Source of the DNA: an uncultured Bacteroidota bacterium
Lineage (GTDB): Bacteria; Bacteroidota; Bacteroidia; Bacteroidales; CG2-30-32-10
Assembly (NCBI GenBank): GCA_903889915.1
Contig: CAISZK010000281.1
Span: 1-34,392 of the forward strand
DNA: 34,392 nt
Reading direction: 5' to 3'
Part shown: positions 1 to 34,392 of the stretch, one piece after another
Numbering within the stretch: position 1 is the first letter of the stretch
How the letters are laid out: each line of letters begins with the position of its first letter
Notes under the pieces: model-generated
Database searches by the model: none
What the model was told of the DNA's origin: nothing
Seen by the model: the letters and a program-made list of their open reading frames with translations, nothing else
Position numbers and translations under genes: made by a program

Positions 1-247
1 ATACCTTCCGAAGATTGCCTAATACCTTTTGAAGGTATTAGCATATCTTCCTTGCGTATGCGCATATCTTCCGAAGGTTGCTTAATACCTTTTGAACGTA
101 TGCGCCTAACTTTTTGCGTACGCGCTTACCTTCCGAAGGTTGCTTAATACCTTTTGAAGGTATTAGCATATCTTCCTTGCCTATGTGCATACCTTCCGAA
201 ATCATGAGCATACCTTCTGAATTTATGTTACTATCTTCTTCCCCCAT
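1..247. repeat. 63-bp imperfect tandem repeat array
   Basis: Units begin at about 2, 65, 127 and 190 (63, 62 and 63 bp long). Each contains TACCTTCCGAAG, AATACCTTTTGAA and a CTTCCTTGCGTATGCGCA-type word, so each 63-bp unit is itself built from smaller related words. Units 1 and 3 are nearly identical. Unit 2 has lost one base, which would break a 21-codon repeat frame. The minus strand is open from 247 to 38 (69 codons, with recurring SEGM words). The frame-breaking unit length and lack of any recognisable domain make a repeat a better reading than a gene, although a small repeat protein cannot be excluded. The array runs off the left edge of the window. Confidence 0.75.
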
Positions 248-427
248 TTAAATATCATCAAGTTACAAGCATCAAACGACAATCCCTTTGCGATAGAATT
301 GCAAAATGGGGCAGTTATTTTTGAATATTGTGCCTGTAAAAGACAAACATTGTAATGTTCCTTCCCGTCCTTAACGCCAAAGAGGATGTGCCATGCGACA
401 AGTTGATATTAATATGAATTGCAATAA

Positions 428-667
428 GGAAAACAAGTACAATCTTTTTTTATCGGATTAAAAATCCTCATAATAAAACAGGACGGATTACAAATAAGTC
501 CCGGCGGCGGACAAGAGCTTTTTAAATGGGATGATGTTAATGGCGGCTGGGATGGAAAGCACGATGTTATGTATGTTTCGGCGGGGGTTTATTATTACAT
601 CATTTCTGTAACATTTGAGGATGGAAAAGTACAGGAGAAGCATGGGAGTTTAGAAGTTATAAGATGA
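428..667 (+). pseudogene. Remnant of a T9SS/gliding-motility C-terminal (CHU_C-like) domain
   Basis: The plus frame ending at the TGA at 665-667 is open back to 428 but has no plausible start. Its last ~50 codons read GQELFKWDDVNGGWDGKHD, then AGVYYYIISVTFEDGK and a short tail. This is the pattern of the C-terminal sorting/gliding domain of T9SS-secreted Bacteroidota proteins (hydrophobic strand, Trp-Asn/Asp-Gly-Trp-Asp-Gly turn, P/AGVYYY strand). The typical upstream half (F(S/T)PNxDGxND) and the whole passenger protein are missing. Upstream, from about 453, the frame runs into a CGGATT-type dispersed repeat. I read it as a decayed or displaced gene end joined to a repeat. Confidence 0.55.
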
Positions 668-926
668 TTCTGAAAAAATTATACCACCCACAAATAAGTT
701 TTGAATTTATTGCCTATCATTTTATTTTCTATCAAAGTTTAACTTTAATTCGCTTTTTGATACTTTCAAAAATATTCTGTCGTGGGAGATTTGCACAAAG
801 TACCCAGACGGATTGCAAATACCGTTCCGATGCGATGCAAATCCGGAACGGCGGTATTCAAAATTCAATGTTACGCTTGAATTGAGTGTCTTTTATGAAC
901 CAATATTTCTCCTCAGTCAACCAATT
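668..926. other. Gene-free stretch holding dispersed repeat fragments
   Basis: No supported gene. Positions 738-766 share an almost identical 28-bp word (TTAACTTTAATT, then GCTTTTTGATACTTT) with 2024-2054. Positions 807-854 hold a CGGATT/CCGTTCC/AAATCCGGA segment matching the right half of the repeat at 26147-26221. A 73-codon open frame at 664-885 crosses both repeats and has no protein-like features. Confidence 0.5.
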
Positions 927-1544
927 TTACTTAAAAATTTCAGAGAAATAACCGGGCATTAAAATTGTTATAAAGAGAACTTTTGATAAAGCCTCTGCTA
1001 TCATCAACCCGGCAATAAAAGCAACCACTGTTTTGGCTCCTTTGGTATTTGTGCAAATTCTGAAAGCACTCCACATAAGGGTTATTGTCCATGCCAGTAC
1101 AAAAAGCATGATGAAGATCATGATGATAAAACTTGCAATATCCCAATTGCCAATAGTTACCGGAGCACCCTGGTGCAGAAAAGTGTAAAGAAAATAATCA
1201 GTTACCTTTTCTGGTGGAAGGATTAATGCAAAGAACGGGACAATGATCATCGGCAGCCTTGCCAGCGACATTGTACCCAGCATATCAATAAATCGAAATC
1301 TTGTGCCTACAAGGATCAGTGCGGCAAGACTAAATATGAGTACTATACTGCCAAGCGCTATCAAACCTTCCAGCAGAAATAAAAAGATGCTGCCGGCATC
1401 ATTGAAATGTACATCAATGACACCATCAAAATGAGTGTGGCTGAAAAAACAAAGCAAGCCACTGAGGATTATGCCTGTGAAACCTGCTATGAAAGCTTTT
1501 GTTCCGGCAATGCGGTTGTAAGGGTTGAAGATATTTGTTTTCAT
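927..1544 (-). CDS. Yip1-like integral membrane protein
   Basis: A 205-residue protein with about five hydrophobic segments (roughly residues 15-35, 50-80, 92-110, 133-158 and 172-195), so it is an inner-membrane protein. The N-terminal NPYNRIAGTKAF followed by membrane spans resembles bacterial Yip1-domain proteins, which have no firmly assigned biochemical role. The start codon overlaps the stop of the upstream DUF2089 gene in an ATGA arrangement (1541-1544), so the two are very likely translationally coupled. That pairing suggests the regulator and membrane protein act together, perhaps sensing an envelope signal, but this is inference. No catalytic residues are evident. Confidence 0.7.
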   Translation of the reverse strand: MKTNIFNPYNRIAGTKAFIAGFTGIILSGLLCFFSHTHFDGVIDVHFNDAGSIFLFLLEGLIALGSIVLIFSLAALILVGTRFRFIDMLGTMSLARLPMIIVPFFALILPPEKVTDYFLYTFLHQGAPVTIGNWDIASFIIMIFIMLFVLAWTITLMWSAFRICTNTKGAKTVVAFIAGLMIAEALSKVLFITILMPGYFSEIFK

Positions 1545-1837
1545 TTTTCTTTTGTTTTATTGTAAGTGTTTTCAATGATACTGATACGTTCAATGATATC
1601 ATCAAGCATATTCCTTACAGTCGGATAGCTCAGATTAAGGTGTTTTGCCATATCCTTATTGCTGCCGCTGAACTTTACGAAGTGCAGTATAAACATCTGG
1701 TCGTCGGCCGAAAGACTGGCTAGTGGTGGAAGATCGAACAAGCCATCAACACTTGTTCCACATTGGCTGCAGGTAAGACTTTTCACTTTTAACTTTGCGC
1801 TGCAACTCGGACAATTTAATGGGAATGATTTTGACAT
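1541..1837 (-). CDS. DUF2089 family zinc-ribbon/HTH protein
   Basis: A 98-residue protein matching the DUF2089 plan. An N-terminal zinc ribbon has two CxxC knuckles (C9-P-S-C12 and C23-S-Q-C26). A leucine-rich linker follows, then a C-terminal helix-turn-helix centred on MAKHLNLSYPTVRNMLDDI (residues ~58-78), whose SYPTVRN element is typical of the family. The fold implies DNA binding and a regulatory role; the target is unknown. It is the first gene of a two-gene unit and its stop overlaps the start of the Yip1-like gene by 4 nt. Length is normal for the family, and the initiator ATG at 1837 gives a protein with no excess N-terminal sequence. Confidence 0.82.
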   Translation of the reverse strand: MSKSFPLNCPSCSAKLKVKSLTCSQCGTSVDGLFDLPPLASLSADDQMFILHFVKFSGSNKDMAKHLNLSYPTVRNMLDDIIERISIIENTYNKTKEK

Positions 1838-2304
1838 GATTTTATTTTTTCTGCAAAATTAAAATCTTTTTAATAATGTGCAAATAATTTTCAATTAAAT
1901 TTACTTTCAACTTAATTTTATTGATTTTGTCATTAATAAAATGAATAGAAACTTTGGGTTTATTGCAAACAAAAGAATCAGTACATTGCCTACTCAGAAT
2001 GCCATTTTCAGTTTAACGGAAAGATTAACTTTAATTAGCTTTTTGATACTTTTCAATAATGATCCCACTCCGATAAGTTCTTTTTACCACAAAAACACGA
2101 AAACACCAAATTTCACGAAATTGTATTTTATTAAAAACATGCATTTTGTGTTTTTTTACCCCGTTGGATATCTTTCAAATTTAATGAGTATCTTTAAAAC
2201 AGAGCTATCCCACGGGGTGAAGTGTCTTTGTGTTTTTGTGGTAATTTTCGCATTTATTACTATTCGGAGTAAACTCAATAATGTACTTTTGTAAAAATCG
2301 TAAA
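1838..2304. repeat. Intergenic region with a nested inverted repeat (arms 2084-2106 / 2222-2244)
   Basis: This gap between divergently transcribed genes contains no supported gene. The outer arms start TTACCACAAAAACAC and pair across 2084-2106 and 2222-2244 (23 bp, two mismatches). An inner pair (ACCCCGTTGGATATCT at about 2158-2173, and 2203-2219) also matches in inverse orientation with two mismatches. The nesting is asymmetric: about 50 extra bases separate the arms on the left. Positions 2024-2054 repeat a 28-bp word also found at 738-766. An open frame at 1941-2294 passes through these repeats and is not protein-like. Confidence 0.6.
2284..2291 (+). promoter_or_regulatory. Candidate -7 promoter element for the 2305 gene
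   Basis: TACTTTTG matches the Bacteroidota -7 consensus TAnnTTTG exactly and lies 13 bp before the ATG at 2305. Because it falls inside the N-terminal extension that an upstream ATG at 2281 would give, it supports the later start. No clear -33 TTTG is visible. Confidence 0.4.
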
Positions 2305-3054
2305 ATGAAAAAACTCACTCTTTCCGTCTCCCTGATGATCTTTGCAACCTGCCTGTTTGCCCAGGAGTTAAAACAACCTGCATACTTCATTGACAAGCTG
2401 CCTGTATATCCAACCACTCCCAAAGTTTATCAGCAAAAGCTGGATTCGCTTGCACCGGTTGATCTGGAGCTAAAGGCTGCTATAGATGCTTATAAAAATG
2501 CGCAAAAAACAGCCCAATCGAAAATGGATAAGGCTGCAATTGCAAAGTATTATCAAAGTATGACTCCTGCACAAATAATGGCAATGACGCAGGCAGCAAC
2601 CGCATTGATTGATACAACTAAGGAAGGTGTGGCAAAAACAATGCACAAGCTGAATTACGAATTCATTACATACCAGGATCAATATGAGAAAGAATTTGAA
2701 ACGAACATTTACCCACTTGACACCGTCATTAATTCCATGATTGGATCGGGGACTCCTGCACAAATTGCGAAGATGCATCAACTGATGACAGAAAGGAAAA
2801 CTGAATATCAAAAGATCATGGAAAAATACCTGCTTGGAGATAAAGCTTTATTCCCAAACATATTGGGCATTTTTAGAGATTATCTGACTTCAACATTAAT
2901 TGCAAAATGCGATCAAATAGAAAAGGATCAAACCCAAATGTTCAACCTGCCATACACACCTCATACCGCTGCTTTGGCAGAAATTCAGGAATATCTTGGC
3001 AAATTTGAACAGGTGATCAAAAATTTCAAAGATTATAAAGACTGGGGGATGTAA
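2305..3054 (+). CDS. Secreted helical protein of unknown family, copy 1
   Basis: I do not recognise a named family. The start at 2305 gives a classical signal peptide (MKKLTLSVSLMIFATCLFAQ) of about 20 residues; an in-frame ATG at 2281 would add eight residues that spoil it. The mature part (~230 residues) is Gln/Lys/Ala-rich and predicted largely helical, with no Cys pairs or catalytic motif. It is clearly paralogous to the minus-strand gene at 9677-10432. Both have CLFAQ(E/D)LK at the signal cleavage site, YPxxPKxYQQK near residue 40, and KYLLG, EKDQ, FNL.Y.PH, then NFKDY near the end. The two copies face each other across 6.6 kb. Its stop overlaps the convergent gene ending at 3033 by 22 bp. 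Location is probably periplasmic or cell surface; function is unknown. Confidence 0.8.
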   Translation: MKKLTLSVSLMIFATCLFAQELKQPAYFIDKLPVYPTTPKVYQQKLDSLAPVDLELKAAIDAYKNAQKTAQSKMDKAAIAKYYQSMTPAQIMAMTQAATALIDTTKEGVAKTMHKLNYEFITYQDQYEKEFETNIYPLDTVINSMIGSGTPAQIAKMHQLMTERKTEYQKIMEKYLLGDKALFPNILGIFRDYLTSTLIAKCDQIEKDQTQMFNLPYTPHTAALAEIQEYLGKFEQVIKNFKDYKDWGM

Positions 3055-3269
3055 CAACTCACTTTTCGCTCAATTTTCTTTAAAATCTTTAATGTGGTTT
3101 CAATAGGCAATGTTTCTTCATTTTCTCTTTCATTCATTAAGGCAAGAAGAGCGCTGTCCTCCTTATCATCCTGTGAAAGTAAACGTGATTTATATCCCAT
3201 TTTTTTCACAAGATCAAGAAAAAATCTCAATTCTTTTTTTGAATCAATATTTACTACTACACTTTCCAT
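3033..3269 (-). CDS. Small antitoxin-like protein, no toxin partner visible
   Basis: A 78-residue protein beginning MESVVVNIDSKKELRFFLDL, a strand-helix opening typical of short Bacteroidota antitoxin-like/DUF2683-type proteins. It has an acidic middle (SQDDKEDSALLALMNER) and a C-terminal Lys-rich helix. In such modules the toxin gene usually follows directly. Here the sequence beyond 3033 is the coding end of the convergent gene at 2305, and no RelE-like frame follows on the minus strand. The last eight residues (SCYIPQSL) are encoded inside the opposite gene's 3' end, so the original C-terminus and partner may have been lost. The family call is by resemblance only. Confidence 0.5.
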   Translation of the reverse strand: MESVVVNIDSKKELRFFLDLVKKMGYKSRLLSQDDKEDSALLALMNERENEETLPIETTLKILKKIERKVSCYIPQSL

Positions 3270-3312
3270 GATTCTTTGATATTAATTTAGATTACAAAAT
3301 TACAAAAAAAAC

Positions 3313-3736
3313 AGAACACTGATTTTTTAAGATTCCGTACATACGAAATGATCTGGACTGGTTATTGATCTTAATAGATCTTAACCATCAGTCCCGCACG
3401 TGCGCATACACGTCAAGCAAAGAATAGATAATTCGGGGCAATAGTCACGGAGTGACGGCAGTTTGGTAGTATAATTGACAAGCTATAATGTAAGTCACGG
3501 AGTGACGATAGTATAAAAAATGAAAATATTTTTTGAAGTTATATTGTTATAATAATGCCGTACCTACGGCACTTTTATTTCCTTTATTATGTTCATACAC
3601 CTATAATGTCGTCACTCCGTGACTTTTGTTTTCCTCTGCATATTATTACTACCAACATGCCGTCACTCCGTGACTATTTTGCGGAATTTCCTACCGATAG
3701 CTTGACGCCAATGCGCACGTGCGGGATCAGTGTTCT
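3313..3736. repeat. Large symmetric nested inverted-repeat structure (REP/MITE-like)
   Basis: Outer arms at 3388-3418 and 3700-3729 share the CCCGCACGTGCGCAT core. Inside them, the 13-bp palindrome GTCACGGAGTGAC occurs four times: 3444-3456 and 3494-3506 in one orientation, 3611-3623 and 3662-3674 in the other, spaced 50 and 51 bp. At the centre (3556-3571) is a perfect 7+7 palindrome, TGCCGTACCTACGGCA. Everything is symmetric about position ~3560. A further word, AGAACACTGAT, is at 3313-3323 and inverted at 3726-3736, but the left side carries an extra ~65 bp. No gene is supported in 3270-3755. It lies between two minus-strand genes and begins 20 bp past the stop of the DUF5686 gene. Confidence 0.85.
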
Positions 3737-3755
3737 ATCTTTTGGAACGCAAGTT

Positions 3756-6185
3756 TTACAAATAAAATCTCAGCGTAAACTTGTACGCAATATTCTCCTT
3801 AAAAGTAGGCATAGCGTAATAACCGTAGCGATAATAAGCGCCAACCCCTATGCCATATAATCCGGTGCTGAGAAGGTTGTTTATCTGCAGTCCCGATTCA
3901 ATAAAACCTTTGCGCAGCGTTTGAATATCCACATTAAAATGCTTGTCAGCATTGTTCAGATCTCCTATGCAAACATTGGTGGCAATGGCAAATTCGGGAG
4001 CAAACTTCTTCATGCGCAAAAGCAATTTTCCGAAACTGTGCGTGAAAAACAAGGCTGCATAACGGTTTGAAAGAAATTCGTTCATCCTCATGGTTGAAAA
4101 ACTATTTGGCGCTTCGATGGTAAACTGACGATAGCTTCCAATACCATTGAACAAATTGCAATAAGGCAGGTCACCGTCAATGTAACCGGCCTGAAACTGG
4201 AATGATGGCGTGCCCAGGCTCTTGATGAAAAATGATTTTTTGATCTTGAATTCGTACCTGTTGTAATTGAATTCTCCATTGAACAGGTTATTGAAACCCC
4301 TGATGTAATTGAAATACATTATGGGATAGTTAGTCCCCATTGACATCTTGGTGTTGGCGGTTTTAATAAATTTCTCTTTATAGCTGTAGCAAAGACCAAG
4401 ACCAAGCTCCGTGAAGTTAAAATTATTGTACAACACAGTGACATTGCCATTGCTCATTCCATAACCATAATCGTTGGTAACGGCTTTATTTATCTGGCTA
4501 AAGGTGACATCAACTTTCAGATATTTGAACGCAGAAAACTTTAAGAATGCTTGTTTCTTTTCAGTCTTATCCATCCTGATGATCATAAAATCCCTGTACT
4601 GCGAATCGCTCAGGAAATTGACATTTTCATAGAAATTTATTCCACCCGCTTCAGTGACATCATTGAAATAATCTACTCCAACGCTAATGTCATGGGCAAA
4701 AGAAATGTTGTAAGCAATATCTCCGCCGTATTTGTAAGCTTTGTCCTTAAAGCCATAGGCAAAATAACCTCCTGCCACCAGGCGTTTGCTTAGCTTGTAA
4801 TTGGTATGAATTCCCAGGCCCAGACGGAAACCTTCGTAATCATTAAAATTGATAATTCTGTCAAGGTCAAAGTTGATAAATTTGTAAGGGATATTTCCCG
4901 CCATCAGGGTTTCGAAAGTCTTCATGGTTCTGTCAAGGTTGGCTGCCTTGCCAATGCTGTCAATGATGTGATAGGTGCGTTTATCCTTTTCAGATAAACT
5001 GTCAATCCTGTAAGTTTTCCACACATTGTCCTGTGGTGTCACACTGGCATCATTGGCTTCCACTTCTATGTTTGAAAAATCACTTTTCTTCAACACAGGA
5101 TTCAGTACGATGTTCTGCAGATAACTCTTACCTTCACCAATAAGATTCACCTTATTGACCGAAATGTTTTTGAACATGAAATCGGAGTTGAGCTGCACCG
5201 GAAACCACTGTTTGTTATCAATAAGCTCGTACTTTTGTTGAATCTTTATTTCAAGTCCGCCTTCTTCAGGATTGGCAGGTTCGGCTTTCACATTCTGCAC
5301 TGCATATCCGTTCGTATTGATGTAAAGCAATCCCTTCAGTCCGTCGAAATTTCTGTTTTTATGCGGCTTGTAGGAGATGACAAAAATACTGTCCTTTCCC
5401 TGGTAGAGCGTATCTTCGATCAGGTAAAAATATTTCTCAATACTTCCTTTACTTATAGGTGTGATATAGTTTTTATCACCAATGTGAATAAGTTCATTGT
5501 AGAATGAAAACGATTGCATTTGCGTGACAAGCATTGCAAACAGGGGATCTTTAAAACCTGAGATCTTGGAAGCAATAAGCTTTTCGCTGTTCTTATCGGG
5601 ATACATGAATTTGCGTTCATACACACTTTCCATCAAAAACAAATATTGTTTCTCGAAAAAATCCTTTGTTTTTTTATAAGTAGAATCCTTTTTCAGACTG
5701 TCCTTTTTCAATGAATCAAGGTTGGCAGTGAAGACCATTTTATTGTAGGAGGTGTATGAAAATGAACCCAGCTTTTCAGGATTGTTCTTATCCTTGTTGG
5801 CAATAGCGAGTTTGATGATGCGATGGGCCGGATTCTCTCCGGGAAAAATGACAACTTCATTCAGTTTTATTTCTTTTCTTTTCAGTCCGACGACTATATG
5901 GTTTGTCTTCTCAGTTACTTTGTATTTATAGGTTTCGTAACCCACATAACTGAATTGAAGAGAATCGGTTTTTGAAACATTATTGATAGTAAAAACACCA
6001 TCAATATCCGTTTGATGAACCTGGTTGTTTTGATTTACCAGTATATTCACAAACGCAAGCGGCTCCTTTGATTGGGCATCAATAACCTTCCCTGTGATAT
6101 TCTGCGAATAAATAAATTGCGAAACACCAAAAAACACAAGGGTGAAAATGAATTTCGAATATTTTTGAAAGTAGATTTGGATCAA
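3756..6185 (-). CDS. DUF5686 family outer-membrane protein with carboxypeptidase regulatory-like domain
   Basis: An 809-residue protein with a signal peptide (residues ~1-27), then a carboxypeptidase-regulatory-like beta-sandwich (about 28-112: GKVIDAQSKEPLAFVNILV, and later FSYVGYETY). The long DUF5686 region follows, opening near residue 116 with NPAHRIIKLAIANKDKNNP. The C-terminal half alternates hydrophobic/aromatic strands and ends FTLRFYL, as expected for an outer-membrane beta-barrel related to TonB-dependent proteins. It lacks an obvious TonB plug. Length and architecture are normal for the family. The substrate is unknown; such proteins are usually placed in envelope biogenesis or uptake. 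It is a single gene, flanked downstream by the palindromic structure and upstream by CTCTAG-type words. Confidence 0.88.
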   Translation of the reverse strand: MIQIYFQKYSKFIFTLVFFGVSQFIYSQNITGKVIDAQSKEPLAFVNILVNQNNQVHQTDIDGVFTINNVSKTDSLQFSYVGYETYKYKVTEKTNHIVVGLKRKEIKLNEVVIFPGENPAHRIIKLAIANKDKNNPEKLGSFSYTSYNKMVFTANLDSLKKDSLKKDSTYKKTKDFFEKQYLFLMESVYERKFMYPDKNSEKLIASKISGFKDPLFAMLVTQMQSFSFYNELIHIGDKNYITPISKGSIEKYFYLIEDTLYQGKDSIFVISYKPHKNRNFDGLKGLLYINTNGYAVQNVKAEPANPEEGGLEIKIQQKYELIDNKQWFPVQLNSDFMFKNISVNKVNLIGEGKSYLQNIVLNPVLKKSDFSNIEVEANDASVTPQDNVWKTYRIDSLSEKDKRTYHIIDSIGKAANLDRTMKTFETLMAGNIPYKFINFDLDRIINFNDYEGFRLGLGIHTNYKLSKRLVAGGYFAYGFKDKAYKYGGDIAYNISFAHDISVGVDYFNDVTEAGGINFYENVNFLSDSQYRDFMIIRMDKTEKKQAFLKFSAFKYLKVDVTFSQINKAVTNDYGYGMSNGNVTVLYNNFNFTELGLGLCYSYKEKFIKTANTKMSMGTNYPIMYFNYIRGFNNLFNGEFNYNRYEFKIKKSFFIKSLGTPSFQFQAGYIDGDLPYCNLFNGIGSYRQFTIEAPNSFSTMRMNEFLSNRYAALFFTHSFGKLLLRMKKFAPEFAIATNVCIGDLNNADKHFNVDIQTLRKGFIESGLQINNLLSTGLYGIGVGAYYRYGYYAMPTFKENIAYKFTLRFYL

Positions 6186-6196
6186 AGGAAAAGTTT

Positions 6197-6298
6197 AAAA
6201 TGTTAGTAGTTTGTTGTTAGTAGTTAGTTGTTTGTTGTTGTTCAAAGCTTCCCAAACTCTAGACACTCTAGACACTTTAGTACACTTTAGCACACTTA
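6197..6298. repeat. Short-period word array (CTCTAGAC/CTTTAGNAC), locus 1
   Basis: A GTTAGTAGTTTGTTG-type stretch (6200-6237) is followed by four units at 6256-6293: two 9-bp units ACTCTAGAC, then two 10-bp units ACTTTAGTAC and ACTTTAGCAC. The array ends inside the TAA stop codon of the gene at 6296-7588. A composite of the same order (TTGTTTGTTGTT, TTCAAAG, CTTTAGCACACTT) recurs at 30124-30200. Confidence 0.75.
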
Positions 6299-7588
6299 TT
6301 TTATCTTGTCAGCGCTGATGATCGCTGTCCACACGCTCAGGTTTTGATGATCATCAACAGAAGTCCAGATCGGTCTTATGATGTTATTGTAAGCAATCAA
6401 TCCGAGATAGTCACCCATAAATGTGCTGCTCTTCGGAGTGAAAGACCGTTCGCTGACTTTGAAATTACTGAAGGTCTTTCCACCATCAGATGACTTTGCC
6501 ATATAGACATCCGTTTTATCATCCTTATGATCCCGGCGGTCGTAAAATGCGAGATAGATATTGCCGTTGGTTTGATCCACGGTGATCCACGGCATATAGT
6601 GCTGCCTTGCATTTGAATCATTATTTACCTTTACGGGCGTTGACCAGGTTGCTCCCTGATCAGTGGATTTCGTAAAAAGGATATTTGCGTTGGCAGTTCC
6701 TTTCTTTTTATCAGCCCATGCAATGTAGATTGAACCTTTGTAAGGACCGCTGCTGCAATCAACCGCCATGATCGGGAAAATATAACAACGGTACATGCCG
6801 GAGATGTTCATCGCCCACTGATCCATCAGCGGGGCAACCATTTTATCTTTGTTCATCCAGGTCTTGCCACTGTCGAGTGATTTGTCGAAATAAATTCCTT
6901 CATAGCTCACCCATGTAGCATACACTTCACTGTTTGGACCAGTCACGGGCATGCCTCCGATAACAGTTTTCCAGTTGTCAAAATCGGGTCCTGATTTCTC
7001 ATTTATTTTCATTCCTTTCGACCATGTTTTGCCAAAATCCTTAGAGATGGAAAGCATGATATCCGTAATGGTTCGCGGCTGTTCGTGCATTTGTTTTTTC
7101 TTTTGCTCGGTCCAGAGAACGTAGATGTAATTTGTTTTAGGATCTATTGTGGCAAATTCTTTGTCCTGCGACTGCTTATCATCCAGTCCGAAATAAGTTC
7201 CGTTCGACCAGGTGATGCCTTTGTCGCGGGATTTCTGACATATCAGCCTATCGTAAGCATTGCCATTCGATGACTTTGAAAGATGGAAATAATAAAAACT
7301 TCCCAAAGAATCAACCACAAGACAGGGGTCGCCCCACACACCATAAGTGGAATGAAGAGATGCCGCCCTCCAAGATTTGCCGGTGTCGGAAGAGAAGTAA
7401 TAATTTTCAGTATTTGCAGCAGCGATCATTATGTTAGGATGTTTGGTGTTGATGCAAATTGTGGTCTCCTCAGGTTCATTTTTGTTACCTATCAATACAT
7501 TTTTATATTGCGAGGATGCTTTTTCACTTATCATCAATGACAGCGATGTCAACAGAAGGAAGAATATTTTAGTTATTGATACTTTCAT
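6296..7588 (-). CDS. Secreted BNR/Asp-box beta-propeller protein (sialidase-like fold), copy 1
   Basis: 430 residues with a signal peptide (~1-27) and six Asp-box motifs of the SxDxGxTW type at residues 66-73 (SSDTGKSW), 120-127 (SRDKGITW), 182-189 (SKDFGKTW), 237-244 (SLDSGKTW), 308-315 (STDQGATW) and 366-373 (SSDGGKTF). The spacing fits a six-bladed propeller. The fold is shared with exo-sialidases, but I see no N-terminal FRIP-type arginine motif, so enzymatic sialidase activity is not supported. The C-terminus (LSVWTAIIS) carries no T9SS sorting domain, so it is probably periplasmic or exported otherwise. It lies 33 bp downstream of a close paralogue, so a tandem duplication and a shared transcript are likely. 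Confidence 0.85.
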   Translation of the reverse strand: MKVSITKIFFLLLTSLSLMISEKASSQYKNVLIGNKNEPEETTICINTKHPNIMIAAANTENYYFSSDTGKSWRAASLHSTYGVWGDPCLVVDSLGSFYYFHLSKSSNGNAYDRLICQKSRDKGITWSNGTYFGLDDKQSQDKEFATIDPKTNYIYVLWTEQKKKQMHEQPRTITDIMLSISKDFGKTWSKGMKINEKSGPDFDNWKTVIGGMPVTGPNSEVYATWVSYEGIYFDKSLDSGKTWMNKDKMVAPLMDQWAMNISGMYRCYIFPIMAVDCSSGPYKGSIYIAWADKKKGTANANILFTKSTDQGATWSTPVKVNNDSNARQHYMPWITVDQTNGNIYLAFYDRRDHKDDKTDVYMAKSSDGGKTFSNFKVSERSFTPKSSTFMGDYLGLIAYNNIIRPIWTSVDDHQNLSVWTAIISADKIK

Positions 7589-7621
7589 TCATCAATGGGT
7601 ATTATTTCCGGTTCTTTTTCA

Positions 7622-8932
7622 TTATTTTTTTTCAACTTTATCAAAATCTTTCACGCTTATCAAAGCGGTCCACACACTTAAACCTCCATGCTCATCCATG
7701 CTCGTCCACATTGGCCTGATGATATTATTACAGGCAGTGATGTTGTTGTAGTCGCCCATAAAAACCTTGTCGTTGGGTTTGAAATTTCTCTGGCTGATTT
7801 TGATATTGGTGAAAGTATTGCCACCATCTTTCGATTGTGCAAGATATACGTCAGTCTTACTATCCCTGTAATTGCGCCTGTCGTAGAAATCAATATAGAG
7901 ATAACCGTTGGTCTGGTCTATCGCCATCCACGAAAGGAACTGCTGGGTTTTTGTTGAATCATTGTTAACCCTGACGGGTTTCGACCAGGTCATGCCTTTG
8001 TCGGTTGATTTTGCCAGCCAGACATCAGTGTTTTTTGCGCCCTTTCGCTGATCCGACCAGTTGATATAGATGGTTCCTTTGTTTGGTCCGTTGCTCAGGT
8101 CGCAGACAGTGATGGGCATTCCATTGCATCTTTGAAGTCCCGAAATTTTATAATCCCATCCTCCCGGCATATCACTTACAAAGATCTCCTTTTCCAGCCA
8201 TGTTTTTCCTGTGTCGAGCGAGCGGTTGAAGTGAATGCCTTCGTTTACAGCCCACGCTACGTAGATTTCTCCATCAGGGCCAACGGCGGGAACAGCACCC
8301 TCCACCGTTTTATCATTATCCATACAACCACCCGCCACTTTATTGATCCTTTTGGCAGCAGTCCATGTTCTGCAATCATCAAAGGATTCTGTGAACATGA
8401 TGTTGGAACTGTCCATTGGGTTTTTGCTTTCGTATTTGTCAAACTGTGTCCATGTGACAAAAATATGGTTCGTTTTCCTGTCAACATAAGCCCAGTGCTT
8501 ATCCTCCACCTTCTTTCCGTTAAGCCCGCTATAGGTTCCCTGCGACCAGCTAACGCCGCCATCGGTGGACTTTTGACATACTGTCCTGTCAACCCACGAA
8601 CCACCCGGTGGATTGGAAAGATGGAAAAAAAGAAAACTACCAAAGGTGTCAACAACCACACAGGGGTCTCCCCAAACACCATATTTGCTGTTGAGAAGTC
8701 CGCTCCGCCAGGTCTTGCCTGTGTCGTTCGAGAAATAGTAATTGTTGATATTCGCTCCAGCAACAAGCTGGCTAGGTTTTTTTGGATTGATGCAGATAGA
8801 AACTTCTTCCGGATCATTCTGGTTGCCTATCATAATATTTTTAGGTTGGGAAAAGCAATTTGAAGCTAATAGAACACTGATAATACTGATGGCTATGATC
8901 AAAAAAGATTTTATTTGTAGTTTGTTGTTCAT
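7622..8932 (-). CDS. Secreted BNR/Asp-box beta-propeller protein (sialidase-like fold), copy 2
   Basis: 436 residues, paralogous along its whole length to the next gene downstream: shared GN.NDPEE/NEPEE start, YGVWGDPC, DQTNG, FYDRR, FMGDY and IIRP.WTS blocks. It has a signal peptide (~1-28) and six Asp boxes (SNDTGKTW, STDGGVSW, SFDDCRTW, SLDTGKTW, STDKGMTW, SKDGGNTF). The third box has Cys in place of the conserved Gly, so that blade turn may be degenerate. Catalytic sialidase residues are not evident; ligand binding or protein interaction is as likely as hydrolysis. It is upstream in the pair, so it probably carries the promoter. The CTTTAG-type word array at 8958-9003 lies between it and dtd. 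Confidence 0.85.
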   Translation of the reverse strand: MNNKLQIKSFLIIAISIISVLLASNCFSQPKNIMIGNQNDPEEVSICINPKKPSQLVAGANINNYYFSNDTGKTWRSGLLNSKYGVWGDPCVVVDTFGSFLFFHLSNPPGGSWVDRTVCQKSTDGGVSWSQGTYSGLNGKKVEDKHWAYVDRKTNHIFVTWTQFDKYESKNPMDSSNIMFTESFDDCRTWTAAKRINKVAGGCMDNDKTVEGAVPAVGPDGEIYVAWAVNEGIHFNRSLDTGKTWLEKEIFVSDMPGGWDYKISGLQRCNGMPITVCDLSNGPNKGTIYINWSDQRKGAKNTDVWLAKSTDKGMTWSKPVRVNNDSTKTQQFLSWMAIDQTNGYLYIDFYDRRNYRDSKTDVYLAQSKDGGNTFTNIKISQRNFKPNDKVFMGDYNNITACNNIIRPMWTSMDEHGGLSVWTALISVKDFDKVEKK

Positions 8933-8957
8933 TTTTGTTGTTATCCCAATTCCCCTT

Positions 8958-9005
8958 AACTTTAGTACACTCTAGTCACTCTAGCATACTTTAGGCACTT
9001 TTTCT
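8958..9005. repeat. Short-period word array (CTTTAG/CTCTAG), locus 2
   Basis: Consecutive words ACTTTAGTAC, ACTCTAGTC, ACTCTAGCAT and ACTTTAGGC, with a 9-10-bp period, fill the space before the stop codon of dtd at 9014. Same family as 6256-6298 and 30160-30200, and again immediately 3' of a minus-strand gene. Confidence 0.7.
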
Positions 9006-9013
9006 CCTAACGT

Positions 9014-9466
9014 TTATTCTTTATTTTTAGTATCCATCACAATGGTCACAGGTCCATCATTCACGAGGCTTACATTCATCATTGCTCCGAAAACGCCCGT
9101 CTGCATAGGCTTTCCGCTTTCTTTCTCCAGTTGTTTTTTGAATTTTTCGTACAAAGGAATAGCAATTTCAGGTTTGGAAGCTTTGATAAACGAAGGTCTG
9201 TTGCCCTTTTTAGTGCTGGCATGCAGCGTGAACTGGCTTACCAGCAAAAGCTGTCCGGCAACATCCTGAACCGAAAGATTCATCAAACCCTGATCATCAT
9301 TAAATATCCGCAACTGCACAATTTTCCTGCTCAACCACTCAATGTCATCCATTGTGTCAGTATCTTCAAAACCGGCAAGAATAAGCAGGCCGATGCCGAT
9401 GCTGCCTGTAGTTTTATTATCAACAACAACCGATGCTCCGGAAACCCTTTGTATAACAACTCTCAT
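9014..9466 (-). CDS. dtd: D-aminoacyl-tRNA deacylase
   Basis: A 150-residue protein with the full DTD pattern: N-terminal MRVVIQRVSGASV, the catalytic SQFTL block at residues 77-81 (active-site Thr80), RPSF near 90-93, and the C-terminal cis-Pro motif NDGPVT at 136-141, which gates chirality. The enzyme hydrolyses D-amino acids (and glycine mischarged on tRNA-Ala) from tRNA in the cytoplasm. Length is standard and no key residue is missing. It stands between secreted-protein genes with which it shares no function. Both flanks carry low-complexity DNA, so it may form its own transcription unit. Confidence 0.95.
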   Translation of the reverse strand: MRVVIQRVSGASVVVDNKTTGSIGIGLLILAGFEDTDTMDDIEWLSRKIVQLRIFNDDQGLMNLSVQDVAGQLLLVSQFTLHASTKKGNRPSFIKASKPEIAIPLYEKFKKQLEKESGKPMQTGVFGAMMNVSLVNDGPVTIVMDTKNKE

Positions 9467-9616
9467 TTGAGAAAATCAATCAGCAGGAAAAAAATCAAAA
9501 TTAGTAAAAAAGATGAAGATGGGAAGAGGGGGGAAGAAAAAGGGGGAATTTTATTTTTGACATAAGCATTTAGAGTTGACTTTTGGATTTGAAATGTGAA
9601 AGATGTAGCAATCAAA

Positions 9617-9648
9617 AATCAACAAAATGTAAAATCAACAAAATGTAA
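9617..9648. repeat. Two-copy 16-bp tandem repeat
   Basis: AATCAACAAAATGTAA occurs twice in direct succession (9617-9632, 9633-9648), between dtd and the gene ending at 9677. Confidence 0.7.
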
Positions 9649-9655
9649 AATTCTT

Positions 9656-9674
9656 GGGAAACTTAAAGCTTCCC
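9656..9674 (-). terminator. Weak hairpin after the 9677 gene
   Basis: On the minus strand GGGAAGCTTTAAGTTTCCC folds into an 8-bp stem including one G-U pair, directly after the stop codon. Only a short, interrupted T run follows, so termination is uncertain. Confidence 0.3.
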
Positions 9675-9676
9675 AC

Positions 9677-10432
9677 TTATTCTACATAATCTTTAAAATT
9701 CCGAAGGATGTACTCATATTGCCAGAGATATTTTTGTAATTCTTTCAGGGCAACAGAGTGGGGGGCATATGTAAGGTTAAAAACTTTCAGTTGGTCCTTT
9801 TCCTGCAGGTCAAATTTGGGTATGGAAGTGCCAAGCATATAATTTTTATAATTGTCCAGTAGTTTTTCAAAAACTGAATTTCCGCCTAAAAGGTATTTGT
9901 TCATGATAATACTGTATGCAGCTTTTCGTCTCACTGCAAGTTGTTTCATTTTTTCTTGTCCGGCTTTGCCCTGTTCCCCCTGCATGAGTAGCAAAGAGTC
10001 GTCAATGGGCTGAACATTTTTCTTCATGTCAGCATCATAAAGGGCCTGGTTTGATTTGTAGGTTTTCGTAAAATTATTCATAATTGTAGCATAGCCGCCC
10101 TTGTTGGTATCTGCATCAGCATTGTTTTGGAAAGCCTGATTCTGAGCTCCTTTTACAGCTGAAACACTGCTCATGCTGTTCATGTAATTCTGAGCCACTA
10201 TTGCCGGATCAATTTTGGCTTCGGCGCTTTCCATTGCCTGATCATAGGCAGCCAGCGCAGTTTCAATTCCCTGGTCAATCAGCTTGAGTGTGTCAATTTT
10301 TTGTTGGTAAGTTTTCGGATCGGAAGGATAGGCGGGAATTTGAGCGATAAAAAAATCAGGAGTTTTCAGATCCTGTGCAAACAAGCATGATGTCATTGAT
10401 GCAAGCAAGAATAACAGGTAGAATTTTTTCAT
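9677..10432 (-). CDS. Secreted helical protein of unknown family, copy 2
   Basis: 251 residues with a signal peptide (MKKFYLLFLLASMTSCLFAQ), paralogous to the plus-strand gene at 2305-3054. The C-terminal ~70 residues match at a little under half of positions (KYLLG, EKDQ, FNLTYAPH, LQKYL, NFKDY). The middle is more divergent and Ala/Gln/Asn-rich. It is probably an extended helical periplasmic or surface protein. A lipobox-like Cys is present (SMTSC) but FAQ/D looks the better cleavage point; a lipoprotein reading (C16) is a possible alternative. I recognise no domain. It is divergent from the lamin-tail protein gene, with ~490 bp of word repeats between. Confidence 0.8.
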   Translation of the reverse strand: MKKFYLLFLLASMTSCLFAQDLKTPDFFIAQIPAYPSDPKTYQQKIDTLKLIDQGIETALAAYDQAMESAEAKIDPAIVAQNYMNSMSSVSAVKGAQNQAFQNNADADTNKGGYATIMNNFTKTYKSNQALYDADMKKNVQPIDDSLLLMQGEQGKAGQEKMKQLAVRRKAAYSIIMNKYLLGGNSVFEKLLDNYKNYMLGTSIPKFDLQEKDQLKVFNLTYAPHSVALKELQKYLWQYEYILRNFKDYVE

Positions 10433-10921
10433 AACAATATCTTTTTTATTGCAAACATACTGAATTTTTCATTTGTTTCAAAAAAAGTATAACAGTCAAT
10501 AGTCATTAGTCATTAGTCATTAAAATCCGTGTTATCCGTATCTAAAAAATCTCAAATCAAAAATCAAAAATCTTTAACGGTCATTGGGTCATTTGTCATT
10601 AGTCATTGGGCAATTGCTTCCCGAACATTGGTACGGGACAGGTTGTGTCATTTATTGTCATTGAGTCATTAGTCATTAAAATCCGTGTTATCCGCATCCA
10701 AAAAATCTCAAATCTTAAATCAAAAATCTCAAATTTTTTATGGTCATTGGGTCATTGCACTACGGCAACTTTGAACTTTAAACATTAAACTCAAACCTCA
10801 AACTTTTCAAACCCTTAAAACTTTTCAAACTCTTTTCTGTTTGTTTATTTAAATATTCCTACATTTACCAAGTTTTTTATAATATCTATTTACCGGACTG
10901 ATCATTTTGTAAGTATTTTTT
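10433..10921. repeat. 489-bp divergent intergenic region made of word repeats
   Basis: No gene is supported. AGTCATT heptamers run from 10494 to 10521 and recur, less regularly, at about 10580-10612 and 10650-10676. A composite segment (ATTAAAATCCGTGTTATCCG, then AAAAAATCTCAAATC) occurs twice, 156 bp apart (from about 10510 and 10666). Positions 10799-10834 are four 9-bp units (CAAACTTTT, CAAACCCTT, AAAACTTTT, CAAACTCTT). The last ~90 bp, before the ATG at 10922, are AT-rich and contain a TACATTTA sequence (10860-10867), one base off the TAnnTTTG promoter element, with TTTG at 10840-10843. Confidence 0.75.
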
Positions 10922-13534
10922 ATGAAAGTTTACCTCATCCTATTATTACTTTTTCCTTTGCAGGTCTATTGCCAGCTTACGGATAATTTCAGTGACGGCG
11001 ATTTTACCAACAACCCTACATGGACTGGCGAAACAACAGAATTTAAAATCAGCACTTCAAAACAACTGCAGCTAAATGCAACCATTGCCTACACTCCTCC
11101 ATCAGACACTGCATATTTGTCCACTCCAAACGGTCTTGTTGACAACACTGAATGGGATTTTTGGGCGAAGATGTCGTTTGCTACTTCTGCAAACAACAAC
11201 GGCAGGGTTTACCTTGTGAGCGATCAGCCCAACCTGAAAGGACCGCTGAATGGTTATTTTGTGCAGCTAGGCGATTATGGCGATGGAAAAGACAGCCTCT
11301 CACTTTTTCTGCAATCGGGAACAACTTTTACAAAGATCATTGCGGGAACCATTGTTTATACAAACAATACAGTAAATGCTTTCAGGATAAAAGTTGTCCG
11401 CGACAATGCGGGCAACTGGTCATTATTTTCTGATCCCCTTGGAGGAACAAATTTTCAACCGGAAGGAGCAGGATTTGATGATACTTTTACAAGCACTGCG
11501 TGGTTTGGTGTGTTCTGCAAATATACCAGCAGCAACAGCACCAAATTTTATTTCGATGATTTTTATGTGGGGCCAATAGAGGTTGATACCATTCCACCAA
11601 AAGTAAATTCGGTTCATGTAATTTCATCAAATCAACTTGATGTGCATTTTTCAGAAAATACAGATGCAGCAACAGCCGGAGATGCCGGAAATTATTTCGT
11701 TAATAATGGCATAGGAAATCCGGGATCAGCTACCCCTGACAGTGCTGATGCCTCGCTGGTTCACCTGGTATTTACAACTTCATTTGCACCGGCAACACTC
11801 TATACTATTTACATTGGAAATGTTCAGGATCTAAGCAATAATACCATGCTGCCCGACAGCCTGATGTTTTCTTTCTATACTCCCAAAGAACATGACGTGG
11901 TCATCAATGAGATCATGGCCGATCCTGATCCGCCATTGGGGCTTCCAAATTATGAATATGTGGAATTGTACAACTGCACAATTTACCCGATCAGTTTAAA
12001 AGGATGGATGTTCAGAATGGGGACAACAATAAAAACCCTGCCCGATACCAGTATCAATCCCCTCGGTTTTTTACTGCTGACAACAACTACCGGAGTATTG
12101 TCACTGATGAATTATGGAACAACAATAGGTGTAACCAGCTTTGGAGTCACAAACACCGGCGAGACGCTGACACTGTATGATTCTCTTGAACGTGTAATTT
12201 CAACCGTTACCTTTACTGATGACTGGTATCAGGATCCGAATAAAAAAAACGGAGGATGGTCAATTGAGCAGATTGATCCAAACAATCCATGTGGGGGAGA
12301 ATCAAACTGGCGGGCTTCAACAGGAGTTTTGGGAGGTACACCGGGTGCAATAAATTCAGTGAACGCCCCGAATCCCGATCATGCAACACCGCAACTTGTA
12401 AGGGCCTGTGTAGTTAATTACAGTGTTCAGCTTTACTTCAGCGAACCGATGGATAGCCTTTTCCTGCAAAATCCATTGAATTTTACAATTGACAATGGCA
12501 TTGGAAACCCTGCGACAGCAAGCCCTGTGGCGCCGGATTACCTGTCAGTGATACTTGGTTTAACCCCAACTCTGCAAACCGGAATAGTTTATAATGTCAC
12601 TGTTTTGGATACTTTGAAAGACTGTGCAGGAAATGCTCTTCCGGTGAATAGTTCTGCACGTTTTGCAATTCCTGATATTCCTTTACCAAACGCCATAGTG
12701 ATCAATGAAATTCTCTCAAACCCTAAAGGGAATGGCGTGAATTATGTTGAATTGTATAACCGTACCGACAAGGTTTTTGACTTGAAAGATCTTGTAATCT
12801 CTTCTTACGATACCATTACCTCAACTCTCACTGATGTAAAGACACTTTCGCCCGGAGGATTTCTTGTGTTCCCGCAGGATTATGTGGTACTCACTACCAA
12901 TGCAGCAATGGTCAAAAGCCAGTATTATACAGCAAACATCAATGGATTTGCAGAACAGCCTGCATTATCAGCAATGAACAACGATAACGGCATTGTTGTA
13001 ATAGCTTTGAAAAATCTCACTACTGTCATTGATAAGTTGGTTTATTCAGCGGATATGTTCTATCCATTATTAAATTCTAACCAGGGTGTTTCACTTGAAC
13101 GCATCAGCTTCGACAGACCAACGGATGATAAGACAAATTGGCATTCAGCAGCAGAAACTGCAGGATTCGGAACACCCGCTTATAAGAATTCGCAATTTTC
13201 AGAAGGAACAATTTCTGATGATCCGGTAACGATATCTCCAGAAATTTTCTCACCAGATAATGATGGTCACAATGATGTTTTGAATATCGGTTATCACTTT
13301 AGCGAACCTGGATACATGGGTACAGTAGTGATCTACGATGCAAAAGGCAGGCTTATCCGCAACCTGGTGAAAAATGTTTTGTTTGCAACTTCAGGTTCTT
13401 TTTCATGGGATGGCATCACTGATGAAAATGAAAAAGCCCGTATCGGAATTTACATCATTTATTTCGAAGTCTTCGACCTAAAAGGGAATACTAAACACTA
13501 CAAAAAAACAGCAGTGCTGGCAAGCAAACTCTAG
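10922..13534 (+). CDS. Secreted multidomain lamin-tail (LTD) surface protein with T9SS C-terminal domain
   Basis: 870 residues. A short signal peptide ends at YCQ (residue ~18). A concanavalin/LamG-like beta region spans ~20-220. A bacterial Ig-like domain (IPPKVNSVHVISSNQLDVHF) covers ~223-318, and a lamin-tail domain (VVINEIMADPDPP, then YEYVELYN) ~324-476. A second Ig-like domain covers ~488-583 and a second lamin-tail domain (IVINEILSNPKGNGVNYVEL) ~589-755. The C-terminal FlgD/CHU_C-like sorting domain, from ~770, has FSPDNDGHNDVLNI, WDG and YIIYFEVFD. The repeated Ig-LTD units suggest internal duplication. It is predicted to be secreted by T9SS and attached to the surface; the ligand is unknown. 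It stands alone, flanked on both sides by GTCATTA/TGACTAA heptamer arrays. Confidence 0.87.
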   Translation: MKVYLILLLLFPLQVYCQLTDNFSDGDFTNNPTWTGETTEFKISTSKQLQLNATIAYTPPSDTAYLSTPNGLVDNTEWDFWAKMSFATSANNNGRVYLVSDQPNLKGPLNGYFVQLGDYGDGKDSLSLFLQSGTTFTKIIAGTIVYTNNTVNAFRIKVVRDNAGNWSLFSDPLGGTNFQPEGAGFDDTFTSTAWFGVFCKYTSSNSTKFYFDDFYVGPIEVDTIPPKVNSVHVISSNQLDVHFSENTDAATAGDAGNYFVNNGIGNPGSATPDSADASLVHLVFTTSFAPATLYTIYIGNVQDLSNNTMLPDSLMFSFYTPKEHDVVINEIMADPDPPLGLPNYEYVELYNCTIYPISLKGWMFRMGTTIKTLPDTSINPLGFLLLTTTTGVLSLMNYGTTIGVTSFGVTNTGETLTLYDSLERVISTVTFTDDWYQDPNKKNGGWSIEQIDPNNPCGGESNWRASTGVLGGTPGAINSVNAPNPDHATPQLVRACVVNYSVQLYFSEPMDSLFLQNPLNFTIDNGIGNPATASPVAPDYLSVILGLTPTLQTGIVYNVTVLDTLKDCAGNALPVNSSARFAIPDIPLPNAIVINEILSNPKGNGVNYVELYNRTDKVFDLKDLVISSYDTITSTLTDVKTLSPGGFLVFPQDYVVLTTNAAMVKSQYYTANINGFAEQPALSAMNNDNGIVVIALKNLTTVIDKLVYSADMFYPLLNSNQGVSLERISFDRPTDDKTNWHSAAETAGFGTPAYKNSQFSEGTISDDPVTISPEIFSPDNDGHNDVLNIGYHFSEPGYMGTVVIYDAKGRLIRNLVKNVLFATSGSFSWDGITDENEKARIGIYIIYFEVFDLKGNTKHYKKTAVLASKL

Positions 13535-13552
13535 TCATAATCTGCTTCTAAA

Positions 13553-13769
13553 GTCAATGCTCACTTGTCAATGGTCATTCGTCATTGGTCAGTTTTCAAC
13601 CAACTTGCAGTAAAACTTTTTTAAATAAAACTTTTTTGGCTAACAACCATTGACTATTGACCCCTGACTGTTGACTGTTGACTACTGACTACTGACTACT
13701 GACTACTGACTAATGACTAATGACTACTGACTAATGACTAATGACTAATGACTGTTGGCTAATGACTAT
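13553..13769. repeat. 7-bp-period TGACTAN array
   Basis: From 13651 to 13769 there are exactly 17 consecutive 7-bp units, almost all TGACNNN (TGACTAC x5, TGACTAA x5, TGACTGT x3, TGACTAT x2, TGACCCC, TGGCTAA). Position 13770 is the first base of the stop codon of the minus-strand gene. Just before, 13560-13595 holds the same word inverted (GTCAATGGTCATTCGTCATTGGTCA). The unit combines a TGA and a TAA on one strand and a TAG on the other, and its period is not a multiple of three. The array separates two convergent genes. Confidence 0.9.
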
Positions 13770-14702
13770 TTACTCAAATGTAATAGTTGAAGTACCCAAC
13801 AGGTTGTCATCAGCAAAGACATCAATGTAATAAGTTCCTTTTTTGAAATCCTTCACCTTTTCCCAGTAAATACACACATCCTGCAATGAGTTGTCGTAAT
13901 AGATCTCCTTCTTTGCAGAATAGACAATGCTCTTGTCTTTGAAGGTAAAAATATCGCTTTCCGATAGGCACAAAATAGTATTGTTAGGATCGGCAATACG
14001 AACGTAAATAATTTTATAACCCTTCACAGCAAGCATGTTTTCAGTAAGAGAGAAACATGTTTTGATGCGCTGTGCTTTCTTGGCGATTCGCGTAGGAACC
14101 TCCTGTTTGCGGGCATTGAAACGGATCCCCTGCGAAACCATATCAGATACTTTAAGGATAGCTTCAGATTTGACTTTTTCGGTAAGGGTTAAATTTTTTG
14201 AAGCGATTTCAATATTTTTATTCAGAGCAGAGTCAAGAGTGTTTTTTATTTTGAGATTTTCACCGCTTAGAATTTCGTTCTTCGATTTCAGTTCATCAAT
14301 ATTTGAAATGTAATCTTTCAGTCGTTTTTCAAGTTCTGCAACTTTGGCCTGGTAATTTTCAGTTGACGTTGATCCTTTCAGGTTTTTTATTTCATCCATC
14401 AACGAAGCAATCTTTGTTTTCTCATTGGTGAATACACTGTCAAGGCCTTCATATTCCTTACTTAATTCATCATATTCCAGTTCAAGATTTTTGAGTTTGT
14501 TAAGTAAGTTCTCTTTTGCAGTGATGGCTTCAGTTTTAGCAGTGCTTTCCTGTTTTGCAAGATCTCTGAATTCTACCATTTGCCATGTAAGGATCACACA
14601 AGCAATAGTGAGAACTATTGTCAGGAGTATAAAAAACGTCAGGAAATTTTTTTCCTTTCGTTTGCCATTCTCAGTATTGAAAAAATAATCTGAATTTTCC
14701 AT
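13770..14702 (-). CDS. Membrane-anchored coiled-coil protein with C-terminal beta domain, copy 1
   Basis: 310 residues, no named family recognised. A short charged N-terminus leads into one transmembrane helix (about 22-42: FLTFFILLTIVLTIACVIL). A heptad-rich coiled coil covers ~45-185, and a globular C-terminal domain ~210-310 contains KTCFSLTENMLAVKG, IYVRIADPNNTIL, and then KGTYYIDVFADDNLLG. The neighbouring upstream gene is a clear paralogue with the same layout. Topology is probably N-in with coiled coil and beta domain in the periplasm. It is the last gene of the DUF1844 - coiled coil - coiled coil operon, 11 bp after its paralogue. Function is unknown; the shape suggests a scaffold or spacer tethered to the inner membrane. 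Confidence 0.8.
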   Translation of the reverse strand: MENSDYFFNTENGKRKEKNFLTFFILLTIVLTIACVILTWQMVEFRDLAKQESTAKTEAITAKENLLNKLKNLELEYDELSKEYEGLDSVFTNEKTKIASLMDEIKNLKGSTSTENYQAKVAELEKRLKDYISNIDELKSKNEILSGENLKIKNTLDSALNKNIEIASKNLTLTEKVKSEAILKVSDMVSQGIRFNARKQEVPTRIAKKAQRIKTCFSLTENMLAVKGYKIIYVRIADPNNTILCLSESDIFTFKDKSIVYSAKKEIYYDNSLQDVCIYWEKVKDFKKGTYYIDVFADDNLLGTSTITFE

Positions 14703-14713
14703 TCACGACAATT

Positions 14714-15631
14714 TTATTTCAGCAAAAATTGTGATTCACCTATGATGACATCATCTGCAAAAACCGAGACTACGTAGGTTCCTGCAGTGAAATCTTCAAG
14801 CTTATCCCAGTACAAAGTCATATCCATTGCTTTGTTTTGGTAGTCTATATCTTTCTTCATGGAATACTGGATATTCGCTCCGTTGTAAACAAAAGTGTAA
14901 GCAGCGTCAGCGCTAACAGTAAGTATCTTGTCATCCGGTCGGGCAATTCGGACATAAACAGTCTTGTTCCCGCTGGGAGCAATTAGGTTTTCACTAAGTG
15001 TGAAGGTCACTTTTATTCTGTCAGTTCTCTTGGCCTTTTCTTCTACCTCTTCCTTTTTACCACCTGCTTTTTTTCTGACAGGAACCCCTTTTATATTGTA
15101 TGCTTTCAGTGTTGAAGCAAGTGTTACTTTTGTTGTCAGGTCTTCTTTGTCTTTGGTAAGTTCGGTTGTCTTTACTTGTTCTTTACTGTATTTATCTTTG
15201 ATGACAACGTTTTCATCTTTGAGAACTTTGTTGACACGATAGAGTGAATCAATCTGCGAAACATAACCCTGTGTAATTCCCCGCAGATACTCAAGTTTAG
15301 CTTTGATCCTTGTATAATCTGCCTGCGATGCTATCAGTTTTTGAATTTCATCTGCTTTGGCCAGAATGATACTGTCTTTACCCGAAAGTTGTCCTGAAAG
15401 AGTGCTGTATTCTTTTTTAATTTTATCATGCTGTATGATTAAAGAATCCAGCTCATGTTGAAGCATTGCACTTTTTGTGGTAGCCTTGTCTTTTTCGATC
15501 GTAAATGTATTCACCTTTGTTTTGGTAACAATAAGCTGCCAGCAAAGAATGATGATGATCAGAGCAAGGACGGCAATAATGATTTTATAAATTTTGTCTT
15601 TTTGTTTTGGTTCTGTGTTTTCCATGGTCAA
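14714..15631 (-). CDS. Membrane-anchored coiled-coil protein with C-terminal beta domain, copy 2
   Basis: 305 residues with the same plan as the downstream copy. One transmembrane helix lies at ~15-32 (IIIAVLALIIIILCW), a long coiled coil at ~38-175, and a Lys/Glu-rich linker with RKKAGGKKEEVEEKAKR follows. The C-terminal domain (~205-305) contains KVTFTLSENLIAPSGNK, VYVRIARPDD and AGTYVVSVFADDVIIG. The C-terminal domains align along their whole length while the coiled coils have diverged, as expected after an old tandem duplication. Start choice is uncertain by two codons (MTM). The DUF1844 gene lies 35 bp upstream in the same direction. Automated pipelines often mislabel such proteins as SMC-like because of the coiled coil; no ATPase motif is present. 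Confidence 0.8.
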   Translation of the reverse strand: MTMENTEPKQKDKIYKIIIAVLALIIIILCWQLIVTKTKVNTFTIEKDKATTKSAMLQHELDSLIIQHDKIKKEYSTLSGQLSGKDSIILAKADEIQKLIASQADYTRIKAKLEYLRGITQGYVSQIDSLYRVNKVLKDENVVIKDKYSKEQVKTTELTKDKEDLTTKVTLASTLKAYNIKGVPVRKKAGGKKEEVEEKAKRTDRIKVTFTLSENLIAPSGNKTVYVRIARPDDKILTVSADAAYTFVYNGANIQYSMKKDIDYQNKAMDMTLYWDKLEDFTAGTYVVSVFADDVIIGESQFLLK

Positions 15632-15666
15632 TTAGTTTTGACTTTATAATTAATTTTATTTGAAAA

Positions 15667-15924
15667 CTATTTTTTATTCATCTCTTCAACATAGTTAAGC
15701 CTGATCTCAGTCAGGAAAGTATCCATAGCTTTTATCAGTTCAGGTGATAAATTGCCATTGGTTTTTTCCCTGATCATTTCAATCATTTCAATTGATTGTT
15801 TAGCCTGTTCCATATTTTTTTCAATCTTTCCGGTGACAGGGCTTTTCACTTTTCCCAACGCCTGCATTGCAGAAGCGTGGAAAACATAGAGCAACTGAAT
15901 AAATAATTGATCTTTCTTTTCCAT
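15667..15924 (-). CDS. DUF1844 family protein
   Basis: An 85-residue all-helical protein. KDQLFIQLLYVFHASAMQAL, GKVKSPVTGKIEKNMEQAK, the IEMIEMIREKTNGNLSPE core and a final TEIRLNYVEE match the DUF1844 family (small helical proteins of unknown function, usually 80-120 residues). The PVTGK..K.LEQAK, KT.GNL and LRL.YV signatures are all present. It is the first gene of a three-gene unit with two coiled-coil membrane proteins. A TAAATTTG (exact TAnnTTTG) lies at 15945-15952 on the minus strand, about 20 bp before the ATG. No biochemical role can be assigned. Confidence 0.85.
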   Translation of the reverse strand: MEKKDQLFIQLLYVFHASAMQALGKVKSPVTGKIEKNMEQAKQSIEMIEMIREKTNGNLSPELIKAMDTFLTEIRLNYVEEMNKK

Positions 15925-15944
15925 TTTTATTGAAATAGTTTGTG

Positions 15945-15963
15945 CAAATTTAGTTTATTTTTG
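15945..15963. promoter_or_regulatory. Back-to-back -7 promoter elements for DUF1844 and comF
   Basis: The 75-bp divergent gap contains TAnnTTTG matches in both orientations: TAAATTTG on the minus strand (15945-15952) facing the DUF1844 gene and TATTTTTG on the plus strand (15956-15963) facing comF. Both fit the phylum's -7 consensus exactly. Good -33 TTTG boxes at normal spacing are not visible. Confidence 0.5.
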
Positions 15964-15999
15964 AAAACAATTTAAAAAGATTTATTTATTCTGCTCCTT

Positions 16000-16701
16000 A
16001 TGAATCCTTTTTTGTCCATACTGAATGATTTCTTTTCATTGTTCTACCCACGTCTTTGTATGGCGTGCAACAAGAGTCTTTTTAAACACGAAAAATGCAT
16101 TTGCTCCCACTGTCAGTATCACATGCCAAAAACGAATTTTCATCTTGATAAAGAAAACCATATTACCCAAATGTTTTGGGGCAGAGTGGTGATTCATTCA
16201 GCAGCATCGTATTATTTTTTCTCAAAAGGAAGCAATGTGCAACACATGATACATCAACTTAAGTACAAAGGTCAAAAAGATATTGGTTTGCACATTGGAA
16301 GTCTTTATGGAAAAGAACTTTCAAAATCTCCGTTTTTCAATACCGTTGAGTGTATCATACCTGTTCCTATGCATCACAAAAAACAGATAAAACGAGGATA
16401 TAATCAAAGCGAGATCATCGCAAAAGGCATAGCGCAGTCAATGAATGTTGAAGTAGATACCGGAACTCTGATAAAGACAACCAAAACAGAATCGCAAACA
16501 AAAAAATCCAAATTCAACAGGTGGGAAAATGTAAAAGAAGTTTTTGAATTGAGAAATCCTGACCATTTACAAAACAAACACATTTTACTTGTGGATGACG
16601 TGATCACTACAGGAGCTACAATTGAAAGTTGCATTAACAATTTGGCCAAAATACCGGGAATTAAAATAAGTATAGCAACACTGGCATGCGCATACCACTA
16701 A
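16000..16701 (+). CDS. comF: ComF family phosphoribosyltransferase-like protein
   Basis: 233 residues, normal for ComF. The N-terminal zinc-finger-like part has C20-M-A-C23 and C33/C35-S-H-C38. HQLKYKGQKDIG follows, then IPVPMHHKKQIKRGYNQSE, the diagnostic ComF block. The C-terminal PRPP-binding loop ILLVDDVITTGAT lies at ~195-207. In naturally competent bacteria ComF helps imported single-stranded DNA become available for recombination; in Bacteroidota the role is untested and no other competence gene is in the window. It is transcribed divergently from the DUF1844 gene and ends ~110 bp before the tRNA. All expected motifs are present. Confidence 0.9.
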   Translation: MNPFLSILNDFFSLFYPRLCMACNKSLFKHEKCICSHCQYHMPKTNFHLDKENHITQMFWGRVVIHSAASYYFFSKGSNVQHMIHQLKYKGQKDIGLHIGSLYGKELSKSPFFNTVECIIPVPMHHKKQIKRGYNQSEIIAKGIAQSMNVEVDTGTLIKTTKTESQTKKSKFNRWENVKEVFELRNPDHLQNKHILLVDDVITTGATIESCINNLAKIPGIKISIATLACAYH

Positions 16702-16812
16702 TGTCACAACAATTTTAAAGCATCTTTCTTTAAATTGGTGCAGGTGTAAACAGAAAATTTAGAAATTATACTTCTTACATTCGGAAAAATTTATACTTTC
16801 GCAAATGAAAAT

Positions 16813-16886
16813 GGGGCGTTAGCTCAGTTGGCTAGAGTGCTAGACTGGCAGTCTAGAGGTCACGGGTTCGACTCCCGTACGCTCCA
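16813..16886 (+). tRNA. tRNA-Ala (anticodon GGC)
   Basis: A 74-nt cloverleaf. The acceptor GGGGCGT pairs with ACGCTCC, with the G3-U70 wobble pair that identifies alanine tRNAs. The D arm is GCTC...GAGT, and the anticodon stem CTAGA/TCTAG holds loop CTGGCAG, anticodon GGC. The variable loop is five bases, and the T arm is ACGGG-TTCGACT-CCCGT. The discriminator is A and CCA is not encoded. TACTTTCG at 16794-16801 is one base off the TAnnTTTG promoter element. A strong terminator follows at 16896. Confidence 0.96.
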
Positions 16887-16895
16887 CGTTATTCA

Positions 16896-16935
16896 AGATC
16901 CATTGTGTAATAAATTTCGCACAATGGATCTTTTG
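16896..16935 (+). terminator. Rho-independent terminator of tRNA-Ala
   Basis: A perfect 12-bp stem, AGATCCATTGTG (16896-16907) against CACAATGGATCT (16920-16931), with a 12-nt loop, followed by TTTTG. It begins ten bases after the mature tRNA end. Confidence 0.85.
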
Positions 16936-17033
16936 TTTGTAAAACAGTTCTTGAATAGCTGATGATAATATGGTTGAATTGATGCACTGCATCATAAATC
17001 CATAGTTAACAAAAAATTAATATCAGAGCGTTA

Positions 17034-17063
17034 TTGTCAGTATAAAATTTTCAATTACCTTTG
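17034..17063 (+). promoter_or_regulatory. Bacteroidota-type promoter for the 17100 gene
   Basis: TACCTTTG (17056-17063) is an exact TAnnTTTG -7 element. TTG at 17034-17036 sits 19 bp upstream, the expected -33 position. The start codon is 36 bp further on. This is the best-formed promoter in the window. Confidence 0.6.
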
Positions 17064-17099
17064 TTGACTTTTTTAAAAATAATTTAAATCGTTATTGAT

Positions 17100-17975
17100 A
17101 TGAGAAAAAATTTACTTTTTGTTGTAATTGCAACTATGATTGCAATTAATTTTTCGTATGGTCAAAGCTTCAGGTCTTTGCCAATTTACAGATATTTCAA
17201 TGCTGTTGCACCTGATAGTTTAAATACGCTTGATAGTACTGCTATCACCTATGGTGGTTGGTCGGTACAGAGTGTGACTGGTACTGATGCATGGTATGTG
17301 GGACATTATAGTACGTCAGGAAACTATTACGCACATTGTAATGGTTATTTGGCAACAGGACAAACGGCACAGGAACAATGGTTCATTTCACCGGGATTCA
17401 GCACCGTTACTTACCCTAATGCAACATTGAAATTTTCTTCCTGCCAGAAATTTGCCGGTCGCCCAATTAAAGTTTTAGTGTCAACAAACTATAATGGAAC
17501 AGGATTGCCAGCTACAGCTACATGGACAGACATCACAAGCAGCCTGGTGTTGCCTCCTACAAATATATCAGGTACCAGGACATGGAAAAGCTCGGGAAAT
17601 GTAAGTTTAGCATCCTATGTCGGAGCTAACGTTTTTGTTGCATTCAGATATGTTTGTACTGCTGACAGTGCAACTGATTGGGAAGTTGATAGTATTTCCG
17701 TTACCAACACTAATATAGGTATTCACAATATTAATCCTGTCAATAATTTAATTTCAGTTTACCCTAACCCTGTTTCATCAGTACTTTATTTCAACAATAT
17801 CGAAGGAATAGAAACAGTAAAGGTATCGAATGTTATTGGAGAAGCTATAGAGAACTTCAAAGTTTCAGGAAACAATGCTTCTATTGATGTCAGCACACTT
17901 AAAAGAGGTTTATACTTTGTTACTTTCATGAACAAGGAAGGTATCATTTCTACCAAAAAGTTCACAAAAGAATAA
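17100..17975 (+). CDS. Secreted choice-of-anchor-J-like protein with T9SS type A sorting domain
   Basis: 291 residues. The signal peptide ends at SYGQ (residue ~22). A beta-sandwich domain (~30-205) has YGGWSV, EQWFISPGF, LKFSSCQKF, ASYVGANVFVAFRYVC and DWEVDSISV, the pattern of cleaved-adhesin/choice-of-anchor J domains. The type A sorting domain (~215-291) has VYPNPVSSVLYF, VSNVIGEAI and LKRGLYFVTF, ending in KKFTKE. It should cross the outer membrane by T9SS and have its C-terminal domain removed. The passenger is too small for an obvious enzyme, and no protease or glycosidase motif is seen. It is a single gene with its own promoter and terminator. Confidence 0.88.
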   Translation: MRKNLLFVVIATMIAINFSYGQSFRSLPIYRYFNAVAPDSLNTLDSTAITYGGWSVQSVTGTDAWYVGHYSTSGNYYAHCNGYLATGQTAQEQWFISPGFSTVTYPNATLKFSSCQKFAGRPIKVLVSTNYNGTGLPATATWTDITSSLVLPPTNISGTRTWKSSGNVSLASYVGANVFVAFRYVCTADSATDWEVDSISVTNTNIGIHNINPVNNLISVYPNPVSSVLYFNNIEGIETVKVSNVIGEAIENFKVSGNNASIDVSTLKRGLYFVTFMNKEGIISTKKFTKE

Positions 17976-18055
17976 ATTCAACCTTGATGAAACACGGAAG
18001 ATTTAAAACTGGCTGATCAAGTCAGGACAAAGACTTCTTTAGGTTTCAAAATATA

Positions 18056-18092
18056 AACCCATTGCATGATTACTATGCAATGGGTTTTTTGT
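18056..18092 (+). terminator. Rho-independent terminator of the 17100 gene
   Basis: A perfect 12-bp stem, AACCCATTGCAT (18056-18067) against ATGCAATGGGTT (18075-18086), with a 7-nt loop and a run of T. The rest of the 17976-18327 gap shows no gene. Confidence 0.85.
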
Positions 18093-18255
18093 CTTTTTTG
18101 AATAGGAGCAACATTACTTCATGATGGAAAAATCGGGTTTTAAAGTCTTCTGAATATAAACATTTCATATTCCCATGCCCGACAAAAATAAATCGTATCA
18201 TCACAAGAGAAACACAAGATATCTGGCATAAATTTTGCTTCTCAAATTAGTTTTA

Positions 18256-18290
18256 TTTCACTTATTTTTATAACTTTGACATAAGTGAAA
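18256..18290 (+). promoter_or_regulatory. Promoter with flanking 10-bp inverted repeat upstream of the TPR gene
   Basis: TAACTTTG (18271-18278) is an exact -7 element. It sits between perfect inverted arms TTTCACTTAT (18256-18265) and ATAAGTGAAA (18281-18290), 15 bp apart. An operator overlapping the promoter is the natural reading. The arms could instead fold in RNA only if transcription started further upstream. Confidence 0.5.
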
Positions 18291-18327
18291 AGTAGCTTTA
18301 AGTTTAACAATTTTAAGATTTAATAAT

Positions 18328-19419
18328 ATGCGATCATTTTTTGTTTTTCTGGCAATAATTTCTCTGTGGTCAATAAACAGTATTCATAGAGCGGCTGTAC
18401 AGGATTCTTATTACTCCTACGACAATAGCAAGCCCGTAGTCACCAATCACGACACGGTTAACTATGCTGGTCTCTATAATAAAAGAGGATTGACAAACTT
18501 TAATTCCGGCTATTATATTGATGCTATCAGAGATTTCAACATCGCCATTGAAATTAAACCGGATTTCTCGGCAGCATATAACAACAGAGGTCTGGCCTAT
18601 AAATACCTTGGCAATTATACAAAAGCGATAAAGGATTATTCCATGGCAGTGAAGCTGACTCCTGAGCTTGCATCACCTTATAATAACAGAGGGATGGCGT
18701 ATTATGAAATGGGAAAATACGCAGAAGCAATAAAGGATTTTGACAAAGCGATTGAGATAAATCCGAATTTTGAAATTGCTTATAATTACAGGGGAATGGC
18801 CAATATAAAATCAGGAAAGTATGCTGATGCAATGAACGATTTTAATGAGGCTATTGCATTGAAACCTTCCGATGCCCTGGCTTATTATAACAAGGGTTTA
18901 GCAAATGCCGATACCATGAAATTTGCGGATGCAGTAAAGGACTATAGCAAGGTCATAGAATTAAAACCGAATGATGTTGCAGCTTACTATAACAGGGGAC
19001 TGGCAAATTACAATTCAGGGAATTTTACAGATGCTATTAAGGATTACAGCAAGGTAATTGAATTCAACCCTTATGATGAATCTGCTTATTATAACAGGGG
19101 TTTGGCAAATAACAATGCGGGAAATTATGCCTCTGCAATCAAAGATTATAAAAAAGCTCTCCGCTATAATCCGAATGATACGGATGTGTATAATAACAGG
19201 GGCCTGGCATATCACAATGCAGGTAATTATTCAAAAGCAATTAAGGATTTCAACAAGGCCATTAAATTAAATCCAAAATTTGCTGAAGCCTATTACAACA
19301 GAGGGATGGCCGAGCTAAAAGACAATGACAAGACAAGCGCCTGCACTGATTTCACAAAAGCAAGTCAGTTGGGACTAAAAGAAGCCGATAAAGCCATCAA
19401 GGACAATTGCACCAAATAA
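18328..19419 (+). CDS. Exported TPR-repeat protein (nine repeats)
   Basis: 363 residues with an N-terminal hydrophobic segment (~3-18) that may be a signal peptide or anchor. From residue ~48 there are nine consecutive 34-residue TPRs of the YNNRGLAY...GNY..AIKDY.KAI.LNP type. The second to eighth are very regular, and the ninth (AYYNRGMAELKDNDKTSACT) is a capping variant. TPR solenoids are protein-interaction scaffolds; the partner is unknown and no enzymatic domain is attached. The gene is monocistronic, with a promoter bearing an inverted repeat and a strong terminator after it. The near-identical repeats suggest recent internal duplication. Confidence 0.88.
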   Translation: MRSFFVFLAIISLWSINSIHRAAVQDSYYSYDNSKPVVTNHDTVNYAGLYNKRGLTNFNSGYYIDAIRDFNIAIEIKPDFSAAYNNRGLAYKYLGNYTKAIKDYSMAVKLTPELASPYNNRGMAYYEMGKYAEAIKDFDKAIEINPNFEIAYNYRGMANIKSGKYADAMNDFNEAIALKPSDALAYYNKGLANADTMKFADAVKDYSKVIELKPNDVAAYYNRGLANYNSGNFTDAIKDYSKVIEFNPYDESAYYNRGLANNNAGNYASAIKDYKKALRYNPNDTDVYNNRGLAYHNAGNYSKAIKDFNKAIKLNPKFAEAYYNRGMAELKDNDKTSACTDFTKASQLGLKEADKAIKDNCTK

Positions 19420-19456
19420 GAGTCGGGTAGTTTTATTAATTCAGATTGAAAATGAC

Positions 19457-19497
19457 ATAGGGTATGGAGTTCAAGATCGAACTCCGATACCCTATTT
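19457..19497 (+). terminator. Rho-independent terminator of the TPR gene
   Basis: A long stem, TAGGGTATGGAGTTC (19457-19471) against 19478-19493, with one mismatch, followed by TTTCTCT. It lies 37 bp after the stop codon. Beyond it, 19500-19640 is rich in CCTATG and CATAG words and holds no gene. Confidence 0.75.
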
Positions 19498-19689
19498 CTC
19501 TTCCTCTGTAAATAACTTTTTCCTATGTGAAGCCTATGTTCCTATGATCCTATGTTGTAATTTTTTCTCTTTCTTTACCGCATAGTCATCGTAGATACAT
19601 AGAAAAACACATAGTTTTCGATGCCCATGATATTCATTCGATAATGCATAAATGAGTTTTCATTTGCCCTATACTCTTTACCTTCTTCC

Positions 19690-22600
19690 TTACTTTCCAA
19701 TCTTCACTCTTATCCCTTCGGAATGTGCGCTGAATTCAGGAGCATACATACACTCTATGTTGGTAATGCCATTTGAAAAATTACCATCATGCGTAACGAA
19801 CAGAGGATATTCGAAAACATAAGTACCCTTTGGTAAAACAGAGAAGAAGAAGTTTGTTGATGCATCGCGGGTGCTTTCATAATACCCCAATCCATCCTGG
19901 TATTTGTATTGCGAGATCACATTCACTGGTTCAAAACCCGAAGCCCGCATGTCTTTCATGTGAACATATTCCATCGTTCTGTCAACACTGAGTTCGATAC
20001 GTACTGTTATCTTATCGCCAATTTTTAGTTTGGTGGTGGGAGTGATAAGATCCAGTACAGGTCCTGTGTCAGACGTCTTGTTCAGGAACAATTTTTTACT
20101 AAGTGTCAATGGTGTCACTGCCGGTGTTATCTTGTCGAGTTGTTCGAAATATTGCCAGTAAAGTGCACCCCATGAAACACCATTGTCAGACTTGGTGACA
20201 GTGACATTTCCCATTTCAGGAGTGATCTCTTTTCCACTCCATGATGTTTTGAAATAACCTGTTCCTGCTTCAACTTTTACATTGTCCATTTTTTTAGGAT
20301 CCACCACTTCATCACCAACTTTTATCTGAACAAGCTGATCAGAGGCAAGCCAGTTGGCACCGCGAAGGAGCAAGGCATAACATGCTTCAGCAGTAGCCTT
20401 GGTGGTTTTCCAGTCCTGTGTTTGTTTTTGTTTCAGCAACCATACCTTTAAGTTTTCAACGGATACACTGTCGTTGGCTACTTCATCAAAAGCTTCAATC
20501 AGCAACGACTGTGTTTCAATAGGAGCCTGATACCAGTAATATCCTGATGACATATCCTTCCAGTACATGCCCATTTCATCACTTGAAATAGAATTTTCTT
20601 TCAGTGATTTCATGATGTCTGTAGCAGTCGTTTTATTGCCTGTACGGTTCAAAGCAAGTGCGATCATCCCTTGCAGGTAGCGGCTGTTATCGAGCCAGTA
20701 TTTTTTAGCCTGTCCAAGGAAATAATTATATGCGTCTTCATTCTTACTGGTTATTTTAATGTCATCAAGAAAATAGGTACGTGAATAGAGATATTGAATT
20801 TCCAGTTCGCTGAGATGGTTTTTGGCCATTTCTTCCTTCGTATAATTTTGCAATATCCAGTCATAATCTTCCCTCATCCTGTCGTCAAGATATTTCACAC
20901 CACTCTGCACCATACGCCAGCAATTAGTGTTTTCTTTGATATCCGTAACGCCTAATTTATTCAGATGTCCCAGTCCGGTGACAATGTATTGGGTAATATA
21001 CCTGTCATCTTCATCACCGCCAAACCAGGGAAAGCCGCCATTCGACAACTGCATTTTTTCAAGTTTTTTCAAGGCTTTATCAAGCTCGTAACTCATTTTA
21101 TTCAGGTTGAAAAGAAGGGCTACTCTTTGCTTTCTTTCACTTTCGTCTTTGGCCTGCAAAACCCATGGAGTTTCTTCGAGCAACAATGATTTGAGTTCTT
21201 CATTTTTTTCGAGTTTTGAAAGCAAAGCATCCGAGGGAAGTATTTTCCAGCTATCGAACACTGCTTTAATTTTGGGGTATGAGTTTGCAATATGCGTTGC
21301 AATGCTGTTTGCATAATAACGATCGAAAACCTGCTCTGCACATTCATAAGGATACTCCATCATGTAAGGAAGCGCTTGAATGGCGTACCATGCAGGGTTG
21401 GAAGTAAACTCAAGTGTCAGTTTATAATTCTTCAGCGTGGTTGAGGATTTCGAATTGAGAAGTTTTGTAAAAGAAAAATTCCTGGTTTCTTTTCCGCGTA
21501 CCGGCAAAGGAAGAGTTTCGGTTACCAGCATGCGGTTATTCAAAACAGGTATCACCATTTCTTCACCATCTGAATAGCTTTCTGCAGTTGCAACAGTTTT
21601 GTATTTAATAGCGCTGATACCTTCAGGAATGATTATTTTCCATGTCAGTGAAGCGCTTTGTCCTTTTGCAGATGTAAAGGTTTTTATAGTGTCGGAGTTA
21701 CTGCATAAAGCATCAATGGATTTCATGGTTGTGGCATCAAAGAGGAACAATTGTGCAGTGCCTTTCATTTCTTTGGTAGTGAGATTTGAAACTTTTGCTG
21801 AGAAAGAAAGTGTATCGCCTTCCCTGAAAAATCTGGGTGCATTTGGAACTATCATCAACTGTTTCTGTGTGACGAGTTCTTTTTCAATCTGACCGATCTT
21901 AAGGTCTTTTGTGGTGGCAAGTCCCATCATTTTCCATTTTGTCAATGCTTCCGGAATGGTGAATGAAATGATCACTTCTCCATTTTCATCAGTTTGCAAT
22001 TGCGGGAAAAAGAAAGCTGTTTCATCAAAATTTGCCCTTGCCTGAACACCTGCTAATGATATTGTAGGTCCGCTACCTCCGGGTAAAAGCTCGCCTGCTT
22101 TGTTGCCTGTAGCTTCATGAGCTGCAACCCCACCAATCCCGGCAGTAACAGTTGAAACAGGTATATTCGAACTCTCATCCACTTTACTGTTTTCTTCGTT
22201 TTTAGCAACATCTTTATATTTTTCTTTATCTTCACCGGAGATGGCCCTGTCTGAAACAAGACCAAATGTACTTTGCCCGACAGCCTTTGTCTCCATTTCG
22301 GCCTGTTCCTGATAATCGCCATCATAGCCGTAATAATTATTATACCTGTAATAGCCGCCATATTCAAATCCGAACCAGTTCAGCTTGTCGTAATACCTGT
22401 ACTTCGGATATGAATATAAGTTGTCATAAAAGGAATAGGATGTTGAAGTGTTTGTGTTGAAACAGTAATAAGAATCCCAATAAAGTGAAGAATAATATGA
22501 ATCGTAGATGTTGAAATACCAGTAATTCGGCTTATAGGCATCCAGCGATGCATCGTACATTGTGGCTAACATTTCAGCAGCCACTTTATCGCCATTCTTA

Positions 22601-25600
22601 CCTTTAATTTTTATTTTCCACTGCTCTTTCTGACCGGGCAATAACTTATCCCTGAAAGTTTCGAATTTTATGTCTAATTCTTTGTTTGTATATGGTACTG
22701 TTATCACCTGCTCATTGTTGAAAAACCTGTTGTGTTTTACAGTGATCATGTGAATAGAGAGCCCGCCGCGATAATCTTCTTTGACCGGAACATAGATCAG
22801 TTTTTGTTCATTGTTCATTTTCAGCCATTTTTTCTTCAGTATTTTCCCATCATATTCCAGTTCGTAAAGGAAGGTAGTATTTGAGTCTCTTGTGCCAATA
22901 ATGAATGAAGCGCTGTCGCCCGGTTCGCACTTATCTTTTACCACTGAAAAGTAGTTGATGGAATTGTCAGGAACCTGTTTTTCCTTTTTTCCGTACACGG
23001 TGAAGTAACTGTAAAAGTCAACATCCTCGCCATATTTATCCTTGCTTTTGGCTTCCACCACATACGACCCGATCTTCCAGTCTTCAAGATCTTTTATTTT
23101 GACAACAGAATCCCCTGGTGTTTCAAAATTCATCTCAAACACCTTTGTATCCTTTTCCCACTTATACATATTGTTTTCGTCATCGTAAAGATCGAAGGGG
23201 AATGCCTGGGAATATTCTTCCTTTGTCATGAGGTATTTGTCAGGTTTATCCCACAACCTCGTGCGGAATACTTTATCAGGTTGTTTTAATTTGTAGATCT
23301 TTATTGTTCCCGTTGCCGGTTGTTTTTCACCATTCAGGTTCATGGTGGAAAGGTCAAATTCTGCTTTGTCCGATTTCTCCACCTCATAAGGAATGTTGAG
23401 TGAAATGTAAAGTGCTTTGTAACCAACCTCAACGTACTTCACTGCAGAACGTGTCTCTCCGGTCATATCTGTGACATCGGCATAGACAGTGTAAGTAAAT
23501 GTCGGGGTGTATTTTTTTGAAACGGCAGCATCCGGAATAGCTTTGAATTTTATGGTGAATTCTCCTTTTTCGTTGGTTGTTGTATCGCCATGTGCAATCT
23601 CCATCTGTGGTGAACTCGGATAATATCCCCTCCACCAATACCACCAGTAGGGGAAAGATGCTGTGCGCACAACCCTGTATTTTACATCTGCGTTATCAAT
23701 CACATTGCCGGCGTAAGCAATGGCCGATCCTTTAACTGTGATCATCTCATTAAGTTTGTAAGACCCCTTTACCGAATCAATGGAAGCTGAAAATTTCGGA
23801 CGCTTATATTCTTCAACAGAGAAATACTGAGTTCCGCTGCCGTTCGTGATATACACCTGGCCTGTGATGCCTGCAGGTGCAGTAAATGTTCCGTTAAATG
23901 TACCATATTCATTTGAAGTAAGGTCAAGAGATGAAACTTTCTGATAATTGACATCATAAAAAGTAACCGTTGTTTTTGCATTGGTGGCAATGGTATATTT
24001 TTTTCCGGTCTTGTCAGTGTTCAACAATATTCCTTTGAAGTAAATTGTTTGTCCCGGACGGTAAATAGCCCTGTCGGTGAAAAAGAAAGTCTTCAGATAA
24101 TTGGAATAGTCCGAATCATAAGGTTTATACTGGTAAAAATCATTTTCTGTGATGAGCTGGTCATTGCCAAGATCAAATTCCATTGAAAAATAATTGTAGT
24201 CAATTGCAATGGGTACTTCAAAATAACCATTCTCATCCGTCATGAATTTTTTCCATTTTGATGGTTCATACTCTCTCGTAAATGCATTATAGCTGCTCTT
24301 GATTGCCTGCGCTGATACGTTTTTCAAAGGCTGACCGGTTTCCCTGTTCAGGATATAAAAATCCATTGCGCCTTTGTCTTTTTGCCTGTTGACATAACTG
24401 ATGTTGGTCACCCAAAAATGGGAGTAGGCAATGATATCATCCTGCACTGAAAAATCCTTGTTGTTTGAAGCCAATATCAGATAATATCCAAGCGGGAGTG
24501 CATCAATTTTCATCTCAGCAGCATGTTGCTGGTAGTCGCTGTCGTTGGGAAATGTTATAGTCCATTCTTTCACAACATTCTTTTTCAGGTATTGTTTGAT
24601 CAGATCCTGGCCGTAATATTTCTGGCTGAGCTTTCTGTTTTCGTCATAAGTCATCTTGATAATACGGAATGAAATGCCGGAACCATTTTTGTATTTTACC
24701 AGTGTTTTCAATGATTTGTTGGGGGCATTGCCTTCTTCAAACTGCATGGAAATACTGGTACTAAGGATTGACACTTTCAGATTTTTACAACTCATCGCGC
24801 CATAAGATGTGGGATAAGCCTTGACGGCTTCGTCACATTTTTCAACAGCTTTTTTCAACAGCCATTTGTAGTCTTCCGATTTTGACGGATTATACAAACT
24901 TCCTTTGGTGTAATAAGCCATTGCCAGTGCATAGGTGATATCTGTTGAAGCTGCAAATTTTGAATATTTAGGTTCAAGGTCAAGCAGCGCCTGCAAATAC
25001 AAACTGTCCTTTGTTTCCAATACGGAATTTGTTTTCACAAATTTCAGACGCTTCAGATCGGCATCTATCAGCGCTGAGGGATCAGCATCCTGTGCGTGAA
25101 AACTCAGCAGGTCCTGGAAGATCTTTGTTGCATAGAATTTCAGCGACAATGAATCTTTCGACGTGATGTTAAGCTTTGCAAACTCAGCTGCCGGTTTTAA
25201 ATAATCTTCATTGTTGATCTCAAATTTATAAACAGGTTTGGTTAGCGAGGCTTCGTCGTTCATAAAAAAATCAACGGCCCTGTGGGCAAGAAAATCATAG
25301 AGTGTGGGACGCAAATAACGGGCGGCTGTGTCTTCAACAATGATGTCGTTGTAAAGATCCAGTTTTGTCTTCTTCAGATTTTCCGCGTCATTCAGCGAAA
25401 GAACATAATTGGAAATTACTTCTTTGATCAGTTTTTTCAGGTCCCATGTCTTCATGTCATCGTCCTTATAGTTGACCGTTTCCGTGCGTTTATACCAGGT
25501 GTAGCGGTTGATGACATAATAGCGCCAGTACATTTCGGCAAGCACCGAATGCAGCACGGGTTTTATAGGAAATGCAGCATCTGCAAGCTCGGTCTTCAGC

Positions 25601-25926
25601 GATGCAATACTTTTTTCGTACGAGTCCTCGCTGTAGTCATTTTCGAGCTTCATTTTATACATGATGGCCTTTACAAACTGTGGGGCATTATTGTCGGCTT
25701 TAGCTTTTTTGTAAATGATCAGAACTTCTTCAAGCGCCGATTTAGTGAGGCCTTTGGCAATAAGCGAATCAATTTTCGCCCACGATTTTTCATATCCGCC
25801 TTTGACATCAAGCAGCGCCATTTTCGCATTTTCTTTTTCTTTCGCGATGTGGCGGCTTACAAAATAATTTCCTGCAAAAGTGAGGATGGTTAATACACTG
25901 ATAAGTAAAACAAGCTTTGCTTTCAT
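19690..25926 (-). CDS. Alpha-2-macroglobulin family protein with thioester motif
   Basis: 2078 residues. The N-terminal hydrophobic segment (~4-24) has no lipobox Cys, so it is a signal peptide or anchor. A helical N-terminal region runs to ~400. Macroglobulin domains follow, with the DRAIYRPGQTIYFKG signature at ~615-630. The A2M core domain (DETAFFFPQLQTDENGE, TKWKMM) lies at ~1295-1390, and the thioester motif C-A-E-Q at C1529-Q1532. An alpha/alpha-toroid with GGFPWFGGDEDD follows, and a receptor-binding-like C-terminus. Bacterial members trap proteases in the periplasm through the Cys-Gln thioester, and that motif is intact here. Residues ~1123-1208 are strikingly Tyr/Asn/Trp-rich. No adjacent pbpC, the usual partner in Proteobacteria, is present. 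It is probably monocistronic. Confidence 0.93.
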   Translation of the reverse strand: MKAKLVLLISVLTILTFAGNYFVSRHIAKEKENAKMALLDVKGGYEKSWAKIDSLIAKGLTKSALEEVLIIYKKAKADNNAPQFVKAIMYKMKLENDYSEDSYEKSIASLKTELADAAFPIKPVLHSVLAEMYWRYYVINRYTWYKRTETVNYKDDDMKTWDLKKLIKEVISNYVLSLNDAENLKKTKLDLYNDIIVEDTAARYLRPTLYDFLAHRAVDFFMNDEASLTKPVYKFEINNEDYLKPAAEFAKLNITSKDSLSLKFYATKIFQDLLSFHAQDADPSALIDADLKRLKFVKTNSVLETKDSLYLQALLDLEPKYSKFAASTDITYALAMAYYTKGSLYNPSKSEDYKWLLKKAVEKCDEAVKAYPTSYGAMSCKNLKVSILSTSISMQFEEGNAPNKSLKTLVKYKNGSGISFRIIKMTYDENRKLSQKYYGQDLIKQYLKKNVVKEWTITFPNDSDYQQHAAEMKIDALPLGYYLILASNNKDFSVQDDIIAYSHFWVTNISYVNRQKDKGAMDFYILNRETGQPLKNVSAQAIKSSYNAFTREYEPSKWKKFMTDENGYFEVPIAIDYNYFSMEFDLGNDQLITENDFYQYKPYDSDYSNYLKTFFFTDRAIYRPGQTIYFKGILLNTDKTGKKYTIATNAKTTVTFYDVNYQKVSSLDLTSNEYGTFNGTFTAPAGITGQVYITNGSGTQYFSVEEYKRPKFSASIDSVKGSYKLNEMITVKGSAIAYAGNVIDNADVKYRVVRTASFPYWWYWWRGYYPSSPQMEIAHGDTTTNEKGEFTIKFKAIPDAAVSKKYTPTFTYTVYADVTDMTGETRSAVKYVEVGYKALYISLNIPYEVEKSDKAEFDLSTMNLNGEKQPATGTIKIYKLKQPDKVFRTRLWDKPDKYLMTKEEYSQAFPFDLYDDENNMYKWEKDTKVFEMNFETPGDSVVKIKDLEDWKIGSYVVEAKSKDKYGEDVDFYSYFTVYGKKEKQVPDNSINYFSVVKDKCEPGDSASFIIGTRDSNTTFLYELEYDGKILKKKWLKMNNEQKLIYVPVKEDYRGGLSIHMITVKHNRFFNNEQVITVPYTNKELDIKFETFRDKLLPGQKEQWKIKIKGKNGDKVAAEMLATMYDASLDAYKPNYWYFNIYDSYYSSLYWDSYYCFNTNTSTSYSFYDNLYSYPKYRYYDKLNWFGFEYGGYYRYNNYYGYDGDYQEQAEMETKAVGQSTFGLVSDRAISGEDKEKYKDVAKNEENSKVDESSNIPVSTVTAGIGGVAAHEATGNKAGELLPGGSGPTISLAGVQARANFDETAFFFPQLQTDENGEVIISFTIPEALTKWKMMGLATTKDLKIGQIEKELVTQKQLMIVPNAPRFFREGDTLSFSAKVSNLTTKEMKGTAQLFLFDATTMKSIDALCSNSDTIKTFTSAKGQSASLTWKIIIPEGISAIKYKTVATAESYSDGEEMVIPVLNNRMLVTETLPLPVRGKETRNFSFTKLLNSKSSTTLKNYKLTLEFTSNPAWYAIQALPYMMEYPYECAEQVFDRYYANSIATHIANSYPKIKAVFDSWKILPSDALLSKLEKNEELKSLLLEETPWVLQAKDESERKQRVALLFNLNKMSYELDKALKKLEKMQLSNGGFPWFGGDEDDRYITQYIVTGLGHLNKLGVTDIKENTNCWRMVQSGVKYLDDRMREDYDWILQNYTKEEMAKNHLSELEIQYLYSRTYFLDDIKITSKNEDAYNYFLGQAKKYWLDNSRYLQGMIALALNRTGNKTTATDIMKSLKENSISSDEMGMYWKDMSSGYYWYQAPIETQSLLIEAFDEVANDSVSVENLKVWLLKQKQTQDWKTTKATAEACYALLLRGANWLASDQLVQIKVGDEVVDPKKMDNVKVEAGTGYFKTSWSGKEITPEMGNVTVTKSDNGVSWGALYWQYFEQLDKITPAVTPLTLSKKLFLNKTSDTGPVLDLITPTTKLKIGDKITVRIELSVDRTMEYVHMKDMRASGFEPVNVISQYKYQDGLGYYESTRDASTNFFFSVLPKGTYVFEYPLFVTHDGNFSNGITNIECMYAPEFSAHSEGIRVKIGK

Positions 25927-26311
25927 AGTGAGTGATTTTTATTAAGGTGCAATTTATAAAAATAATTTGACTGAATTCACTTAAGAGATGAAAAAAAATC
26001 GGGATTCCATAAAACTATTGAAAAAAGATAAATTTTTTTACTGACTTTAATTTGCTAAAAAGATTCACATTTCAAATTGTCCGATTGCTCAAATATGGCA
26101 TGGATAATGGGATTTTCAATGATAGATGTTCAGTTTATTAAATTTTGGTCGGATTACAAATCCTGATAGTAAAACGGAATGGATTAATTAAATCCGTTCC
26201 GACACGCATCAAATCCGGACCGATATATGATGGTACTATAAAAGTAGTCAGAAGAAAACTGTCAAAAAAAGCTGCGGAGTGATGACAGTTTGAAACGGTA
26301 TTTATTCAAAC
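25927..26311. repeat. Intergenic region with CGGATT-type palindromic repeat
   Basis: No gene is supported. At 26147-26221 there is a compact repeat: TCGGATTACAAATCC (itself a GGATT/AATCC dyad), GGAATGGATTAATTAAATCC, then GTTCCGAC and AAATCCGGACCGA. Its left half matches 453-495 and its right half matches 807-854. A degenerate relative of the 3444 palindrome (GCGGAGTGATGACAGTTT) follows at 26273-26291, with AACTGTC/GACAGTT arms around it. Confidence 0.65.
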
Positions 26312-26336
26312 AAAAAAACCCGGTCTCCCGGGTTAA
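26312..26336 (-). terminator. Rho-independent terminator of the DUF3108 gene
   Basis: On the minus strand AACCCGG (26334-26328) and CCGGGTT (26323-26317) form a GC-rich 7-bp stem with a 4-nt loop. A run of seven T follows, 24 bp after the stop codon. Confidence 0.8.
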
Positions 26337-26359
26337 GATTAAAAATACATGTTGAGAAA

Positions 26360-27169
26360 TTATTGTGTTTTTGACGTTAGCGTATTTGCAAGCCCTGTGT
26401 ATTTGATGATCTCGAGTTTTACTTTTCCAACAATCACTGCCGATTCAGCAAGTATGGGAATATGGTTGGCATCGTCGCTGATCCAGAGGGTCATTGGATA
26501 TGGGTCTTTAAACACACTGCCTGTGGCAACCATTGGTTTAAATTTTAAACATTTGTAGGTGCCCATATCAATGGTGATGGTTTCTTTTCCTTCGTAAACT
26601 ATTTTTGAAGTGTAAACGGAATCATCCAGGAAAAATGGTATTGGATATTCTTTTCCTATTGTAGCATCGCTAAAGTCGAGGTTGCGGGCATAATAGAAAG
26701 ATGAAATAATGTCCTGAATATTTTCGTCCACAGCAGTGGTTTTTGATGTGGAATTTTTATTATTCGTTTGGATAGCCAGATTTTTAAATTGGTTAAAAGT
26801 AACGTCCTGACTTATCTTGTAGCCACCTTCGTTCACACGGCGGATAAAAACCCAGGGTACAAGAGCATCCTCATCAATATAGGTCTCATAGCGGTCAACA
26901 ACCTTGAAGAATAAATTGAATGCTCCCTTGGTAAGCCCAAGCCCCACCACATGGTATGTGCTGCGACCTTTGACAGGAGTGTTCTCATTTTTAACTTCCA
27001 GTTGGGCTTCGCCTGCATTTACTTTTCCCGTAAGTATGGCATCGTAATAAACTTTATAGAGCAGCAGCTCGCCTCTTTTAAAAGCAGTGTTGGTAACTGA
27101 ACGCAATGTCTGTGCCTGAAGATAAGAACCGATTAAAATAATTGCAACGGTAAGAATGGACTTTTTCAT
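26360..27169 (-). CDS. DUF3108 domain secreted protein
   Basis: 269 residues with a signal peptide (MKKSILTVAIILIGSYLQAQ). The body matches the DUF3108 family: AFKRGELLLYKVYYDAILTGKVNAGEA near residue 30, YHVVGLGLTKGAFNLFFKVVDRYET at ~72-97, then DIISSFYYARNLD and a C-terminal MTLWISDDANHIPILAESAVIVGKVKLEI. These periplasmic proteins have no established biochemical role and are lipoprotein-carrier-like in predicted fold. Length is normal. It is transcribed towards the alpha-2-macroglobulin gene's direction but separated from it by a terminator, so the two are probably not one operon. Confidence 0.85.
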   Translation of the reverse strand: MKKSILTVAIILIGSYLQAQTLRSVTNTAFKRGELLLYKVYYDAILTGKVNAGEAQLEVKNENTPVKGRSTYHVVGLGLTKGAFNLFFKVVDRYETYIDEDALVPWVFIRRVNEGGYKISQDVTFNQFKNLAIQTNNKNSTSKTTAVDENIQDIISSFYYARNLDFSDATIGKEYPIPFFLDDSVYTSKIVYEGKETITIDMGTYKCLKFKPMVATGSVFKDPYPMTLWISDDANHIPILAESAVIVGKVKLEIIKYTGLANTLTSKTQ

Positions 27170-27228
27170 AGCTTTTAGTTTTTGATTTGGTTAAAGGTAA
27201 ACAAAAATTGTTCCAAAGTTGAAAAGAG

Positions 27229-27275
27229 TTTGAAAAGTTTGAATTGTTTGAAGAGCTTGAAGGGTTTGAAAAGTT
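27229..27275. repeat. 9-bp-period TTTGAANNG array
   Basis: Five exact 9-bp steps: TTTGAAAAG, TTTGAATTG, TTTGAAGAG, CTTGAAGGG, TTTGAAAAG, then TTTGATG. It is the inverse of the 9-bp array at 10799-10834. It lies upstream of the DUF3108 gene. Confidence 0.8.
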
Positions 27276-27336
27276 TGATGTTCAGGGTTTCATGTTCATA
27301 ATTTGTTGTTGGGAGCAATGTAAAATGTTTCGGGTT

Positions 27337-27456
27337 TCAGGTATCGGGTTGGTGAGTTAACAATCGTGGAATGGCTTGTTCATAGCAAAATTTCCAACCT
27401 TTCATGTCTTGTTCGTATTCATCAAACAGCCTCTGCAATTCTTGTTTTTTTGTCAT
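27337..27456 (-). CDS. Possible 39-residue ORF coupled to the lipoprotein gene
   Basis: The ATG (27454-27456) shares one base with the TGA stop of the upstream lipoprotein gene (27456-27458). The reading MTKKQELQRLFDEYEQDMKG, WKFCYEQAIPRLL, THQPDT is protein-like (amphipathic helix, Trp, Cys) and the first ~32 codons do not look like intergenic repeat. The last ~7 codons enter low-complexity word DNA, so the gene may be truncated. No family is recognised. Confidence 0.35.
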   Translation of the reverse strand: MTKKQELQRLFDEYEQDMKGWKFCYEQAIPRLLTHQPDT

Positions 27457-27890
27457 CAAATTTCTTCGTGATTAACAGAGTAACCCACAATTTTTATAGC
27501 ATTGTCAACTTTTTCCAGTCTGAATAATTCCTTTGTGGAATCGTTAATGTAATTCACTTTATAGAGGAGTTCATAAACGGCTCCTGAGTTGGTTCCGGAA
27601 ACACTTTTCGATGAAAAGTCAATGATAGTATGATCGCGAACGCCGCCATATTTCCTAAGCACCTTGCTCAGGGCGCTGTCCAATTTGGTTGAATCGGTAG
27701 CGCTGAAAAACTCTTTACTCATCAGTTTATGAATGTTGGTGAAGTCGCGCAATTCATAACGAATATAGAATTTGTCAACAATTTTAGCAGCATCGTTCTC
27801 ATCATCGTTGTCATTTAATCTGGTGTAATTGCACTGGCAGCAGGCTAAAAAAAGCAAACAGATAAATGATGTAATAATTTTAATTTTCAT
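27456..27890 (-). CDS. Small putative lipoprotein, NTF2/DUF4019-like
   Basis: 144 residues. The N-terminus MKIKIITSFICLLFLACCQC has a hydrophobic core ending in FLAC, a near-lipobox with Cys17 as the likely lipidated residue. The mature part (AAKIVDKFYIRYELRDFTNIHKLMS, FFSATDSTKLDSAL, then a beta-rich end YELLYKVNYINDSTKELFRLEKV) has the helix-then-curved-sheet order of small NTF2-like proteins such as DUF4019. No catalytic residue is evident. It is probably anchored in the inner or outer membrane facing the periplasm. A short coupled frame follows. Function is unknown. Confidence 0.72.
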   Translation of the reverse strand: MKIKIITSFICLLFLACCQCNYTRLNDNDDENDAAKIVDKFYIRYELRDFTNIHKLMSKEFFSATDSTKLDSALSKVLRKYGGVRDHTIIDFSSKSVSGTNSGAVYELLYKVNYINDSTKELFRLEKVDNAIKIVGYSVNHEEI

Positions 27891-28289
27891 GACTCTGTAT
27901 CCTATTAAAAAAGCAAGTAAAATTAAACTTTTTTATCAAATCAATATTACTTTTCAAATTAATATTCAATAATTAATTCAATTCGTTATTTCATTAAACA
28001 CTACCCTAAAACTATAGGTCAAAAAGAAATTTACCATTTCTAAATTGTATAATTTAATAGCCCTGGATTTAATAGAAAGCTGTTTTTATAACGAAATAAC
28101 AAAGCAAAGGGCATGTTGTTAATTATTGAGTTTCTTTTTGCATTTTAAACAGGCGAAGGTCTCTCTTTTTATTATTTCAGTGACTACTTTTTATTATTAT
28201 TTGTACATTTACAACCAATAAAAAATTGCCGCATTGAAGTGCAATTGAAAAAGATTTAAAAGGAATTAGTAAAAGATAAATTCAATCAA
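27891..28289. other. 399-bp AT-rich divergent intergenic region, no gene seen
   Basis: Very AT-rich with short stop-interrupted frames on both strands. No palindrome or array of the kinds seen elsewhere. TACATTTA at 28204-28211, one base off TAnnTTTG, is a weak promoter candidate for the YCII gene. Confidence 0.5.
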
Positions 28290-28640
28290 ATGAACGAATA
28301 CATTTTAATCTTCCGTCATGAAGATGGACAGAAAATAGCATCAGCAGAGCAATTGGATATCTGGATGCAACAAACTCATGCATGGTTGGGACCTATGGTT
28401 GCACAAAAAAAACTGGTTGGTGGTAATGGTCTGCTGTTCGACGATAGCAAGATCGTTTGGCACAAAGGTGTTGTCACCGAAGGTCCTTTTGGCAAAGTTA
28501 AGGAAACCCTCGGAGGATATGTTATTATACTCGCAGACACCGTTGATGAAGCCGCTGAATTTGCCAAAGGCTGCCCCGTTTTGCAGGGCGAAGGAAACAG
28601 CGTGGAAGTAAGGAAAATTGGTAAAGCCAAAGACTTTTGA
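28290..28640 (+). CDS. YCII-related (DGPF-type) domain protein
   Basis: 116 residues with the YCII/DGPF pattern. MNEYILIFRHEDG forms the first strand, QLDIWMQQTHAWLGPM the helix with a conserved His-bearing segment, then VVTEGPFGKVKETLGGYVII, equivalent to the family's DGPFxExKExxGG motif, and a C-terminal AAEFAKGCPVL helix. The ferredoxin-like fold forms dimers with a buried polar pocket; a few relatives are dehalogenase- or isomerase-like, but most have no known substrate. It is cytoplasmic. The LysE-like gene follows after 76 bp; co-transcription is possible, though repeat words separate them. Confidence 0.88.
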   Translation: MNEYILIFRHEDGQKIASAEQLDIWMQQTHAWLGPMVAQKKLVGGNGLLFDDSKIVWHKGVVTEGPFGKVKETLGGYVIILADTVDEAAEFAKGCPVLQGEGNSVEVRKIGKAKDF

Positions 28641-28716
28641 AAAAGACCCAAGACCCAAATTCCAAATTCCAAGTGGGGCGAACCCAAAACTTGAAACACG
28701 AAACTAGTTAACTCCC

Positions 28717-29322
28717 GTGCTAAACTACCTAATTTTCGGAATCGTTTATGCCTTTGCCTGCGTGGTGCAGCCGGGGCCATTTCAGGCTTTTCTGTTTTCG
28801 CAGAGCCTGGCGCATGGCTGGCGCAAAACCATTCCGCTGGTGTTTGCCCCATTGCTGAGCGACTGGATCGTTATCATTCTGGTGTTGCTCGCCCTTACCA
28901 ATGTTCCCCATGATTTTCTGCATGTTCTTCAGTGTTGTGGCGGTGTGTTTCTCCTCTATCTTGCTTATGGCGCCTACAAAAACTGGCGTACATTCAATCA
29001 AAACGAAAATAAAAAAGTACCTGTTCAACAAAACATTTTCAAGGCTGTGATGGTAAATTTTTTGAATCCCAATCCTTATCTTGGATGGAGCCTGGTGATG
29101 GGACCAATGCTGATAAAGGGCTGGAATGAAACGCCTGCTTATGGAATTATTTTGTTGCTGGCATTCTATGGCACCATGATCATTTGCTCGATTGGAATGA
29201 TTGCTTTGTTCTCCATTGCACGCACCATGGGTCAACGCGTGATCCGCGCTTCCATCGGAATCTCGGTAATTGCATTATTTGCTTTTGGAGTTTTTCAGCT
29301 TTATTTTGGAATTGTGGGTTAA
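28717..29322 (+). CDS. LysE/RhtB family amino-acid exporter-like protein
   Basis: 201 residues with six hydrophobic segments. The LysE-superfamily opening VQPGPFQAFLFSQSLAHGWRK at ~17-37 corresponds to the family's PGP...G...G motif. A mid-protein loop (KNWRTFNQNENKK) is followed by VMVNFLNPNPYLGW, matching the conserved NPK/NPN segment. Family members export amino acids or related metabolites across the inner membrane; the substrate here cannot be told. The start must be GTG at 28717, because an in-frame TAG lies at 28705 and no ATG intervenes. The gene is enclosed by 26-bp inverted repeats and faces phoU convergently. Confidence 0.87.
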   Translation: MLNYLIFGIVYAFACVVQPGPFQAFLFSQSLAHGWRKTIPLVFAPLLSDWIVIILVLLALTNVPHDFLHVLQCCGGVFLLYLAYGAYKNWRTFNQNENKKVPVQQNIFKAVMVNFLNPNPYLGWSLVMGPMLIKGWNETPAYGIILLLAFYGTMIICSIGMIALFSIARTMGQRVIRASIGISVIALFAFGVFQLYFGIVG

Positions 29323-29350
29323 GAAAAAATAAGCTCCAAATCTCAAACTC

Positions 29351-29381
29351 CAAATTCAAAGGTGGCACCCCTTGGAATTTG
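29351..29381. terminator. Candidate bidirectional hairpin between LysE-like gene and phoU
   Basis: CAAATTCAAAGG (29351-29362) and 29370-29381 form a 12-bp stem with one mismatch and a 7-nt loop, 28 bp after one stop codon and 27 bp before the other. There is no strong T tract on either strand. Confidence 0.4.
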
Positions 29382-29407
29382 AAATTTGGGTCTTGGATCT
29401 TGGTATT

Positions 29408-30097
29408 TCAAGGCTTCTTCTCTTCCTTGTTCACCAACCCCTTTGTCCGGTGCTTTAGCACCTTTGCTTCAATATAGAAAATAATTTCTTCAGCAATGTT
29501 CTTGGTCTGGTCGCCTACGCGCTCAAGTCTTCTGATTATTGAAAGCATGCTGAGTCCGTGTTCAATTTCCTTAGGATTCATTTTGATATAATCAGCAATT
29601 ACAGAATTGGCTTTTCTGTTGATAGTATCAAGCTTTTCATCCCTTCCGAAAATTGCACGGGCAGTCTGGTTATTTTCTGTTTCAAAAGAATCGAGTGTGT
29701 CGCAAAGCATGGCAATACATTCTTCATACATCTGGATGACGCCAGTTTTATCGAACAGATCCTTTTGAAAAGGCTGATCAAATTCTTTAATGATCAATGC
29801 TATTCCCTGGGCATAATCACCAATGCGCTCAAGGTTGTAATTGATCTTGAGAACAGCCAAAACAAAGCGCAGGTCAATGGCAACAGGGTTATAGAGTGCC
29901 AGAATGTTCTCGCAATCCCTGTCAATTTTCAGTTCATAAACATTTACGCGCTTCTCGTTGATGTCAACATCGGTGGCGACATCTTTGTCGAACAGTGATA
30001 ATGCACTTTTTGATTTATTCATCTGGCGGATGACAAGCATCCACATTTCGTTTAGCTCTGCTCTCAGCAGTTTTAGTTCCGTATCTAAGTGAGTCAT
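29408..30097 (-). CDS. phoU: Phosphate signalling/transport regulator PhoU
   Basis: 229 residues forming the two three-helix bundles of PhoU. The first repeat contains NVYELKIDRDCE and LERIGDYAQGI. The second contains DTINRKANSV and LERVGDQTKNIAEEI. The paired ERxGDxxxxI motifs are the metal-binding helices of the family. PhoU sits on PstB/PstSCAB and keeps the phosphate-sensing kinase off when phosphate is ample. It is the last gene of the pst locus, 106 bp after pstB; that gap carries repeat words. No phoB/phoR is in the window. All expected motifs are present. Confidence 0.94.
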   Translation of the reverse strand: MTHLDTELKLLRAELNEMWMLVIRQMNKSKSALSLFDKDVATDVDINEKRVNVYELKIDRDCENILALYNPVAIDLRFVLAVLKINYNLERIGDYAQGIALIIKEFDQPFQKDLFDKTGVIQMYEECIAMLCDTLDSFETENNQTARAIFGRDEKLDTINRKANSVIADYIKMNPKEIEHGLSMLSIIRRLERVGDQTKNIAEEIIFYIEAKVLKHRTKGLVNKEEKKP

Positions 30098-30123
30098 TTT
30101 TTTTGTTTAAAAAGTTTGAAATA

Positions 30124-30200
30124 TTTGTTGTTTGTTGTTCGGTTCAAAGTTTCTTCAAGTACTTTAGAAACTTTAGCACACTTCGAACTTTAGACACTTT
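30124..30200. repeat. Short-period word array (CTTTAG), locus 3
   Basis: TTGTTGTTTGTTGTTCGG, TTCAAAG, then ACTTTAGAA, ACTTTAGCAC, ACTTCGAA and CTTTAGAC steps, in the same order as 6222-6296. It lies directly 3' of the pstB stop codon at 30204, between pstB and phoU. Confidence 0.7.
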
Positions 30201-30203
30201 TTT

Positions 30204-30956
30204 TCAACCGAATCTTCCGGTGATATAATTCTGTGTTCTTTCGTTTTTAGGGTTTGTGAAAATTTCTTTTGTAGTTCCCAATTCAATGAGTTCGCCGATA
30301 TAGAAAAATGCGGTGTTATCACTTATCCTTGCAGCTTGTTGAATATTATGCGTAACAATTACTATTGTATAGTTTTTCTTCAGATCGAACATCAACTCTT
30401 CAATTTTAGCTGAAGATATGGGATCAAGCGCTGATGTTGGCTCGTCCATTAATAACACTGAGGGCTCAATAACCAATGCACGTGCAATGCACAATCGTTG
30501 CTGCTGACCGCCCGAGAGGTCCATTGCAGATTTTTTCAAAAAATCCTTTACTTCATCCCATAAGGCGGCCTGGTGTATGGCTTTTTCAACTTGCTCATGA
30601 ATAAACTTTTTATCTCTGACTCCGTTTACTCTTAAACCATAAGCAACATTTTCAAATATTGACATTGGAAAAGGATTTGGTTTTTGAAATACCATTCCAA
30701 CTTTTTTGCGAAGATCATCAACATGAATATCCCTGGCATAAGCATTATCACCTTCAATCAGTACCTGCCCTGAAACCTTACAACCTTCAATAAGATCGTT
30801 CATACGGTTGAGCGCTCTGAGATAGGTAGATTTTCCACAACCTGATGGACCCATCAATGCAGTAATTGATAACTTGTTCATGCTCATTGTAACATTTTTT
30901 AAAGCATGAACCTCTTTATAGTGTACGTTCAGATCAATAGTCTCAATGACTTTCAT
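30204..30956 (-). CDS. pstB: Phosphate ABC transporter ATP-binding protein PstB
   Basis: About 250 residues. Walker [10 protein letters not shown] (36-44), the Q-loop in [22 protein letters not shown] signature [15 protein letters not shown], Walker [13 protein letters not shown] and the switch His in [13 protein letters not shown] are all intact. The [11 protein letters not shown] and NDLIEG features are specific for PstB. It powers phosphate import through PstC/PstA. I chose the ATG at 30956, one base after the pstA stop, because it gives the standard N-terminus [13 protein letters not shown]. An in-frame ATG at 30983 would add nine residues and overlap pstA by 26 bp. It lies in the operon between pstA and phoU. 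Confidence 0.96.
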
Positions 30957-30957
30957 T

Positions 30958-31836
30958 TTATTTAACTTTATATTTTCTTCCAAAATAATTCCTCAACACA
31001 TTTGCAAGCAAATTCATTATCAGAACAATCATTATCAAAACAAGAGCTGTTCCATATGCAATTGGCCTTGATTTTTCAACATCTATCCCGCTTGTTGCAA
31101 GCACATATAAATGATAGGGCAGCGCCATGACCTGATCAAAAATTCCCGAAGGAAGCTTTGGCAAGAAATAAGCAGCAACAGTAAAAAGAATAGGGGCTGT
31201 TTCACCAGAAACTCTTCCAATTGAAAGGATCAACCCGGTAAGTATGTTTGGAAAAGCGATCGGAAAAACAACCCTGCTTGTTGTTTGCCATTTGGTGGCG
31301 CCAAGGGCAAGGCTTGCACGCCTGAATGAATTGTCAACTGCTGCAAGCGATTCCTCTGTTGTTCTGATTACAACCGGTAATGCCAATAGTCCCAATGTAA
31401 GCGAACCGGCTAAAATAGAATCTCCGAATCCAAGTTTGTTTACGAACAACGACATTCCGAATAATCCAAAAACAATTGAAGGAACTCCTGCCAGATTGTT
31501 TGTCATGATCCTGATAAAAACTTTTAATGGTTTCCAGGCAGCATATTCATGATTATAAATTCCTGCAAGAACACCTATAGGAAATGCAAAAACCATGCTC
31601 CCGGCAATGAGCCATAATGTTCCGATAATAGCCGGATAAATACCACCGCTGGTCATTCCTTCAGTTGGACTTTGAGTAATAAAATCCCAGCTTAAAACTT
31701 TAAATCCTTTAATAAAAATAAAAGCCAGTATGATAAATAGAACCGCAACTACAGATAAGCTTAGCACTCGAAACACCCAAAACATAATGCTTTGGTTAAG
31801 CCTTTTCCTTTTCCCTGATTTGGTTTGTTTGATCAT
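30958..31836 (-). CDS. pstA: Phosphate ABC transporter permease PstA
   Basis: 292 residues, normal length, with six membrane segments. The first is at ~19-50. [34 protein letters not shown] starts the permease core. The ABC-coupling EAA-like loop is [32 protein letters not shown], and the PstA-type [18 protein letters not shown] follows. It forms the inner-membrane channel with PstC and is driven by PstB. It begins 7 bp after the pstC stop and ends one base before the preferred pstB start, so the three are tightly coupled. No oddities apart from a basic N-terminal tail ([10 protein letters not shown]). Confidence 0.95.
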
Positions 31837-31843
31837 AATTCAA

Positions 31844-33061
31844 TTAGTTTTTAGCAACCTTACGTTTTGATGAAACCCATTCTACAAGCAGATTGGTAAT
31901 AAGAGTAATTACGAATAAAATACATCCCAGTGCAAATAATGCTTTATAATGCAAACCACCCTGAGGTGCTTCTCCCAGTTCAGCAGCTATTGTAGCCGTT
32001 ATGGTTCGTATTGGCTGAAGGAATGAATGAGGCATAACAGCAGCATTACCGGTAACCATAAGAACAGCCATCGTTTCGCCAAAAACTCTTCCGACACCAA
32101 GAATCACAGCAGCAGTAAGTCCAAGAAGTGAATGAGGAATAACAACCCTTATTATTGTTTGGAGTTTGGTAGCTCCAAGTGCCAGGCTTGCCTCACGCAT
32201 AGCATTCGGAGTTGTCCGTAAGGCATCTTCCGAAATTGTAATAATGGTTGGTAGCACCATAATGGCAAGAACTATACTGCCTGCCAATGCAGTTTCGCCA
32301 ACAGGAAGGTTAAAAGTATGTTGAACCAGGGGAACAATAATCACCAGACCAAAGAAACCATAAACAACAGAAGGTATTCCTGCAAGAAGTTCGATAACCG
32401 GTTTCAGAATATTCCTGACCCTTTGATTGGCAACTTCCGACATATAAATTGCCGTTGCCAAGCCCAATGGCAATGCCAAAAGAATTGCGCCAATGCAAAC
32501 AAGCAAAGTACCCAATATCATTGGTAACACACCAAGCTGGGCAATGGGTTGGGCTGTAGGAAACCATTCTTTCCCACTGAGGAATCCGCCAAGGGTAACA
32601 TTGTCTATTTTAAGTTTTTTCCCACTAAAATCTTTTACAATATTTTTTGCTGGAATGTAAGCAATAATTCCTGTGTCCTTTGCAACAAGCTGGTTGATTC
32701 TCAAAGGCAAATTCTCAAGATTATCTCCCAGTTCAGCGTCTGTAAAATAAGCGCCGATATCATTTATTGTAAATACGGTTATTGCTCTGTCAAAACCGCC
32801 AACCTCTTTCCAGTTTACTATCTTTTTATCAAATATATCTTTGATCTGTCGTGAAGTGAGATCAACTGAATTATTGTATTTGCTAACAGCAAGGACAAAA
32901 TCTTTTTCAATTGGTTTATCACCAAAAAGACTGAACCCTTCCTTAAAAAGGAAAATGACAATCAGCAGTACTGCTAAACTAGTCACAGTACTGCTGATGG
33001 TAAGGGCACCTTCAATAATTTTTTCAATCAGCCTTCTGACAAGGCTACGTCGTCGTTTCAC
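31844..33061 (-). CDS. pstC: Phosphate ABC transporter permease PstC with periplasmic PstS-like insert
   Basis: 405 residues, about 100 more than a standard PstC. After a basic N-terminus and TM1 (~21-40), residues ~48-160 form a soluble insert. Then the normal core begins (LGVLPMILGTLLVCIGAILL...). The core has coupling loop [27 protein letters not shown] and GRVFGETMAVLMVTGNA. The insert reads SVDLTSRQIKDIFDKKIVNW, KEVGGFDRAITVF and TGIIAYIPAKN, and aligns with residues ~106-215 of the adjacent PstS (LTREQLEDIYTGKTTNWKDV, GGPDLQIVAY, GAIGYVGMAY). The Ser/Gly-rich phosphate-contact segment RESSSGTYDF is not kept (TINDIGAYF). The insert should face the periplasm. It is 23 bp after pstS and 7 bp before pstA. 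Confidence 0.94.
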   Translation of the reverse strand: MKRRRSLVRRLIEKIIEGALTISSTVTSLAVLLIVIFLFKEGFSLFGDKPIEKDFVLAVSKYNNSVDLTSRQIKDIFDKKIVNWKEVGGFDRAITVFTINDIGAYFTDAELGDNLENLPLRINQLVAKDTGIIAYIPAKNIVKDFSGKKLKIDNVTLGGFLSGKEWFPTAQPIAQLGVLPMILGTLLVCIGAILLALPLGLATAIYMSEVANQRVRNILKPVIELLAGIPSVVYGFFGLVIIVPLVQHTFNLPVGETALAGSIVLAIMVLPTIITISEDALRTTPNAMREASLALGATKLQTIIRVVIPHSLLGLTAAVILGVGRVFGETMAVLMVTGNAAVMPHSFLQPIRTITATIAAELGEAPQGGLHYKALFALGCILFVITLITNLLVEWVSSKRKVAKN

Positions 33062-33084
33062 TTGACTGGCATTTTATTCATGAA

Positions 33085-33915
33085 TTATTTAGTTGCTAAA
33101 GGAACATAACCAACTTCTTTCACAATTTTTTGTCCATCAGCTCCGAGAACCCATGTCATTGCAGGTTTAAGCGTAGCTGCCAGAGTTTTCAAATAGTAGA
33201 AATATAATGGTCTGATAATGGGATAAGTTTTGTTTATTGCATTTGCCATTGTGGGAGCAATGTAAGTAACTCCTTTATCATAAGAAACTGATAAGTCCGA
33301 AACTGTTGAATTTACATAAGCCATGCCAACATATCCGATTGCCCCTTTTGTCTGTCCGACCGATTGCACAATAGAAGCAGTTGCAGCCATCATCAGGCAG
33401 GTTGAAGAAAAATTCTTTCCTTTCAAAACGTGTTCTTTGAAAAAATCATAAGTTCCCGAACTTGATTCACGTGAATAAGCTACAATTTGCAGGTCAGGAC
33501 CACCTACATCTTTCCAGTTGGTTGTTTTACCTGTATAAATATCTTCTAATTGTTCGCGGGTAAGTTTCTTTACTGTGTTTTCAGGATTTACAATAACAGA
33601 AAGTGCATCATAAGCAACGATGGTTTCAACGTAAGCTTTCCCTGCTTCCTGCAATTTAAGTTTTTCATCCATTTTGATTTGTCTTGAAGCTGTTGCAATG
33701 TCGGTTGATCCATCAATCAATGCAGCAATACCTACGCCACTTCCGCCACCTGTAACAGAAATGCTGGTAGTGGGATTTAGTTTCATGTAAGCTTCAGCCC
33801 ATTTCTGAACCAGAGGTAATAATGTATCACTACCTTTTATTTTGATTGAGCCGGCCAGGAATGTGAACGACATTGTTACAACGGCGATCACGAGGATTAA
33901 TAATTTCTTTTTCAT
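33085..33915 (-). CDS. pstS: Phosphate-binding periplasmic protein PstS
   Basis: 276 residues with a signal peptide (~1-22, no lipobox). Phosphate-binding motifs are present: IKGSDTLLPLVQKW (25-38), the GGGSGVGIAALIDGSTDIATASR stretch at 57-79, and SRESSSGTYDFF (148-159) whose Arg-Ser-Gly-Thr contacts phosphate. TREQLEDIYTGKTTNWKDVG lies at ~119-138. It captures phosphate in the periplasm and hands it to PstCA. It follows the porin gene after 35 bp and precedes pstC by 23 bp, so all are probably one transcript. A Pho-box or promoter would be upstream of the porin, outside the window. Confidence 0.95.
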   Translation of the reverse strand: MKKKLLILVIAVVTMSFTFLAGSIKIKGSDTLLPLVQKWAEAYMKLNPTTSISVTGGGSGVGIAALIDGSTDIATASRQIKMDEKLKLQEAGKAYVETIVAYDALSVIVNPENTVKKLTREQLEDIYTGKTTNWKDVGGPDLQIVAYSRESSSGTYDFFKEHVLKGKNFSSTCLMMAATASIVQSVGQTKGAIGYVGMAYVNSTVSDLSVSYDKGVTYIAPTMANAINKTYPIIRPLYFYYLKTLAATLKPAMTWVLGADGQKIVKEVGYVPLATK

Positions 33916-33950
33916 AATAGTAATTTTTTTAAAGTTTATGATGTTGTTAA

Positions 33951-34392
33951 TTAAAATTTATATTGAATTCTTAAAGTAAATACATTATCAGTCAAATCTC
34001 CATTAAGGCCTTCTCCATTAATAAGAGTAGTTTTAAGGTTATTGCTGGTTTCATTTTTCATGATTTCATAATATGCAGTAATCTTCACATTCTGATCCCA
34101 GTGGTACACCCAGCCTAAACCCAGTGTGGAATACTTAATATCATTTGCACCTATTGATTTAAAATTGCCATTGCTGTATGTTGTGGTTGTGGTAGGCATA
34201 TCGGATGCTGTCACATCAGTATTCGGGTCGTACCAATCATATTTCACAACTATATCATTTTTCGATTTCAGGATATTCTGAATAAAGTATAAATATGCTC
34301 CGCTGAATTTACGCATATAAATATCCGAGGAATTTTGTACTTGCGCGGTACCCGGGTTTTGGCCCCAAATATATTCGCCTCTTAAAGTTGTA
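33951..34392 (-). CDS. Phosphate-selective porin (OprO/OprP-like), C-terminal part
   Basis: The reading frame is open through the right edge of the window, so the gene is 5'-truncated here and about 147 C-terminal residues are seen. The visible part is barrel-like: TLRGEYIWGQNP, RKFSGAYLYFIQNIL, DIVVKYDWYDPNTDV, LGLGWVYHWDQNVKITAYYE and the final strand VFTLRIQYKF with the terminal Phe typical of outer-membrane proteins. YDWYDPN and the closing strand match OprO/OprP-type Porin_O_P proteins. It should bring phosphate or polyphosphate across the outer membrane ahead of PstS, and its position first in the pst operon agrees. An internal ATG at 34316 is not the real start. Confidence 0.85.
   Translation of the reverse strand, partial: TTLRGEYIWGQNPGTAQVQNSSDIYMRKFSGAYLYFIQNILKSKNDIVVKYDWYDPNTDVTASDMPTTTTTYSNGNFKSIGANDIKYSTLGLGWVYHWDQNVKITAYYEIMKNETSNNLKTTLINGEGLNGDLTDNVFTLRIQYKF

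Follow-up and report, generated by a model that had tools for sequence, protein, structure and literature searches.

Within the window (the whole 34,392-nucleotide stretch that was analysed, contig CAISZK010000281.1 of an uncultured Bacteroidota bacterium), five copies of one hairpin unit form a symmetric intergenic structure, two on the plus strand facing three on the minus strand at a spacing of about 51 bp (Table 1). Adjoining it is a small minus-strand ORF (3046–3270, MESVVVNIDSKKELRFFLDLVKKMGY...) that has no Pfam match and by eye resembles short antitoxin-like proteins. Elsewhere on the minus strand lie a gene for a bacterial alpha-2-macroglobulin of 2078 aa (19690–25926; MG2, A2M and bMG10 domains) and, recognised from their translations, phoU, pstB, pstA, pstC and pstS of a phosphate transport operon (29408–33915). 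Rfam searches returned only tRNA in the window, and no match in one array locus of the repeat family described below.

The initial annotation had described four facing copies of the 13-mer GTCACGGAGTGAC, spaced 50 and 51 bp apart, and a central 7+7 palindrome (TGCCGTA-CC-TACGGCA, 3556–3571); all of these lie where it placed them. It had drawn outer arms at 3388–3418/3700–3729. The arms hold up, with better boundaries that give 27 bp each and leave TCAG, a direct repeat at 3388–3391 and 3727–3730, outside the inverted repeat. Its single shared centre near 3560 applies to the pairs and arms (about 3559) and not to the central palindrome, which is a minus-strand unit in its own right, the third (GTGCCGTAGGTACGGCA), and for that reason lies about 5 nt off. 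The reading as four isolated palindromes was dropped, as the host genome showed tandem 51-bp units. We confirmed that the structure is real and far beyond chance. An 80-nt inverted repeat (3392–3471/3647–3726, 80% complementary) spans its outer part, and single-strand folding of the 335-bp stretch gave z = −16 for DNA and −18 for RNA, with 0 of 100 shuffles folding equally well.

Table 1. Features of the composite in the window, with the evidence for each.
Feature	Position	Strand	Evidence
Whole non-autonomous composite (very likely), 335 bp, units inward-facing (2 on +, 3 on −)	3392–3726	.	Arrays, composite alignment, R1 matches
Left outer inverted repeat TCCCGCACGTGCGCATacaCGTCAAGC	3392–3418	+	Family consensus TCCCGAAATTTCGCATTGGCGTCAAGC; kept in other host-genome (G000) composites
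Unit A1: hairpin GTCACGGAGTGAC 3444–3456, 8-nt spacer 3457–3464, GGTAG 3465–3469	3444–3469	+	R1 match 3439–3472, E 8e-12
Unit B1: second hairpin GTCACGGAGTGAC 3494–3506, array-terminal, without GGTAG	3494–3519	+	R1 match 3489–3519, E 2e-4
Central palindrome, third minus-strand unit GTGCCGTAGGTACGGCA	3556–3572	−	R1 match 3544–3577, E 0.004; kept across composite family (alignment)
Unit B2: hairpin GTCACGGAGTGAC 3611–3623	3595–3623	−	R1 match 3595–3628, E 2e-5
Unit A2: hairpin 3662–3674, 8-nt spacer 3654–3661, GGTAG (CTACC on +, 3649–3653)	3649–3674	−	R1 match 3646–3679, E 2e-12
Right outer inverted repeat GCTTGACGCCAATGCGCACGTGCGGGA	3700–3726	−	Sequence inspection and composite alignment

In the host assembly (5.55 Mb, 476 contigs), the exact 13-mer occurs 41 times and its reversed control not at all; a unique locus, which the initial annotation had said would speak against its reading, is thus not what we found. 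The 13-mer heads a longer unit, AAA-hairpin-GRYATnTT-GGTAG-AA followed by about 20 variable nucleotides, in which a 5-bp hairpin with a 3-nt loop precedes GGTAG by exactly 8 nt. Units stand head-to-tail in arrays of 1–9 with a period of 49–52 bp, and GGTAG is often missing from the unit that ends an array. The stem differs by family. Host stems vary yet stay complementary (GTCAC/GTGAC, GTCCT/AGGAC and GTCCC/GGGAC), and complementarity is kept in relatives (GCCTC/GAGGC, GTACC/GGTAC and others). The covariance model R1 gave 99 matches in the host genome at E ≤ 0.01 and 140 at E ≤ 1, with all five units of the window among its hits (Table 1).

Sixteen other loci in the same genome share the outer arms, unit order and centre of the window copy, forming with it a composite family of 17 aligned loci, several of them partial or interrupted by contig ends. 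Separately, host loci L192–L200 hold a second composite family, in which ACCTCGTAGAGGT-gaaatctt-TGTAA hairpins are paired with GTCACTTCGTGAC about 86 bp apart. Element loci are intergenic, and rough ORF calls placed 29 classified loci in convergent (8), tandem (19) or divergent (2) contexts. As many contigs of the host assembly end inside or near arrays (L008, L019, L023, L163–L166, L171, L172 and L180), copies of the element and any cognate transposase locus have probably been under-counted.

The host genome contains six Y1_Tnp genes, one of which, on contig C339, is embedded between facing hairpin–GGTAG units with the stem GTCCC and the tail ATATCGGTAG. No Y1 gene flanked by GTCAC hairpins was found in the 476-contig host assembly, and no Y1 remnant within the element loci examined; the cognate enzyme of the GTCAC family may be missing from this assembly. 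The genes associated with units encode proteins of about 150 aa with an HUH motif and a Y---Q--HH motif (PF01797), that is, subclass 1.2 TnpAY1. These enzymes score above the cut-off of NCBIfam IS200 and below that of REP_Tyr_transpos, and match ISDra2 and IS608 TnpA in profile comparison. Subclass 1.2 has been listed as REP 'no' and as generally lacking IS200-type secondary structures (Quentin et al. 2018, PMC6006769). The genes found here agree with that description in Y motif, length and Bacteroidota distribution, and differ in that hairpin arrays surround nearly every gene examined and that dispersed copies occur in the sampled genomes.

In relatives, too, nearly all subclass 1.2 genes sit among hairpin arrays, and in two genomes, G001 and G055, facing units enclose the Y1 gene. 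In G055, both halves of this gene-carrying locus recur in gene-free composites, so that the window composite looks like such a locus minus its gene. The IS200-like transposase with palindrome-bearing flanks that the initial annotation had proposed to look for is thereby in hand at the level of anatomy: hairpin units built in the same way flank subclass 1.2 Y1 genes.

We quantified this arrangement at 80 subclass 1.2 loci, drawn from a scan of named genomes and fetched by similarity to A3, so that the sample leans towards close relatives of the C339 enzyme. Hairpin density in the 400-bp flanks was 6.7 per kb compared with 1.07 per kb further away, and 9.1 times that of shuffled sequence. At least three flanking hairpins were present at 74 of the 80 loci versus 3 of 80 in the background, and the spacing between them had its mode at 51. 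Where an inward GGTA[GA] occurred within 24 nt of a hairpin, it lay exactly 8 nt 3′ of it in 113 of 119 occurrences. Covariation of the stems is partly circular, since only perfect stems had been selected; this circularity does not affect the count that starts from GGTA[GA] with no hairpin selection, in which 119 of 239 inward sites had a perfect hairpin of 5 bp whose end lay 8 nt upstream (background, 4 of 469), with 15 different stems among the 119 positives. Unit A1 of the window has the same +8 geometry.

The GGTAG form is not universal, and other subclass 1.2 genes are accompanied by TATAG, TGTAG or other hairpin types. GGTA/GTTA-type motifs at +8 were few around order-level Y1 genes (10 of 100, in a count whose 'other' class included L065, with a degenerate Y-Q motif, and so was not a clean control), and this scarcity led to the TATAG and TGTAG variants. 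TATA[GA] and TGTA[GA] likewise peak at +8, and some form of the tail is present at 71 of the 80 loci. The type of tail follows the transposase tree, with 8 changes compared with a shuffled mean of 17.1 and minimum of 13 (0 of 500 shuffles as low). At L027, L064, L066 and L076, subclass 1.2 genes lie in arrays of longer GC-rich hairpins (for example, CCGCAGGCTGAAGCCTGCGG every 38 bp) with no GGTAG tail. Close subclass 1.2 genes also appear in records labelled Methylococcaceae, Planctomycetaceae, Verrucomicrobiia and Neomarinimicrobiota (L086, L111, L148, L153 and L160), reflecting either horizontal transfer or mis-binning.

Across 295 genomes of the phylum other than that of the host, units were present in 62 of the 74 genomes with a close subclass 1.2 gene versus 52 of the 221 without one (odds ratio 16.8, p = 2e-20, a statistic not corrected for phylogeny); the remaining 12 genomes with the gene gave no model match. 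Many unit matches in the absence of a subclass 1.2 gene at E ≤ 1e-20 came from genus g107 of family f72, where they may be orphan repeats, units of a different Y1 subclass or cross-hits of the model.

Facing composites were seen in the host (G000), G055, G229 and G265, and head-to-tail arrays occur as well. In two complete genomes of genus g65, which we read as Flavobacterium-like, composites are ordered hpA-8-GGTAG, hpB, gap, hpB′, CTACC-8-hpA′, the layout of the window copy. A search of 199 genomes of the genus with one g65 element, L223, showed the element downstream of one conserved gene in five genomes (G265, G429, G532, G504 and G533) and its absence from nine others that were read; exact element boundaries at the empty sites could not be aligned. 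One of the g65 genomes, G084, has an empty site that shares both flanks with occupied sites. The element stands before the terminator in two genomes and after it in two, which points to separate insertions. Thus, a lack of empty-site polymorphism, the other outcome named against the initial reading, does not apply to the family; the window locus itself was compared with other genera only, and four orthologues of its neighbouring DUF5686 gene, all from those genera, had no units downstream.

Taken as a whole, these data make it very likely that the window structure belongs among the non-autonomous mobile elements of REPIN/MITE type, with no gene inside and with inward units of the kind found around subclass 1.2 Y1 genes. 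From the repeat family, its unit anatomy, the same anatomy at subclass 1.2 genes, the co-occurrence, the coupling of tail to phylogeny and the presence/absence pattern, we infer that a transposase acts on it. Another account would be a MITE bounded by long terminal inverted repeats, in which an unrelated (DDE) transposase reads the outer arms (TCCCGAAATTTCGCATTGGCGTCAAGC) and the inner hairpins are passengers. The arms are indeed kept among many host-genome composites, and the window copy lies between direct TCAG repeats. However, the arms are missing from the arrays of 1–9 units and from other composites, composites of other genera share the hairpin layout and not the arms, and the same units flank Y1 genes; TCAG is confined to the window copy, and neither it nor any other target-site duplication is consistent across copies. 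We therefore regard a DDE-driven MITE as improbable. Marginally less probable still is a bidirectional terminator or mRNA-stabilising structure, selected between convergent genes and spread by gene conversion or duplication. It would fit the three hairpin-plus-T-run sites on the plus strand (0.5 expected) and the rarity of divergent loci in the rough ORF calls (2 of 29), but orthologous sites have an ordinary terminator without the element, which can lie on either side of it, presence is patchy and transposase genes are surrounded by units of the same anatomy.

The structure could also be a remnant or minimal IS200/IS605 element whose hairpins are its left and right ends, as in PATEs. A hairpin followed on its 3′ side by a conserved motif, as found here, resembles an IS200/IS605 right end. 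The associated enzymes are HUH-Y1 proteins that match ISDra2 and IS608 TnpA by profile, and a hairpin on single-stranded DNA is the expected type of substrate. By contrast, IS200/IS605 ends (subclass 1.1) comprise a single left and a single right hairpin that share a strand and come with guide tetranucleotides, whereas here inverted arrays place several inward units on each side, gene copy number is low and no left/right-end polarity is obvious. Typical IS200 ends are also reported to be generally missing in subclass 1.2 (PMC6006769), and we consider this origin unlikely. A CRISPR array, judged from the arrangement of dispersed arrays of 1–9 units in facing orientation, is unlikely as well.

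The non-autonomous element that we favour has much in common with the REP/BIME/REPIN sequences and TnpAREP (RAYT) enzymes of E. coli and Pseudomonas: many short intergenic hairpins, often in inverted pairs, a GTAG-like tag, and Y1 genes with such hairpins in their flanks, each gene having its own hairpin family. High copy number in intergenic loci and facing pairs, as expected of REP sequences, were both found, as were the conserved terminal inverted repeats and, for the same layout in genus g65, the empty sites expected of a MITE. In REP sequences, however, GTAG or GTGG lies 0–2 nt 5′ of the hairpin foot, where we found A/T-rich sequence, and the tag here, GGTA[GA], follows the hairpin on its 3′ side at a distance of exactly 8 nt; head-to-tail runs of units at about 51 bp occur too; and the flanking genes have Y---Q--HH rather than the Y---NP of class 2 TnpAREP. 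A classical REP is therefore ruled out. Of the original proposal, the REP-like or MITE-like composite with an IS200-type transposase survives, through its many copies, flanked genes and empty sites, and assignment to the GTAG-tagged class 2 TnpAREP/RAYT REPs does not.

CGTC-tagged REPs, reported in Bacteroidetes too, carry an unpaired CGTC 5′ of the stem, a 4–5-nt loop and a CCA tail (PMC3733652). They share with the present units small palindromes and a four-base tag, and the reverse strand here reads ...CCGTCACTCCGTGAC; membership is ruled out, as GTC is paired within the stem, the loop has 3 nt and there is no CCA tail. A 2025 REP survey gave high REP counts for Flavobacterium, with RAYT or transposase unmentioned. 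We think it probable that the units belong to a branch of transposase–repeat systems undescribed in the open-access literature searched, in which subclass 1.2 enzymes across Bacteroidota each keep their own 51-bp-periodic hairpin-N8-KRTA[GA] units, and in which these units give rise to gene-free composites, the window copy among them, that are then moved.

TnpAREP of E. coli, Stenotrophomonas and Marinomonas reads a hairpin together with a GTAG tag, located 5′ of the hairpin, as shown experimentally (PMC8266576). Similarly, the Y1 transposase may recognise the folded single-stranded unit, reading the stem as a structure and GGTA as a base-specific tag or a cleavage/guide site, probably while the element is single-stranded during replication. 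Cutting and rejoining of units in trans would then move or duplicate composites and extend arrays. Elements would settle mostly where the host tolerates them, between genes that are not divergent, and may have a secondary role as weak terminators.

The window element is one member of a non-coding, very probably mobile kind of hairpin repeat that is scattered through Bacteroidota genomes. Since units of this kind surround subclass 1.2 genes, which had been listed without repeats or typical ends, they offer a widespread transposase subclass a likely substrate and a testable rule: a hairpin, 8 nt and GGTAG, facing inward and repeated at about 51 bp. The same process is one possible origin for many short hairpin repeats in intergenic regions of Bacteroidota, and a second, independent HUH branch becomes available for the study of REP-like domestication.
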